A stretch of 64,000 nucleotides of DNA from Streptosporangiales bacterium (lineage in GTDB: Bacteria > Actinomycetota > Actinomycetes > Streptosporangiales > WHST01). Under the pieces are notes generated by a model, which was not told the origin of the DNA, did no database searches, and saw only the letters and a list, made by a program, of their open reading frames with translations. Both the position numbers and the translations under genes were made by a program. The stretch is from NCBI GenBank assembly GCA_009379825.1, contig WHTA01000012.1:47421-111420 (forward strand). The letters are read 5' to 3'. Position 1 is the first letter of the stretch; each line of letters opens with the position of its first letter. Below, piece by piece: positions 1-64,000 of this stretch.

Positions 1-258
1 CAGGATGGCCGTAGGCCGCGCCGGCAGCACCAAGTCGGGCACCTGGAACAGGTCGGTGCGGGAGCTGAGCCTGAACGCCGCGTCGAAGCCGGACTCCGAC
101 GACACCCCGAACAGCGCCGTGACGAGCGCGCCGACGACGACGAGCACCGCGCCGGTCACCAGCCGCTGCCGGCGCGCCGACGGCGGCTCCACCACGCGGT
201 GGACGATCAGGGCCTCCTCAGGCACCTGCTCGGCGGGAGCTTGCGACGGGGTGGTCAT
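1..258 (-). CDS. ABC transporter permease, nucleoside-uptake type (N-terminal fragment)
   Basis: The first 86 codons of a membrane protein; the rest lies beyond the left edge. The start ATG (258-256) shares one base with the TGA of the permease gene before it, so the two are translationally coupled. The visible part has a cytosolic leader of about 30 residues, then a hydrophobic segment (about residues 33-52, LVTGAVLVVVGALVTALFGV). As last visible gene of a BMP lipoprotein-ATPase-permease-permease set it should be the second permease (YufQ/NupC type) of a purine/pyrimidine nucleoside importer. Function rests on context, because little of the protein is visible. Confidence 0.8.
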   Translation of the reverse strand, partial: MTTPSQAPAEQVPEEALIVHRVVEPPSARRQRLVTGAVLVVVGALVTALFGVSSESGFDAAFRLSSRTDLFQVPDLVLPARPTAIL

Positions 259-1523
259 CAGCCGTTCCACCCCTTCGCGAGGTCCTGCCGCACACCGCCG
301 CGGGCGGCCCGCAGCCGGAAGATCGCCCGGATGAGCGCGGGCGCGGCGATGAACAGCACGATCACCGCCTGCACGACGATCACCAGGTCGATGGACTGCC
401 CGGTCGACGACTGCATCTGCACGCCGCCGGCGCGCAGTGCGCCGAACAGCAGCCCGGCCAGCACGGTGCCACCTGGCTTGGCCCGGCCGAGCAACGCGAC
501 GGTGATCGCATCGAAGCCGATCTCGCCGCCGATGTCCTTCGTCATCGCGTCGTTGGTGCCGAGGATCTGGGTGCTGCCAGCGAGGCCGGCGAGCCCACCG
601 GCGAGCAGCATCACGATCAGGTAGCTGCGCCCGACGCGCATGCCCGCCGTACGCGCGGCGACCGGGTTCGCGCCGACGGCGCGCAGCTCGAACCCGGTGG
701 TGCTGCGGTTCAGCAGCCACCACACGGCGGCGGCGGCCAGCAGCGCAAGCAGGAACCCGGCGTGCACGCGCAGCGCCGAGCCGAGCAGCGGCGGGAACTG
801 CGCGGACTCCAGCACGTTGCGCGAGATCGCCTGGCTGTATGGCGGTCGCTGGATCGGCCGGATGGTCAGCAGGAAGGTGAGCAGGTTGAGCGCGACGTAG
901 TTGAGCATGATCGTGGAGATCACCTCGTGCGCACCCGCCCGCGCCTTGAGGAAGCCGGCGATGCCGCCCCACAGCGCCCCGCCGAGCAGCCCACCGAGGA
1001 CCGCGAGCAGCAGGTGCAGCCCGGGCGGCAGCGGCCAGGCGAACCCGATGTAGCCCGCCAGCACGGTGCCGATCAGCAGCTGGCCCTGGCCGCCGATGTT
1101 GAACAGGCCGGCACGGAACGCCAGGGCGAAGCCGAGACCCGCGAGGATCAGCGGCGTCGCGGCCACCAACGTCTCCGACAGCGGGTAGAGCGCGGCGTTG
1201 AACCCGCTGCCGGCCGTGATCGGGTTGAAGACCGCGCCGTAGAACAGCGAGCTGTACGCCGTGCCGACGGCCGAGAACGCCGCCGCGAACATGTCCTGCG
1301 GACGCGCGAAGAAGTACCCGGCCGCCTCCCGCGTCGTCGGGTCACCGATGGCGATCAGGACCGCCGCGACGACCAGGGCGCAGACGAACGCGAGCACGGT
1401 GACCACGGCGCTGTGGCCGTAGACCACCGCGTCGACGAGCGCGCGGCCGAACGACGGCCGCGCGTCGTCGGGCTGCTCCGTCGGCCGGTCGGGCTCCGGT
1501 GCCTTGGACTCGTCAGTCGCCAC
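258..1523 (-). CDS. ABC transporter permease, nucleoside-uptake type (YufP/NupB-like)
   Basis: A 421-residue integral membrane protein and first permease of the importer. The first 30 residues are charged and proline-rich. About nine hydrophobic segments follow. The stretch [14 protein letters not shown] and the later [14 protein letters not shown] motif (the EAA-like loop that docks on the ATPase) are typical of BPD_transp_2 permeases of the BMP/ribose class. The GTG start lies inside the ATPase gene (11-bp overlap), and the stop overlaps the next permease start by one base. The family moves nucleosides or related solutes across the cytoplasmic membrane. The exact substrate cannot be read from sequence. 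Confidence 0.92.
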
Positions 1524-3108
1524 TGCGCCTCCCCGCAGCCTGGTCGGGGTCCTCGGTACGCACCGCGCCGTCGGCTGAGGCTGCGTCGGACGCCAGCCAC
1601 TCCTGCGCCGCGTCGACGGACCCGGTCATCAGGCACCCGATCGCGTCCACAGGCGCGTCCGCCGACACCTCGCCGACGACGGCGCCGCGGTACATGACGC
1701 CGATGCGGTCGGCGAGCCCGAGCACCTCGTCCAGCTCGGTGGAGACCAGCACGACTGCGGCGCCGCGGTCGCGCTCCTCCACGATCCTGCGGTGCACGAA
1801 CTCGATCGAGCCGACGTCGAGGCCGCGGGTGGGCTGCGCGACGACCAGCAGCCGCAGCGGCCGGGACAGTTCGCGTGCCAGCACCACCTTCTGCTGGTTC
1901 CCGCCGGACAGCGTCGTCACCGGATCCTCGACTGAGGTGAGCCGCACGTCGTACTCGGCGGTCCGTTCGCCTGCGTTGCGCCGCACGGCGGCGACGTCAA
2001 TGGACAGCCTCTTGCCGTACGGGGCGCGCTTGTACTGGTCGAGCACCAGGTTCTCGGCGATGGTGAACGGCCCGACCAGGCCGTCGTGCAACCGGTCCTC
2101 GGGCACGTAGCCGACCCCCAAGGCGAGCACGGTGTCGACGTCGGCGTGCGTGATGTCGCGACCGTCGAGCGTGATCCGCCCGGTCGACGGCCGGGTGAGC
2201 CCGACGAGCGCCTCGGTGAGCTCGTTCTGCCCGTTGCCCTGCACCCCGGCGAGCGCGTAGATCTCGCCGGCCCGCACGGTGAACGAGACGTCGTCGACGA
2301 GCACCTCGCCGGAGTCCGCGATCACGTTCAGGTTCGCCACGTCGAGCACAGGCTCGCCGACCTCAGCGGGCGACTTGTCGATGCTCAGCTCGACCGGGCG
2401 CCCCACCATCATCGACGCGAGCTCCGCCGACGACGCGGTGGGCGCGGCCTCGCCGACGACCTTGCCGCGCCGTATCACCGTGATGCGGTCGGCGACCTCG
2501 CGCACCTCGCGCAGCTTGTGCGTGATGAACACGATCGAAGTGCCCGCGTCGCGCAGCGTGCGCATCACGGTCATCAGGTCGTCGGTCTCCTGCGGCGTGA
2601 GCGTAGCGGTGGGCTCGTCGAGTACGAGCACCCGCGCCTCGCGCACCAGGGCCTTCACGATCTCCACCCGTTGCCGCACGCCGACGGCCAGGTCGGCGAC
2701 GAGCGCATCCGGCGGGACGTCCAGGCGGTACTCCTGCGAGATCTCCGTGACCCGGCGGCGGATCCGCCTGCGGTCGAGGAACCCCAGCGCCTTCGTCGAC
2801 TCGTTGCCGAGCGCGACGTTCTCCGCGACGGTGAAGACGGGCACCAGCATGAAGTGCTGGTGCACCATGCCGATGCCTGCCCGCATCGCGTCGCCAGGGC
2901 TGTCGAAGGTGACCGGCTCGCCGTCGACCACGATCTCGCCCTCGTCCGGCCGGTACAGGCCGTAGAGCACGTTCATCAGCGTGCTCTTACCTGCGCCGTT
3001 CTCACCGAGCAGCGCGTGGATCTCGCCGGGCTCGACGGTCAGGTCGACCTGGTCGTTCGCCACCAGCGAGCCGAAGCGCTTGGTGACACCGCGGAGCTCG
3101 AGGCGCAC
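1513..3108 (-). CDS. ABC transporter ATP-binding protein, nucleoside-uptake type (YufO/NupA-like)
   Basis: A 531-residue tandem ATPase with two nucleotide-binding domains, as in sugar/nucleoside importers. Domain 1 has Walker [10 protein letters not shown] (about residues 36-44) and Walker [12 protein letters not shown]. Domain 2 begins near residue 260 with the degenerate A-loop [10 protein letters not shown] and carries signature [16 protein letters not shown] weakened Walker A in domain 2 is normal for this class. Walker B of domain 2 reads [11 protein letters not shown], with Q in place of the catalytic glutamate region, also common here. The start is GTG, preceded by a strong GGGGAG ribosome site. 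It powers the two downstream permeases. Confidence 0.93.
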
Positions 3109-3199
3109 CGCTCCCCTCCCCTCGGATCGGAGGCCGTAGGCGAGCGTCAGCGTCCCGAGGACGCATCGCGTACCCGAGACGCTGGCCCGTGTTCGAGTG

Positions 3200-4282
3200 T
3201 TAACCCGCCTTCGGCTGGGACGGCGACTTGAGCTCGATCTTGCCGGCGATGATGTCCTTCTCGATCTGCTCGAGGTCGGACTTCACGTCGTCCGGCACGT
3301 CGTCCTCGGACTCGTGGAACGGGGCGAGCCCGACGCCGCCGTTCTCCAGCGTGCCGACGTAGTCACCGGTCGGCGGACTGCCCTTGGCCGCCTTCAGGGT
3401 GTAGTCCTTCACCGCCTTCGTCATGTGCTTGGTGACGCTGGTGAGCATGAAGTCGCAGTACTCCTTGGCGCTGACGCAGCCGTCGGTGTCGTACCAGATC
3501 ATCTTGGCGTCGCCGCCGGACTCCTGGATCGCCGCGCCCGCGCCGAGACCCGCGCCGCCGGACGGCGGGTGGATCATGTCGACGTCCTGCTTGAGGAACG
3601 ACTGCGCGATCGACTTGCCCTTGCCCTTGTCCGTGAACGAGTTGGTGAAGGTGCCACCCTTCTGCTTGTCCACGTTCCAGCCGATGACCTTGACGTTCTC
3701 ATCGTTCTGCTCGTTGAAGTACTGCACGCCCTCGTAGTAGCCGTCCATGAAGATGGTGACCGGCGGGATCGCCTCGCCACCGAACGTGCCGACCTTGCCG
3801 GTCTTCGACATCGCCGCCGCGAGGTAACCCGCCTGGAACGCCGGCTGCGCGGTGTTGAACTGCATGCCGTAGACGTTCTTGCCGGACGACGGGGCGTCGA
3901 CCTCGGCGAAGTGCGTGTCCGGGTGCTGGCCGGCGACCTTCTTCGTCGCGTCGGCCATCAGCCCGCCGACGGAGATGACGACCTCGCAGCCCTTGTTCAC
4001 CTCGGCGTTCAGGTTGGGCTCGTAGTCGGTCTGTGACGACGAGGACACGTAGGAGATATCGATGTTCGAGTTCTCCTTCTTGGCCTCCTGCAGCCCGGCC
4101 CAGGACGCCTCGTTGAACGACTTGTCGTCCACGCCGCCCACGTCGAGAACCATGCACGCCTTGAGGGCGTCGCCACCCTTGTCTTCGTTGTCGGACTCGG
4201 CTGGCGGCTCGCCGCACGCGCTGAGTACCAATCCTGCGATGAGGCCGATCGAGGCCACTTGGAATCCACGGCGCACGGACAT
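3200..4282 (-). CDS. BMP-family basic membrane lipoprotein, nucleoside-binding component
   Basis: A 360-residue solute-binding lipoprotein. I chose the ATG at 4282 because GGGGAGGAG lies just before it and it yields a proper lipoprotein signal: basic MSVRRGF, hydrophobic core, lipobox LSAC with Cys23. The same frame stays open upstream to 4474, but nothing supports the longer form. The mature part has the BMP signature [18 protein letters not shown] and [20 protein letters not shown] proteins bind purine nucleosides outside the membrane and deliver them to the permeases. A 91-bp gap to the ATPase gene holds a small stem-loop (3150-3164), which could help keep lipoprotein levels above those of the other components. 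Confidence 0.92.
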
Positions 4283-4404
4283 CTCCTCCCCTCGGCCCGC
4301 GCGGCTTGCGCGGGTCCCCGTCACTCGCGTGCCTCCGCCCATCCGCCGGGATCCGCCGGTGGATAGAGGGAAGAGCGGACGGGTGGACGATAGCCCTTCA
4401 CCCA

Positions 4405-4451
4405 ACCAGGTGGGAATCTTCGACACCTGTCCGTTACGAATCCGACCTGGT
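4405..4451. promoter_or_regulatory. imperfect inverted repeat upstream of the BMP lipoprotein gene
   Basis: Two 14-base arms (4405-4418 and 4438-4451) match at 12 of 14 positions, with cores ACCAGGT and ACCTGGT, separated by 19 bases. It lies about 120 bp upstream of the BMP start and 60 bp downstream of the M20 gene stop. It may be an operator for the nucleoside importer, or a weak terminator for the M20 gene. No T-run follows on the minus strand, which favours an operator slightly. Confidence 0.4.
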
Positions 4452-4510
4452 GGGCACCGCGCGTGCCGCGCCACGGATGGCCGCGACGAAACGGCGTGAC
4501 CCGGCTCGGC

Positions 4511-5773
4511 TCAGCTGGCCGGGGGTACCGGCGGCACGCTCACGGCCGGTTGGCTGGCGCGGAACGCCGTGGTGGCCAGCAGCCGGATGCCCATGCCGAT
4601 CGCGTGCTCGTCCACGTCGAAGGTGCCGCGGTGCAGGTCGAGATCGAGATCGGCGTCCGGGGCGCGGGTGCCAAGCCTGGCCATCGCGCCGGGGACGTGG
4701 TCGAGGTACCAGGCGAAGTCCTCGCCGCCGAGGCTCTGCTGCGTCGGCACGACGGCGTCCGACCCGATGCCCTGGGTGGCGCCGGCCTCCAGCATCCGCA
4801 CGCACCCGGCCTCGTTGACGACCGGTGGGACGCCACGGTGGTAGTTCAGCTCCACGCCGACGCCGAACGGCGCCACGATCGACTCGACGATCGACTTCAC
4901 CAGGTCCGGCGCGATGTGCCACGCCTGGTCGTCCAGGCAACGCAGCGTGCCCTCGAGCTCGCCCTGGTCGGGGATCGCGTTCGCCGCCCGGCCGGACTCC
5001 ACCCGGCCCCACACCAACGCGACGCCCGCGCGGGGGTCGACCCGCCGCGACAGCGCGGCGGGCAGACCGGTGATGAGCGCGCCGAGCGCGTACACCAGGT
5101 CGGCGGTCATGTGCGGGCGCGAGGTGTGGCCACCGGGACCGGTAAGGCGGATGTGCACCCGGTCGGTGGACGAGGTGATCGCGCCGACGCGCACACCCAC
5201 CTTGCCTACCGGCAGGCTCGGGTCGCAGTGCACGGCGAAGATCCGCGTGACGTCGTCGAGCACGTCCGACGACGCGATCGGCTCGGCGCCGCCGGGGATG
5301 ATCTCCTCCGCCGGCTGGAACAGCAGCCGTACCCCACCGGGCAGCGCGCCGGCGGCGGCCTGCTCGGCGAGGAACAGGCCGGTGCCGAGCAGCGCCGTCG
5401 TGTGCACGTCGTGACCGCAGGCGTGGCAGACGCCTGCCACGGTCGAGCGGTACGGCACGTCCTTCTCGTCCTGCAGCGGCAGCGCGTCGATGTCGGCGCG
5501 CAGCGCCACGCGCGGGCCCTCCGGGCCGACGTCGCAGACGACGCCGGTGCCGGTGGGCAGCACCACGGGGTGCAGGCCGGCGGCGCGCAGCCGGTCGACG
5601 ATGAGCGCGGTGGTACGCCGCTCCGCGTCGCCCAGCTCGGGATGCTGGTGCAGGTCACGACGGAGCGTGACAAATTCCTGATCGTGTCCCTCGACGAACG
5701 CAGCCAGGTCGGCGAGGACCTGCTCGGGGACAGTCGTCGTCGAGTGAACCGGGGCGTGGTTCATCTCACACAT
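4511..5773 (-). CDS. M20-family amidohydrolase / metallopeptidase
   Basis: A 420-residue cytosolic hydrolase of the M20D (hippurate hydrolase / amino-acid N-acyl amidohydrolase) group. RRDLHQHPELG near the N-terminus, CHACGHDVHTTALLG (first metal-site His), FQPAEEIIPGGAEP (catalytic Glu pair) and GGEDFAWYLDHVPGAM near the C-terminus are the standard motifs. The dimerisation insert contains GPGGHTSRPH. Two Met codons (residues 1 and 4) could start the protein; neither has a strong ribosome site. It sits upstream of the nucleoside importer in the same direction with a 228-bp gap, so co-transcription is uncertain. The acyl amino-acid substrate is unknown. Confidence 0.9.
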   Translation of the reverse strand: MCEMNHAPVHSTTTVPEQVLADLAAFVEGHDQEFVTLRRDLHQHPELGDAERRTTALIVDRLRAAGLHPVVLPTGTGVVCDVGPEGPRVALRADIDALPLQDEKDVPYRSTVAGVCHACGHDVHTTALLGTGLFLAEQAAAGALPGGVRLLFQPAEEIIPGGAEPIASSDVLDDVTRIFAVHCDPSLPVGKVGVRVGAITSSTDRVHIRLTGPGGHTSRPHMTADLVYALGALITGLPAALSRRVDPRAGVALVWGRVESGRAANAIPDQGELEGTLRCLDDQAWHIAPDLVKSIVESIVAPFGVGVELNYHRGVPPVVNEAGCVRMLEAGATQGIGSDAVVPTQQSLGGEDFAWYLDHVPGAMARLGTRAPDADLDLDLHRGTFDVDEHAIGMGIRLLATTAFRASQPAVSVPPVPPAS

Positions 5774-5923
5774 TCTGCCAGGTCAGCAGGCAGCGCCGGC
5801 AGCCGACCCCCTCGGCCGTGCACGAACAGCGCCGATGTGTTCCCGTCCGGTCACCGTCGGCGCCCGTCGTCGACCCGGGTGAGCGCGCCGCGTCTCGGAC
5901 GACACAGCGTGAGGACCGCGGCG

Positions 5924-7501
5924 CTACAGCGGCGGCTGGTAGGTGCCCCAGGTCTCGCGCAGCGCGTCGCATACCTCGCCGACCGTCGCGCGGACCGCGA
6001 GCGCCTCCCGCATCGGGTACAGCACGTTTTTCCCGTCGCCGGTGGCGGCCTTGCGCAGGTCGTCCAGCCGGTGCTGCACCTCCGCGTCGTCGCGCTCGGC
6101 GCGCAACGTGGCCAGCCGCTGCGCCTGCTGCCGCTCGATCGCCGGGTCGACGCGCAGCGGCTCGTACGGCTCCTCGGTCTCCAGCCGGTAGCTGTTCACG
6201 CCGACGACGAGCCGCTCGCCGGACTCCTGCTCCTTCGCGATGTCGTACGCGGACCGCTCGATCTCGTCCTTCTGCAGCCCGTGCTCGATCGCCGCCGCGG
6301 CACCGCCGAGCTCCTCGACCTTCGCCATCAGGTCGTCCACGCCCCGCTCGACCTCGTCGGTCATCGACTCGATCGCGTACGACCCGGCGAACGGGTCGAC
6401 GGTGCGGGTCACGTCGGTCTCGTACGCGAGCACCTGCTGCGTGCGTAGCGCGAGCCGCGCGGCCTTCTCCGTCGGCAGCGCGATCGCCTCGTCGTAGGAG
6501 TTCGTGTGCAGCGACTGGGTGCCGCCGAGCGTAGCACCGAGCGCCTGCAGCGCCACCCGGATCAGGTTGACCTCGGGCTGCTGTGCGGTGAGCTGCACTC
6601 CTGCGGTCTGGGTGTGGAACCGCAGCATCTGCGACTTCGGGTTCTCGCTGCCGAACCGCTCACGCATCATCCGCGCCCACACCCGCCGCGCCGCACGGAA
6701 CTTCGCCACCTCCTCGAGCAGCGTCGTGCGCGCGACGAAGAAGAACGACAGCCGCGGCGCGAACTCGTCCACCGCGAGCCCAGACCTGATCGCCGCCTCC
6801 ACGTACGCGATCGCGTTGCTCAACGTGAATGCGACTTCCTGCACGGGCGTCGCGCCGGCCTCCGCCATGTGGTAGCCGGAGATGGAGATGGTGTTCCAGC
6901 GCGGCAGCTCCTGCTGGCAGTAGCGGAACACGTCGGCGACCAGCCGCAGCGACGGCTTCGGCGGGTAGATGTACGTGCCGCGCGCGATGTACTCCTTGAG
7001 CACGTCGTTCTGCACGGTGCCGGACAGCTTCGCCTTGTCGACGCCCTGCTCCTCGGCGACCAGCTGGTACAGCAGCAGCAACACCGCGGCGGGGGCGTTG
7101 ATGGTCATCGAGGTGGAGACCTCGCCAAGCGGGATGCCGTCGAAGAGCCTGCGCATGTCGTCGATCGAGTCGATCGCCACGCCGACCTTGCCGACCTCGC
7201 CGGCGGCCAGCGGCGCGTCCGAGTCGTACCCCATCTGGGTCGGCAGGTCGAACGCCACAGACAGGCCGGCGGTGCCGGCCTCGATCAGCTGGTGGTAGCG
7301 CCGGTTCGACTCCTCCGCCGTGCCGAAGCCGGCGTACTGCCGCATCGTCCACGGCCGGGACGTGTACATCGTCGGGTAGACGCCCCGGGTGTACGGGTAT
7401 TCGCCTGGTTGCCCCAGTTTGACCGCCGGGTCGAAGTCGGTGAGCGCGTCCGGCCCGTACACCGGATCGACGGGGAAACCCGATTCCGCCTCGCCGCGCA
7501 T
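5924..7501 (-). CDS. coenzyme B12-dependent acyl-CoA mutase, large (catalytic barrel) subunit
   Basis: 525 residues covering only the TIM-barrel catalytic domain of the methylmalonyl-CoA mutase family. The B12-binding domain is missing, as expected for two-subunit enzymes. I use ATG 7501 (MRGEAESG). Active-site residues that separate methylmalonyl-CoA from isobutyryl-CoA mutases can be read: Tyr56 in [11 protein letters not shown] (Tyr89 of the Propionibacterium enzyme), Arg174 in [10 protein letters not shown] (Arg207) and His211 in [12 protein letters not shown] (His244). Isobutyryl-CoA mutases carry Phe and Gln at the first two. This predicts a branched dicarboxylyl-CoA substrate. A matching small subunit lies at 44568-44999. 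Transcribed divergently from the carboxypeptidase gene. Confidence 0.92.
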
Positions 7502-7622
7502 TTGTCCACCCTTCGGTACAGGCCGTTGTACTGCCAGTATCCCAGGGTGACGACACGGACATCGGTGTGCAATGCGTCGCACCGTAACATTCCGTATCCG
7601 ATGGGTCTATCGTAGGCCTTCC

Positions 7623-9053
7623 ATGAACACCAGAGCGCGCACGCGAACGGCCGGCAGGCACCGGATCCTGTCCTGGCTCGCCACGCTGCTCACCGCCGCG
7701 TTGGTGCTGGGCACGCCGGCGCCGTACGCGGCCGCCACCCAGTCCCCGGTCGGTGGCGCACTGCTCGGCTCGAAGGGCGTCGTCCGGCCGGAGGGCATGG
7801 ACGTGCCGCGCCTGCCGAAGGTGCGCGCCGCGTCGTACGTGGTGACCGACCTGGACAAGGGCAAGGTGCTCGCGGCCAAGAACGCGCACGGCACGTACGC
7901 GCCGGCGAGCACGATCAAGGTGCTCACCGCCCTGGCCACGCTGCCCCACCTGAAGGCCGGCGAGCAGGTGAAGCCCAACCTGTCGGACATGTCGGTGGAC
8001 GGCACGAAGGTCGGCGTGGACCGCCGCCGCAGCTACCCGGCGCGCTCGCTGTACCAGGCGATGCTGATGATGTCGGCGAACGACGCGGCCGAGGCGCTGG
8101 CGCGCGCCGCCGGTGGCAAGGGCGGCAAGGCGAAGACGATCGCCCGGATGAACGCGATCGCGAAGCGGCTGCAGGCCGGGGACACGGTCGCCAGAAAGCC
8201 CAGCGGGCTGGACGCGAAGGGCCAAAGCAGCTCCGCGTACGACCTGTCGCTGATCTTCCGCGCCGCCATGCAGAACGAGGACTTCCGCAAGTACACGGCA
8301 ACCAAGCAGGCCAGGTTCCCCGACCTGAAGAAGAACAAGACCTTCCAGATCTCGTCGCACAACCGGATGCTGTTCGACTACCCGGGCACGGTCGGCGGGA
8401 AGAACGGATTCACCAGCAAGGCGCTGGCCTCGTACGTCGGCGCGGTGAAGGACGGCAACCGCACGATCGGCGTCGCGGTCATGAAGACGCCGGGCGCGGC
8501 GCTGTGGAGCGACACGAAGAAGCTGCTCGACTGGGGTGTCGCGGCACGCAGCAAGGCGGTACCCGTCGGCGACCTGGTGGCGCCCCGGGGCGAGGCGAAG
8601 CCGTCCGCGTCGGCCAGTGCGGAGAAGGAGAGGCGGCAGGCCGTCACGCCGGTCGAAGACTCCACCGGCCTGCCACCGTGGCTGATGCCGGTGGCGCTGG
8701 CCGCCGCCGTCGTCCTGTGTGCGCTTGTGGCCGGCATGGCGATCAGCAGCCGCCGACAACCGGCGCCGGCCCGCGCCGGCAGAGCCGGCGGGTCGCGAAG
8801 GCGCGGGTCGGGCAACCGGGCGCGGCGCTCCTCGCACGGCCGGCGGGCCGCCCGTCGCCGCGCACAGCCGCAGCCGATGCAGCCACAGCCGGTACGGCCG
8901 CAGGCTGTGCAACCGCAGCCCGCGCAGCCGGTACGCACGCGCGGCCACGGGCGCCGCACGCAGAGCCGGCGGACGATGGCCGCACCGCGGCGGGTCGCCC
9001 ACGAGAGCTCGGTGACCGTTACGTACCCGATGTGGCCGAGTGGCCAGGATTGA
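7623..9053 (+). CDS. D-alanyl-D-alanine carboxypeptidase (PBP5/6 type, peptidase S11)
   Basis: 476 residues, exported. A signal segment (about residues 14-37) precedes the penicillin-binding domain with the serine triad motifs S96-T-I-K99, S151-A-N153 and a KNG box in GGKNGFTSKA instead of the usual KTG. It trims the terminal D-Ala from peptidoglycan stem peptides. After the domain comes a transmembrane helix (WLMPVALAAAVVLCALVAGM) and a basic tail, with a Gln-Pro repeat (QPQPMQPQPVRPQAVQPQP) that probably faces the cytosol. I use the ATG at 7623, since the frame upstream has no plausible signal. The tail is longer and more repetitive than in typical family members. Confidence 0.92.
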   Translation: MNTRARTRTAGRHRILSWLATLLTAALVLGTPAPYAAATQSPVGGALLGSKGVVRPEGMDVPRLPKVRAASYVVTDLDKGKVLAAKNAHGTYAPASTIKVLTALATLPHLKAGEQVKPNLSDMSVDGTKVGVDRRRSYPARSLYQAMLMMSANDAAEALARAAGGKGGKAKTIARMNAIAKRLQAGDTVARKPSGLDAKGQSSSAYDLSLIFRAAMQNEDFRKYTATKQARFPDLKKNKTFQISSHNRMLFDYPGTVGGKNGFTSKALASYVGAVKDGNRTIGVAVMKTPGAALWSDTKKLLDWGVAARSKAVPVGDLVAPRGEAKPSASASAEKERRQAVTPVEDSTGLPPWLMPVALAAAVVLCALVAGMAISSRRQPAPARAGRAGGSRRRGSGNRARRSSHGRRAARRRAQPQPMQPQPVRPQAVQPQPAQPVRTRGHGRRTQSRRTMAAPRRVAHESSVTVTYPMWPSGQD

Positions 9054-9219
9054 CCGGCGAGCCGTACGGCAATTTCTGCGCCGGGCTTTCGTAGCCCAGA
9101 GCCGTCAACGATCACTCCCCGTAACCGACCGTCGACAAGTGCATCACCGGACCCGCTGCGCACTCAACTGAGGCGTCGGGTCGCCGATCGCGGCGACACA
9201 ACGTTCGTTGAGGAGTCTC

Positions 9220-9669
9220 ATGCGCAGGAGAATCGTGTCGGCTGCCGCGGCGTGCCTCGTCGCACTCGCGGCCACGCTCGCCGTGCCGGCCCAGGCGTCC
9301 GCCGCCGGTCCCATAAAGATCACCGGCGTGAAGTACGACCCGCCGGGCAGGGACACCGGCTCGAACACGTCACTGCGGGCCGAGTGGGTGCGGATCAAGA
9401 ACACCGGGAACCGCGCGGTCAGCCTCAGCGGCTGGCGGGTGCGCGACCGCGCCGGGCACGTGTACGTCTTCGGCACCTACCGGCTGCCCGCCGGCGAGCG
9501 CGTCTACGTCCACACCGGCCGCGGCTCCGACACCGCGCACCACAAGTACTGGGACCGCGACTGGTACGTCTGGAACAACACCGGCGACACGGCGACGCTG
9601 AAGAACAGGTCGCTGACCGTGATCGACCGCTGCAAGTGGGGCAACGGCGACGGCTTCCGCCGCTGCTGA
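9220..9669 (+). CDS. secreted lamin-tail domain protein
   Basis: 149 residues. ATG 9220 is chosen over an in-frame TTG 12 bases earlier because TTGAGGAG forms the ribosome site. A signal peptide (residues 1-28, ending VPAQASA) leads to a single lamin-tail domain (LTD): ITGVKYDPPG, EWVRIKNTGNRAVSLSGWRV, YRLPAGERVYVHTGRG, WNNTGDTATLKN. Bacterial LTD domains are extracellular beta-sandwich modules, often attached to nucleases or surface proteins. This one stands alone with no catalytic domain, so a binding or structural role at the cell surface is inferred. A small stem (GTCGCC/GGCGAC, 9180-9197) lies in its leader. Confidence 0.85.
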   Translation: MRRRIVSAAAACLVALAATLAVPAQASAAGPIKITGVKYDPPGRDTGSNTSLRAEWVRIKNTGNRAVSLSGWRVRDRAGHVYVFGTYRLPAGERVYVHTGRGSDTAHHKYWDRDWYVWNNTGDTATLKNRSLTVIDRCKWGNGDGFRRC

Positions 9670-9690
9670 CGCCGGGCCGGCCGGCTGTGG

Positions 9691-10902
9691 TCAGTTGGTG
9701 TAGCGGCGGGCCCGGTTGGCCACCCGGTACTGGTGCAGCAGGTCGCGGACGGTGCCCGGCCGGGTCGGTGAGACCAGGTCGTCCGCCTCGAACCCGGCCT
9801 CCTGCAACCGTTCCACCAGGCTGCGGACGTAGTTGCCGCGCACCTGCGCCGTCTGCTCGGCCGGCCACTGCTCGTCGATCGCATGCTTGGCCAGCCAGGC
9901 CTGCTCGCGGTAGAGCAGCGCCTCGCAGTCCAGCCGGCGGCGCAACTGGTCGACCGGCAGCTCCTCGAGCCTGGCCGCCACCTCGGCCGGCAGCTGCTCC
10001 TCGTCCTCGGCCTCCGCGGGCAGCGCGGTCGCCGTCCAGGCGGCGGCGAACACGGTGACCCTGGCGACCAGGTTGATCCACACCAGCAGGCCGACGGTGA
10101 GCGCGAACGCCCCGTACACCGGGTTGCTCGTGGTGCGCCCGATCAGGAACGTGCCGAGCAGCTTCAGCACCTCGAACCCGACGGCGCCGAGCACCGCACC
10201 GCGCACCAGCACCGGCAGCGGCGTACGCACCCCGGGAAGCACGACGAACAGCACCGCGAGCAGGGCGGCGTCGAAGGCCACCGCGACGACCACCGCGAGC
10301 ACCCGCAGCGCGACGTCCAGCCCGGGGAGCGTGTGCAGATCGACGGCGGTGAGCGCCCACCGGGTCGCTGACGTGGCGAGGCTGGAGAACGACACCGACG
10401 CGACGAGCGCAACGCCGAACACCGCGAGGACCACCAGGTCCCAGGCCTTCTTCAGCAGGATGTTCGGCGCCTGGTGCCGCGGCTGCAGCCACATCGTCCG
10501 CAGCGCGTCGCGCAGCGCGTCGATCCACCCGGTGCCGGAGTACACCAGGCCGAGCAGCCCGACGACCCCCGCCCCGATGCCCGCGCCGGCGATCCGGGAC
10601 AGGTCGATCTTGCCCGGCCCGGAGCCGATCAGCCCGGGGAAGCTCGCCTCCACCGCCTCGGTGACCTGCTGCCTGGCCTCCGGGTAGACCACCACGACGT
10701 ACGCGAGGATCGCGAACGCCACCGCGAGCAGCGGGAAGAACGACAGGAAGCCGAAGTACGTGACCGCGCCGGCGAGCCGGTCGCCCTGCTGCTCGCTGTA
10801 CCGCGAGAGCGCACGCACCAGGTGGTCGAACGGCTGGCTGGCCGCGCGAGCCGCGGCGAACCACGCCTCGACCTTGCGCTTGATGCTGGCTATGACGGCC
10901 AC
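9691..10902 (-). CDS. YihY/BrkB-family inner membrane protein
   Basis: 403 residues with a GTG start. About six membrane helices occupy residues 30-290. Family landmarks include [28 protein letters not shown] at the first helix, ATTR-like [26 protein letters not shown], and [11 protein letters not shown]. The last 120 residues are a charged cytosolic tail. The family was once called ribonuclease BN in error; its members are now regarded as membrane proteins of uncertain, possibly transport, function. It ends 21 bp from the convergent lamin-tail gene and lies downstream of trpS and the 2'-5' RNA ligase gene, as in many actinomycetes. Confidence 0.9.
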
Positions 10903-10926
10903 CGGACGCCCCCTCGCCGCCGTCGA

Positions 10927-12620
<1,694 letters not shown>

Positions 12621-12662
12621 TCACCCGTATGGCAGTAGACAGCGGGCGGTTAAGGTGACGGC

Positions 12663-13826
12663 GTGACCCTTCCCGAGAAGACGAGTGCGGGTGACGTCGC
12701 CGCCGCGTTCGAGGAGCGCTTCGGCTTCCCGCCCGCGGGAGTGTGGGCGGCGCCCGGCCGGGTGAACCTGCTCGGCGAGCACACCGACTACGTGGGCGGC
12801 TTCGTGCTGCCGGTGGCGTTGCCGCAACAGACCTACGCGGCCGTGGGACTGCGCTACGACGGCATCCTGTCGTGCGCGTCCACGCTCACCGACGAACGCG
12901 TCGAGCTGCCGGTCAGCGAGCTGGCGCCGGGCAGCGTACGCAACTGGGCCGCGTACCCCGCCGGCGTGGTCTGGGCGCTGCGCTCCGCGCGGCACGACGT
13001 CGGCGGCGCGGACGTGCTCATCGGCGGCGACGTACCGCTCGGCGCCGGCCTCTCGTCGTCGGCCGCCCTGGAGTGCGCACTCGGTCTGGCGCTGGACGAG
13101 CTGCACGGGTTGCACCTCGGCCGCGCCGAGCTCGCGCTGATGTGCCAGCACGCGGAGAACGCCTTCGTCGGGATGCCCAGCGGCGTGATGGACCAGATGG
13201 CGTCATTGTGCTGCCAGGAGAACTACGCGCTGTACCTCGACTGTCGCTCGCTGAAGGGCGAGCTGATCCCGTTCGCACTCGCCGAGCACGACCTCGAACT
13301 CCTGGTGATCGACACCCGCGTCGCGCACAAGCTGGTGAGCGGCGCATACGCGGACCGCCGGATGTCCGTGGAGGAAGCGGCGATGGCGCTCGGCGTGCGC
13401 TCGTTGCGCGACGTCACCACCGGCGAGCTGGGCAGCGCGCTGGACAAGGTGGACGAGCGGCTGCGGCCGCGCACCAGGCACGTCGTGACGGAGAACGCCC
13501 GCGTCGGCATCGCCGTCGACCTGATGCGGGGCGGCTACTACGCCGCACTCGGGCAGCTGATGACCATGTCGCACGCGTCCCTGCGCGACGACTACGAGGT
13601 CTCCTGCCCGGAGCTCGACACCGCGGTGGACACCGCGATGCAGGCAGGCGCACTCGGCGCCCGGATGACCGGCGGCGGGTTCGGCGGCTGCGCGATCGCG
13701 CTCGTACCGAGCGCCCAACGCACATCGGTCGAGCAGGCCGTCACCGCCGCGTTCGCGGAGCAGGGTTTCCGCGCACCGCACGTCTTCTCGGTCACCGCCA
13801 GCGCAGGCGCCCAGCGGGCGCAGTGA
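12663..13826 (+). CDS. galK: galactokinase
   Basis: 387 residues, GTG start. GHMP kinase motifs in order: substrate site PGRVNLLGEHTDYVGGFVLP (residues about 29-48), ATP loop PLGAGLSSSAALE (about 126-138), and C-terminal GGGFGGCAIAL. It phosphorylates galactose at C1, first step of the Leloir pathway. galT and galE are not adjacent, so it is a single-gene unit here. A 22-bp perfect hairpin directly follows. Divergent from trpS. Confidence 0.96.
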   Translation: MTLPEKTSAGDVAAAFEERFGFPPAGVWAAPGRVNLLGEHTDYVGGFVLPVALPQQTYAAVGLRYDGILSCASTLTDERVELPVSELAPGSVRNWAAYPAGVVWALRSARHDVGGADVLIGGDVPLGAGLSSSAALECALGLALDELHGLHLGRAELALMCQHAENAFVGMPSGVMDQMASLCCQENYALYLDCRSLKGELIPFALAEHDLELLVIDTRVAHKLVSGAYADRRMSVEEAAMALGVRSLRDVTTGELGSALDKVDERLRPRTRHVVTENARVGIAVDLMRGGYYAALGQLMTMSHASLRDDYEVSCPELDTAVDTAMQAGALGARMTGGGFGGCAIALVPSAQRTSVEQAVTAAFAEQGFRAPHVFSVTASAGAQRAQ

Positions 13827-13831
13827 CGTAC

Positions 13832-13876
13832 GAAGAGAAGTGCGGCCCGACAAGTTGTCGGGCCGCACTTCTCTTC
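13832..13876. terminator. bidirectional hairpin terminator between galK and a convergent gene
   Basis: A perfect 22-bp inverted repeat (arms 13832-13853 and 13855-13876, starting GAAGAGAAGTGCGGCC) with a one-base centre. It begins six bases after the galK stop and ends 11 bases before the stop of the opposite-strand gene, so it can serve both transcripts. Confidence 0.9.
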
Positions 13877-13887
13877 GGTGCGTTCGA

Positions 13888-14424
13888 TCAGCCGGTAACC
13901 GGGTGGTCGGTGCGGACCGGCGACGGCGTCGGTGCGCCCGTCTCCGACTCGCTCGGTGACGGCTCGCTCGACGGTGTCTCACTCGGCGAGGTCACGCATT
14001 CGGTCCAGAAGACCTTCTGCTTCGCCCTGCCGTTCTCTCCGGCGAAGTTCCAGTACAGCTTGTAGTGGCCGGAGTCGAGTTCCATGTCCTCGCTGCGGCC
14101 ATGGCCGTTCTCGTCCATCTGCAGCGTGCCTTCGCCGACGACGGTACGGTCACCGGTCGGCGGCCAGGACTTGATCTGCCACCACACGTCCTGGCCCGCG
14201 TCGAAGTTGTTCCCGACGACGTAGAACTCGCAGACATGCGGCTCGTTGCGCGGATCCTCCTCCGAGGTCTCCGCCTTGTGCACCTTGACGGTGCCGTTGT
14301 CGCCGTTGGTAGTAGTGGATGCGGCGGCTCGATCGAGCCCTGCATAGGTGACGAACGCGCAGGCGGCGAACATGAACCCGACAATCGCCGTCCCGAGACC
14401 TACGCGCAATGCGTTGCTGCGCAA
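13888..14424 (-). CDS. secreted protein with Ser/Pro-rich C-terminal tail, unknown function
   Basis: 178 residues, read from a TTG start (14424) preceded by AGGAG six bases away. The N-terminus (residues 8-30, VGLGTAIVGFMFAACAFVTY) is a signal or membrane anchor. The central part, with GTVKVHKAETSEEDPRNEPH, CEFYVVGNNFDAGQDVWWQI, PPTGDRTVV and GHYKLYW, matches a domain I recognise from actinobacterial exported proteins of unknown role. Two cysteines could form a disulfide. The tail (about 150-178) is SPSETPSSEPSPSE-like, a wall-spanning type linker, but no LPXTG sorting motif follows. Convergent with galK. Function unknown. Confidence 0.75.
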   Translation of the reverse strand: MRSNALRVGLGTAIVGFMFAACAFVTYAGLDRAAASTTTNGDNGTVKVHKAETSEEDPRNEPHVCEFYVVGNNFDAGQDVWWQIKSWPPTGDRTVVGEGTLQMDENGHGRSEDMELDSGHYKLYWNFAGENGRAKQKVFWTECVTSPSETPSSEPSPSESETGAPTPSPVRTDHPVTG

Positions 14425-14734
14425 ATCACTCTCCTGATAATTCAGGACGGCCAGCGCAACGGGGCAAGGAGAAAACGCCCGGTCACCGTGCCGTCTCGAT
14501 CCCCGTCATGTGGCGGCATAAACCTAGTACGCGGCGAGGCCGGCTACCACTGTCGCGGCGTTGAGTGCCCGTGCTATACGAGGAGTGAAGAACGCAGGTC
14601 AGGCAATATCGCAGCGTGCGCAAACCGGAACAGAACCACCCTACGCATACGGCCGCCGTAACTGAAATGATGAGTGAGCTTCACAACACAGCGATGTCGG
14701 AAGTCAACCAGTTGCCGGGGAGTTCTACCCACAT
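14425..14734. other. 310-bp divergent intergenic region
   Basis: Lies between the Ser/Pro-tail secreted protein (minus) and the aldo/keto reductase (plus), so it should hold both promoters. It is less GC-rich than its surroundings, with AT-richer patches near 14515-14530 and 14655-14700. GGGGAG at about 14717-14722 is a distant ribosome site for the reductase. I see no RNA gene, strong inverted repeat or small coding frame. Confidence 0.6.
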
Positions 14735-15571
14735 ATGAGTATCGCGTTCACGAAGACCATTCGAGGCGTTGCGGTGCCGACCCTGGGCATCGGCACGTGG
14801 GAGGTCGAGGGGCCAACAGCCACCGAGACCGTCGCAGACGCAATCGCCGCGGGTTACCGCCATGTCGACACCGCGGTCGCGTACGGCAACCATGCCGAGG
14901 TCGGCGAGGGCATTCGCCGCAGTGGCATCGCCAGGGACGAGCTCTGGCTCACCACGAAGATCTGGCTCGACTCGTACGCGCCCAAGCGGCTGCGCGAGAG
15001 CGCCGAGCAGGCACTCAAGGACCTCGGTGTCGACTACCTCGACCTGCTGTTGCTGCACTGGCCGGCCGGCGACGACGCGGAGACAGAACCGGCCCTGCGC
15101 GCGCTGCAGCAGCTCCGCGACGACAGCCTGATCCGCGAGCTCGGCGTCTCGAACTTCCCCGACTACCTGCTGCGTCCCGCGCTGCAGATCGCGCCGGAGA
15201 TCTTCGCCGACCAGGTGGAGTACCACGCCCATCTCGCGCACGAGAAGCTCACCGCAACCGCGCTCGAGCTGGACCTGATGATCACCGCGTACTCACCGCT
15301 GGCACACGGCGAGGGCCTGACCGCCGAGTCGGTCGTCACCGAGGTCGCCGCGAAGCACGGTGTCTCGCCGGCACAGGTGTGCATCGCCTGGCTCGCCAGG
15401 CAGGGCAACGTCACGGTGCTACCGCGGTCGACGAACCCGGACCGGCGGCGAGAGAACCTGGCTGCGCTCGAGGTCGACCTCACCGCCGGTGACGTCGCCG
15501 AGCTCGACGAGCTGTCCCGTCCGGGCAAGCGCTACATCAACCCGCCGTTCGCCCCGCGGTGGGACGACTGA
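14735..15571 (+). CDS. aldo/keto reductase (2,5-diketo-D-gluconate reductase group)
   Basis: 278 residues, single TIM barrel. Catalytic tetrad region: Asp and Tyr in GYRHVDTAVAYGNHAEVGEG (about residues 43-62), Lys in LWLTTKIW (about 70-77), His in LDLLLLHWP. The NADPH site is shown by VLPRSTNPDRRRENL near residue 230 and ITAYSPLAHGEG. Such enzymes reduce aldehydes or ketones in the cytosol, and the physiological substrate cannot be predicted. Its stop is 9 bp from the convergent methyltransferase gene. Confidence 0.94.
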   Translation: MSIAFTKTIRGVAVPTLGIGTWEVEGPTATETVADAIAAGYRHVDTAVAYGNHAEVGEGIRRSGIARDELWLTTKIWLDSYAPKRLRESAEQALKDLGVDYLDLLLLHWPAGDDAETEPALRALQQLRDDSLIRELGVSNFPDYLLRPALQIAPEIFADQVEYHAHLAHEKLTATALELDLMITAYSPLAHGEGLTAESVVTEVAAKHGVSPAQVCIAWLARQGNVTVLPRSTNPDRRRENLAALEVDLTAGDVAELDELSRPGKRYINPPFAPRWDD

Positions 15572-15580
15572 CGCGCTCGG

Positions 15581-16303
15581 TCACGGCGGGCTCGGCTTCC
15601 CGCATTGCCAGATGGTGAGGCGCCAGAACATCCGGCTGCCCTTCCGGGTGAGTCGGATCACGCCCTCGGACGCCAGCCGTGCGACCTCGCGCGCGCGGAC
15701 GACCGCGTCCGGTAGCGGGAAATCGCGGACGGAGGCGTTCTGGATGCGGTCACCGAACACCCGTTTGGCGGCGCGCAACACCGCCGACTCGTCCTGCAGT
15801 GAGGCCGTCGGGAGGTAGACCCGCCCGGTAGGAGCGACATGCCTGCCGATGTCGTCCAGCATGGCCACCGGCAGCTCCGCGCCGGTGGGCCCGCCGCCCC
15901 GGCCCCCGGGGAACCACCCGGATGCCTGGGCGATCGCGTCCGGCACCCCGCTGATATCGGCGATGACGACGTCCGCACGTACATCGTGCACCGGCTCGAA
16001 CAACGATCCCTGCCGGAACTCGGTGGTGTCGGCCAGCCCGAGCTCCTCGGCATTCTTCGTGGCGCAGTCCACCGCGGCCTGCGACACGTCACAGCCGATG
16101 ACCCGGCCGGCACCGAGTTTGGCTGCCACGAAGCTCAACACCCCACTGCCGCAACCGGCATCCAACACGGTCTCCCCCGCGTTGATACGCATGGCGTCGC
16201 CCAGCACCCTGGTCGTGCTGCTCGGCGCGAACACTCCGTCCGCCACGGTGAGCGTGAACGGTCCGCCCGCGCCCTTCCATGTGTATGACGCTTGCTCGAC
16301 CAT
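15581..16303 (-). CDS. SAM-dependent methyltransferase
   Basis: 240 residues from ATG 16303; GGAGG lies 11 bases upstream. The frame extends to 16606, but that would run into the divergent BCCT gene. Motif I is VLDAGCGSGVLSFVAAKLGA (about residues 40-59), followed by the acidic GCDVS of motif II and DVVIADISGVPD. The C-terminal 70 residues have a basic, winged-helix-like stretch (DAVVRAREVARLASEGVIRL). The fold resembles PrmA/small-molecule methyltransferases; the acceptor is unknown. Confidence 0.85.
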   Translation of the reverse strand: MVEQASYTWKGAGGPFTLTVADGVFAPSSTTRVLGDAMRINAGETVLDAGCGSGVLSFVAAKLGAGRVIGCDVSQAAVDCATKNAEELGLADTTEFRQGSLFEPVHDVRADVVIADISGVPDAIAQASGWFPGGRGGGPTGAELPVAMLDDIGRHVAPTGRVYLPTASLQDESAVLRAAKRVFGDRIQNASVRDFPLPDAVVRAREVARLASEGVIRLTRKGSRMFWRLTIWQCGKPSPP

Positions 16304-16424
16304 TCGAATCACATCCTCCACCCAATCTTCTCCCAGCTTCTCGCACCCGCCCCCGCACCGCCAGGTTTCCGTGCGGTCCGTGCTGGGAAGACGACAGGCG
16401 ACAACCGACGAGGAGCGTATGCTC

Positions 16425-18083
16425 ATGTCCACAATAGGCAAGGCAGACGAAGCGGGTAACCCGGTCAGCAGGTACCTGCGCACCCACACCAATCCTCCGG
16501 TATTCTTCATCTCCGGCGCCGTCATCCTGGCGTTCCTGATCGTCGGCGTCGCCTTCACCGACACGACCAGCAAGGTCGCGAGCGGAGCGCTCGGGTTCAT
16601 CAGCACGAACTTCGGCTGGTTCTACGTCCTCGTGGCGACGTTCTTCCTGGTGTTCGTCATCGCCGTCATGCTCAGCCGCTACGGGCGGCTACGGCTCGGC
16701 CCGGACGACTCGCGGCCGGAGTACCGGACGCTGCCGTGGTTCGCCATGCTGTTCACCGCCGGTATGGGAATCGGACTGGTCTTCTACGGCGTCTACGAGG
16801 CCCCGTTCCACCTGGAGGAGGGGCCGATTGCCGGCCGCGGGATGCGCGGCGCGATGGAAGCGCTCGGCATCACCATCTTCCACTGGGGCCTGCACCCGTG
16901 GGCGATCTACATCGTGCTCGGCATGTCGATGGGCTACTTCTGCTTCCGCAAGAACCTGCCGCTGCGGCCGGCGGCGGCGCTGTACCCGCTGATCGGCGAC
17001 CGGATCTACGGGTGGGTCGGCCACGTGATCGACATCCTCGCCGTCTTCGGCACGCTGTTCGGGCTGGCGACGTCCCTCGGTCTCGGCAGCCAGCAGGTGA
17101 ACGCGGGGCTGGCCGAGGTGTTCGGCATTCCGGTGAACCAGACCGTGCAGATCGTCATCGTCGCGTTGATCACCGCGGTAGCCGTACTCAGCGTGATGCT
17201 CGGCATCGACAAGGGCATCCGCCGGCTGTCGGTGATCAACCTGTGGTTGGCACTGCTGTTGATGGTGTTCGTGTTCGCCGTCGGGCCGAAGCTGTTCATC
17301 CTCAGCGGGCTGGCCGACGCGACCGGCAGCTACCTGCAGAACCTGGTCAGCAACAGCCTCTTCGTTGCCGACCCGCAGTTCGAGGCGACGGCAGCCGGGT
17401 GGCAGGCGGACTGGACGTTGTTCTACTGGGGCTGGTGGATCTCCTGGTCCCCGTTCGTCGGCATGTTCATCGCCCGCATCTCCTACGGCCGGACACTGCG
17501 GCAGTTCATCAGCGGCACGTTGCTGGCTCCCGTCGGCGCGTCGATCCTGTGGTTCTCCGTGCTCGGCGGCACCGGCCTGTACTACCAGCTCACCAACCGG
17601 GTCGACATCGCCGGCAGCGCGCCTGAGACGGCTCTGTTCACGCTCATCGGCGAGCTCCCGGTCGGCACCGTGCTCGCTACGGCGGCGGCGCTGCTCACCG
17701 TGCTCGTGGTGGTGGTCTTCTTCGCCACCTCGTCCGACTCCGGTTCGCTCGTCGTCGACATGCTCACCAACGGCGGCGATCCGCACCCGAGCAAGCCACA
17801 GCGGTTCTTCTGGGCCGTCACCGAGGGTGCCGTCGCAGCCGTCCTGCTGTGGATCGGCGGCTCCACGGCGCTCGCGGCACTGCAGGCGGCGTCGATCACC
17901 GCAGGGCTCCCGTTCGCGCTCGTCCTGCTGGTGCTCTGCCTCGGTCTGGCGCGCGCGTTCCGTGCCGAGGGTCTGCCTGCGGTCGCGACCGCAGGCCGTC
18001 TCGCCGGGCCGGACCGACGCGACCGCGAACCCGCAGAACCGGCCGACCGCCGTCGGGCGGAACCACAGCAGAGGGGGTCATGA
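16425..18083 (+). CDS. BCCT-family transporter (choline/carnitine/betaine type)
   Basis: 552 residues, twelve predicted membrane helices. GMGIGLVFYG (about residue 110) is the glycine-rich helix 3 motif linked to Na+-coupled betaine carriers. HWGLHPWAIY and the signature YWGWWISWSPFVGMFIARIS are also present. After the helix 3 motif, the usual GVAEPL reads GVYEAPFHL, a small change near the substrate path. I use ATG 16425 (AGGAG nine bases before); ATG 16419 is also possible. It imports quaternary-ammonium osmolytes driven by ions. The last four bases overlap the small heat-shock gene (ATGA). Confidence 0.93.
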   Translation: MSTIGKADEAGNPVSRYLRTHTNPPVFFISGAVILAFLIVGVAFTDTTSKVASGALGFISTNFGWFYVLVATFFLVFVIAVMLSRYGRLRLGPDDSRPEYRTLPWFAMLFTAGMGIGLVFYGVYEAPFHLEEGPIAGRGMRGAMEALGITIFHWGLHPWAIYIVLGMSMGYFCFRKNLPLRPAAALYPLIGDRIYGWVGHVIDILAVFGTLFGLATSLGLGSQQVNAGLAEVFGIPVNQTVQIVIVALITAVAVLSVMLGIDKGIRRLSVINLWLALLLMVFVFAVGPKLFILSGLADATGSYLQNLVSNSLFVADPQFEATAAGWQADWTLFYWGWWISWSPFVGMFIARISYGRTLRQFISGTLLAPVGASILWFSVLGGTGLYYQLTNRVDIAGSAPETALFTLIGELPVGTVLATAAALLTVLVVVVFFATSSDSGSLVVDMLTNGGDPHPSKPQRFFWAVTEGAVAAVLLWIGGSTALAALQAASITAGLPFALVLLVLCLGLARAFRAEGLPAVATAGRLAGPDRRDREPAEPADRRRAEPQQRGS

Positions 18084-18547
18084 CAATGCCCACACGCCGG
18101 ACGAAGAGAGGCAACCCGTTCCGCGGAGTGCTCGACGTGGTCAGCGAGATGAACCGGATCTCGGACCGGATGACGTCGTCGGAGTCGTCCACGGTGCAGC
18201 AGCCGCATGGCCACTCCGACGCCTGGAGTCCGACCATCGACCTGCTTGCGGACGGTTCCGACCTGCTGATCCGCTGCGAGCTGCCCGGCGTCGCCAGCGA
18301 GGACGTCGAGGTCAGCCTGTCCCGCGGCACCCTCACCATCGCCGGTCTGCGGCGCCGCGGCAAGGAGAGCGACGACGCCTTCTACGTCCAGGAACGCCAC
18401 TACGGCCAGTTCCGCCGCGACATCACGCTGCCGGAAGGGGTACGCGAGGACCACATCGAAGCGGAGTTCGTCGAGGGGGTGCTGAACGTACGCATCAGCG
18501 ACGCGGCCGGCGCACCGGGCCCCGCCCTGATCACCATCAAGGCCTAG
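18080..18547 (+). CDS. small heat-shock protein, Hsp20/alpha-crystallin family
   Basis: 155 residues. ATG 18080 follows GAGGGGG and overlaps the BCCT stop by four bases. The alpha-crystallin domain spans about residues 45-140: WSPTIDLLADGSDLLIRCEL, PGVASEDVEVSLSRGTLTI, RHYGQFRRDITLP and FVEGVLNVRI (the A-x-x-x-n-G-V-L box). It is an ATP-independent chaperone that holds unfolding proteins. The tail lacks the usual C-terminal I-x-I motif except ALITIKA. Tight coupling to an osmolyte transporter suggests a shared stress response. Confidence 0.93.
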   Translation: MTMPTRRTKRGNPFRGVLDVVSEMNRISDRMTSSESSTVQQPHGHSDAWSPTIDLLADGSDLLIRCELPGVASEDVEVSLSRGTLTIAGLRRRGKESDDAFYVQERHYGQFRRDITLPEGVREDHIEAEFVEGVLNVRISDAAGAPGPALITIKA

Positions 18548-18549
18548 CT

Positions 18550-19362
18550 TCACTCGGCGCGGTACCACCACCACACGGTGGCCAGTGCGCCGCCGACTGC
18601 CGTCACGGCGACGAGCGCGTAGCCGACGGCGCCCACGGCGCCCATGTCCTGGCCGCCGGCGCCGACGGCCAGGGCGGGCACGGCCCACGGGAACCAGCCG
18701 CCCGCGCCGACGGAGGCGAGCGCCTGGGCGAGCACGACCACGACGAGCACCAGGCCGACGGCGGGCAGGTAGCCGCGCCCGGCGCTGGCGGCAAGGGCCA
18801 CCGGCGTCTGCAGCACGACGCTCAGCGCGTAGCAGACGGCCAGGTCGCGTACCGCCGCCAGCACCACCGCGGCGGACCAGCCGGGCAGCGTCAGCGCCGC
18901 GCCGACGAGCAGACCGCCGAGCATCATCAACGCCGTGAGCGCCGCCGACCAGGCGATCCCCACGGCGAACTTCGCCAGCACAACCGCCGAGCGCCGTACC
19001 GGCAGGGCGAGGATGTCCACCGCGGTGCGGTCGCTGAACTCCCGGCCGAACAGCCACGCAGTGAGGATGCCGAGCACCACCAGGCCACCGGCGGCGTAGA
19101 TCGTCGTCAACAGCCCGAGGTAGCCCGGCCAGTCCGGGGTGCCACCCAACGCCGCCATCTTGTCGCGTACGGCGGCGGAGCCGCCGGGCGCCCGCTGGGC
19201 GAGCAGGAACACGCCGCCCATCAACGGCGCCAGGCAGATCCCGCCGGCGGTCAGGGCGGGCACGAGCGAATGCCGCAGCTTGCTGACCTCGGCCCGGCAG
19301 GCGACGACCAGCCCGGTCGGCCACGACAGACCGCGCCCCAGCGGGCCGCCACGCGCGCTCAC
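18550..19362 (-). CDS. ABC-2 type transporter permease
   Basis: 270 residues, GTG start overlapping the ATPase stop (GTGA). About six helices, with a large gap between helix 1 (SLVPALTAGGICLAPLMGGVF) and helix 2 as usual for ABC-2 exporters. FGREFSDRTAVDILALPVRR is the cytosolic coupling segment typical of this family. With the ATPase it forms an export or antimicrobial-resistance type transporter of unknown cargo. Its stop lies two bases from the convergent Hsp20 stop. Confidence 0.88.
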   Translation of the reverse strand: MSARGGPLGRGLSWPTGLVVACRAEVSKLRHSLVPALTAGGICLAPLMGGVFLLAQRAPGGSAAVRDKMAALGGTPDWPGYLGLLTTIYAAGGLVVLGILTAWLFGREFSDRTAVDILALPVRRSAVVLAKFAVGIAWSAALTALMMLGGLLVGAALTLPGWSAAVVLAAVRDLAVCYALSVVLQTPVALAASAGRGYLPAVGLVLVVVVLAQALASVGAGGWFPWAVPALAVGAGGQDMGAVGAVGYALVAVTAVGGALATVWWWYRAE

Positions 19363-20294
19363 TCGACCACCTGCTCCACGGCCCGGTGCTCGTCGAGCAG
19401 CCGCAGGAAGAACGCCTCCAGGTCCTCGTGCCAGACGGACAGGGCCGTCGGCGGCGTCGCCGCCTCGGCCAGCAGGGCAGCCACGGCTTCCGGGTGAGCG
19501 AGCGCCCAGCCGTCGTCCAGCTCCAGCCCGCCCGGGCCGGCCGTGACGACGGACAGCCCACGGGCCGCCAACGCCGCGCGGGCGGCCCGCCGGTCGCGTG
19601 CGTCCACCCGCAGCCTGCGACGCGCCCGGCTCGGCAGCTCGGTGCCGTCGAGCTCGGTCAGCAGCCGGCCGCCGTCGATGATCCCGATCCGGGTCGCCAG
19701 CCGCGCCACCTCGGCCAGGATGTGGCTGGACACGAAGATCGCCACGCCGTCCTCGGCGGCCACCCGGCGCAACAGGTCGCGCAGCTCGACGATGCCGGCC
19801 GGGTCCAGCCCGTTCGCCGGCTCGTCGAGCACCAGCAGCTCCGGCCGGTGCAACAGCGCCCTGGCCAGGCCGACCCGCTGCGCGTTGCCCAGCGACAGCT
19901 GGCCCGCCCTGCGGTGCTCGGAGTGCTGCAGGGCGAGCAGCTCGAGCACCCGGTCGACGGCACCCGCGTCGCGGACGCCGTAGCACCACCTGGCGATCTC
20001 CAGGTTCTGCCTGACGGTCAGCCGCGGGTACGCGTGCGCGCCGTCGAGCAGGTAGCCGACGCGGTGCCACGGCGCGCCGTCCGGCGCCACCTGGGTGCCG
20101 TACAGGTATGCGGCGCCCGCAGACGGACGTGTCATGCCGAGCACCATGCGCATGGTGGTCGACTTGCCCGCCCCGTTGAGCCCGAGGAACCCGTAGATCT
20201 CGCCCGGCCGCACCTGGAGGCTCACCTCGTCGACGGCGAGCACCTGCCCGTAGCGCTTGGTCAGTCCGCGTGCCTGCAGCACGGGCGCGGTCAT
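19359..20294 (-). CDS. ABC transporter ATP-binding protein (exporter type)
   Basis: 311 residues from ATG 20294, which overlaps the TetR stop (ATGA). Walker A GLNGAGKST (about residues 37-45), signature LSLGNAQRVGLARAL with N-A in place of the usual G-G/Q, Walker B LLVLDEPANGLDP, H-loop SSHIL. After residue 225 there is a C-terminal extension typical of bacitracin/lantibiotic-type exporters. The atypical signature (LSLGN) is known in BcrA-like proteins. It drives the adjacent ABC-2 permease. Confidence 0.92.
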   Translation of the reverse strand: MTAPVLQARGLTKRYGQVLAVDEVSLQVRPGEIYGFLGLNGAGKSTTMRMVLGMTRPSAGAAYLYGTQVAPDGAPWHRVGYLLDGAHAYPRLTVRQNLEIARWCYGVRDAGAVDRVLELLALQHSEHRRAGQLSLGNAQRVGLARALLHRPELLVLDEPANGLDPAGIVELRDLLRRVAAEDGVAIFVSSHILAEVARLATRIGIIDGGRLLTELDGTELPSRARRRLRVDARDRRAARAALAARGLSVVTAGPGGLELDDGWALAHPEAVAALLAEAATPPTALSVWHEDLEAFFLRLLDEHRAVEQVVE

Positions 20295-20872
20295 CGCGCC
20301 ACCTCGTCGGTGAGCGCGGCGAGCGCCTCGCGCAGCAGCTCGGCCAGGTCGGTCGCGCCGTCCTCGTCCACCCAGCGGAAGATCGCCGTGCTCGCCGCCG
20401 CGAGCGCGGCGTCGGCAGCCACCTGCGCTCGGAACCGCGTCGCTGGGTCCGGCTGCTCGCCGAGCAGACCGTCGACGATCGCGCACCTGGTCTGGTACTG
20501 CGTCTCCCAGTGCCTGGCGCGCAGCGCGGGGGTGTCGCGCACCAGGCGCACCCGGGCGAGCATCAGCGCGCGCTGCGCCTCAGGCAGCTCGGCGACCCCG
20601 TCCGCGAGGCTGCCGAGGATGCGGCGCAGCAACGGCTCACCGGCCGGCCTGCTCGCGATGCGCGCGACGATCGCCGCGTCGTAGTCGTCGGTGAGTACCA
20701 GCGCTTCCTTGGTCGGGAAGTGCCGGAACACGGTCATCGACGACACCTCGGCCGCGGCGGCGACGTCGGCCACCGTGGTGTCGGCGTAGCCGCGCTCGAG
20801 GAAGAGGCGCATCGCCTGCTCCTGGATCCGTTGCCGCAGCTGGCTCCGCTGCCGCTCCCGCAGTCCGGTCAT
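20291..20872 (-). CDS. TetR-family transcriptional regulator
   Basis: 193 residues. The N-terminal helix-turn-helix (about residues 14-60) reads AMRLFLERGYADTTVADVAA and VSSMTVFRHFPTKEALVL. The C-terminal ligand domain is of the actinobacterial MftR/AcrR C-terminal type (about 80-190). It is first in a three-gene unit with the exporter ATPase and permease, all overlapping, so it very likely represses this operon. A nested palindrome directly before its start codon is the likely operator. Confidence 0.93.
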   Translation of the reverse strand: MTGLRERQRSQLRQRIQEQAMRLFLERGYADTTVADVAAAAEVSSMTVFRHFPTKEALVLTDDYDAAIVARIASRPAGEPLLRRILGSLADGVAELPEAQRALMLARVRLVRDTPALRARHWETQYQTRCAIVDGLLGEQPDPATRFRAQVAADAALAAASTAIFRWVDEDGATDLAELLREALAALTDEVAR

Positions 20873-20906
20873 GCGTTAGAGACTAACAATTGTTAGCGAC
20901 TAACGC
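20873..20906. promoter_or_regulatory. nested palindromic operator of the TetR-exporter operon
   Basis: A perfect 14-bp palindrome CTAACAATTGTTAG (20883-20896) is flanked by an outer inverted pair GCGTTAG (20873-20879) and CTAACGC (20900-20906). Each GTTAG/CTAAC half therefore occurs twice, suiting two TetR dimers. It touches the TetR start codon and the last base of the preceding gene's stop. Confidence 0.85.
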
Positions 20907-21514
20907 TAGGACTCCTTCGGCAGCCGGCCCATCAGGTAGAACTCCTCGTTCGGCGCGATGGCGGCGAAGTGCGCCAGCCGGTTCGAGAGCGCGAACAGCG
21001 CGGTGATCGACCCGATGTCCCAGATGTCGTCGTCGGTGAACCCGTACGCCGCCAGCTCGGCCTGGTCGTCCGCGGTCACCTCCGCCGGGCGCACCGCCAG
21101 CTTCACCGCGAAGCCGAGCATCGCCCGCTGCCTGTCGTCCAGCTCCGCCTTGCGCCAGTCGGTCGCGACCTGGTCGGCGATCCGCGGGTTGCGGCTGCGG
21201 ATGCGCGCGATGGCCCCGTGCGCGACGACGCAGTAGAGACAGTCGTTCTCGGCACTCGTGGCCACCACGATCAGCTCGCGGTCCGCCTTGCTGAGCGCCG
21301 GGCTCTCCTTGTCCATCAGCGCGTCGTGGTACGCGAAGAACGCCCGCCACTCCGCCGGCCGGTGCGCCAGCGCGAGGAAGACGTTCGGCACGAACCCGCT
21401 CTTCTCCGCCACCTCGCGCACCCGCTCGGCGAGGTCCGCGGGGAGGTCCTCGACCGCAGGCACGGGGAACCGGCTCACCCCTGCCTGGACGGCCGCGTCC
21501 GTCGAATCCGTCAT
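20906..21514 (-). CDS. peroxidase-related protein of the AhpD/carboxymuconolactone decarboxylase family
   Basis: 202 residues. The AhpD-like core (about residues 45-140) has the redox motif CLYCVVAHG, that is C-x-x-C with a following His, in ELIVVATSAENDCLYC. The length and the layout FPVPAVEDLPADLAERV...SGFVPNVFLALAHRP fit the uncharacterised peroxidase-related subgroup. It probably reduces peroxides using the two cysteines. Its stop overlaps the TetR operator, so transcription from here may read into the TetR operon. Confidence 0.88.
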   Translation of the reverse strand: MTDSTDAAVQAGVSRFPVPAVEDLPADLAERVREVAEKSGFVPNVFLALAHRPAEWRAFFAYHDALMDKESPALSKADRELIVVATSAENDCLYCVVAHGAIARIRSRNPRIADQVATDWRKAELDDRQRAMLGFAVKLAVRPAEVTADDQAELAAYGFTDDDIWDIGSITALFALSNRLAHFAAIAPNEEFYLMGRLPKES

Positions 21515-21535
21515 CTGGCCACTCTAGGCGAACGT

Positions 21536-21573
21536 ACGCGGCCCGCCCCAGCCTTCGCCGGGACGGGCCGCGT
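21536..21573 (-). terminator. hairpin terminator after icd
   Basis: Perfect 10-bp arms ACGCGGCCCG (21536-21545) and CGGGCCGCGT (21564-21573) with an 18-base loop, located 17 bp downstream of the icd stop on its strand and before the peroxidase-related gene start. Confidence 0.75.
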
Positions 21574-21589
21574 GCAGAACGTGTGGTGC

Positions 21590-22804
21590 CTAGCCCCCCA
21601 TCTTCGCCTGCAGGCCCTCGTCCAGCGCCGCGAGGAACTCCTGGGTGGTGAGGAACGGGGTGTCGCCGCCGACGATCAGCGAGAGGTCCTTGGTCATCTT
21701 GCCGTTCTCCACGGCCTCGACGCAGACCTGCTCGAGCGTGCGGGCGAACTCCACCACGGCCGGCGTGTTGTCCAGCTTGCCGCGGTGCTCCAGACCGCGC
21801 GTCCAGGCGAAGATGGACGCGATCGGGTTGGTCGAGGTCGGCTTGCCCTGCTGGTGCTGGCGGTAGTGCCTGGTGACCGTGCCGTGCGCGGCCTCCGCCT
21901 CCACCTTGCCGTCGGACGTCATGAGCACGCTGGTCATCAGGCCGAGCGAGCCGAAGCCCTGCGCGACGGTGTCGGACTGCACGTCACCGTCGTAGTTCTT
22001 GCACGCCCAGACGTAGCCGCCTTCCTGCTTCATCGCCTGCGCGACCATGTCGTCGATCAGCCGGTGCTCGTAGGTGAGGCCGTTCTTCTTGAACTCCTCG
22101 GCGAACTCGTTCTCGAACACCTCGGCGAAGAGGTCCTTGAAGCGCCCGTCGTACGCCTTGAGGATGGTGTTCTTCGTGGACATGTAGACCGGGTAGCCGC
22201 GCTCCAGGCCGTACTTGAACGAGGCGCGCGCGAACTCGCGGATCGACTCGTCGAAGTTGTACATGCCCATCGTGACGCCGCCGCCTGGGAACTTCGCGAC
22301 CTCGAACTCCATCGGCTCGCTGCCGTCGTCCGGCGTGTACGTGATGGTCACCGTGCCCGGGCCGGGCACCACGAAGTCGGTCGCCTTGTACTGGTCGCCG
22401 TGCGCGTGGCGGCCGATGATGATCGGCTTCGTCCAGCCGGGTACCAGCCGCGGGATGTTGGAGACCACGATCGGCTCACGGAAGACGACACCGCCGAGGA
22501 TGTTGCGGATGGTGCCGTTCGGCGACCGCCACATCTTCTTCAGGCCGAACTCCTCCACCCGCGCCTCGTCCGGCGTGATGGTGGCGCACTTCACGCCGAC
22601 GCCGTGCCGCTGGATCGCGTGCGCCGCATCCACGGTCACCTGGTCGTCGGTGACGTCCCGGTTCTCGATGCCGAGGTCGTAGTACTCGAGCTCCACGTCC
22701 AGGTACGGGTGGATCAGGCGTTCCTTGATGAACTGCCAGATGATCCTGGTCATCTCGTCGCCGTCGAGCTCGACGATGGCGTTCTCGACCTTGATCTTGG
22801 TCAT
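21590..22804 (-). CDS. icd: NADP-dependent isocitrate dehydrogenase
   Basis: 404 residues, homodimeric eukaryote-like type II enzyme rather than the monomeric form. Landmarks: [19 protein letters not shown] and [20 protein letters not shown] (substrate Ser and Arg), [20 protein letters not shown] (metal-binding Asp residues) and [12 protein letters not shown] (cofactor site). It oxidises isocitrate to 2-oxoglutarate and makes NADPH. Next to mdh in the same direction, 49 bp apart; a terminator follows. A conserved actinobacterial TCA block. Confidence 0.97.
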
Positions 22805-22853
22805 GCGGCGTTTCCTTCTTCCTGCCTGTTCGCGTCTCGTGGACGCCTGCGAC

Positions 22854-23810
22854 CTAGAGGTCCTGGACGTCGGCCTGCTTCGCGCGGACGGCCTCGGCGG
22901 CCTCGCGCAGCCCGGCGAGCTCGGTCTCGCTGAGGTCGCGCTCGACGACCTTGCGTACGCCGGCGCGGCCGAGCTCGGCCTCGACGCCCAGGTACACGCC
23001 CTCGATGCCGTACTCGCCCTGCACCCAGGCGCACACCGGCATGACCGCGCCGGAGTCCTCGACGACCGCGCGAGCCATCCGCGCGGCCGCGGCGGAAGGC
23101 GCGATGTACGCCGAGCCGGTCTTCAGCAGCGCGACGACCTCGGCGCCCCCGTCGCGGGTGCGCTGCACCAGCTCCTCGATCTTGTCCGCAGGCAGCACCT
23201 CGGCCAGCGGCTTGCCGTCGACGGAGCACGCGCTCGGCACCGGGACCATGGTGTCGCCGTGCGAGCCGAGGGTGAGGGTGGTGACCGAGCTCAGCGGCAC
23301 ACCGAGCTCCTCGGCCACGTTGTGGGTGAAGCGTGCGGTGTCGAGCATGCCCGCCTGGCCGAGCACCCGGTTCTTCGGGAAGCCGGTGGCGATCTGCGCG
23401 AGCGCGGTCATCTCGTCGAGCGGGTTCGAGACCACGATCACGACGGCTTCTGGCGCGTGCTTCGCGACGTTCTCCGCGACCTGCCTGACGATCTTGGCGT
23501 TGGTGTCGATCAGGTCCATCCGGCTCATGCCGGGCTTGCGCGGCAGGCCCGCGGTGATCACCACCACGTCGGCGCCCGCGATGGCCTCGTAGCCGTCGCC
23601 GTCGGCCGTCGTGGTCTGGCCGACGACCTTCGTCTCGAAGCCCTCGATCGACCTGGACTGGTTGATGTCGAGGGCGAGCCCGGCCGGCCGACCCTCGATG
23701 ATGTCGGTGAGTACGACCGTCTCGAAGACGTCGTACTCGGCAAGCCGCTGCGCCGTCGTCGAGCCGTAGAACCCGGCTCCTACGACCGCGACCTTGCCCT
23801 TGCGCGCCAT
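22854..23810 (-). CDS. mdh: malate dehydrogenase, LDH-like type
   Basis: 318 residues. NAD+ fold [15 protein letters not shown] with acidic TDI (about residues 29-31) selecting NAD+. Malate specificity is shown by Arg in [14 protein letters not shown], where lactate enzymes have Gln. SNPLDEM and catalytic His in [13 protein letters not shown] complete the site. It interconverts malate and oxaloacetate. A small stem-loop (GCCGGG/CCCGGC, 23832-23850) lies in its untranslated leader. Upstream partner is the DUF3017 gene. Confidence 0.97.
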
Positions 23811-23937
23811 GGCTCGCCTCCTCGCCAGCGTGCCGGGTACCGGTCCCGGCGAAATCTCGTCATCAAGATATGTCTGGTGCCGAGGTTACCCCTTCCCGGC
23901 CTCCCAGACCGGGTCGCCCCTGCCGTTGTGGCCGGCC

Positions 23938-24279
23938 TCACTGGCCGCCCGGATGCGGGACGACGACGGTGATGATGGCCAGTGCCAGGCCGAGGATCAA
24001 CAGGCTCAGCACGTCGACCACCCGGCTGCGTACGGCCAGTAGCCCCACCGTACGTTCCGGCAGCACGATCCGAAGGAACGCGGCGAGGCAGACGAACACA
24101 GCCACGATCATCGACCCTTGCTTGAAGTCGACCAGCCCCAGATAGGCCAGCCCGCCGCCGATGCCGAGGCAGACGGTGAGGAGCGGCCATTCCCTGAACC
24201 CGCGACGGCGGGCCACCACCGGCCGGGACGCGACCTCGGGCTGCGTACCCTCCACGTCGTCGGAGTCGTGGACGGTCAT
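23938..24279 (-). CDS. DUF3017 membrane protein
   Basis: 113 residues from ATG 24279. A cytosolic start of about 35 residues is followed by three hydrophobic segments (about 36-54, 58-74, 86-106). I recognise it as the small DUF3017 protein that precedes mdh in actinomycetes, often with folD before it. folD is not here. Function unknown. Confidence 0.8.
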   Translation of the reverse strand: MTVHDSDDVEGTQPEVASRPVVARRRGFREWPLLTVCLGIGGGLAYLGLVDFKQGSMIVAVFVCLAAFLRIVLPERTVGLLAVRSRVVDVLSLLILGLALAIITVVVPHPGGQ

Positions 24280-24329
24280 GTCACCTGTTCTCTCGTCTGC
24301 TCGGACACCTGAGCAAACGCTACCGCCAG

Positions 24330-24358
24330 CCCGGGTGGACACCACCGGCCCACCCGGG
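24330..24358 (-). terminator. hairpin terminator after citrate synthase
   Basis: Perfect 9-bp arms CCCGGGTGG (24330-24338) and CCACCCGGG (24350-24358), 11-base loop, 14 bases past the citrate synthase stop. It separates that gene from the DUF3017-mdh-icd unit. Confidence 0.8.
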
Positions 24359-24372
24359 ATGCACCGACGCGA

Positions 24373-25494
24373 CTAACGGTCGCCCAGCGGCACGAACTTG
24401 CGGTCGTGCTCGCCGATGTACTCGCTCTCCGGGCGGATCAGTCTGTTGTCCGCATGCTGTTCGAGCACGTGTGCCGTCCAGCCCGCCATCCTGCTCACCG
24501 AGAAGACCGACGTGAACAGGTCGGTGGGGATACCCAGGTAGTGGTAGACGCTCGCGGCGAAGAAGTCGACGTTCGGGTACAGACCCTTGGTCTCGAGTAC
24601 GACCTCTTCCATCCGCTTCGACATCCGGTAGTACCTGTCGTCCCCGTGGATGCCGGCGAGCTCCTCGGACATCGAACGCAGGTGCGTCGCGCGCGGGTCC
24701 TCCACCTTGTAGACCCGGTGCCCGAAGCCGGAGATCTTGTTGCCCGCGCCCAGCTCGGCGTTGGTCCACTCCTCGACCTTGTCGACACTGCCGATCTTGT
24801 CCAGGTTCGCCATCACGGCCTCGTTGGCGCCGCCGTGCAACGGACCCTTGAGCGCGCCGATGGCGCCCACGATCGCGGAGTGCATGTCGGACAACGTCGC
24901 CGCGATCACACGCGCGGTGAACGTGGACGCGTTCATCGTGTGGTCGGCGTGCATGACCAAGCACGAGTCGAAGATCTCGATCTCGCGCTGCTCCGGCCGC
25001 CGGCCGGTGATCTGCAGCAGGAAGTTGCCCGCGATGCCCAGCTCCGGGTCGGCATCCTGCGCCGTCTCGCCGCGCCGTGCCGCGTGGTACTTCGCGACGA
25101 GCACCGGCTGCTGTGCCACCAGGCGCACGGCCTTGCGGTGCTCTGCCTTCGCGTCGCCTGCCCCCTTGTCCGGGTCCCCCGCCGATCCCAGCGACACCAA
25201 CGTGCGCAGGGCCTCCATCGGCGCGGCCGCACGGGCCACTTCCTCGATGTTGTCCTCGACGATCGCACCGAGCGTCCGAGCCTCGGTCAGCTCCTCGCGC
25301 AGTTCGTCGAGCTGCTGCCGGTTCGGCAGGTCGCCGCTCTGGAGCAGGTAGACGCACTCCTCGAACGAGATACGTTCGGCGATGTCATGGATGTCGTAAC
25401 CGCGGTAGACCAGCTTTCCCACCTGGCCGTCGATGTCGCTCAATGCGGTAGACGCCGCGACGATGTCGGCTAGACCCTTCGACTCGTCCGCCAT
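24373..25494 (-). CDS. gltA: citrate synthase
   Basis: 373 residues from ATG 25494, seven bases after GGAGGG. Catalytic residues are His in GPLHGGANEAV, His in GFGHRVYK and Asp in YPNVDFFAAS. The short form is shared with 2-methylcitrate synthases, so propionyl-CoA use cannot be excluded. The neighbouring icd and mdh and absence of prpB/prpD favour the TCA role. Its own terminator follows, so it is a single-gene unit. Confidence 0.94.
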   Translation of the reverse strand: MADESKGLADIVAASTALSDIDGQVGKLVYRGYDIHDIAERISFEECVYLLQSGDLPNRQQLDELREELTEARTLGAIVEDNIEEVARAAAPMEALRTLVSLGSAGDPDKGAGDAKAEHRKAVRLVAQQPVLVAKYHAARRGETAQDADPELGIAGNFLLQITGRRPEQREIEIFDSCLVMHADHTMNASTFTARVIAATLSDMHSAIVGAIGALKGPLHGGANEAVMANLDKIGSVDKVEEWTNAELGAGNKISGFGHRVYKVEDPRATHLRSMSEELAGIHGDDRYYRMSKRMEEVVLETKGLYPNVDFFAASVYHYLGIPTDLFTSVFSVSRMAGWTAHVLEQHADNRLIRPESEYIGEHDRKFVPLGDR

Positions 25495-25879
25495 TCGCAC
25501 TCCCTCCGGTCACTGACCACGACTTGCACTCCCGCACCGGTGGTTCGCACCGGTCCGGAGTCGTCGCGTCGTCCGGTCAGGCAACCCTCGTTGGTTGGTA
25601 CCTCTGCCCCGATCGCACGCGGAACTCTCGGAGATTCCGACCCTACCCGCTGGTATACGCCGGAGTGCAGACCCAACTCGCGCGGGTTACCGCCGATCTC
25701 GCCGCTTCGTGAACGCAATGTGACCGCCCCTGAACTGGTGAGTTCCGGTGCGATGGACGGATACCGCGCCGACGTCTCATCTGGTGGGCGGGGCCCGTAG
25801 CCAAGATCACACCGCCGCTACTACTGATCGCAGCCGCCCGGTAGCACGAGTGGCGCCGGGGTGCCCGCCATGTGGGAAG
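25495..25879. other. 385-bp intergenic region upstream of citrate synthase
   Basis: Holds the citrate synthase promoter (minus strand) and the downstream flank of the pentapeptide gene. GCACCGGT occurs twice, about 16 bp apart near 25533-25556, a possible binding repeat. I see no RNA gene, terminator-grade hairpin or convincing small gene. Confidence 0.55.
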
Positions 25880-26488
25880 TCAGCCGTCCCAGTCGACGTC
25901 CGCGCCGTGGCACATGGCGAGCTGCACCGCCTGCGTGGCGTCCAGCCGGACGTCGGTGAGCTCGATCGCGGTGAGGTCGACGCCGTGCAGCCGGGCACCG
26001 CGCAGGTCAGCGCCGCGCAGCTTCGTGTCGTGGAACGTGGCCTTCTCCAGGTCCGCGCCGGCGAGGACGGTGGTGCCCAGGTTCGCGCCGGTGAAGTCCG
26101 TGTCGCGCAGCCGCACGCCGGTGAGGTCGAGGCCGCGCAGGTCCTGGTACCGCAGCGACACGAACGACCAGTCGCCGCCGACCACGGTCAACGGGCGCAG
26201 CACGGCCGTCTCCTCGAAGGTCGACCCGGTCAGCTTGCAGCCGCGCAGCGTCGCGCCGAACAACGACGAGCCGCGGAACCGGCAGCGCAGGAACGCGGCG
26301 TCGGTCCAGGTGGAGCTGTTCAGCCGCACCTCGGTGAGGTCGCACTCCTCGAACACGCACGCGGTGGCCGTCACCTCTTCCAGGCTCGCGCCCGTGAGGT
26401 CGCAGTCGACGAACCGCCGGCCGTCGAGGTCGGCGCCGTACCAGTCGACGTACCGCAGGTCGGCGCCGATCTCGCCCTCGTCGGTCAC
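25880..26488 (-). CDS. pentapeptide-repeat protein
   Basis: 202 residues, GTG start overlapping the previous stop (GTGA). A(D/N)LxX-type five-residue repeats fill most of the protein: DLTGASLEEV, GSSLFGATLRGCKL, DLRGLDLTGVRLRDTDFTGA, GADLRGARLHGVDL. Such repeats fold as a right-handed quadrilateral beta-helix. A break near residues 95-115 (VVGGDWSFVSLRYQ) splits two helical blocks, as in SV2A/McbG-like proteins. Cytosolic; no signal. Role unknown, with gyrase protection only one possibility in the family. Confidence 0.9.
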   Translation of the reverse strand: MTDEGEIGADLRYVDWYGADLDGRRFVDCDLTGASLEEVTATACVFEECDLTEVRLNSSTWTDAAFLRCRFRGSSLFGATLRGCKLTGSTFEETAVLRPLTVVGGDWSFVSLRYQDLRGLDLTGVRLRDTDFTGANLGTTVLAGADLEKATFHDTKLRGADLRGARLHGVDLTAIELTDVRLDATQAVQLAMCHGADVDWDG

Positions 26489-27132
26489 CGGCGGTCCGCA
26501 TTGGTCAGGATCCTGCGCGCGATGCCCGCATAGTCGAGCACGAGGCCGTCGTCGTCGAAGACGATCTCCGCGGTGAAGCCGTCGTCGAGCCCGTCGAACT
26601 GCACCACCTGGCCCTCGGGCGCGGCGCCCATCACCGTGTAGCGCTGGCGCGACGGGCGCACCTGGAGGTCGGGGAGCGAGACCCACGCCATCACCAGGTC
26701 CACGGACGCGCCGTCGTCGACCAACCGGTGCCGCAGCAGCGGCAGCGTGTTGAACAACGGCGAGACCTCGACGTCCGGGTCGACCGCCTCGGCGATCGCC
26801 TCGGCGTCACCGCCAGGCGGCGGGAACGCACATTCCCCCTCCGCCGCCGTGGTCAGCTGCCAACCCGCGGACGCCGAACGCCGCAGCTCGAGCGTGCGCG
26901 ACCAGCCCGAGCCGGTCACCGTCAACGACAGCTCGGTGGTGGCCAGGTCGGCGTCGGTGACCAGCCGGTAGTCCAGCCGGTACGGCTCAGGGTCGGTGCC
27001 GAGCGCGACCCCCGACGCGCTCAACCCCTCGCCGGTACGCCGGACCTCGGCGAACTCCGTGCCCGCCGGGTCGTCCTTCGCCCAACCGACGAACGTGTGC
27101 CGCTCCGCCGTCTCTTCGATGGTGACAGCCAT
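26485..27132 (-). CDS. putative glycolipid-binding family protein
   Basis: 215 residues, start ATG 27132 close behind GGAGGG. The layout fits the putative glycolipid-binding family (PA1994-like double beta-barrel): WSRTLELRRSASAGWQLTT, DPDVEVSPLFNTLPLLRHRL (the family NTLP motif) and LPDLQVRPSRQRYTVMG. No signal peptide is seen, so it is cytosolic. Translationally coupled to the pentapeptide gene. Ligand unproven. Confidence 0.78.
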   Translation of the reverse strand: MAVTIEETAERHTFVGWAKDDPAGTEFAEVRRTGEGLSASGVALGTDPEPYRLDYRLVTDADLATTELSLTVTGSGWSRTLELRRSASAGWQLTTAAEGECAFPPPGGDAEAIAEAVDPDVEVSPLFNTLPLLRHRLVDDGASVDLVMAWVSLPDLQVRPSRQRYTVMGAAPEGQVVQFDGLDDGFTAEIVFDDDGLVLDYAGIARRILTNADRR

Positions 27133-27158
27133 GTCCCTCCATCGCAGGTCAGTGTTCT

Positions 27159-27884
27159 CTACTGGGTGGCGATGGCCAACCGGGCGCGCAGCGCGGCGAC
27201 CGCATCCGCGTCGCCCTCAGGGCGCACCGCCTCGTACGGCACCCGGCCCCACAGCCAGAGCAGCAGCTGGGTCGGTGGTGCCGCCAGGTCGGCCGGCCCC
27301 GCCCCGGCCGGCTCGTCGGTCACGGTGACCTCATCGGGCGCGAGCTCCACCAGCCACGCACGATCGCCACCGGCCACCCGCACCTGCCTGGCGCGGCCCG
27401 GCTGTGGCTCCTCGGACCAGTCGCCCGCGACCATCACGTGCAGCACCTCGTCCACACCGTCGACGGCCAGGTCGTCGGGCACCGGCCCGTGCTCCCCGAC
27501 CGCCTCCTCGGCGTCGACCCTGTGCACCGCGGTCTCCTGCGCCATCCGCCGGTACCAGAAGCCCACCGTCTGGTCCGGTGGGAACCAGGTGAACGAGGGC
27601 GCGGCCGGGCCGCGTTCCTCGAGCTCGGCGAGCAGCTCGTCGCGGGTGCGTACGAGCCAGTCCACCGGGTCGGCCGCCGGTGGTTCCGGCGGCCACGGCG
27701 ACGGTTGCCGAAGTTCCCGCATGCACGTGACCTTGTGGGCGTAGACCATCGCCACGTGCTCCACCAGGTCTCGCAGCGTCCAGCCGGGGCAGGACGGCAC
27801 GGCCGGGTCCAACCGGTCGCGCGCGACCTGGATCAGGCGATCGGAGTCGGCCCGCAACAGCTGCAGGTAACGAGCGGGTTCCAT
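27159..27884 (-). CDS. maleylpyruvate isomerase family, mycothiol-dependent enzyme
   Basis: 241 residues with the DinB-like four-helix fold. CPGWTLRDLVEHVAMVYAHK (about residues 32-51) and RMAQETAVHRVDAEEAVG (about 113-130) supply the three metal-site histidines. Mycothiol-dependent members use the actinobacterial thiol for isomerisation, conjugation or detoxification. A C-terminal sterol-carrier-like region (about 160-235) includes PPTQLLLWLWGR. Substrate unknown. Divergent from the AIM24 gene across a 119-bp region holding a small CCACGA/TCGTGG stem (27927-27944). Confidence 0.9.
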   Translation of the reverse strand: MEPARYLQLLRADSDRLIQVARDRLDPAVPSCPGWTLRDLVEHVAMVYAHKVTCMRELRQPSPWPPEPPAADPVDWLVRTRDELLAELEERGPAAPSFTWFPPDQTVGFWYRRMAQETAVHRVDAEEAVGEHGPVPDDLAVDGVDEVLHVMVAGDWSEEPQPGRARQVRVAGGDRAWLVELAPDEVTVTDEPAGAGPADLAAPPTQLLLWLWGRVPYEAVRPEGDADAVAALRARLAIATQ

Positions 27885-28003
27885 GCGCGCCTACGCTACT
27901 TCCCCGCCCCGACACCCGCCCAGACCCCACGACGATCATCGTGGCCGGTAGCTTTCCGTGGTACGGAACGACGAAACGCAACCGACGACGAAGGGGACAC
28001 GGC

Positions 28004-28726
28004 GTGCGCGGCGACATCTTCAACTCCGAGAACACGGTGCAACCGCCCAGCCAGGCCGGGATGTCGCTGCAGAACCCGTACTGCGTGCGGTACGCGGTCA
28101 ACGGCGACATGATGGCCAGGCAGGGCGCGATGGTGGCCTACCGGGGCAACCTGCAGATCCAGACCCAGTCGCAGGGAGTCGGCAAGTTCCTCAAGCGTGC
28201 CGTGACCGGTGAAGGCGTCGCGCTCATGAACGTCTCCGGCCAGGGCGAGATCTGGTTCGCCGACGAGGCGAAGAACGTCTTCGTCGTGGGCATCGACAGC
28301 GGCGACAGTGTCTCCGTCAACGGCAAGAGCGTGCTCGCGTTCGACTCCTCGCTCAACTACGACATCCAGATGGTCAAGGGTGCTGGCATGGTCGGCGGCG
28401 GCCTGTTCAACTGCGTGTTCAACGGCCAGGGCCAGTTGGCCGTCACCGCGCACGGCACCCCGATGGTCATCCCCGTGTCGCCGCAGCTGCCCGTGCTCGT
28501 CGACACCGACGCGGTGATCGCCTGGTCGTCCTCGCTGCAGACGTCCATCAACCGGTCCGAGGGCTTCAAGTCGTTCATGAAGGGCGGCTCGGGCGAGATG
28601 TTCCAGCTGGTGTTGCAGGGCCAGGGTTTCGTCGTGGTGCAGCCGAGCGAGGGCCCGACCGTCCCGGCGGCCAGCAGCGGCAGCAGTGGCGGCGGCGGCA
28701 TCGGCAGCCTCCTCGGCGGCGACTGA
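28004..28726 (+). CDS. AIM24 family protein
   Basis: 240 residues, GTG start with AAGGGG upstream. Beta-rich repeats typical of AIM24/TIGR00266 proteins: NGDMMARQGAMVAYRGNLQI, GEIWFADEAKNVFVVGI, NGQGQLAVTAHGTPMVIPV and VIAWSSSLQTSI. The C-terminus ends in a Gly/Ser tail (SSGSSGGGGIGSLLGG). Bacterial members are soluble oligomers with no established activity. Precedes the amtB operon by 176 bp. Confidence 0.88.
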   Translation: MRGDIFNSENTVQPPSQAGMSLQNPYCVRYAVNGDMMARQGAMVAYRGNLQIQTQSQGVGKFLKRAVTGEGVALMNVSGQGEIWFADEAKNVFVVGIDSGDSVSVNGKSVLAFDSSLNYDIQMVKGAGMVGGGLFNCVFNGQGQLAVTAHGTPMVIPVSPQLPVLVDTDAVIAWSSSLQTSINRSEGFKSFMKGGSGEMFQLVLQGQGFVVVQPSEGPTVPAASSGSSGGGGIGSLLGGD

Positions 28727-28737
28727 AAGCCGCAGCC

Positions 28738-28775
28738 GAAACACCCTCGTAACACGCGGCGCGAATCGGTGAAAC
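28738..28775 (+). promoter_or_regulatory. GlnR-like box upstream of amtB
   Basis: Pentamers lie at exact 11-bp spacing: GAAAC (28738), GTAAC (28749), CGCGA (28760) and GAAAC (28771), each separated by six bases. Actinobacterial GlnR boxes alternate gTnAC and GaAAC with six-base spacers. Three of four positions fit; the third is degenerate. It lies about 130 bp upstream of amtB, the most common GlnR target. Confidence 0.65.
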
Positions 28776-28902
28776 ATCACCGGGGCAGCATCGGTGCTGG
28801 CACCTCGATGACGCGGCGCCGACGATGTCCGAAGGTCCGGTCACCGCCTGCGGCAATGTCCGCCGGTCCAGCACCGGGTCGTGGCAGTAGGGGTTTCGAC
28901 AC

Positions 28903-32974
<4,072 letters not shown>

Positions 32975-32991
32975 CGCCCGCCGGCCGGCGG

Positions 32992-33783
32992 TCAGCGCAG
33001 GGACTTGCGGTTGTACAGCGACCGCGCCCAGAGGTAGCCCGCGGCGCTGAGGGCGACGCACCAGGCGATCGCGAGCAGCCATGCGTTGCCGACCGGCGTG
33101 CCCATCAGCAGCCCGCGTACGGTCTCCATGACCGGCGTGAACGGCTGGTACTCGGCGAACCACCGGAAGGCCGTCGGCATCGAGTCGGTCGGGACGAAGC
33201 CGCTGCCGAGGAACGGCAACAGGATCATCGGCATCGGCAGGTTGCTCGCCGACTCGACGGTCTTGGCCGCCATGCCGAGCGCCACCGACACCCAGGTGAG
33301 CGCGAGCGCCACCAGCACCAGCATGCCCGTCGCGCCCAGCCACTCCAGCGGGCCGGCGGACGGCCGGAAACCGACGAGGAGGGCGACCGCCATGACGACC
33401 ACCAGGGCGAGCATCGTCTGGATCACGGCGCCGAGTACGTGCCCGGTGAGCACCGACGCCCGCGCGATCGCCATGGTGCGGAACCTCGCGACGATGCCCT
33501 CTGTCATGTCCATCGCCACGGCGATCGCCGTGCCCTGCGCCGATCCCGCGACGCCGATCAGCAGCACGCCCGGCACCACGTAGTTCGCGTACTCGGTGCG
33601 GCCGCCGCTGACGCCGCCGAGCCCGGCGCCCATCGTCTCGCCGAACACGTAGACGAACAGCAGCAGGAGGATCACCGGCATACCCATCAAGAGCAACGTC
33701 ATCGACGGGTACCTGATCATGTGCTTCATGTTGCGCCGCAGCATCGTCGCGGAGTCGGCCACCGTGTATTGCAGTGCGCTCAT
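32992..33783 (-). CDS. ABC-2 type permease (DrrB-like)
   Basis: 263 residues, start overlapping the ATPase stop (ATGA). Six helices beginning PSMTLLLMGMPVILLLLFVYV, with YVVPGVLLIGVAGSAQGTAI and FRTMAIARASVLTGHVLG, which is the conserved DrrB/NodJ cytosolic loop. With the ATPase it forms a daunorubicin-resistance type exporter of unknown cargo. Convergent with glnD, 17 bp apart; a GC-rich 14-bp palindrome (32978-32991) lies between. Confidence 0.9.
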   Translation of the reverse strand: MSALQYTVADSATMLRRNMKHMIRYPSMTLLLMGMPVILLLLFVYVFGETMGAGLGGVSGGRTEYANYVVPGVLLIGVAGSAQGTAIAVAMDMTEGIVARFRTMAIARASVLTGHVLGAVIQTMLALVVVMAVALLVGFRPSAGPLEWLGATGMLVLVALALTWVSVALGMAAKTVESASNLPMPMILLPFLGSGFVPTDSMPTAFRWFAEYQPFTPVMETVRGLLMGTPVGNAWLLAIAWCVALSAAGYLWARSLYNRKSLR

Positions 33784-34643
33784 CGCACTGTCTCCTTCCG
33801 TGCGTCGTCGCCGGTGAGGGCGAGGAAGACGTCGTCCAGGTCGGGCGTGTGTACCGCGAGCTCCTCGGCGTCCTTGGCGGTCGCGTCGAGGCTCGCCGCG
33901 GCCGCCTCGAGCGCGTCCGCGTCCGCGAACCTGAGGCTCACGTGGCCGCCAGGCACCAGCTGCTTGAGCTCCGCCGGCGTACCATGGGCGACCAGCTTGC
34001 CCTGGTCGAGTACGGCGATCCGGTCGGCGAGCTGGTCGGCCTCTTCGAGGTACTGCGTGGTGAGGAAGATGGTGACGCCGTCGGCGACCAGGTCGCGCAC
34101 GATCTGCCACATCACCCGCCGGCTGCGCGGGTCGAGGCCCGCCGTCGGCTCGTCCAGGAAGACGATGCGCGGCGAACCGACCAGGCCCATGGCGAGATCC
34201 AGCCGCCTGCGCATGCCACCGGAGAACGTGGCCACCGACTTGCCGGCCGCCTCGACCAGGTCGAAGCGCTCGAGCAGCGCGGCCACCCGCTGCCGGCCGG
34301 CCGGCCTGCCCAGGTGGTAGAGGTCGGCCATCAGCTGCAGGTTCTCCGCCGCCGTGAGCAGGTTGTCGACCGCGGCGAACTGCCCGGTGACGCCGATCAG
34401 CGCGCGCACCGCGTCCGGGTCGGCCCCGGGGTCGTGCCCGCCCACGCGCACCTCCCCCGCGTCCGCGGCGAGCAGCGTGGACAGGATGTGCACGGTCGTG
34501 GTCTTGCCCGCGCCGTTCGGGCCGAGCAGCGCGAACACACTGCCCTCGGCCACCTGGAAGTCGATGCCGTCGAGCACGACCTTGTCGCCGAACGACTTGT
34601 GCAGGCCGCTGACCGTGACGGCCGGTTGCCTCGGTGTGTGCAT
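33780..34643 (-). CDS. daunorubicin-resistance type ABC ATPase (DrrA-like)
   Basis: 287 residues from ATG 34643 with AGGGA upstream. Walker A GPNGAGKTT (about residues 37-45), signature SGGMRRRLDLAMGLV, Walker B IVFLDEPTAGLDPRSR, then LTTQYLEEADQLADRI. The C-terminal portion (about 225-287) is the DrrA-type extension ending in HTPDLDDVFLALTG. Pairs with the permease. Lies downstream of the DUF4097 gene (23 bp), apparently in one operon with it. Confidence 0.93.
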   Translation of the reverse strand: MHTPRQPAVTVSGLHKSFGDKVVLDGIDFQVAEGSVFALLGPNGAGKTTTVHILSTLLAADAGEVRVGGHDPGADPDAVRALIGVTGQFAAVDNLLTAAENLQLMADLYHLGRPAGRQRVAALLERFDLVEAAGKSVATFSGGMRRRLDLAMGLVGSPRIVFLDEPTAGLDPRSRRVMWQIVRDLVADGVTIFLTTQYLEEADQLADRIAVLDQGKLVAHGTPAELKQLVPGGHVSLRFADADALEAAAASLDATAKDAEELAVHTPDLDDVFLALTGDDARKETVR

Positions 34644-34666
34644 GGTCCCTCGTTTCTCGAAGTGAG

Positions 34667-35509
34667 TCAGGCGCGGCGGACGATGACGTCGCCGTATTGA
34701 GTGCGGGCGCGGATCTCGACGGTCTCGCCGTCGGCCGGCGGTTCTCCGGTGGCGTCGAGCGCGCTGCGCACGACGCCGTACTTGGAGCTCACGTCGAGCC
34801 AGGCGGCGGTGCCTGCGGCGATGCCGACCTCCAGGTCCCCGTGCCCGGTGTCGAGGACGATCGCGCTGCGCACCGCCTCGCCGACCCGCACGCTGCCGTA
34901 CGCCGTCTTCGCGCCGACGGTGGCGAGCACCCGGTCGACCCTGATGTCCCCGTACGCCCCGTGCAGCCGCAGGTCCGCGGTCACCTCGCCGACGGTGACG
35001 CCGCCGGACGACACCTTCGCGACCGTCGGCCCGGCGACCTCGTCCATCCAGACGGCGCCCACGGCCGCGTCCACGTCGCCGCGGCCGTCGATGCGCCCGA
35101 CGGCGATGTCGCCGGCCGCGGTCTTCGCGCGCAGGCCCGCGGCGTGCTCGATCCTGAGGCTGCCGGCCGCGGACTCCACGGCGACGTCGCCGAGTCGCCC
35201 CTCGCAGGTGCAGTCGCCCCAGGTGGAGACGGTCAGCGCGCTGCCCGCGGGCAGGGCGATGTCGACGTCGATCGACGCGGTGGGGCCGATCAGCGAGCGC
35301 AGCCAGCTCTTCGGCGCGCGCACGGTGAGCCTGCCCCGTACGTACTCGACCTGGGTCTCCTCGGCCGCCTGCACGTCCTTGTCGCTCAGCTCGTTGCTCG
35401 GGCGCACCTCGACCACGGTGTCGGTGCGCTCGGTGGCGGTGACCCGGATGCGGCCGCTTGGCACGTCCACGCTCGCGGCGATCGGGGCCGACGTCTCGTA
35501 GGCGGGCAT
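34667..35509 (-). CDS. DUF4097 beta-repeat protein
   Basis: 280 residues from ATG 35509 (MPAYETS, the usual family start); ATG 35521 is possible. The protein is nearly all short beta strands of the DUF4097 (adhesin-like) type: GDVAVESAAGSLRIEHAAG, GDIAVGRIDGRGDVDAA, YGDIRVDRVLATVGAKTAYG and VEIRARTQYGDVIV. No signal peptide or anchor, so cytosolic. Such genes commonly sit beside ABC exporters or sensors; a sensing role is inferred, not shown. Confidence 0.85.
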   Translation of the reverse strand: MPAYETSAPIAASVDVPSGRIRVTATERTDTVVEVRPSNELSDKDVQAAEETQVEYVRGRLTVRAPKSWLRSLIGPTASIDVDIALPAGSALTVSTWGDCTCEGRLGDVAVESAAGSLRIEHAAGLRAKTAAGDIAVGRIDGRGDVDAAVGAVWMDEVAGPTVAKVSSGGVTVGEVTADLRLHGAYGDIRVDRVLATVGAKTAYGSVRVGEAVRSAIVLDTGHGDLEVGIAAGTAAWLDVSSKYGVVRSALDATGEPPADGETVEIRARTQYGDVIVRRA

Positions 35510-35536
35510 CAGCGGACCCATCCGGTAAAGTGCTGC

Positions 35537-35569
35537 CCGACCTGAGAGCCGGTGCGGCTCTCAGGTCGG
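35537..35569 (-). terminator. 14-bp hairpin between the RHH regulator and DUF4097 genes
   Basis: Perfect arms CCGACCTGAGAGCC (35537-35550) and GGCTCTCAGGTCGG (35556-35569), five-base loop. The second arm covers the stop codon of the regulator gene. No T-run follows on the minus strand, so it may attenuate or process the message rather than stop it fully. Confidence 0.7.
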
Positions 35570-36070
35570 CTGGGTCTGCGCGCCGAGCTCCAGCGCGCTG
35601 CTGACCGCCCGGACGAGCCACGCGTTGACCGACAGGCCGGCACTGCTCGCGGCCGCCTCGATGCGCGGTTTCAGGTGTTCTGGCAGCCGCAGGGTGATCC
35701 GCGACGTGCCGCCCTCGCCCTCGTCGGCCTCCGCAGGCGGCCGGACGCCCATCGTGACCTCGATGGCGCCGGCGAGCGCGGACTTGAGGCTGGCGGGCTT
35801 CGTGTCGTCCGGCAGCGCCCCCTCGGCCGGCGGCGGGGTCACGACGAAGGCCGGCTCGTGCCCGCGCAGCCGCAGCTCCACGGAGCCAGGCGCCAGGTCG
35901 CGGGTGATCTCCTCGGCGGCGCTGGACAGGATTTCGAGCATGGCGAGCCGGACGGCCGAGTCGAGCGGTGCGGTGAGCCGTTCGGCCAGCGCCCGCGCGT
36001 CCTCGCCACCGGCCTCGGCGGCGACGGCGAGCTGCTGCCTGAGCTGGGTGACATGCGGCGTGAGGTCCAT
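35561..36070 (-). CDS. ribbon-helix-helix regulator (HicB/Arc-like C-terminus)
   Basis: 169 residues. The C-terminal 45 residues form an RHH DNA-binding unit: SRITLRLPEHLKPRIEAAAS and SVNAWLVRAVSSAL. The N-terminal 110 residues have no motif I can name and contain an acidic/proline linker (VRPPAEADEGEGG). The start codon lies within a tandem 11-bp repeat array that is its likely operator. First gene of a unit running into DUF4097 and the DrrAB-type exporter, so probably its autoregulated repressor. Confidence 0.82.
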   Translation of the reverse strand: MDLTPHVTQLRQQLAVAAEAGGEDARALAERLTAPLDSAVRLAMLEILSSAAEEITRDLAPGSVELRLRGHEPAFVVTPPPAEGALPDDTKPASLKSALAGAIEVTMGVRPPAEADEGEGGTSRITLRLPEHLKPRIEAAASSAGLSVNAWLVRAVSSALELGAQTQPT

Positions 36071-36102
36071 GACGTCGTGGTGACATCATTTTGACGTCAT
36101 GG
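36070..36102. promoter_or_regulatory. three tandem 11-bp repeats, candidate RHH operator
   Basis: TGACGTCGTGG (36070), TGACATCATTT (36081) and TGACGTCATGG (36092) follow each other without spacers. Each starts with a TGACRTCA-like near-palindrome, one per helical turn, a layout suited to side-by-side RHH dimers. The array touches the regulator start codon. Confidence 0.75.
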
Positions 36103-36127
36103 CAAGTGGCAGTTCTGCCCACACGAA

Positions 36128-36160
36128 GAAGGACCTCGCCGATGAACGGCGAGGTCCTTC
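36128..36160. terminator. hairpin downstream of the Pro-rich membrane protein gene
   Basis: Perfect 13-bp arms GAAGGACCTCGCC (36128-36140) and GGCGAGGTCCTTC (36148-36160), seven-base loop, 39 bp after the gene stop on the minus strand and upstream of the RHH operator. Confidence 0.8.
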
Positions 36161-36173
36161 ACATGGTGAAGGG

Positions 36174-36195
36174 TGACGTCACGATGACGCCAGCT
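36174..36195. promoter_or_regulatory. second pair of 11-bp TGACGYC repeats
   Basis: TGACGTCACGA (36174) and TGACGCCAGCT (36185) repeat the spacing and core of the array at 36070, on the far side of the hairpin. Possibly an auxiliary RHH site; two copies could also be chance. Confidence 0.4.
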
Positions 36196-36198
36196 GGT

Positions 36199-37110
36199 TT
36201 ACAGCAGGGCCGGCAGGATGCCCAACAGCAGTACGACGACGACCGCGGTGATCATGAGGGCCAGGCCGATCGCCATGCCCGGATACCCGCCTGGCTGGGA
36301 GTCGAGCGCGCCGGCCGACCAGATCATCACCGGCGCCTTGTAGTAGAGCACCGTCTGCTGTCCCGCCTGCACCGGCACGACGGTCAGCGCACGCCCGACC
36401 GGCCAGAGGTACTTCACCACGACGTCGACGTTGTGCTGCCCCTCGGGCAGGTCGACGGTGTTCGGGCCCCACTGCGCCGGTATCGTGCCGCCGTTGATGG
36501 TGATCTCCGGCTTGCCGATGACCCGCAGCATCCAGACCAGCCAGCTGCAGTTCGCGTCGATGACCAGCCGCCCCATCCCCGCGCCGGCCTGAGCCGGCAG
36601 CGCAACCTGCTGCTGCGGCGGGTAGCTAGGCGGTGCCTGCTGCCCCGGCGGCGGTGGCCCGGCGCCCGGCGGCCCACCGGGCCACGCCGGTGGCGGCGGC
36701 GGGTACGGCTGCTGCCCACCCTGGGACGGCGGTGGCCCGGCGCCCGGCGGCGGGTACGGCTGCTGCCCACCCTGGGACGGCGGCGGGCCCTGCGGCGGGT
36801 ACGGCTGCTGCCCACCCTGGGACGGCGGTGGCCCGGCGCCCGGCGGCCCACCGGGCCACGCCGGTGGCGGCGGCGGGTACGGTTGCTGCCCACCCTGGGA
36901 CGGCGGCGGGCCCTGCGGCGGGTACGGCTGCTGCCCACCCTGGGACGGCGGCGGGCCCTGCGGCGGGTACGGCTGCTGCCCACCGGGCGGCCGCTGCCCT
37001 GGCGGCGGGCCTTGCGGGTAGTGCGCAGGAGGGCCGGGCGGCGGGCCGCCGCCTGGTGGCGGGCCCTGCTGCCAACCGGGTGGACCGTGCTGGCCACCGG
37101 GTGGTTGCAT
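36199..37110 (-). CDS. Pro/Gly/Gln-rich repeat protein with C-terminal membrane anchor
   Basis: 303 residues from ATG 37110 (GGGAGG eight bases before). Residues 1-165 are low-complexity repeats, mainly PPPSQGGQQPYPP units interleaved with PAWPGGPPGAG blocks. A beta-rich domain follows (about 178-270: LVIDANCSWLVWMLRVIGKP, TVDLPEGQHNVDVVVKYLW), then a single C-terminal helix (MAIGLALMITAVVVVLLLGI), so it is tail-anchored with most of the protein in the cytosol. Such Pro-rich membrane proteins are common in actinomycetes. Function unknown. Confidence 0.82.
   Translation of the reverse strand: MQPPGGQHGPPGWQQGPPPGGGPPPGPPAHYPQGPPPGQRPPGGQQPYPPQGPPPSQGGQQPYPPQGPPPSQGGQQPYPPPPPAWPGGPPGAGPPPSQGGQQPYPPQGPPPSQGGQQPYPPPGAGPPPSQGGQQPYPPPPPAWPGGPPGAGPPPPGQQAPPSYPPQQQVALPAQAGAGMGRLVIDANCSWLVWMLRVIGKPEITINGGTIPAQWGPNTVDLPEGQHNVDVVVKYLWPVGRALTVVPVQAGQQTVLYYKAPVMIWSAGALDSQPGGYPGMAIGLALMITAVVVVLLLGILPALL
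36640..37060. repeat. tandem and interspersed coding repeats
   Basis: Encodes the Pro-rich half of the neighbouring protein. A unit including CCACCCTGGGACGGCGG recurs at least six times, and a longer block with GGCGGCCCACCGGGCCACGC occurs twice, in the 36660s and the 36830-36880 range. The near identity of copies at DNA level points to recent slippage or unequal exchange. Confidence 0.85.
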
Positions 37111-37156
37111 CGCGTCGACCTCCCTTGTCGTCCTGTTGGCTGCACGACACGACGGG

Positions 37157-38716
37157 TCAGTGGAAGAAGTGCCGCGCCCCGGTGAAGTACAGGGTGCCAC
37201 CAACCGCATCCGCGGCGGCAACCACCTGGTCGTCTCGCACCGACCCGCCGGGCTCGACGACGGCGCGCACCCCGGCGTCCAGCAGCACCTGCAGGCCGTC
37301 GGGGAACGGGAAGTACGCGTCGCTTGCCGCGACCGCGCCGGTCACCCGGTCGCCGGCGCGGCTGACCGCGAGCCGTGCGGAGTCGACCCGGTTCACCTGG
37401 CCCATCCCGATGCCCACCGTCGCGCCGTCGCGGACCAGCACGATTGCGTTCGACTTCACCGCACGCACCGCACGCCACGCGAACGCGAGGTCGGCCAGCA
37501 GCTGCTCGCCGGCCGGCTCCCCGGCCCGCAGCGTCCAGCCGGCGGGGTCGTCGCCCGGCGCGTCCAGCCGGTCCGGGGTCTGCGCCAGCAGCCCGCCGGA
37601 GATCGCCCGCAGCTCCACCTGCTGCCGGTCCTCGTCCGGCCCACAGCGCAGCAGCCGGATGTTCTTCTTCTCGCTCAGCAGCTCGACGGCTCCGGGCTCG
37701 AAGTCGGGGGCTACGACCACCTCGGTGAAGATCTCCGCGACCTGCTCAGCCATGGCGCCGCTGACCGGCCGGTTGGCGGCGATGACGCCCCCGAACGCGG
37801 AGACCGGGTCGCACGCGTGCGCCTTGCGGTGCGCCTCAGCCACGTCACGCCCGACGGCGATGCCGCACGGGTTGGTGTGCTTCACCACGGCGACCGCCGG
37901 CTCGGCGAAGTCGTACGCCGCGCGCCTGGCGGCGTCGGCGTCCACGTAGTTGTTGTACGACAGCTCCTTGCCGTGCAGCTGCTCGGCGTACGCGATGCCG
38001 CTCGTGGTGCCGCCGGCACGGTACACGGCGGCGCGCTGGTGCGGGTTCTCGCCGTACCGCAGCACCGCGGAACGTTCCCAGCTCGCGCCGGTCCACGTAC
38101 CGAACCCGCTACCGTCGCCGTCCGCGGCGAGCACCTCGGCGAACCAGGAAGCCACGGCCACGTCGTACGACGCGGTGTGCGTGAACGCCTCGGCGGCCAG
38201 CCGGCGCCGCTGCTCCAGGCCGAAACCGCCGGCCTCGACGGCGGCGAGCACGTCCGCGTAGCGGTCCGGGGTCACCACGACGGCCACGCTGCCGTGGTTC
38301 TTCGCGGCCGCCCGGACCATGGCCGGGCCGCCGATGTCGATCTGCTCCACGCACTCGGCGGGCGCGGCGCCGGAGCGCACGGTGTCGGTGAACGGGTACA
38401 GGTTCACCACCACCAGCTGGAACGGGGCGACGTCGAGGCTCTCCAGCTGCCCCACGTGCTGGTCGTTGGCCAGGTCGGCGAGCAGCCCGGCGTGCACCTT
38501 CGGGTGCAGCGTCTTCACCCGGCCGTCGAGGCACTCGGGGAAGCCGGTGACGTCCTCGACCCTGGTGACCGGCACCCCGGCGGCCTCGATCCGCGCCGCC
38601 GTCGATCCGGTGGAGACGACCTCCACCCCATGTGCGGTGAGCCCGCGGGCGAGGTCCTCGACGCCCGTCTTGTCGTAGACGCTGACGAGAGCGCGCCGTA
38701 CCGGATACACGGTCAT
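37157..38716 (-). CDS. purH: bifunctional AICAR transformylase / IMP cyclohydrolase
   Basis: 519 residues, ATG 38716 overlapping the purN stop (ATGA). The N-terminal MGS-like cyclohydrolase domain (about 1-150) has [35 protein letters not shown] and [15 protein letters not shown]. The transformylase domain carries [12 protein letters not shown] (catalytic Lys-His) and FPFPDG near the end. It performs the last two steps of IMP synthesis. Coupled to purN. Confidence 0.97.
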
Positions 38717-39318
38717 GGGATGGTGACCTTCCTGCCCTCGATCGTCCAACCTTCGCGCACCATCCGGCCGACGGTCTCGACGACGACGCTGCGCTCCACG
38801 CTCTTGATCCGCTCGTGCAGGGAGTCCTCGTCGTCGCTGCTCAGCACCGGTACGGCCGCCTGCTCGATGATCGGACCGCCGTCGACGCCCTCGTCCACGA
38901 CGAACACCGTGCACCCGGTCACCTTCACCCCGTGCGCCAGCGCGTCCCGCGGGCCGTTCATGCCGGGGAACGACGGCAGCAGTGCCGGGTGCGTGTTGAT
39001 GGTGCGGCCGTGGAACCTGGCGAGGAACTTGCTGCCGGTGAGCTTCATGAACCCGGCGAGCACCACGAGGTCGGGGTCGTACGCGGCGACCGCGCCGGTG
39101 AGCGCGAGGTCCCACGACTCCCGGTCCTCGTAGTCCTGCACCCGGCGGACGAACACCGGCACCCCGGCGGCCTCGGCCCGCTCCAGGGCGGCGACCCCGG
39201 GGCGGTCGGCGCCGACGGCGACCACCGTCGCGCCGTACGCAGGGTCGGCGCATGCGTCTAGCAGCGCCTGCAAGATCGTGCCAGTGCCAGAAACGAGCAC
39301 GATGAGCTTCCCGGACAC
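38713..39318 (-). CDS. purN: phosphoribosylglycinamide formyltransferase
   Basis: 201 residues from GTG 39318, eight bases after GAGGAG. The frame is open further upstream, but 201 residues is the normal PurN length. [17 protein letters not shown] replaces the common SGxGSN loop (T-I for S-N), the catalytic triad is in [15 protein letters not shown] and [11 protein letters not shown]. It adds the first formyl group in purine synthesis. Coupled to purH. The SN-to-TI change in the phosphate loop is seen in actinobacterial members. Confidence 0.95.
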
Positions 39319-39483
39319 CAGCGAATCTCCTCGGACGAGCCTCTCCTGACCCCAGCCTAGTGCCGGCACCGTCCCGGCCGGTCGCCGACTTCGACTACCC
39401 TCGGCGGCACGCGGATCCGGCGGGCGCGAAGGCGATGAAAGACTGGGCCGGCAGCGGGCGTGTGCCACGAAACGGAGGACCAG

Positions 39484-39936
39484 GTGACCGGACCGGACGA
39501 CGAGCGGCCGGCCAAGTCGCAGCGAGCCGACGGAACCGGCTCGAGCGACAAGCAGCGGCACGGGGCGGTAGCCGTCGTGTTCGCCTGCGCGACCCCGCTG
39601 GCGGTGCTGCTCCTTCCGACGGTGCCGATGCTCATCGCCACCCCGATCCTGGCCGCCGGCGCGCTGATCGCCGGCATCGGCGCACGGCGCGCGGCGAAGC
39701 GCACCGGCGGCACCGCCCCCGGCACGATCACCGCCATCGCCATCGGGACGGTCGGACTCTGCACGGCGCTGCTGATGGCACCGATCATCGGCCCGCTGGC
39801 GCGCTACGAGTCCTGCCTCACCAGCGCGAACACAGTCCAGGACGAGCGCACCTGCGAGCGCGCGCTCGACCGGGGCCTGCAGGCCAAGCTGCCGTTCGCC
39901 TCGCTCGACCTGGTGAACCGCCTCACCCGCGGCTGA
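39484..39936 (+). CDS. small membrane protein, DUF4190-like
   Basis: 150 residues, GTG start six bases after GGAGG. A charged N-terminus of about 33 residues precedes three hydrophobic stretches (FACATPLAVLLLPTVPMLIA, PILAAGALIAGIGARRAA and ITAIAIGTVGLCTALLMAPI). The order resembles DUF4190 proteins. The last 45 residues hold two cysteines. Its TGA abuts the stop of the DUF6350 gene on the other strand (TGATCA). Function unknown. Confidence 0.75.
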   Translation: MTGPDDERPAKSQRADGTGSSDKQRHGAVAVVFACATPLAVLLLPTVPMLIATPILAAGALIAGIGARRAAKRTGGTAPGTITAIAIGTVGLCTALLMAPIIGPLARYESCLTSANTVQDERTCERALDRGLQAKLPFASLDLVNRLTRG

Positions 39937-41178
39937 TCACTCGGCGGTCTCTGCGCTGTCGTCCGGCACCGTACGGCGACGGGCGACCAGCGTGGCGAGG
40001 ACCGCGGTGACGACGGCCGGTACGGCCACCTCGACCGCCACGGCCGCACTGGTGAGCAGCGGGGAAGGGCCGAGCGCGGCCAGCCGGTGGCCGCCGAGCG
40101 AACCGCCCGCGAGCAGGCACGCCAGCAGCGTCAGCAGCCCGACCAACGCGCCCGCGGCCAACCCGGCCAGGGCAGCGCGCGGCAGCGACCTGGGCAGCGT
40201 GTGCCGTACCAGCAGCGTGCCCGCCACCACGCCGGCGAGGGCGGGGCCGGCGAGCACCGCCCACGCCCACGGCGGCGCGCTCGTCGGCACCGCGGCGAGC
40301 AGCGGGAATGCAGGCACCGGGCCGGCCGTGACGCCACCGGGCGCGAACAGCGTGCCGGCGCCGAGCGAGAAGCCGGGCCCCGCGGCGTACCCGATGGCGA
40401 AGACCACGGCGTTCGGCACGTAGGCAGCGCCGACGACGAACAGCAGCGCGCCGGCGAGACCGCCGGCGTGCAGCGACGTGGTGATCTCGTGCACCTTGAT
40501 CACCTGCACGGCGAGCATCGCGGCGACCAGCAGCGCGCCAACCGTGACCAGGGTGGCCATCGCCCCGACCACGCCTACCGCGACCGGCCACCAGCCGGTC
40601 GGCACCAGCCCCGCGACCCGTAGGCCGAGGTCTGCGCCACGCAGCACGCCCGCGCCCCCGGCGAGGACGGCGAGCAGCCCGGCGGCCAGCGGCGCCCAGA
40701 GCACCGAGCCGTGCTCCGGCTGCGTCAGCGTGGCCAGCGAGACCAGCAGCCCGGCCCCCGCGTACGGCAGGACGAGCGCGGCGAGCGCCAACGCCGCGCT
40801 GCGCAGCCCGCGGACCCGTACGTCGCGGGCCAGCCGGTTGCCGGCGCGGAACAGCAACAGCAGCGGCACCAGGGTGCCGCCGAGCGGCAGCAGGCTCACC
40901 GGTCCGTGCGGGAACAACAGCGGCACCTGATGCGCGGCCAGCCACAGGTCGCCACCGAGCGCGACCACCGCGGGGATACCCGGCCGGGCGGCGCCCGTCG
41001 CCGCGAGCAGCGCCCCACCCACCAAGCAGGCGACGAGACTCGTCACCGACGCCCGCAGCGCGGCGAGCAGGCCGGCGAGCAGCAGGTGCCCCCAACCCCC
41101 CGGCGGCCCCGCCCGCAACCCGGCCATCCGCCCGGTGCGCTCGGCCCGAGCCCCCGACGAGTCCGCGACAACGGTCAT
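39937..41178 (-). CDS. DUF6350 multi-spanning membrane protein
   Basis: 413 residues from ATG 41178 with about ten to twelve hydrophobic segments, rich in Ala/Leu/Gly. The position between sucCD and purN-purH matches the DUF6350 (PerM-annotated) protein of other actinomycetes. Sequence landmarks: HQVPLLFPHGPVSLLPLGGT, YAGAGLLVSLATLTQPEHGS and YVPNAVVFAIGYAAGPGFSL. A mycobacterial relative has been linked to cell division and persistence. Role here is inferred only from family and position. Confidence 0.82.
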   Translation of the reverse strand: MTVVADSSGARAERTGRMAGLRAGPPGGWGHLLLAGLLAALRASVTSLVACLVGGALLAATGAARPGIPAVVALGGDLWLAAHQVPLLFPHGPVSLLPLGGTLVPLLLLFRAGNRLARDVRVRGLRSAALALAALVLPYAGAGLLVSLATLTQPEHGSVLWAPLAAGLLAVLAGGAGVLRGADLGLRVAGLVPTGWWPVAVGVVGAMATLVTVGALLVAAMLAVQVIKVHEITTSLHAGGLAGALLFVVGAAYVPNAVVFAIGYAAGPGFSLGAGTLFAPGGVTAGPVPAFPLLAAVPTSAPPWAWAVLAGPALAGVVAGTLLVRHTLPRSLPRAALAGLAAGALVGLLTLLACLLAGGSLGGHRLAALGPSPLLTSAAVAVEVAVPAVVTAVLATLVARRRTVPDDSAETAE

Positions 41179-41246
41179 CCCGTCATCGTCGCAACCAATC
41201 CCCACCCGACCGAGCAGACGCGCCGCGCAGCGGGCGGCTCTAGGGT

Positions 41247-41786
41247 ATGGACGTGGCTACCCAGGTGATCGTGCTCAACGGGGGTTCCAGTTCCGGCAAG
41301 TCCGGTATCTCGCGGGGCTTGCAGGCGGTGCTGCCTGAGCCGTGGCTGGCCACCGGGGTGGACGTGTTCGTCGACGCGTTGCCGCCGGAGCTGCAGGCGT
41401 CCGACAGCGGCATCGAGTTCGCGGACGACGGCCAGGTCGCTGTCGGCGGGACGTTCCGGGAGCTCGAGCACGCCTGGATGCTGGGGGTGGCCACGACGGT
41501 ACGGGCGGGCGCGCCGACCATCGTCGACGACGTCTTCCTCGGCGGTGCCGAGTCGCAGCAGCGCTGGCGCACGGCGCTCACCGGCCTCACCGTGCTGTGG
41601 GTCGCAGTGCGCTGCGATCCCACGGTGGCCGCCGCCCGCGAGGCCGCCCGCGGCGACCGGATCACCGGCATGGCGGCGTCGCAGGCCGAGCTCGTGCACA
41701 AGGGCGTGACGTACGACCTCGAGGTGGACACCACCGCGTCCGAGCCGATCACGTGCGCGCGCCAGATCGCCGCGCACGTCGACTGA
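41247..41786 (+). CDS. chloramphenicol phosphotransferase-like P-loop kinase
   Basis: 179 residues. P-loop GGSSSGKS (residues 12-19), then [14 protein letters not shown], which aligns with the catalytic Asp region (Asp39) of [19 protein letters not shown] and [18 protein letters not shown] supply Walker B-like and lid residues. CPT enzymes phosphorylate the 3'-hydroxyl of chloramphenicol, but many homologues have unknown small-molecule substrates, so resistance is not claimed. A single-gene unit with its own terminator. Confidence 0.85.
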
Positions 41787-41803
41787 CCGGCGGCAGACAG
41801 CAA

Positions 41804-41848
41804 GACGCCGCAGGGCGCACCCGCACCTGGCGGGGCTCCTGCGGCGTC
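41804..41848. terminator. bidirectional terminator between the CPT-like gene and sucD
   Basis: Perfect 11-bp arms GACGCCGCAGG (41804-41814) and CCTGCGGCGTC (41838-41848), 23-base loop. Placed between two convergent stops. Confidence 0.8.
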
Positions 41849-41861
41849 CGCAGCGCGCCTG

Positions 41862-42743
41862 TCAGCTCGCGGTCATGACCTCGCGCATCAGCGTCGCGGT
41901 CTCGCTCGGCGTCTTGCCGACCCGTACACCGACCTCGCCCAGTGCCTCCGCCTTCGCCTGCGCCGTGCCCGAGGAGCCGGACACGATGGCGCCCGCGTGG
42001 CCCATCGTCTTGCCCTCGGGCGCGGTGAACCCGGCGACGTACGCGACGACCGGCTTGGTGACGTTGTCCGTGATGTACGCGGCCGCACGCTCCTCGGCGT
42101 CGCCGCCGATCTCGCCGATCATCACGATCGAGTCGGTCTCCGGGTCCTCCTGGAACGCCTGCAGGGCGTCCACGTGGGTGGTGCCGATCACCGGGTCGCC
42201 ACCGATGCCGACGCAGGTGGAGAACCCGACGTCGCGCAGCTCGTACATCAGCTGGTAGGTCAGCGTGCCGCTCTTGCTGACCAGGCCGATGCGGCCGGAG
42301 TTGGTGATGGTCGCGGGAATGATGCCCGCGTTCGACGCGTCCGGGCTGGCGATGCCGGGGCAGTTCGGCCCGATCAGCCGGGTCTTGCTGCCCTGGCTGT
42401 GCGCGAACGCGTACGACGTGTCGTGTACGGGGATGCCTTCGGTGATCGCGACGCACAGGTCGATGCCCGCGTCGACGGCCTCGATCATCGCCGTCCGCGC
42501 GAACTTCGCCGGCACGAAGATCACCGAGACGTCCGCGCCGGTCTCGGCCATCGCGTCCGCGACCGAGTCGAACACCGGCACCTGGGTGCCGTCGAAGTCG
42601 ACCGTCTGGCCGCCCTTCTTCGGTGTCACGCCGCCGACGATGTTCGTGCCCGCGGCCAGCATCCGCCTGGTGTGGTTGCTGCCCTCGGAACCGGTCATGC
42701 CCTGGACGATGACCTTGCTGTTCTCGTCAAGCCAGATACTCAT
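41862..42743 (-). CDS. sucD: succinyl-CoA synthetase alpha subunit
   Basis: 293 residues, start overlapping sucC (ATGA). CoA-binding Rossmann domain with [19 protein letters not shown] and the phosphohistidine in [24 protein letters not shown] is typical. With SucC it converts succinyl-CoA to succinate and makes ATP or GTP. TCA enzyme. Confidence 0.97.
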
Positions 42744-43927
42744 GCGTGGCTCCCCTCGGCCGCGAGCTCCGCGGCGCGGTCGGCCGCTCCGTCCATGGTG
42801 TCGACCCGCTCCACGCCGGGCAGGTTGGCCTCGTCGAGGATGCGCCTGCCCTCGTCGGCGTTGTTGCCGTCCAGCCGCACGACCAGCTTCTTGTCCACCG
42901 GCTCGCCCCGGCTCTCGAGCATCCGGAACGCCGCGACGACGCCGTTCGCCACCGCGTCGCAGGCGGTGATGCCGCCGAACACGTTCACGAAGACGCTGCG
43001 CACGCCCGGGTCGCCGAGCACGACCTCGAGGCCGTTGGCCATGATCTCCGCCGACGCGCCGCCGCCGATGTCGAGGAAGTTCGCCGGCTTCGCGCCGCCG
43101 TGCTTCTCCCCGGCGTACGCGACCACGTCCAGCGTGCTCATCACCAGGCCCGCGCCGTTGCCGATGATGCCGACGGACCCGTCCAGCTTGACGTAGTTCA
43201 GGCCCTTCTCCTTGGCCTTCACCTCGAGCGGGTCGGTCGCGGCGATGTCCGCGAACTGCTCGTGGTCGGGGTGCCTGAAGTCGGCGCTCTCGTCGAGGGT
43301 GACCTTGCCGTCCAGCGCGACGATCCGGCCCGCCTCGGTCCGCACGAGCGGGTTCACCTCGACCAGGCTGGCGTCCTCGCCGACGAAGCACTCCCACAGC
43401 TTGACGATGACGCCGGCCGTCTCGTCCACGACCTCGTCGGGGAACTTCGCCGCGACGGCGATCTCGCGCGCCTTGGCCTCGTCGACGCCGGTCACGGCGT
43501 CCACGGGCACCTTCGCGAGCGCCTCCGGCTGGGTACGGGCGACCTCCTCGATGTCGACGCCGCCCTCCTTGGACGCCATCGCCAGGAAGGTGCGGTTGCC
43601 GCGGTCCACGAGGAACGAGAAGTAGTACTCCTCGGCGATCTCCTCCGCGGGCGTAACCAGGACCTTCCTTACGATGTGGCCCTTGATGTCCAGGCCGAGG
43701 ATCTCCCCGGCCTTCTGTGCTGCGTCATCCGGCGTCTCGGCCAGCTTGACGCCACCGGCCTTGCCACGACCACCGGTCTTGACCTGTGCCTTGACGACGA
43801 CGGTGGTGGTGCCGAACCGCTCCGCCGCTTCCTTCGCGGCATCGGGTGTGGCCACGACCTCCTGGGCCATGGTCGGTACGCCGTGCTTCGCGAAGAGCTC
43901 TTTGGCTTGGTACTCGTAAAGATCCAC
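42740..43927 (-). CDS. sucC: succinyl-CoA synthetase beta subunit
   Basis: 395 residues from GTG 43927 ([17 protein letters not shown]). ATP-grasp fold with [27 protein letters not shown] and [11 protein letters not shown] supply metal-site residues. [19 protein letters not shown] follows. No strong ribosome site before the GTG. First gene of the sucC-sucD operon. Confidence 0.97.
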
Positions 43928-44145
43928 TGGGTGTCCGTTCCGACGTCCACGTCCGTGTCCGCGCACCTCAGCCGCACGCGGCCCTTCGTGAGGGTAACGG
44001 GTCGCCGCTGCGGTGCCGAGAGTGGCATCCGGGTCAGCGGTGTGTTCTCCCTCGCATTGCGCTCTCCGGTTCAGGGTGCCGTCAGGGTCGTTCCCGGACG
44101 CCAGGACGGCCCGCCACCGCGAGACTGGCACCGGAGGAGGTCGAG

Positions 44146-44571
44146 ATGACGATGAGGGAAGCCACCGCAGGCGCGCAGTCCGGATTGCGTGCATCGGACG
44201 CCGAACGGGAACGGACCGTCGAGGCGCTGCGCAAGCACTATGAGACTGGCCACATCGGCTACGCGGAGTTCAACCATCGGATGGAGCGCGCGTACGCGGC
44301 GACGTACCTGCACGAGCTGACCGCGCTGGCGGCTGACCTGCCAGGCGCGGCGTCGCCGGGGAACGCGGTCGCCCCGGCCCGGCAGGCGCAGAAACCCAAG
44401 GAGCGCACGGGTGCGGTCAAGGTGCTCGCCATCATCGCGCTGGTGATCGCGTCACTGGTCGGGCTGTCCTGGCTGGGGAACCTGCTCACCGCGCACCCGC
44501 TGATCACGATCCTCGCCGCCGCGGCGGTCATCTGGATCGTGCTGAAGAAGCCGTACCGGAGGAAGGGCTAG
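44146..44571 (+). CDS. DUF1707 (SHOCT-like) membrane protein
   Basis: 141 residues, ATG 44146 after GGAGGAGG. DUF1707 is at residues 15-67: [46 protein letters not shown]. Two C-terminal hydrophobic segments follow ([20 protein letters not shown] and [17 protein letters not shown]). DUF1707 is a small helical module frequent in actinobacterial membrane proteins; role unknown. Its last four bases overlap the convergent mutase-subunit gene. Confidence 0.88.
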
Positions 44572-44999
44572 GCCTGGGCGTGCTGCGGGTCGGCCGGGGC
44601 CGCGCCGTCGACGTGTGTGCGTACCCAGGTGACGATGTCGTGGGTGGTGGCGCCGGGGCCGAAGACCTTTGCCACGCCGAGCTGCTCGAGCTCGGGGATG
44701 TCCGCCTCGGGGATGATGCCGCCGCCGAAGACCACGATGTCGGCGGCGTCGCGCTCCTTCAACAGTTCGACGACCCGGGCGAACAGCGTCATGTGCGCGC
44801 CGGAGAGCACGGAGAGGCCGATGCCGTCGGCGTCCTCCTGGATGGCCGCCTCGACGATCTGCTCCGGTGTCTGGTGCAGACCGGTGTAGATGACCTCCAT
44901 GCCGGCGTCGCGCAGCGCACGGGCGACGACCTTCGCACCCCGGTCGTGCCCGTCCAGCCCGGGCTTGCCGACGACGATCCGCAGCCTGCTACTGGCCAT
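44568..44999 (-). CDS. cobalamin-binding small subunit of an acyl-CoA mutase
   Basis: 143 residues, only a B12-binding Rossmann domain. The signature DxHxxG is D16-G-H18-D-R-G21 in [13 protein letters not shown]; His18 is the cobalt ligand. SVLSGAH and [12 protein letters not shown] complete the nucleotide-loop site. It matches the C-terminal domain of methylmalonyl-CoA mutase and small subunits such as IcmB. The only catalytic partner in the window is at 5924-7501, 37 kb away. Lies next to pcrA as in Streptomyces. Confidence 0.92.
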
Positions 45000-45050
45000 C
45001 TTCGCCTCCTCGCACCCCGTCCGCAGACCAGGGTAGCTGCCGGGCGGCGG

Positions 45051-47423
45051 TCAGAGCTTCTGGATCGGGGCGTAGCGGAGCACGAAGGTCTTCTCGCCGA
45101 CGTCCGCGCCGAAGTCGATCTTCGCCTGCGCCTTGTCGCCGCCGCCGGATACGCCGACGACCTTGCCCATGCCGAACCGGTCGTGGTTGATCCGGTCGCC
45201 GATGGACAGCTCGGGCACCTGCCGGTTGCCGAGCGTACGGACTCCCGGCTGGCTGGCCAGCCCGGCACTCGCCGGCTCCCTGGGCCGCCGGTCGGTCGAA
45301 CGGCCACTGCCGCCGGTGCGCTGCCAGTCGAGCAGGTCCACCGGCAGCTCCTGCAGGAACCGCGACGGCGGGTTGTACGACGGCGAGCCCCACGCCGTAC
45401 GCACCTCGGCCCGCGAGACGTACAGCCGCTGCCTGGCCCGGGTGATGCCGACGTACGCCAGCCGCCGCTCCTCCTCCAGCTCCTTGCTGTCGCCGAGGCT
45501 GCGCTGGTGCGGGAACACCCCGTCCTCCAGGCCGGTGAGGAACACCACGGGGAACTCCAGCCCCTTGGCCGTGTGCAGCGTCATGAGCGTGATCATGCCG
45601 CCGTGGTCCTCGCCCTCCGGGATCTGGTCGGCGTCGGCCACCAGCGACACCCGCTCGAGGAGTCGAGCGAGGGTGCCCTCCCCCTCGCTCGACTCCTCGA
45701 ACTCGCGCGCGACCGACACCAGCTCCTGCAGGTTCTCCACCCGGGTCTCGTCCTGCGGGTCGCGCGACTCGCTCAGCTCGGTGAGGTACCCGCTCTTCGC
45801 GAGCACCTCCTCGGCGATGCTGGACGGCGACTCACCGGTCTCGACCATCGCACGCAGCTCGGCTATCAGCGCGGCGAACTCCTGCACTGCATTCATCGAC
45901 CTGGTGGCCAGCCCGTACACCTCGCCGGCGCGCTGCACCGCCTGGTAGAAGCTGATGTCCTGCTGGTTCGCGAACGCGTCCAGGCAGGCCTCCGCCCGGT
46001 CGCCGATGCCGCGCTTCGGTACGTTCACGATGCGGCGCAGCGACACCGTGTCGTCGGGGTTGGCGAGCACCCGCAGGTACGCGAGCAGGTCGCGCACCTC
46101 CCTGCGCTCGTAGAACCGCACCGCGCCGACCACCTTGTACGGCAGCCCGACCCGGATCAGCACTTCCTCGAAGACACGCGACTGGGCGTTCGTGCGGTAG
46201 AACACCGCCACGTCGCCGTACTTCGCCTTGCCCTGGTCGTTGAGCTCGTCGATCTCGCGCGCGACGAACGCCGCCTCGTCGTGCTCGCTGTCCGCGACGT
46301 AGCCGACGATCTGGTCGCCCTTGCCGGCGGCGGACCAGAGGTTCTTCGCCTTCCGCCCCTCGTTGCGGGCGATGACTGCGTTCGCCGCGGTGAGGATGGT
46401 TTGGGTGGAGCGGTAGTTCTGTTCGAGCAGCACGGTCTTCGCGTTCGGGAAGTCGCGCTCGAACTCCATGATGTTGCGGATGGTCGCGCCGCGGAACGCG
46501 TAGATCGCCTGGTCGGCGTCGCCGACCACGCACAGCTCGGACGGCGGCGCCTGCACGGCCTCCGCGTCACCGACCGGGTCGCCGTCGGCGGTCCGCCGTT
46601 CGGCGTGGTCGACGTCGCCGCCGGTCAGCTCCCGTACGAGCACGTACTGGGCGTGGTTGGTGTCCTGGTACTCGTCGACCATGACGTGCCTGAACCGCCG
46701 CCGGTAGTGCTCCTTGACGTCGGGGAACGCCTGCAGCAGGTGCACGGTGGTCATGATCAGGTCGTCGAAGTCGAACGCGTTCGCCTGCTGCAGCCGCTTC
46801 TGGTACATCGTGTAGCACTCGGCGACGGTGCGCTGCCAGTGCGTCTCGGCCTTGGCGGTGGCTTCCTCGTAGTCGATCAGCTCGTTCTTCAGGTTCGAGA
46901 CGGCGTTCACGACCTGCCGCGGCGGGTAGCGCTTCGGGTCGAGGTCGAGGTCACGGCAGACAAGCGTCATCAGCCGCTGGCTGTCGGTGGCGTCGTAGAT
47001 GGAGAACTGGCCGGAGAACCCGAAGTGCTTCGCCTCCTTGCGCAGGATGCGCACGCAGGCGGAGTGGAACGTCATCACCCACATCGCCCGCGCGCGCCCG
47101 CCGACCAGCGCCTCGACGCGCTCGCGCATCTCCCTGGCCGCCTTGTTGGTGAAGGTGATCGCGAGGATCGAGCCAGGGTGCGCGCCGCGCTCGCCGAGCA
47201 GGTACGCGATGCGGTTGGTGAGCACCCGGGTCTTCCCCGACCCGGCACCGGCGATGACCAGCAACGGCGAGCCGACGTGCGTGACCGCCTCCCGCTGCTG
47301 CGGGTTGAGCCCGACGAGCAGCTGCTCCACGTCGACGCGCCCCCGTCTGCCGGCCGACGGCGTCTCGGCGTCGGCCGTCGCGGGCTGGTGTTCTGGCAGC
47401 AGGTCACCGAAGAGCGTCGACAT
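45051..47423 (-). CDS. pcrA: ATP-dependent 3'-5' DNA helicase PcrA/UvrD1
   Basis: 790 residues, ATG 47423 (GTG 47426 just before). SF1A motifs: Walker A AGAGSGKT (about residues 58-65), DEYQDTNHAQY, GDADQAIYAFRGAT, TLHTAKGLEFPVVFLTGLED, TRARQRLYVSRA. The segment between DEYQDTN and GDADQ carries an extra acidic insert of about 25 residues (TADGDPVGDAEAVQ). The C-terminal tudor-like domain (about 735-790, RINHDRFGMGKVVGVSG) contacts RNA polymerase in relatives. Acts in nucleotide-excision repair and replication-transcription conflict. Confidence 0.95.
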   Translation of the reverse strand: MSTLFGDLLPEHQPATADAETPSAGRRGRVDVEQLLVGLNPQQREAVTHVGSPLLVIAGAGSGKTRVLTNRIAYLLGERGAHPGSILAITFTNKAAREMRERVEALVGGRARAMWVMTFHSACVRILRKEAKHFGFSGQFSIYDATDSQRLMTLVCRDLDLDPKRYPPRQVVNAVSNLKNELIDYEEATAKAETHWQRTVAECYTMYQKRLQQANAFDFDDLIMTTVHLLQAFPDVKEHYRRRFRHVMVDEYQDTNHAQYVLVRELTGGDVDHAERRTADGDPVGDAEAVQAPPSELCVVGDADQAIYAFRGATIRNIMEFERDFPNAKTVLLEQNYRSTQTILTAANAVIARNEGRKAKNLWSAAGKGDQIVGYVADSEHDEAAFVAREIDELNDQGKAKYGDVAVFYRTNAQSRVFEEVLIRVGLPYKVVGAVRFYERREVRDLLAYLRVLANPDDTVSLRRIVNVPKRGIGDRAEACLDAFANQQDISFYQAVQRAGEVYGLATRSMNAVQEFAALIAELRAMVETGESPSSIAEEVLAKSGYLTELSESRDPQDETRVENLQELVSVAREFEESSEGEGTLARLLERVSLVADADQIPEGEDHGGMITLMTLHTAKGLEFPVVFLTGLEDGVFPHQRSLGDSKELEEERRLAYVGITRARQRLYVSRAEVRTAWGSPSYNPPSRFLQELPVDLLDWQRTGGSGRSTDRRPREPASAGLASQPGVRTLGNRQVPELSIGDRINHDRFGMGKVVGVSGGGDKAQAKIDFGADVGEKTFVLRYAPIQKL

Positions 47424-47557
47424 CACGCCCGAGTCTAAGCCGTCGCCGGGACAGCCCCCGGCTTCCCTTGCCGAGGCCTAGGACCATCGTCCGGTCCGGT
47501 TGGCGGGTTTCGCTCCTAGGATGAACGGCGTGGTGTTCCGAGATCAAGCGGGCCCTG

Positions 47558-48241
47558 TTGGTAGCGGCCCATCCCGACGACATCGACTTCGGTGCGGCCG
47601 GCACCGTGGCGACCTGGACGAGCAGCGGCGTCGACGTGGCGTACTGCATCGTCACCGACGGCGACGCCGGCGGCTTCGACCTGGACTTCCCGCGCGCGGA
47701 GATGGGGCCGCTGCGGCGCCGCGAGCAGACCGACGCGGCCGCCGAGGTCGGCGTGGACGAGCTGCACTTCCTCGGCTACGCCGACGGCTACCTGGAGGTG
47801 TCGCTCGAGCTGCGCCGCGACATCGCCAGGGTGATCCGCCAGGTGCGGCCGGACCGCATCCTGATCCCCAGCCCGGAGATCATCTACGAGCGGATCTACC
47901 CGTCACACCCGGACCACCGCGCGGCGGGCGAGGCCGCGCTCAACGCCATCTACCCGGACGCCCGCAACCCGTTCACCTTCCCCGAGCTGCGCGCGGAGGG
48001 CCTGGAGGCGTGGACGGTGCCGGAGACCTGGATCATGGCGCACCCGAAGACGAACCACGCGGTGGACATCACCGAGGTCTTCGAGCGCAAGCTCGCCGCG
48101 CTGCGGGCGCACAAGAGCCAGACCGCGCACCACGACGACCTGGAGGGCATGCTGCGCGGGTACCTCGGCACCCTGGCCGAGGAACACGGCCTGGGCGAGG
48201 ACCGGCTGGCCGAGGCGTTCTACGTCATCGCCACCGGCTGA
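47558..48241 (+). CDS. PIG-L/LmbE-family N-deacetylase
   Basis: At least 227 residues. Zn site AHPDD (in VAAHPDDIDFGAAGTVATW) and HPDHRAAG define the family, which deacetylates GlcNAc-type amides, including mycothiol biosynthesis and conjugate amidase steps. The length is short for MshB/Mca and fits an uncharacterised subgroup. The start is unclear: no ATG or GTG is in frame before AHPDD after the upstream stop at 47522. Only TTG 47558 (or a CTG before it) is available, so a non-standard start or a local sequence error is possible. Confidence 0.82.
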   Translation: MVAAHPDDIDFGAAGTVATWTSSGVDVAYCIVTDGDAGGFDLDFPRAEMGPLRRREQTDAAAEVGVDELHFLGYADGYLEVSLELRRDIARVIRQVRPDRILIPSPEIIYERIYPSHPDHRAAGEAALNAIYPDARNPFTFPELRAEGLEAWTVPETWIMAHPKTNHAVDITEVFERKLAALRAHKSQTAHHDDLEGMLRGYLGTLAEEHGLGEDRLAEAFYVIATG

Positions 48242-48294
48242 GCTCGACCCACGCCGCCCCGTCTTGACAAGCCCGCGGCACGCCCACGACGCTA

Positions 48295-48330
48295 GTGTTG
48301 CCATATAGCGCTTGTGTTGCCGAAATGGCA
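48295..48330. promoter_or_regulatory. candidate operator before the amidohydrolase gene
   Basis: GTGTTGCC occurs at 48295 and 48314, 19 bp apart. The second copy is part of the inverted repeat TTGCCGAAATGGCA (48317-48330). This size and symmetry suits an IclR-family site, and an IclR gene lies at 52104. A TTGACA at 48264 may be its -35 box, though I see no good -10. Confidence 0.5.
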
Positions 48331-48345
48331 CGACTGGGTGGCGTG

Positions 48346-49440
48346 ATGATCGACTGCGACGTACACAACAGCTGGAGCTCCGCGGAGGTGCTCCTGCCGT
48401 ACCTGGAGCCCACGTTCAGGGACTACCTGGACCGCGGCGAGCTGCCCGGCCCCAAGGGCGCGTTCCCGCACACGCACCGGGCGTGGCTGCACCCCGAGGG
48501 CTTCATGCGCTACGACACGCTGCCCGCGGACGGTTCGACGCCGGGCTCCGACTACGACCTGATGCGCGACCAGCTGCTCGACAGGTACGACCTGGACTAC
48601 GTCGTGCTCACCGGCGACGAGGGCGTCGAGGTGTCCACGCTCGCCAACCCATACTACGCGCAGGCTCTCGCCACGGCACACAACGACTGGCTGGTCGACC
48701 AGTGGCTGTCACTCGACCAGCGGCTGCTCGGCTCGATCGTGGTCGCACCGCAGAACCCCGAGGGCGCTGCGGCGGAGATCCGGCGGCTCGCCGGCCACCC
48801 ACAGCTCGTGCAGGTGCTCGTCTCCAGCGGCTCGCAGCGGCCGTTCGGTGACCCGTTCTTCCACCCGATCTGGGAGGCGTGCGCGGAGACCGGGCTGCCG
48901 TTCGCCGCGCACCTCGGCGGGCAGGGCGGGCTCAACGCCAACCCGACCGGCTGCGGGCCGCCGACGTTCTTCTGGGAGGCGCACTCGCTGCTGTGCGAGA
49001 CCGGCATGGGGCACCTGGCGAGCGCGATCGCGCACGGGGTGTTCGAGAAGTGGCCGAACACCAGGTTCGTCCTCGTCGAGTGCGGGATCGCGTGGGTACC
49101 CGCCCTGCTGTGGCGGCTCGACTCGGACTTCAAGGCGCTGCGCAAGGAGACGCCGTGGCTGCGCCGGCTGCCCAGTGAGTACGCGCGCGACCACATCAGG
49201 CTGACCACCCAGCCCCTTGAACAGCCGCGCAAGCCGGCGAACATGTGGCCCGCGCTCGAGGACATCGGCGCGAAGGACATGCTGATGTTCGCGTCCGACT
49301 ACCCGCACTGGGACTTCGACGACCCGACGTACCTGCGCATCCCGCCGGACTGGCGCGACCAGGTGCTCGACACGAACGCCCGCCAGGTCTACGGCCTGCC
49401 GGCACGCGCCGAGGCCGCGGAGCCCGCCGATGTCCACTGA
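48346..49440 (+). CDS. amidohydrolase-2 family metal-dependent hydrolase
   Basis: 364 residues from ATG 48346 (MIDCDVHNSW); an ATG at 48325 would add seven residues. The D-x-H motif, His in FAAHLGGQGG and metal Asp in MFASDYPHWDFDD are those of the ACMSD-like amidohydrolase_2 group, which includes decarboxylases and hydrolases of aromatic or hydroxy-acid substrates. Overlaps the Rieske gene by 11 bp, implying functional pairing. Substrate unknown. Confidence 0.9.
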   Translation: MIDCDVHNSWSSAEVLLPYLEPTFRDYLDRGELPGPKGAFPHTHRAWLHPEGFMRYDTLPADGSTPGSDYDLMRDQLLDRYDLDYVVLTGDEGVEVSTLANPYYAQALATAHNDWLVDQWLSLDQRLLGSIVVAPQNPEGAAAEIRRLAGHPQLVQVLVSSGSQRPFGDPFFHPIWEACAETGLPFAAHLGGQGGLNANPTGCGPPTFFWEAHSLLCETGMGHLASAIAHGVFEKWPNTRFVLVECGIAWVPALLWRLDSDFKALRKETPWLRRLPSEYARDHIRLTTQPLEQPRKPANMWPALEDIGAKDMLMFASDYPHWDFDDPTYLRIPPDWRDQVLDTNARQVYGLPARAEAAEPADVH

Positions 49441-49807
49441 CGCCGCCGCCCCTGCGACGACCGGGCACGTGGTCTGCCCGGTCAGCGAGCTGCCACCAGG
49501 CACCCGCCGGGTGGTCTCCGTCGGCGACACCCAGATCGGCGTGTTCAATGTCGCCGGCGAGTTCTACGCGCTGCGCAACCGCTGCCCGCACAAGGGCGGC
49601 GCACTCTGCGAGGGCCCGATCACCGGCACCACGCTGCCGACCAGCAACCGCACGTACACCTACGGCCGGTCCGGCGAGATCGTGCGGTGTGCGTGGCACG
49701 GCTGGGAGTTCGAGATCGCCACCGGTGTCGCCATCGTCGACCCGCGGATCCGTACGAAGAGCTACCCGGTGACCGTCGACGACGACCAGGTGGTCGTCCA
49801 CCTCTGA
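49430..49807 (+). CDS. Rieske [2Fe-2S] ferredoxin
   Basis: 125 residues. The cluster ligands are C52-P-H54 (RNRCPHKGGALCEG) and C87-A-W-H90 (VRCAWHGWEFEI). Soluble; no membrane anchor. Such small Rieske proteins donate electrons to oxygenases. No oxygenase gene is adjacent, only the amidohydrolase that overlaps it. Confidence 0.93.
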   Translation: MSTDAAAPATTGHVVCPVSELPPGTRRVVSVGDTQIGVFNVAGEFYALRNRCPHKGGALCEGPITGTTLPTSNRTYTYGRSGEIVRCAWHGWEFEIATGVAIVDPRIRTKSYPVTVDDDQVVVHL

Positions 49808-49832
49808 CGGCGGTGCGTGGTTGACTCTGCGC

Positions 49833-50239
49833 ATGGCCGGACTCTCCCCGCGGCTCGCGGCCGTCGTGGACGCGCTGCCGCTGCGCCCCGGGCTGCGGGT
49901 GCTCGAGGTCGGCGGCGCGCCAGGCGCTGCGGCCAGAGCGGTCGCGAGGGCGACGGGCACGTCCTGGTGATCGACCGCTCCGCGAAGGGCGTCGCCCTGA
50001 CCGAGCGGAACGCGGCGGCGGAGATCGCCGCCGGGCGGCTGAGCGTACGCCAGGTCGCCGCCGAGGACTTCGAGCTGCTCCCCGGCGAGGCGCCGTACGA
50101 CCTCGCGTTCGCCGTACGGGTCGGCGCCCTCGACGGCCGGAACCCCCGTGCAGGCGTGCTCGCGCGACGGCGGATCGCCGCGGCGCTCACCCCCGCAGGG
50201 CGGCTGTTCGTCGACGGCACCGAGGTCGACCTCGGCTGA
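49833..50239 (+). pseudogene. class I SAM-dependent methyltransferase, frameshifted
   Basis: The first frame (49833-49970) encodes MAGLSPRLAAVVDAL and motif I VLEVGGAPGAAARAVARA, then stops. A second frame, shifted by -1, continues GDGHVLVIDRSAKG and then AEDFELLPGEAPYDLAFAVR to 50239. Joined they give the normal short actinobacterial methyltransferase of about 135 residues. The shift lies around 49940-49965, consistent with loss of one base. It may be a true lesion or a sequencing slip in very GC-rich DNA. Confidence 0.85.
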
Positions 50240-50324
50240 CCGTTGCTGCGGCCGCGGCAAAGGTCTTGCCTGGCACCGGTGCGCCAGTAGCATCCAGACC
50301 GCCGGAGCAGACGGGGGTGGCGCA

Positions 50325-51164
50325 GTGGCCGCGGGCAAGATACGCGATCCGAAGCTGTTCTACGAGACAGGTGCGACGACGATGTTCGCGTCGCGCACCG
50401 ACCAGCGGTTCAGCTACTGCCTCTACGTGCCGCACCACCGCGACGGCGACCCACAGCGGTACCCGCTGATCGTGATCCAGCACGGCACCGGGCGTACCGC
50501 CGGCCAGTACCGCGACGCGATGGCCGACTTCTGCGAGGCACACAGGTGCGTGGTGCTCGCGCCGTTGTTCCCCGCGGGCATCGTCGACCCGGACGACCTG
50601 CACAACTTCAAGTTCATCGCGTACCGCGACATCCGCTTCGACCTGGTGCTGCTCGACATGGTGGACCAGGTGGCGGACCGGTTCCCCGTCGACGCGGGCA
50701 GGTTCCTGCTGCACGGCTTCTCCGGCGGCGGCCAGTTCACCCACCGCTTCCTTTACCTGCACCCGCACCGGCTCGCGGCCGCGTCGATCGGCGCCCCCGG
50801 CCGGATCACCGAGCTCGACGACGGCAAGCCGTGGTGGCTGGGCACCCACGGCTTCGCCGACCGCTTCGGCGCACCGCCTGACCTCGACGCGATCCGGCAG
50901 GTGCCCGTGCAGCTGGTCGTCGGTGCCGAGGACGTGGAGACCTGGGAGATCAACAACCCCAGCGATACCAACTGGATGGACGGCGTCGAGCAGACCGGCA
51001 GCACCCGTATCGAGCGGCTACAGACGCTACGCAGGAACTACGAGGGGCACGGCATCGCGGTCCGCTTCGACCTGGTCGACGGCGTCGCGCACGAGGGCAC
51101 GCTGGTGCTCCCCACGGTGAGCGCCTTCTTCGCCGACGTGCTGGCCACCACCGCACCCCGCTGA
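50325..51164 (+). CDS. alpha/beta hydrolase, PHB-depolymerase/esterase-like
   Basis: 279 residues, GTG start after GGGGGTGG. The nucleophile elbow is GFSGGGQF (Ser about residue 133), with oxyanion region VIQHGTGRTAGQYR and a late catalytic His in VDGVAHEGT. No signal peptide, so cytosolic, unlike secreted depolymerases. The fold matches feruloyl-esterase/PHB-depolymerase-like proteins. Convergent with pip, five bases between stops. Substrate unknown. Confidence 0.82.
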   Translation: MAAGKIRDPKLFYETGATTMFASRTDQRFSYCLYVPHHRDGDPQRYPLIVIQHGTGRTAGQYRDAMADFCEAHRCVVLAPLFPAGIVDPDDLHNFKFIAYRDIRFDLVLLDMVDQVADRFPVDAGRFLLHGFSGGGQFTHRFLYLHPHRLAAASIGAPGRITELDDGKPWWLGTHGFADRFGAPPDLDAIRQVPVQLVVGAEDVETWEINNPSDTNWMDGVEQTGSTRIERLQTLRRNYEGHGIAVRFDLVDGVAHEGTLVLPTVSAFFADVLATTAPR

Positions 51165-51169
51165 CCGGT

Positions 51170-52114
51170 TCAGGCCGGCGCGACGAACGAATCCACAGCG
51201 GCAAGCAACGCACCGCTGAAGCCACCGCCGCCGTGCCCGGCGTCGCCCACTACGACGAGGCGGCTGGTCGGCCACGCCTGGTGGAGGCGCCACGCGGTGT
51301 CCAGCGGGCTCGAAACGTCGTGCCGGCCGTGCACGAGCACGGCCGAGATGTCCGCCAGGCGGTGCATGTCGTCGAACACCTGGTTCTCCGCCAGGAAGCA
51401 GTGGTTGCCCCAGTAGTGCGTGACCAACCGGGCGAAGACGCTACGGAACTCCGGGTCGTCGTACCTGGCGTTCGGCGTCCAGCCGGGCATCAGCGCCACG
51501 TAGGTGTCCTCCCACGTGCACCACTGCCTCGCGGCGCGCTCGTGCACCCGCGGGTCGGGGTCGGCAAGCAGCCGCGCGTAGGCCGCGGCGAGGTTGTCGC
51601 GCTCGGCGGCCGGCACGGCCGCGGCGAACTCCTGCCACTCGCGCGGGAAGACCCGCCCCATCTCGCGGGTGATCCAGTCGATCTCGCCGCGGGTGCCTGC
51701 GGTGACCGCGCCGAGCGCCATGCCGAGCACCCGCTCCGGGTGCGCCTGCGCGTACACCAGGGCCAGGGTGACACCCCAGGAGATGCCCACGACCACCCAG
51801 CGGTCGATGCCCAGGTGCTCACGCAGCCGCTCGATGTCCGCGACGAGGTGTGAGGTGGTGTTCGTGGTCAGGTCGGCGTCCGGTCCGCTCGCCAGCGGCG
51901 TGCTCCGGCCACAGCCACGCTGGTCGAACAGCACCGCGCGGTACCTGTGCGGGTCGAAGTACCGCCTGGCGAACGGCTTGCTGCCACTACCCGGCCCGCC
52001 GTGCAGGTACACCGCAGGCGTTCCTGCGGGGTCGCCGACGGTCTCCCAGTAGACGCTGTGGCCGTCGCCGACCGCCAGCATGCCGGACTCGTACGGCTCC
52101 ACGTCAGCGGTCAT
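51170..52114 (-). CDS. pip: proline iminopeptidase
   Basis: 314 residues from ATG 52114. Motifs: oxyanion hole LHGGPGSG, DQRGCGRST, nucleophile GISWGVTLAL (Ser in G-I-S-W-G), acid Asp in HGRHDVSSPL and His in GDAGHGGGG. It releases N-terminal proline from peptides. The start overlaps the IclR gene stop by 11 bp, so co-transcribed with it. Confidence 0.94.
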   Translation of the reverse strand: MTADVEPYESGMLAVGDGHSVYWETVGDPAGTPAVYLHGGPGSGSKPFARRYFDPHRYRAVLFDQRGCGRSTPLASGPDADLTTNTTSHLVADIERLREHLGIDRWVVVGISWGVTLALVYAQAHPERVLGMALGAVTAGTRGEIDWITREMGRVFPREWQEFAAAVPAAERDNLAAAYARLLADPDPRVHERAARQWCTWEDTYVALMPGWTPNARYDDPEFRSVFARLVTHYWGNHCFLAENQVFDDMHRLADISAVLVHGRHDVSSPLDTAWRLHQAWPTSRLVVVGDAGHGGGGFSGALLAAVDSFVAPA

Positions 52115-52865
52115 CGGTGGCCTGCGGCACGTAGCCCAGCGTGGCGGCGACCTCGTCGGCGGCCGTACGTACCTGGTCACCCAGTACAGGCAACCGCTCG
52201 GCCGGCAGCCGGTACTCGGGCGCCGACATGCTCAGCGCCGCCACGCAGCCGCCCTGGTGGTCCCTGATCGGCGCCGCCGCACCGTTCAGGCCGCTCTCCA
52301 TCTCGCCTTCCGCGCCCGCCCAGCCACGCGCACGCACCCGCTGCACCTCGGCCTCCACCTCGGCCCGCTCGGTGATGGTGCGTTCGGTAACCGCGGTCAG
52401 CGGCACGAGATCGAGGTCGACGGCGCAGAAGGCGAGGAATATCTTGCCGTCCGACGTCGCGTGCAGCGGCGAGCGCTGGCCGACCCACTGCTTGGCGCCG
52501 ATCAGATGCGAGCCGTCGACCTGCGCGACGTCGACGGCCTCGTGGCCGTCGAGCACCGAGAGCACCACGGTCTCGTCGACCCGGTCCGCCAGCTTGGCCA
52601 TCACCGGCCTGGCGGCCGCCACCAGGTCGCTTGACGCCACCGCGAGCATGCCGAGCCGCCGCAGCTGCGGCCCCAGCCGGTACGCGTCGCTGTGCGGTGA
52701 CCGCTCGAGGAACCCGCGCTCGGCCAGCGTGCCGGCCAGCCGCGACGCACCGCTGCGGTGCACACCCAGCTTCGCCGCGAGCGCACCAACGGTCAGCTCC
52801 TGGCGTGGCTGCTCGAACAACGCGAGGAGTTGCAACGCACGGTCGACCGTCTCCAGCGTTCGCAC
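52104..52865 (-). CDS. IclR-family transcriptional regulator
   Basis: 253 residues from GTG 52865 with GGAG four bases before; an in-frame TTG at 52880 is the alternative. The N-terminal winged helix is VGALAAKLGVHRSGASRLAG (about residues 25-44), and the C-terminal effector domain spans about 80-250. IclR proteins control catabolic genes in response to small organic acids. Candidate targets are the divergent aminotransferase, its own operon with pip, and possibly the amidohydrolase-Rieske pair. Confidence 0.92.
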   Translation of the reverse strand: MRTLETVDRALQLLALFEQPRQELTVGALAAKLGVHRSGASRLAGTLAERGFLERSPHSDAYRLGPQLRRLGMLAVASSDLVAAARPVMAKLADRVDETVVLSVLDGHEAVDVAQVDGSHLIGAKQWVGQRSPLHATSDGKIFLAFCAVDLDLVPLTAVTERTITERAEVEAEVQRVRARGWAGAEGEMESGLNGAAAPIRDHQGGCVAALSMSAPEYRLPAERLPVLGDQVRTAADEVAATLGYVPQATDDR

Positions 52866-52936
52866 GACGCTCCATCCCAATGACCGCGACCATGGTAGAA
52901 GCCGCGGTACCCGGCGCCTGTGAGTAGGCTCCCCGT

Positions 52937-54100
52937 ATGGAACTTGCGGCGCGGATGGACAGGCTGGGCACCGAATCGGCGTTCGAGGTGCTGGCCAGGG
53001 CGAAAGCGATGGAAGCGGCCGACCGGTTGGTCGTGCACCTGGAGATCGGCGAGCCCGACTTCGACACCCCCGCGCACGTCGCCGACGCCGCGGCCGAGGC
53101 GCTGCGCGCCGGTGAGACGCACTACGTGCCCGCGCCCGGCATCCCCGCGGCGCGGGAGGCGGTGGCCGAGTTCCTCGAACGCACCGGGCGGCTGCGTACG
53201 AGCCCGGACCGGGTGATCATCACGCCGGGCGCGAAGCCGATCATGTGGTACACCATGCTCGCGCTGTGCGACACCGGCGACGAGGTCATCTACCCCGACC
53301 CCGGCTTCCCGATGTACGAGTCGATCGCGTCGTTCGTCGGCGCCACCCCCGTACCGGCGCCACTGCGCGAGGGGAACGGGTTCCGGCTGGACCCGGCGGA
53401 GCTGGAGTCGCTGGTCACCAGCCGGACAAAGCTGTTGATCCTGAACTCGCCGCACAACCCGTGCGGCGGCGCGCTCACCCGCGCGGACTGCGAGGCGATC
53501 GCCGAGATCGCCATCAGGCACGACCTCACCGTGCTCTCCGACGAGGTCTACTGGGCGATCCGCTACGACGGTGAGCACGCCAGCGTCCTCGACGTGGACG
53601 GCATGGCCGACCGCACCATCCTGCTCGACGGCTGGTCGAAGACGTTCGCCATGACCGGCTGGCGGCTCGGCTTCGGCGTCTTCCCGCAAGCGCTGGTCGA
53701 GCCGCTGACCAGGCTGGTGGTGAACTCGGTGTCGTGCACGTCGGCGTTCAGCCAGCACGCGGCCATCGCCGCGCTGAACGGCCCCTGGCAACCGGTGGAC
53801 GCGATGGTCGAGGAGTTCCGCACCCGCCGCCAGGTCGTCGTCGACGGGCTGAACGAGATCCCCGGCATCTCCTGCGTGGCCCCGGCGGGCGCGTTCTACG
53901 CGTTCCCGAACGTGCGCGCACTCGGCGTCGACGCCAAACACCTGGAGGAGCGGCTACTCGACGAGGCCGGCGTCGCCTGCCTCTCCGGCAGCTCGTTCGG
54001 CCGCTACGGCGAGGGCTACCTACGCCTGTCGTACGCCAACTCGGTCGCCAACATCCAGACGGCACTGACCGCGATCGCCGACACCGTCAGCTCTCTGTAA
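52937..54100 (+). CDS. class I/II pyridoxal-phosphate aminotransferase
   Basis: 387 residues. The cofactor Lys is in LLDGWSKTFAMTGWRLGFG; NSPHNPCGGAL binds substrate carboxylate, and LSDEVYWAIRYDG supplies the Asp contacting the ring. Fold type I, close to aspartate-type enzymes. Divergent from the IclR gene; 71 bp between the starts contain the shared promoters and an ACCGCG/CGCGGT pair (52883-52908). Substrate pair unknown. Confidence 0.94.
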   Translation: MELAARMDRLGTESAFEVLARAKAMEAADRLVVHLEIGEPDFDTPAHVADAAAEALRAGETHYVPAPGIPAAREAVAEFLERTGRLRTSPDRVIITPGAKPIMWYTMLALCDTGDEVIYPDPGFPMYESIASFVGATPVPAPLREGNGFRLDPAELESLVTSRTKLLILNSPHNPCGGALTRADCEAIAEIAIRHDLTVLSDEVYWAIRYDGEHASVLDVDGMADRTILLDGWSKTFAMTGWRLGFGVFPQALVEPLTRLVVNSVSCTSAFSQHAAIAALNGPWQPVDAMVEEFRTRRQVVVDGLNEIPGISCVAPAGAFYAFPNVRALGVDAKHLEERLLDEAGVACLSGSSFGRYGEGYLRLSYANSVANIQTALTAIADTVSSL

Positions 54101-54177
54101 ACCACCGCGGTACCGACACCGTTCGACTTCTATCCGTCATCGTGGGTTGACAAATGACATGACATTGCGACGATGCG

Positions 54178-54933
54178 ATGATGCGATGGGCGGAGACAGA
54201 CCTCGAAGAGGGACCGGTGCCACTGTGGTTCCAGATCAGTGATCGGCTCCGCTCTGCGGTGACCGCAGGTGAGTTCGCACCCGGCGACACCTTGCCGCCG
54301 GAGTCCGCATTGATCCGGCGCTTCGGAGTCAGCCGCACAACCGCGCGTTCGGCGCTTGACCAGCTGGAACACGAGGGGTTGGTCAAACGCAAGGCTGGCC
54401 GCGGCTCGATCGTGCTGCCGCCGAAGGTGGATCAACCGCTGAACCTGCTGGCGTCGTTCGCCGAGGACATGAAGGCGCGCAACCTGACGCCCAGCTATCG
54501 CACTCTCGATGTCAGCGTCGTCCGTGCACCCGCGGAGGTCGCGGCCAAGCTGGACATCAAACGTGGCACCAGGCTGGTCCATATCGAGCGGCTACTCCTT
54601 GCCGACGGCCAGCCTCTTGCCTCCAGCCGATCCTGGCTCGAACCGTCGGTCGTACCCACCAGCGACCGGCCGACACTCGAAACGATGGACTCGACGTCGC
54701 TCTACCGCTGGCTCGAGGACACGGCAGGAGTGCGTATCGCCCTGGGTGAGGAGTACATCGAAGGGGGCGTCGCGCAGCCTCCGATCGACGAGCAACTGAG
54801 GATCGAACGGGGCGCGCCGGTACTGATCGCACGCCGGCTGGCGAGCACCGCAGACTCCAGGCCGGTCGAGTACGTGGTTCTGCACTACCGCGCAGATCGC
54901 TACCGGTTCAGGATGGAGCTGGCCCGCCCATGA
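54178..54933 (+). CDS. GntR-family regulator (HutC type)
   Basis: 251 residues. Winged helix at about residues 12-80: PLWFQISDRLRSAVTAGEFA, GDTLPPESALIRRFGVSRTT, ALDQLEHEGLVKRKAGRGS. The UTRA effector domain follows (about 100-245). First gene of the operon ending with the sugar ABC importer. The short upstream gap has TTGACA (54147) and ATGACATGACAT (54154-54165), a possible operator. A stretch of GATGCGATG repeats leads into the start, so the exact start (54178 or 54181) is uncertain. Confidence 0.93.
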   Translation: MMRWAETDLEEGPVPLWFQISDRLRSAVTAGEFAPGDTLPPESALIRRFGVSRTTARSALDQLEHEGLVKRKAGRGSIVLPPKVDQPLNLLASFAEDMKARNLTPSYRTLDVSVVRAPAEVAAKLDIKRGTRLVHIERLLLADGQPLASSRSWLEPSVVPTSDRPTLETMDSTSLYRWLEDTAGVRIALGEEYIEGGVAQPPIDEQLRIERGAPVLIARRLASTADSRPVEYVVLHYRADRYRFRMELARP

Positions 54934-55859
54934 CCAGCACAGCGACCGTGCTGGTGGTCGGCGACGCCAGCCTGGACACGACCGTGCTCGTCGACCAGGT
55001 GCCCGCCCCGGACGAGAAGGTCCTCGCGCACCGGCTGGTCGAGGGTGTCGGCGGTGTGGCCGCCAACTCAGCGATCGCCGCGGCCGTCGCCGGAGCACCG
55101 GTCCGACTGGAGACGGCACTAGGCCAGGACACGGCGGCCGCGGAATGCCTGCGCGGTCTGCGCGCCGCCGGCGTGGACGTACGCGCCGAACACGACTCGG
55201 ACCGGACGGCACGTGCGTTGATCCTGCTCGACGGGCACGGCGAGAAGCGCCTGGTCCTCGCGCCCGGCTCACAGTTCTACCCGAGCGTCCAGCGGTGCGG
55301 GACGCTGCGGCTCGACGGGGTCGGCTGGATGCACACCGCGGCCTACGACGCCGTCGCCGCCCGACGGCTCGTCGATCGCTGCCGGCAGGCGGCGATCCCA
55401 TGGTCGGTGGACCTCGAGCCGGCGACGCTCGGTAACGGGCTCGCGGTCCTGGCGGACGTACTCCGCGGCGCCGCGGTGGTCTTCTGCAACACCCGTGCCG
55501 CTGCGCTGCTCGGTCAGGACGCCGCGGAACAGCTCACGGCAGCCGGTGCGCAGCACCTCGTCATGACCGCGGGACCCGCCGGCGCCACGCTCGTGACCGC
55601 CGGGACGTCGATACGGGTCGAGCCGCCGGCCACCGCCGTCGACGTCGTGGACACAACCGGTGCGGGTGACTGCCTCGCCGGCTCGTACGTGGCGCGAACC
55701 CTGCACGGGGACGCTGCCCCCGACGCCCTCGCCTACGCGGTAGCCGCGGCTTCACTGAGTTGCGCCGGCCTCGGCGCGCATCCGGCGTACCCGACGCCGA
55801 CGGCCGTGAAGGCGAGGCTCTCCCAACCCACAGAACAGCGAGGAGCGGTTGGTCCATGA
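54930..55859 (+). CDS. PfkB-family carbohydrate kinase
   Basis: 309 residues, overlapping the GntR gene (ATGA). N-terminal GDASLDTTVLVDQVPAP, substrate motif GVGGVAANSAIAAAVAGAP, and PfkB signature 2 VDTTGAGDCLAGSYVA with catalytic Asp. It phosphorylates a sugar or nucleoside in the cytosol; ribokinase-like in fold. With the transporter downstream it gives a simple uptake-and-phosphorylate pathway. Substrate unknown. Confidence 0.93.
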   Translation: MTSTATVLVVGDASLDTTVLVDQVPAPDEKVLAHRLVEGVGGVAANSAIAAAVAGAPVRLETALGQDTAAAECLRGLRAAGVDVRAEHDSDRTARALILLDGHGEKRLVLAPGSQFYPSVQRCGTLRLDGVGWMHTAAYDAVAARRLVDRCRQAAIPWSVDLEPATLGNGLAVLADVLRGAAVVFCNTRAAALLGQDAAEQLTAAGAQHLVMTAGPAGATLVTAGTSIRVEPPATAVDVVDTTGAGDCLAGSYVARTLHGDAAPDALAYAVAAASLSCAGLGAHPAYPTPTAVKARLSQPTEQRGAVGP

Positions 55860-56707
55860 CAATCCAGGGGGTACTCCCGCCCAAGCCGGACGCGTTGTGC
55901 GCTCTGTTCGCACAGCCGAAACCGGTGATCGGGGTCATCCATCTGCCACCGCTACCCGGCGCACCACGTTACGGCGGCGAGCCGGTCGCCGACATCTACG
56001 CGGCAGCGGCACGGGACGCGCGGGTACTGAGCGAGGGCGACATCGACGGCATCATGGTCGAGAACGCCAGCGACATGCCGTTCGCCCGCCCGGATGACGT
56101 CGGCCCCGAGACCGTTGCCGCACTCACCGCCGCCTGCCTCGAGATTCGCTCGGTCAGCGACGTCCCGATCGGTATCACGTGCGTCGCCAACGCCGTGATT
56201 CCCGCACTTGCGGTCGCGAAGGCGGTGGACGCCCGGTGGGTCCGTGCCAACCAGTGGGTGAACGCGTACGTCGCGAACGAGGGCTTCCTCGACGGTCCCG
56301 CACCGCGGGCGATGCGGTACCGCAAAGCCATCGGCGCACACGACGTACACGTGTTCGCCGACGTACACGTCAAGTTCGGCGCGCACGCGATCACGTCGGA
56401 TCGCAGCGTCGACGAGCAGGCGACGGACGCGGAGTGGTTCGATGCCGACGTTCTCATCGCCACGGGCACGAGAACCGGGTCACCGACCTCACCCGAGGAG
56501 GTCCACGAAGTACGCAAGGGCACGGTGCTGCCGGTCATCGTCGGCTCCGGGCTCGACTCCGACCAGGTCGATCGGCTCTTCGGTGTGGCCGACGGCGCGA
56601 TCGTCGGCCAGTGGCTGAAGCACGAGGGCAGGTGGTGGAACCCGGTCGATCCTGCGCGGGTGGAACGGCTGATGACGGCCGTCGACAAGTACCGGACCCG
56701 GGAATGA
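55856..56707 (+). CDS. BtpA/SgcQ-family TIM-barrel protein
   Basis: 283 residues from ATG 55856, overlapping the kinase (ATGA). Recognised by VIGVIHLPPLPGAPRYGG, DGIMVENASDMPF, CVANAVIPALAVAKA and VGSGLDSDQVDRLFGVADG. BtpA was named for photosystem I assembly in cyanobacteria, but heterotroph homologues such as SgcQ lie in sugar operons. A phosphate-binding barrel acting on the kinase product would fit. Activity is not established. Confidence 0.9.
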   Translation: MTIQGVLPPKPDALCALFAQPKPVIGVIHLPPLPGAPRYGGEPVADIYAAAARDARVLSEGDIDGIMVENASDMPFARPDDVGPETVAALTAACLEIRSVSDVPIGITCVANAVIPALAVAKAVDARWVRANQWVNAYVANEGFLDGPAPRAMRYRKAIGAHDVHVFADVHVKFGAHAITSDRSVDEQATDAEWFDADVLIATGTRTGSPTSPEEVHEVRKGTVLPVIVGSGLDSDQVDRLFGVADGAIVGQWLKHEGRWWNPVDPARVERLMTAVDKYRTRE

Positions 56708-57426
56708 CGTCCCTGACCGACGCGACGGACGTCTTCGCCGCAGCCGGCGGCGAAGCCTGCGTCGTGCTGTTTCTGGCCCGCCGCCAACACGGCGTATCGC
56801 GGCGCAGCCGCCTCACCGCAGTGGCCGGTGTTCACACCGCGCTCGACCAACTGGCGGCGGACGGGTGGTCGCTGTCGGTCCGGCACATGTTCGGCGAGAG
56901 CAACTCGCCCGCCTGCTACGCGACCGGGTTCGCGCACGACATCGACTTCGCCGGCGCGTTCGAAGCGCCAGATTCCCAGCAGGCACTGCAGGGCACCATC
57001 GCACTCGAGGAAGCCGGTTGGGGGACGCTCGCCCGCACCGAGTGGCTGCTCGGCATCCGCGAGTTCGCCCCTGTCGCACCGACCACGGAGCCGACCGACC
57101 ATCCCTGGGGGTTCATCGCACTGTGGCAGTGGAACGACGCCTGGCAGGCAGCGACCGCTGAGGAACGCAGCGCATACGACGCCGAGTGCGATGTGGCGTT
57201 CACGCACGACGTACAAGGCGGTGCCCGCATCGCCGGCCGGCACCGGCTCGACTGGTCGAGCCGGTGGCACCACGTGGGTCTCTGGGAGGTGCCGAGTGTC
57301 GAGATGCTCGATCGCGCGATGCGCGAACACGAGCGGGTCGCCGACTTCAAGTTCGGCACGTCGCGTCACTACGTAGGCCGGCGCAGGCCATTGCTCGCAC
57401 TGCTCGAGGAGGACACCGATGTCTGA
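56704..57426 (+). CDS. uncharacterised protein with two ferredoxin-fold-like halves
   Basis: 240 residues, start overlapping the BtpA gene stop (ATGA). I do not recognise the family with certainty. Residues about 15-125 (ACVVLFLARRQHGVS, FEAPDSQQALQGTIALE) and 130-240 (WGFIALWQWNDAWQA, ERSAYDAECDVAFTHD, LWEVPSVEMLDRAMREHE) look like two alpha/beta halves of the darcynin or dimeric-barrel type. No signal or membrane segment. Likely an enzyme or binding protein of the same pathway. Confidence 0.6.
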   Translation: MTSLTDATDVFAAAGGEACVVLFLARRQHGVSRRSRLTAVAGVHTALDQLAADGWSLSVRHMFGESNSPACYATGFAHDIDFAGAFEAPDSQQALQGTIALEEAGWGTLARTEWLLGIREFAPVAPTTEPTDHPWGFIALWQWNDAWQAATAEERSAYDAECDVAFTHDVQGGARIAGRHRLDWSSRWHHVGLWEVPSVEMLDRAMREHERVADFKFGTSRHYVGRRRPLLALLEEDTDV

Positions 57427-57733
57427 TCTCGTATGGATCCACTACAGCCGCCCGAGAACAGCCTGGTACGAGCTCGACGAGCAGCAGCGTACCGGCGAGC
57501 GCGCCAAGTTCCTGGCCGTACGCGAGGCCAGCCATCAGCGCGGCGGCTCGTCCCAGGGAACTTTCTCCGTCCGCGGGCAGAGCGACTACTCCACGGTGGA
57601 GATCTGAAACTTCCCCGACGCGGAGACCGCCTTCGACCACTGGCGGCGACTCGTCGACGCCGGCTATGCGGAGTGGTTCGAGGCCGCGAACAACATCGGT
57701 CTCGGCACAGCGCAGGAGACCACTCATGGCTGA
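57419..57733 (+). pseudogene. small dimeric-barrel-like protein gene interrupted by an in-frame TGA
   Basis: From ATG 57419 (overlapping the previous gene by eight bases) the frame reads MSDLVWIHYSRPRTAWYELD, then stops at TGA 57605-57607. The same frame continues without break as NFPDAETAFDHWRRLVDAGYAEW to a stop at 57731, overlapping the next gene start. The intact form would be 104 residues, resembling one half of the protein before it. The tight overlaps show an operon gene, so TGA probably replaces TGG (Trp). Sequencing error or nonsense mutation are the main choices. Confidence 0.7.
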
Positions 57734-58496
57734 GACCGCCCTGCTCGAGGCTCGCGGGATCGGCCGCAGCTTTGGTCACGTACACGCCTTGGAGAACGCG
57801 AACTTCAGCGTCTACCCCGGCGAGATCTGCGCGCTCATCGGTGACAACGGTGCCGGTAAGTCCACGTTGGTGAAGATCCTGTCCGGCGCGGACGGACCGG
57901 ACGCGGGACAGCTCTTCCTCGACGGCGAGCCGATCGAGCTCACCAGTCCCTCGCACGCACAGCAGCTCGGCATCGCCACGGTCTACCAGGACCTCGCGCT
58001 CGCTCCCGAGCTCGCCGCCGCACAGAACCTCTTCCTCGGCAACGAGACGCTCCGCAGCGGCCTGCTCGGCAAGCTCGGGTTCGTCGACCGCAGGAGCATG
58101 CGCAAGGTCGCTACCGTACAGTTCGCCAGACTCGGCATCACACTGCGCTCCCCGGACGTACCGGTGGCGTCCCTGTCCGGTGGACAACGGCAGTCGATAG
58201 CCATCGCCCGGGCCGCGATGTGGGCGGACAAGGTGATCTTCATGGACGAGCCGACGGCCGCCCTCGGCGTCGTGCAGACCGGACGCGTGCTCGACCTCAT
58301 CAAGTCGGTCAGGGACGACGGCATCGCGGTGGTGCTCGTCAGCCACAACATGCCCCAGGTACTGGACATCGCCGACCGCATCGAGGTGCTCAGGCTGGGC
58401 CAGCAGGTCGCCACCTTCGACAGCGGCGAAGCCGAGGTCGAGGACCTGATCAAGGCGATGACCAGCGGCACGATCGACCAGGGAGCCGCGGCATGA
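57726..58496 (+). CDS. sugar ABC transporter ATP-binding protein (single-domain type)
   Basis: 256 residues. Walker A GDNGAGKST (about residues 38-46), Q-loop VYQDLALAPELAAAQNLFLG, signature LSGGQRQSIAIARA, Walker B VIFMDEPTAALG, H-loop VSHNM. It has one nucleotide domain, as in FrcA, not two as in RbsA. Overlaps the permease gene (ATGA) and drives it. Confidence 0.94.
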   Translation: MAETALLEARGIGRSFGHVHALENANFSVYPGEICALIGDNGAGKSTLVKILSGADGPDAGQLFLDGEPIELTSPSHAQQLGIATVYQDLALAPELAAAQNLFLGNETLRSGLLGKLGFVDRRSMRKVATVQFARLGITLRSPDVPVASLSGGQRQSIAIARAAMWADKVIFMDEPTAALGVVQTGRVLDLIKSVRDDGIAVVLVSHNMPQVLDIADRIEVLRLGQQVATFDSGEAEVEDLIKAMTSGTIDQGAAA

Positions 58497-59551
58497 CCAC
58501 GACCCAGAAGCAACCACAGCCATCTGCCGTCATCGAGGCACCGGTGGAGAGCGCACGAACCCAGTGGACACGCCGGCTGACCCGCGGCTGGATATTCGTC
58601 CTGCTGCTACTCCTCGGCGGCATCTTCACCGTGCTGCGTCCGGAACAGTTCGCCACGGCATACAACCTGTCCACGTTGGCGGTCGACGCGGCGATCCTGC
58701 TCGTGCTCGCCATCGGGCAGACCTTCGTCATCATCACCGCGGGCATCGATCTCTCGGTCGGCTCGGTGCTCGTGTTCTCCTCGGTCGTCGGCGCGAAGCT
58801 GATGCTGGCGCTGTCGGGCGCCCAAGGCACGACGTACGGCACCACTGACGCAAACTGGGGGATCATCGCCGTCGGCGCTGTCGCGGCGATCGCCGCCGGT
58901 GCGGGGTGGGGTCTGCTCAACGGCCTGCTCGTCGCGTTCGTGCGCATCCCTGCGCTCGTCGTCACGTTGGGCACGATGGGCATGGCACTGGGATTCGCGC
59001 AGATCATCACCGACGGCGAGGATGTCAGGGCGGTCCCGGAGCGACTGGTCGGCATGATCGGCACGGGGAAGTTCGCCGGCATCCCGACGCTCATCGTCAT
59101 CGGTGTGGTCATCACGGTCCTCGCAGCGGTCTGCCTGCACATGACCAGGTTCGGTGAACGCACCTATGCGGTCGGCTCCAACCGGGAGGCCGCCAGGCGC
59201 GCGGGCATCCCCGTGCGGTCCCAACTGCTGCGCGTGTACGTCCTGTGCGGCGCACTCGCCGGGGTGGCCGGTGTGATGTCCATCGCGAGGTTCGCCACGA
59301 CCACCATCGGTGGCCACGCGACCGACAACCTGTCCACGATCTCCGCCGTCGTGCTCGGCGGTACGAGCCTGTTCGGGGGCGTCGGCGGGGTTCTCGGCAC
59401 ACTCGTCGGGGTCTTCATCCCCATCACCTTGTTGAACGGCTTCGTCATCCTCGGAGTACCGCCGTTCTGGCAGACGGTCGCGATGGGGGCCGTACTCATC
59501 CTCGCCGTCTTCATCGACCAGCTCAAACGTCGCCGCTATCTCCGCACGTAG
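58493..59551 (+). CDS. sugar ABC transporter permease
   Basis: 352 residues with about nine helices; a 30-residue cytosolic leader precedes helix 1 (WIFVLLLLLGGIFTVL). AIGQTFVIITAGIDLSVGSV and VGSNREAARRAGIPV (ATPase docking loop) are hallmarks of the ribose/fructose importer family. FGGVGGVLGTLVGVFIPITL follows. The permease appears intact although its binding protein is broken. Confidence 0.94.
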   Translation: MTTTQKQPQPSAVIEAPVESARTQWTRRLTRGWIFVLLLLLGGIFTVLRPEQFATAYNLSTLAVDAAILLVLAIGQTFVIITAGIDLSVGSVLVFSSVVGAKLMLALSGAQGTTYGTTDANWGIIAVGAVAAIAAGAGWGLLNGLLVAFVRIPALVVTLGTMGMALGFAQIITDGEDVRAVPERLVGMIGTGKFAGIPTLIVIGVVITVLAAVCLHMTRFGERTYAVGSNREAARRAGIPVRSQLLRVYVLCGALAGVAGVMSIARFATTTIGGHATDNLSTISAVVLGGTSLFGGVGGVLGTLVGVFIPITLLNGFVILGVPPFWQTVAMGAVLILAVFIDQLKRRRYLRT

Positions 59552-59579
59552 CCCTTCCCCCAACCGACTGGAGAAACCC

Positions 59580-60325
59580 GTGAGACGTTCTGTACTCGTC
59601 CTTGCCACCGTGTCCGCCCTCGGCCTCACCGCCTGTACCTCGGGCTCCACGACCCCGGGAAACGAAGCGAAGATGCCGGACGACAGGAATGTCGCCCTCG
59701 TACTCGGTGTGAAAGGCAGTCCCTTCTACCAGGCCCTGGCCTGCGGGGCGAAGGCCGAGGCGAAGAAGCTCGACCTCTCGTTGAAGGTATCCGCCCCGGA
59801 GCAGTTCGCCGCGGACTCACAGGTGCCTGTCGTCAACGCTGTCCGCGCCCAGAACCCGGCGGTCGCGGCGGTCGTACCGACCGACGCGCAGGCGCTCGTG
59901 CCGCCGGTGCGGCAGCTGACCCAGGCAGGCACGCGGGTCGTCACCGTCGACCAGACGCTGAGCAATACCAAGCTGCCCGAATCCCAGGTCATCACCAGCA
60001 ACGTGCACGGCGGGGAACTCGCCGCGGACAAGCTCGCCAAGGAGCTCGGCGAGCGGTGACCGGTCTCAAGCAGGCGAACGCCACCAAGAAGGTCAAGCTG
60101 ATCGCGTACGACGCGGCCCCGGCCGAGGTCAATGCGCTGAAGAACGGCACCATCTCCGCGCTCATCGCGCAAAACCCGGCGCAAGAGGGACGGGTGACCA
60201 TGCAGCTCGCCGACAAGCTGATGAAGGAGGCGGACGTGCCCAAGCGGAAGCTCACCGAGCTCGTGGTCATCGACAGCAAGCAGCACGAGCTGGCCGACAA
60301 GTACGAGTACAACTCGACGTGCTGA
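59580..60325 (+). pseudogene. sugar ABC transporter solute-binding lipoprotein, internally deleted and frameshifted
   Basis: The first part (59580-60059, 159 residues) has a lipoprotein signal with LTAC lipobox (Cys19) and binding domain NVALVLGVKGSPFYQAL up to GGELAADKLAKELGER, then stops. From GTG 60056 a frame shifted by -1 resumes with TGLKQANATKKVKLIAYDA to 60325 (89 residues). Family members have about 70-80 residues between these points (the hinge and start of lobe 2). The join forms a GTGA overlap by accident. The product is unlikely to bind solute. Assembly collapse is an alternative. Confidence 0.85.
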
Positions 60326-60333
60326 CCTCGCCG

Positions 60334-60362
60334 CCGGTGGGCAGCGGCGCGCTGCCCACCGG
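60334..60362. terminator. bidirectional hairpin terminator
   Basis: Perfect 12-bp arms CCGGTGGGCAGC (60334-60345) and GCTGCCCACCGG (60351-60362), five-base loop, between the binding-protein remnant and the convergent response regulator gene. Confidence 0.85.
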
Positions 60363-60367
60363 CCGCC

Positions 60368-61033
60368 TCAGACGAGGCGGCGGTCTGCGGCCCAGCGGCT
60401 GAGCTCGTGCCGGTTGGACAGCTGCAGCTTGCGCAGCACGGCGGACACGTGCGTCTCCACGGTCTTCACCGAGATGAACAGCTCCTTCGCCACTTCCTTG
60501 TACGCGTAGCCGCGGGCGATCAGCCGCATCACCTCGCGTTCGCGCGGGCTCAGCCGGTCCAGGTCCGGGTCCACCGGCGGCACCTCGGTGGACGAGAACG
60601 CGTCCAGCACGAAGCCGGCCAGCCGCGGCGAGAACACCGCATCGCCCTCGGAGACCTGTTTGATCGCCGCGGCCAGCTCGGCGCCGGAGATCGACTTCGT
60701 GACGTAACCGCGCGCGCCGGCGCGGATGACCGCGATGACGTCCTCGGCGGCGTCCGACACCGAAAGCGCGAGGAAACTGACGTCAGGCAGCTTCGGCTGC
60801 AGCCGCTGCAGCACCTCGCGGCCGCCGCCGCCCGGCATGTGCACGTCCAGGAGCACCACGTCGGGCTGCTTCGCCTCGATGACGACGCAGGCCTCCTCGA
60901 CGTCGCCCGCCTCGCCGATGATGTCGACCTCGTCGCCGAGCTCGGCACGCACGCCGGCACGCCACATCCGGTGGTCGTCGACGATGACCACCCGCGGCGG
61001 TCCCGGCACCTCGTTCTGCTCGACGTCACTCAT
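60368..61033 (-). CDS. LuxR/NarL-family response regulator
   Basis: 221 residues. Receiver domain with D19-D20 and phospho-Asp63 in VVLLDVHMPGGGG, Lys in GYVTKSISG. LuxR helix-turn-helix (about 155-215): LSPREREVMRLIARGYAYKE and SVKTVETHVSAVLRKL. Overlaps the histidine kinase by eight bp. Likely to act on the PspC genes or the 53-bp repeat upstream of them. Confidence 0.95.
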   Translation of the reverse strand: MSDVEQNEVPGPPRVVIVDDHRMWRAGVRAELGDEVDIIGEAGDVEEACVVIEAKQPDVVLLDVHMPGGGGREVLQRLQPKLPDVSFLALSVSDAAEDVIAVIRAGARGYVTKSISGAELAAAIKQVSEGDAVFSPRLAGFVLDAFSSTEVPPVDPDLDRLSPREREVMRLIARGYAYKEVAKELFISVKTVETHVSAVLRKLQLSNRHELSRWAADRRLV

Positions 61034-62228
61034 CCTCAGGTCCCCTCTCTCGCTTCATCTCGAGGCGCACCTCGGTGCCCTCGCCGGGCGAGCTACGGAT
61101 CACCGCGCGGCCCCCGTTGCGTTCCATCCGTCCCACGATCGACTGGCGCAGGCCCATCCGGTCGGCGGGTACGGCGTCCTGGTCGTACCCCTTCCCGCGG
61201 TCGCGCACGAACAAGGTCACCTGGTCAGGCTCGACCTCCACGTACACCGACAGTGTCTCCACTCCGGAGTGCTTGGCGGCGTTGACCATCGCCTCGCGCG
61301 CGGCCTGCAGCTGCGCGGCGAGCTTCTCGTCCAGCGGGCAGTCGCCGACCACCACGACGTCGATCGACACGGCATGGTGGTCTTCCACGTCCGCCGCCTC
61401 CGCCTCGACGGCCGCGGCGAGGTTGGTCTCCTTGTCCTGCGGCGGCTTGTACAGCCAGCCCCGCAGGTCTCGTTCCTGCGCCCGCGCGAGGCGTTGCACC
61501 GCGCGCGCGTCGCCGGCGTTGCGCTGGATCAGGGTCAGCGTCTGCAGCACGGAGTCGTGGACGTGCGCGGCGAGCTCGGCGCGCTCCTCCTGCCTGATCC
61601 GCTCCCTGCGCTCCACCGAGAGGTCGCGGGTCAGCTTGGTGACGAACGGCGCGGCGATGACGATGATGCCGGCGGCCGACACGGCGGCGAAGAGCACACT
61701 GTTGCCGAGCTGGCTGAAGTTGCCGCGCAGCGAGAGGAAGCCGATGAGGCCACCGACGACCAGCAGGATGCCCGCGCCGATACGTACGACCGCCGCACGG
61801 CCGCTCGCCGCCTTGCGCAGCCGCACCCGCTGCGCGTCGTCGGCCTGCTGCCACAGGAACGCCGCACCCACGCCGACGACCACGATCGGCCACAGGATCT
61901 GGCTCGGCACGCTCCAGCCGACCATCTGGAGGAAGACGACCAGGCCGAGGGTCAACGCAATCAGGCCGGCGATCTGCCCCAGGTCCTTCTTCTTCCGCCG
62001 TGGCTGCTCCACGACGCCTTCCGGCTCGGGCGCCAGCGGCACGAAGTACCACAGCGCCGCGTAGACCACCACGCCGACGAGGCTGGTCACCGTGAGGAGC
62101 ACGAACGCGATGCGGACGATCGTCACGTCCAGCCCCAGGTGGGTGGCGAGACCACGGCAGACGCCCGCGAGCAGCCGGCGGTCCGGCTCGCGGTAGAGCT
62201 TGCGCGGCTTGCGCGCCACGGTTGCCAC
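61026..62228 (-). CDS. PspC-domain sensor histidine kinase (HisKA_3)
   Basis: 400 residues from GTG 62228; GTG 62219 is also possible, and no strong ribosome site exists. A PspC domain at the N-terminus (RKLYREPDRRLLAGVCRGLA) leads to several helices (about residues 35-200), then the dimerisation helix with AAHVHDSVLQTLTLIQRN (phospho-His about 225) and HATPase_c (EAMVNAAKHSG, DRGKGYD, GEGTEVRLEM). The PspC domain suggests it senses membrane stress. Paired with the downstream response regulator. Confidence 0.93.
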   Translation of the reverse strand: MATVARKPRKLYREPDRRLLAGVCRGLATHLGLDVTIVRIAFVLLTVTSLVGVVVYAALWYFVPLAPEPEGVVEQPRRKKKDLGQIAGLIALTLGLVVFLQMVGWSVPSQILWPIVVVGVGAAFLWQQADDAQRVRLRKAASGRAAVVRIGAGILLVVGGLIGFLSLRGNFSQLGNSVLFAAVSAAGIIVIAAPFVTKLTRDLSVERRERIRQEERAELAAHVHDSVLQTLTLIQRNAGDARAVQRLARAQERDLRGWLYKPPQDKETNLAAAVEAEAADVEDHHAVSIDVVVVGDCPLDEKLAAQLQAAREAMVNAAKHSGVETLSVYVEVEPDQVTLFVRDRGKGYDQDAVPADRMGLRQSIVGRMERNGGRAVIRSSPGEGTEVRLEMKRERGPEDE

Positions 62229-62260
62229 ACACCGATACTCACACGAATTCGCCCAGCACA

Positions 62261-62313
62261 CATCGGGGACCACCCGTGACCGGCTCCCGGACCGGTCAGG
62301 GTGATCCCCGATG
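62261..62313. promoter_or_regulatory. 53-bp nested inverted repeat between divergent PspC genes
   Basis: Left arm 62261-62283 (CATCGGGGACCACCC, G, TGACCGG) pairs with right arm 62292-62313 (CCGGTCA, GGGTGATCCCCGATG) with one mismatch and one bulged base, eight-base loop. It lies 33 bp from the kinase start and 35 bp from the PspC gene start, in the shared promoter region. Confidence 0.75.
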
Positions 62314-62347
62314 CCGCCGCCGCGGCGGCCAGGCCAGGATGGGTGTC

Positions 62348-63637
62348 ATGGAGGAGCCGGCGCGGCAATCGGGGCGGTCGGACCCAGCGCCGCCTGGGCC
62401 CGACCTGCCGCTGCAGCGCAGCGCCGAGAACCGGGTGATCGGCGGGGTGTGCGGCGGGCTCGCCGAGTACACCGACATCGACCCGATCATCTACCGCGTG
62501 CTGACCGTCGTGCTCACGGTGGTCGGCGGCGCCGGGCTGGTGCTGTACGGCGCAGCCGTGCTGCTGATCCCGGACGCCCGCACCGGCACCGCCCCGCTCG
62601 GCCGGCTGCTGGCCGGCTCCCGCGCACGCGGGATGCGGACCGCGGGCCTGCTGCTGGCCATCGTCGGCCTGCTGGTCGTGCTCGGTGGGCTGTCCGGCGT
62701 GTTCGGCGGCGGTTCGCTGAGCATCGTGGTGATCGCCGGGCTGGCCGTCCTGGTCGCGCACCGCCGCGGCGTGACGTTCAGGGACCTGTGGCGCGATGCG
62801 GACGGCCGGCCAGCGCCGGCCCCGGACGCCGCCGCCCCACCGGCCCAGCCGACCGAGGTACCACCGGCGCCACCACAGCCGGGCCCACCGCCGTCACCCG
62901 CGCCGACGCCACACCTGGCCGCGCCGGCGGCCGCGACACAGCAGGCGTACGTCGACTTCGCCACGTTGCGGCAGCCGCAGCCGCAGGCGCCGGACCCACC
63001 GCGCATCCGGTCGATCACCGGGGTCGTCTGGCTGCTCGCCGTCGCCGTCGGCGGCGGCCTGGCCTGGCTGCAGCACACCGGGCACGTCGCCGGCGACGTC
63101 CGCGTGCCGCTGGCCGCCGCGCTCGGCACGCTGGGGCTAGGGCTGGTGCTCTCGGCCTGGGTGGGACGGGCCAGGGTGCAGTTCTGGGGCGTGCTGCTCG
63201 TGCTCGCGCTCGGCGCGGCGACCGTCGTCACCGGGCCGGCCGCCGACGTGGAGTGGGCTCCCGTCGTCTGGCGCCCGACCTCGCAGGCGCAGCTCGCCGC
63301 ACAGCACCCGTACACCGCCGGCGTGGGCATGGCGCGGCTCGACCTCACGAAGGTGCCCATGCAGGCCGACCAGGCCTACCCCGCGACGGCCCGGATGGAC
63401 GCCGGTCGGCTCGTGGTGCGCGTCCCGCGAACCGCACACGTGGAGCTGGCCGTGCAGTGCGACAGGTGCAGCATCCAGGCCTTCGGTGAGGAGCTCGGCG
63501 GCAACGGCGCGCGGGTACGCCGTGACTACCCGGCGCAGAGCGGCCCCGGACCGGCCCGCGCGCAGCCGGAGGCGCCGGTCGTGGCGCTCGACCTGACCCT
63601 CGACACCGGCGTGGTGGAGGTGCGGCGTGCTGCATAG
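62348..63637 (+). CDS. PspC-domain membrane protein
   Basis: 429 residues from ATG 62348; ATG 62339 is possible. PspC domain at about 20-80 (SAENRVIGGVCGGLAEYTDI). Helices follow (about 50-75, 98-120, 123-140), then a Pro/Ala-rich linker (about 155-215), two further helices and a C-terminal extracytoplasmic-type beta domain (about 320-429) with two Cys in VQCDRCSIQ. Divergent from the PspC kinase; probably its partner in envelope-stress sensing. Confidence 0.88.
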   Translation: MEEPARQSGRSDPAPPGPDLPLQRSAENRVIGGVCGGLAEYTDIDPIIYRVLTVVLTVVGGAGLVLYGAAVLLIPDARTGTAPLGRLLAGSRARGMRTAGLLLAIVGLLVVLGGLSGVFGGGSLSIVVIAGLAVLVAHRRGVTFRDLWRDADGRPAPAPDAAAPPAQPTEVPPAPPQPGPPPSPAPTPHLAAPAAATQQAYVDFATLRQPQPQAPDPPRIRSITGVVWLLAVAVGGGLAWLQHTGHVAGDVRVPLAAALGTLGLGLVLSAWVGRARVQFWGVLLVLALGAATVVTGPAADVEWAPVVWRPTSQAQLAAQHPYTAGVGMARLDLTKVPMQADQAYPATARMDAGRLVVRVPRTAHVELAVQCDRCSIQAFGEELGGNGARVRRDYPAQSGPGPARAQPEAPVVALDLTLDTGVVEVRRAA

Positions 63638-63833
63638 GACGAACTGGGGCGCGCTCGTCGGCGGCCTCGTGCTGCTCGCGATCGCCGGCATCTTCCTGCT
63701 GGACGTGGTCACCCGGCCGGTGCCGCTGCTCGCGGTGATCCCGCTGCTGCTCGTCGGGCTCGGCACGGCCGCAGTGCTCAACCGGCGCTTCGAACGCAAC
63801 CGCCGCGCCCGGCCCCCGCACGCCCCCGACTAG
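63627..63833 (+). CDS. small two-helix membrane protein
   Basis: 68 residues, GTG start inside the end of the PspC gene, after GGTGGAGG. Two hydrophobic segments (WGALVGGLVLLAIAGIFLL and LLAVIPLLLVGLGTAAVL), then a basic tail. Coupled to the PspC gene. Function unknown. Confidence 0.75.
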   Translation: MLHRTNWGALVGGLVLLAIAGIFLLDVVTRPVPLLAVIPLLLVGLGTAAVLNRRFERNRRARPPHAPD

Positions 63834-63890
63834 CCGCCAGGCGTCGCCCGGGACGCAGAGCTAGTGGGCATCTCCGTTAGTTCGTCGGGG

Positions 63891-64000
63891 TCATGCGGCC
63901 GGTCGGCTCACTGGTGGGGATGTGACTGGGTCGTGTAGCCGCAGGTGGGCCAGGAATTGGTTGAGGTCGTCGCGGGTGTAGGTCCAGTTGAACGATTGCG
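63891..64000 (-). mobile_element. C-terminal end of an IS630-like transposase (partial)
   Basis: On the minus strand the last 110 bases encode FNWTYTRDDLNQFLAHLRLH, then about 13 residues to a TGA at 63891. An FNW...DL ending is typical of IS630-type transposases. The rest lies past the edge. Bases 63861-63890 (starting CTAGTGGGCATCTCC) would hold the element's end. Confidence 0.6.

What the first reader, a model, noticed from the sequence alone, without database searches (positions are those of the whole stretch)
54178..60325. GntR-PfkB-BtpA operon with sugar-type ABC importer and two unknown proteins
Eight co-directional genes, seven junctions of which most overlap, join a kinase, a BtpA/SgcQ barrel, two ferredoxin-fold-like proteins and an RbsC/FrcA-type transporter. 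BtpA proteins have no agreed enzymatic role outside cyanobacteria. The layout predicts uptake, phosphorylation, then a barrel-catalysed step on a phosphorylated compound. The two unknown proteins may be the uncharacterised enzymes of a novel catabolic route. Best candidate in this window for an undescribed pathway.
Basis: partly seen in the sequence, partly recalled or inferred. Interest (0 to 1): 0.72.

Follow-up and report, generated by a model that had tools for sequence, protein, structure and literature searches.

The report
Damaged sugar-uptake operon with BtpA barrel
This is a bacterial gene set that would import a sugar-like compound, probably phosphorylate it and process it with a little-understood BtpA barrel protein plus two unassigned proteins that sit next to one branch of BtpA in all four loci read; the copy here carries two breaks and has probably stopped working, and no description of its pathway turned up in the papers searched.

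Summary
The operon is real: GntR/UTRA regulator, PfkB kinase, BtpA/SgcQ barrel, a 240-residue unknown (unk1), a ~100-residue unknown (unk2) and an RbsB/RbsA-half/RbsC-type importer. Two genes are broken here: unk2 has an in-frame TGA at a tryptophan invariant in 12 relatives, and the binding protein lacks ~77 central residues and shifts frame. One same-genus genome lacks the 6.3 kb stretch, so it is probably an insertion. unk1's confident predicted model has the chlorite dismutase/coproheme decarboxylase two-domain barrel, yet no conserved histidine on the helix that carries the heme ligand there; an invariant cysteine probably takes its place. BtpA's model falls among mostly phosphate-binding TIM barrels. 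Best reading: import, phosphorylation, BtpA step on the phosphate, then a heme-independent step by unk1/unk2. Substrate and chemistry are inferred, not shown. Eight paper searches gave no assigned pathway; a 2026 paper calls the related E. coli sgc operon's function unestablished.

The parts
54178..54933 (+). GntR/UTRA (HutC-like) transcriptional regulator, 251 aa; probable local regulator
   Evidence: PF07702 9.9e-35, PF00392 8.6e-19; below the cut-offs of the NCBIfam equivalogs listed
54930..55859 (+). PfkB/ribokinase-family kinase, 309 aa, intact, with a DTTGAGD motif (meaning of the motif recalled)
   Evidence: PF00294 3.4e-37; best PDB matches are ribokinases and a sulfofructose kinase; 45% to the Sagittula kinase, 48% to the Acidisoma kinase frame
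55856..56707 (+). BtpA/SgcQ family barrel, 283 aa, intact
   Evidence: PF03437 1.7e-62, TIGR00259 204 bits over cut-off 153.4; AlphaFold2 pLDDT 84.8; mostly phosphate-binding TIM barrels as nearest folds
56704..57426 (+). unk1, 240 aa, intact; predicted two-domain alpha+beta barrel with the Cld/ChdC fold, invariant Cys162
57419..57733 (+). unk2, ~104-codon frame broken by TGA at 57605-57607 (position of an otherwise invariant Trp)
57605..57607 (+). in-frame stop (TGA) in unk2
57726..58496 (+). single-domain RbsA-type ABC ATPase, 256 aa
   Evidence: PF00005 1.7e-29; 65% to L002, 72% to L003
58493..59551 (+). RbsC-type permease, 352 aa
   Evidence: PF02653 1.5e-32; 65% to L002, 69% to L003
59580..60325 (+). 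RbsB-type substrate-binding protein gene with a lipoprotein-like N terminus, broken: ORFs 59580-60059 and 60056-60325, about 77 central residues missing and frame shifted
   Evidence: PF13407 profile 1-120 and 202-255 of 258; alignment to the intact L002 and L003 proteins
54082..60359 (.). stretch absent from the same-genus genome G397, where the flanking genes are neighbours

Best explanation
The stretch is a catabolic-type operon, probably inserted and carrying two broken genes in this genome, whose intact relatives would import a sugar-like compound, likely phosphorylate it with the PfkB kinase, probably isomerise or cleave the phosphate with the BtpA barrel, and likely finish with a heme-independent step by unk1 and unk2. 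Shown: gene order, families, the two breaks, the linkage of unk1/unk2 to one BtpA branch, and the missing stretch in one sister genome. Predicted: folds of unk1 and BtpA. Inferred: substrate class (ribose-type binding protein), order of steps, chemistry, control by GntR. Commitment on chemistry: BtpA acts as an isomerase/lyase, its phosphate held by the conserved GSG loop (230-232), with acid-base residues from the DxHxK strand (169-173) and E69/N70. unk1 and unk2, members of the alpha+beta barrel superfamily, turn over the BtpA product without heme, with Cys162 in the active pocket.
Against: No substrate, product or activity is known to me for any member. The BtpA fold matches are tied and do not name a reaction; its alignment was shallow (38 rows, the other 37 at 73-93% identity). 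A second BtpA with TenA sits in the same run in Sagittula, so the step order may differ. The Acidisoma kinase frame is itself broken, so phosphorylation by this kinase may not be essential there. The Sagittula set has no importer next to it. E. coli sgc deletion mutants showed no growth defect on standard substrates and 190 carbon sources, so BtpA operons may not serve single-carbon-source growth.
Confidence: 0.45

Rival explanations
1. The operon is a relic with no function in this host: gained by gene transfer and now decaying, so nothing about it is selected here.
For: Nonsense codon in unk2 and deletion plus frameshift in the binding protein; unk1 not found in either of the two other genomes of the genus (one is 77% complete) and the site is empty in one; operon GC3 0.79-0.93 against 0.946 in the one flanking gene measured.
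Against: GntR, kinase, BtpA, unk1, ATPase and permease frames are all intact. This rival concerns the copy, not the family, and is compatible with the best explanation.
Confidence: 0.6
2. unk1 is still a heme or tetrapyrrole protein, with Cys162 as a thiolate ligand in place of the proximal histidine.
For: Same two-domain fold as heme proteins; hhalign puts the invariant Cys on the proximal His in 4 of 4 runs and 36 of 40 half-samples. A reference title seen in another paper ties cyanobacterial BtpA to the first step of tetrapyrrole synthesis (Skotnicova et al. 2024, reference entry only).
Against: MAFFT puts a gap opposite Cys162 in 4 of 4 runs and Ile/Val/Ala opposite the His (one run); an invariant Trp stands where ChdC has its invariant Tyr136; no heme-related gene name near unk1 in the two annotated relatives; the genome has its own coproheme decarboxylase.
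Confidence: 0.12
3. unk1 and unk2 are not catalysts of the main route but helpers, for example a sugar mutarotase or a binding/assembly partner of BtpA.
For: Small alpha+beta barrels such as L-rhamnose mutarotase occur in sugar operons (recalled, not tested); Sagittula keeps unk1/unk2 between two BtpA genes.
Against: unk1's many invariant polar residues (D159, C162, D163, R179, R181, D183, H209, D214, H222) look like an active site.
Confidence: 0.3
4. The two breaks are sequencing or assembly errors and the operon is intact.
For: Draft genome of 169 contigs; one lesion is a single codon.
Against: The second lesion is a loss of about 230 bases by comparison with L002 and L003, not a base-call error; two separate lesions lie in one operon.
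Confidence: 0.12

Closest known systems
BtpA/SgcQ family (PF03437, TIGR00259), incl. the E. coli sgc operon
   Same: BtpA homologue beside a sugar-type uptake system for an unknown sugar (PMC5797941, passages); [quoted passage not shown]
   Different: Here an ABC importer and a separate PfkB kinase stand in place of the phosphotransferase system, and unk1/unk2 are added
Plasmid clusters LacI-SBP-ATPase-permease-phosphotriesterase-GATase1_like-PfkB-BtpA-TenA/M20 in Alphaproteobacteria and Pantoea
   Same: BtpA (46-57% identical to the branch), PfkB-type kinase in 10 of 11 loci, single-half RbsA-type importer in 10 of 11
   Different: No unk1/unk2 annotated; phosphotriesterase in 9 of 11, glutamine-amidotransferase-like in 10 of 11, TenA in 7 of 11, M20-type or Zn-dependent hydrolase in 6 of 11; importer only 22-47% identical (six of the eleven compared)
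Chlorite dismutase / coproheme decarboxylase (PF06778)
   Different: No PF06778 match, no conserved His on the ligand helix, Trp in place of the invariant Tyr, sits in a sugar-type operon
DUF6616 (PF20321)
   Same: Weak match to unk1 137-207 (20.0 bits) and to L002 unk2 (18.8 bits)
   Different: Both below the 27-bit cut-off; DUF6616 itself is titled a family of unknown function

Membership tests
BtpA/SgcQ family | PF03437 / TIGR00259 over curated cut-off | tested here: met
   211.6 bits vs 30; 204 vs 153.4
Photosystem I biogenesis BtpA (NF045918) | equivalog cut-off | tested here: not met
   188.5 bits vs 400
PfkB kinase superfamily | PF00294 over cut-off | tested here: met
   128.8 vs 25.8
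Ribokinase (TIGR02152) | equivalog cut-off | tested here: not met
   118.5 vs 299.65
CUT2-type ribose/hexose importer | RbsB-, RbsA- and RbsC-type parts side by side | tested here: met
   PF13407, PF00005, PF02653; binding protein broken here; no sugar-importer equivalog cut-off reached among those listed, so no substrate name
Cld/ChdC | two-domain alpha+beta barrel | tested here: met
Cld/ChdC | PF06778 profile match | tested here: not met
   no match at E 0.1
Cld/ChdC | proximal heme His on alpha3 | tested here: not met
   no conserved His in helix 152-171 (at most 6 of 49 at any position). Opposite the ChdC His stands Cys162 by hhalign (36 of 40 half-samples; in the other 4 Cys162 faces a gap) and Ile/Val/Ala by MAFFT
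Cld/ChdC | heme or coproheme binding | not testable with these tools
   needs protein
ChdC | catalytic Tyr (taken, from recall, to be the invariant Tyr136 of the genome's own ChdC) | tested here: not met
   Trp141 aligns with Tyr136 in 4 of 4 MAFFT runs and 36 of 40 hhalign half-samples; W141 unchanged in 49 of 49
DUF6616 | PF20321 gathering score | tested here: not met
   20.0 (unk1), 18.8 (L002 unk2) vs 27
Phosphotriesterase/GATase/TenA-type BtpA cluster | those three partner genes | tested here: not met
   none among the genes of 54178-60325

The most novel reading that the evidence does not exclude
unk1 founds a heme-free enzyme class on the chlorite dismutase/coproheme decarboxylase fold, in which the heme-ligand histidine has become a catalytic cysteine, and which works with a dedicated BtpA and unk2 in an undescribed phosphorylating sugar (or N-linked sugar) degradation route spread thinly across Actinomycetota and Proteobacteria.
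Probability: 0.35. Interest if true: 0.78.

Novelty: new variant of a known kind. Interest (0 to 1): 0.5.

Why it matters
BtpA proteins are widespread, and a 2026 study still lists the substrate and function of E. coli's sgc operon as unestablished. This branch gives a compact setting, one importer, one kinase, one barrel and two partners, in which substrate and order of steps can be tested with few proteins. If unk1 works without heme on the Cld/ChdC fold, it extends what that fold is known to do.

Tried and rejected
Tried without gain: sequence searches of the PDB with unk1, its profile and unk2's profile gave only weak, unconvincing matches; a 97-residue gene after BtpA in Roseivivax (L034) shows no Pfam match and no match to the 12 unk2 relatives at E 1; no inverted or direct repeat of 7 or more bases was reported at 54085-54200 that would mark a GntR operator. 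unk1 surveys found only the own genome among 396 phylum genomes and 61 relatives, one weak match (31% over 107 residues, E 1.3e-4) among 297 genomes of one family and one (E 9.1e-4) among 401 of another; neither weak match is counted as an orthologue. Rejected: that unk1/unk2 belong to BtpA in general; that the importer is shared with the phosphotriesterase-type clusters (binding proteins 22-30%, against 27-28% for another sugar importer on the Acidisoma plasmid); that unk1 is the genome's coproheme decarboxylase (a clear one lies at G000:C2). The PDB names for the L002 binding protein are ribose-type at the top (5dkv, 2ioy, 1dbp), too broad to name a ligand. In G396, the other genus member, no close copy of the flanking aminotransferase was found (best 40%), so its site could not be read.

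Full report
Observation. Family matches are strong for the regulator, kinase, BtpA, ATPase, permease and both binding-protein pieces. No NCBIfam equivalog cut-off is reached among the matches listed for kinase, ATPase, permease or binding protein, so no substrate can be read from annotation. Two genes are broken: unk2 by TGA at 57605-57607, where 12 of 12 aligned relatives have Trp, and the binding protein, whose pieces match residues 22-159 and 237-325 of the 325-residue L002 protein.

Origin of the copy. unk1 was not found in the two other genomes of the genus, one of them only 77% complete. In that one, G397, the aminotransferase that precedes the operon (85% identical) and the response regulator that follows it are neighbours: window 52937-54081 matches L044 3568-2424 and window 60360-62500 matches L044 2251-69. 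The 6.3 kb between is missing there and about 170 bases take its place. In the other, G396, the site could not be read. Operon GC3 is 0.79-0.93 against 0.946 in the aminotransferase, the one flanking gene measured. Gain by transfer is the simpler reading; loss in G397 is not excluded.

Do the unknowns travel with BtpA? unk1 has 254 homologues at E 0.001, itself included, with source names from Streptomyces, Sciscionella, Mycobacterium, Acidisoma, Labrys, Faunimonas, Caballeronia and a Dormibacteria bin. unk2 has 10, the query's own entry included, a lower bound of a word-based search. Three other loci with unk1 could be read: Mycobacterium sp. NAZ190054 (L002), an Acidisoma plasmid (L003) and a Sagittula plasmid (L004). 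All three, like the window, read BtpA-unk1-unk2; three of the four follow with ATPase-permease-binding protein. In Sagittula a second BtpA and TenA follow instead. The four BtpA are 72-79% identical. Contig lengths agree: 22 lengths are shared between the unk1 and BtpA lists, 18 of them of 3500 bases or more, against 0.25 in a crude chance model. This is indirect, and only the best 120 of each list are shown.

BtpA in general does not carry them. Of 194 plasmid records with BtpA, 2 hold unk1, the same two that exceed 60% identity. Eleven other BtpA loci, chosen from the 60 listed, show none in their annotation. They show another theme: PfkB-type kinase 10 of 11, glutamine-amidotransferase-like 10 of 11, phosphotriesterase family 9 of 11, TenA 7 of 11, M20-type or Zn-dependent hydrolase 6 of 11, RbsA-half importer 10 of 11. 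These product names are PLSDB's; Pfam was run on only five of the partner proteins (from L009, L010 and L011) and agreed. The window's importer is not the orthologue of theirs (six loci compared; 22-47% against 59-72% within the branch). One link remains: the second importer ATPase beside the Acidisoma set is 75% identical to the one beside BtpA-TenA in Pantoea, and both modules go on with an AI-2-type binding protein, two permeases and an ArgE/DapE-type deacylase. Together with the induction of E. coli sgc on nitrogen-containing carbon sources this hints, no more, at nitrogen-bearing substrates.

unk2. Its profile meets unk1's C-terminal half at P 0.038 and DUF6616 below cut-off. A one-domain alpha+beta barrel is likely, not tested by a model.

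Literature. Eight searches of the open library on BtpA, SgcQ, DUF6616 and DUF3291 (one search listed 25 of 891) gave no assigned pathway. One genome paper names the BtpA/SgcQ family only in passing (PMC11433714, passages). E. coli sgc is described as a system for an unknown sugar (PMC5797941, passages), and in 2026 as unestablished, with a pentitol or unusual-carbohydrate working model and no growth defect of mutants on standard substrates and 190 carbon sources (PMC13343008, section 8). Two further searches concerned the Cld fold and mutarotases. Most subscription papers are not covered, so this is absence from one library only.

Verdict. A real, compact and apparently undescribed catabolic-type set whose copy here is broken.

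Noticed in passing
L004 14156-17612: Sagittula stellata plasmid: unk1/unk2 lie between two BtpA genes of different branches (52% identical to each other), followed by TenA.
   Followed up: partly
L003 10278-11156: The PfkB gene of the Acidisoma plasmid cluster appears to change frame near its C-terminal motif and is left unannotated in PLSDB.
   Followed up: partly
L006-L011, L034-L038: A second, commoner BtpA cluster with phosphotriesterase family, glutamine-amidotransferase-like, PfkB, TenA and M20-type genes recurs on rhizobial, roseobacter and Pantoea plasmids; no pathway for it turned up in the papers searched.
   Followed up: partly
L044 2242-2410: The sister genome's spacer at the empty site holds several copies of a short CACATGGCG-like repeat, some on the opposite strand.
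   Followed up: no
L003 15836-20826: A second AI-2-type ABC importer plus ArgE/DapE-type deacylase follows the unk1 operon in Acidisoma; its ATPase is 75% identical to one beside BtpA-TenA in Pantoea (L010).
   Followed up: partly
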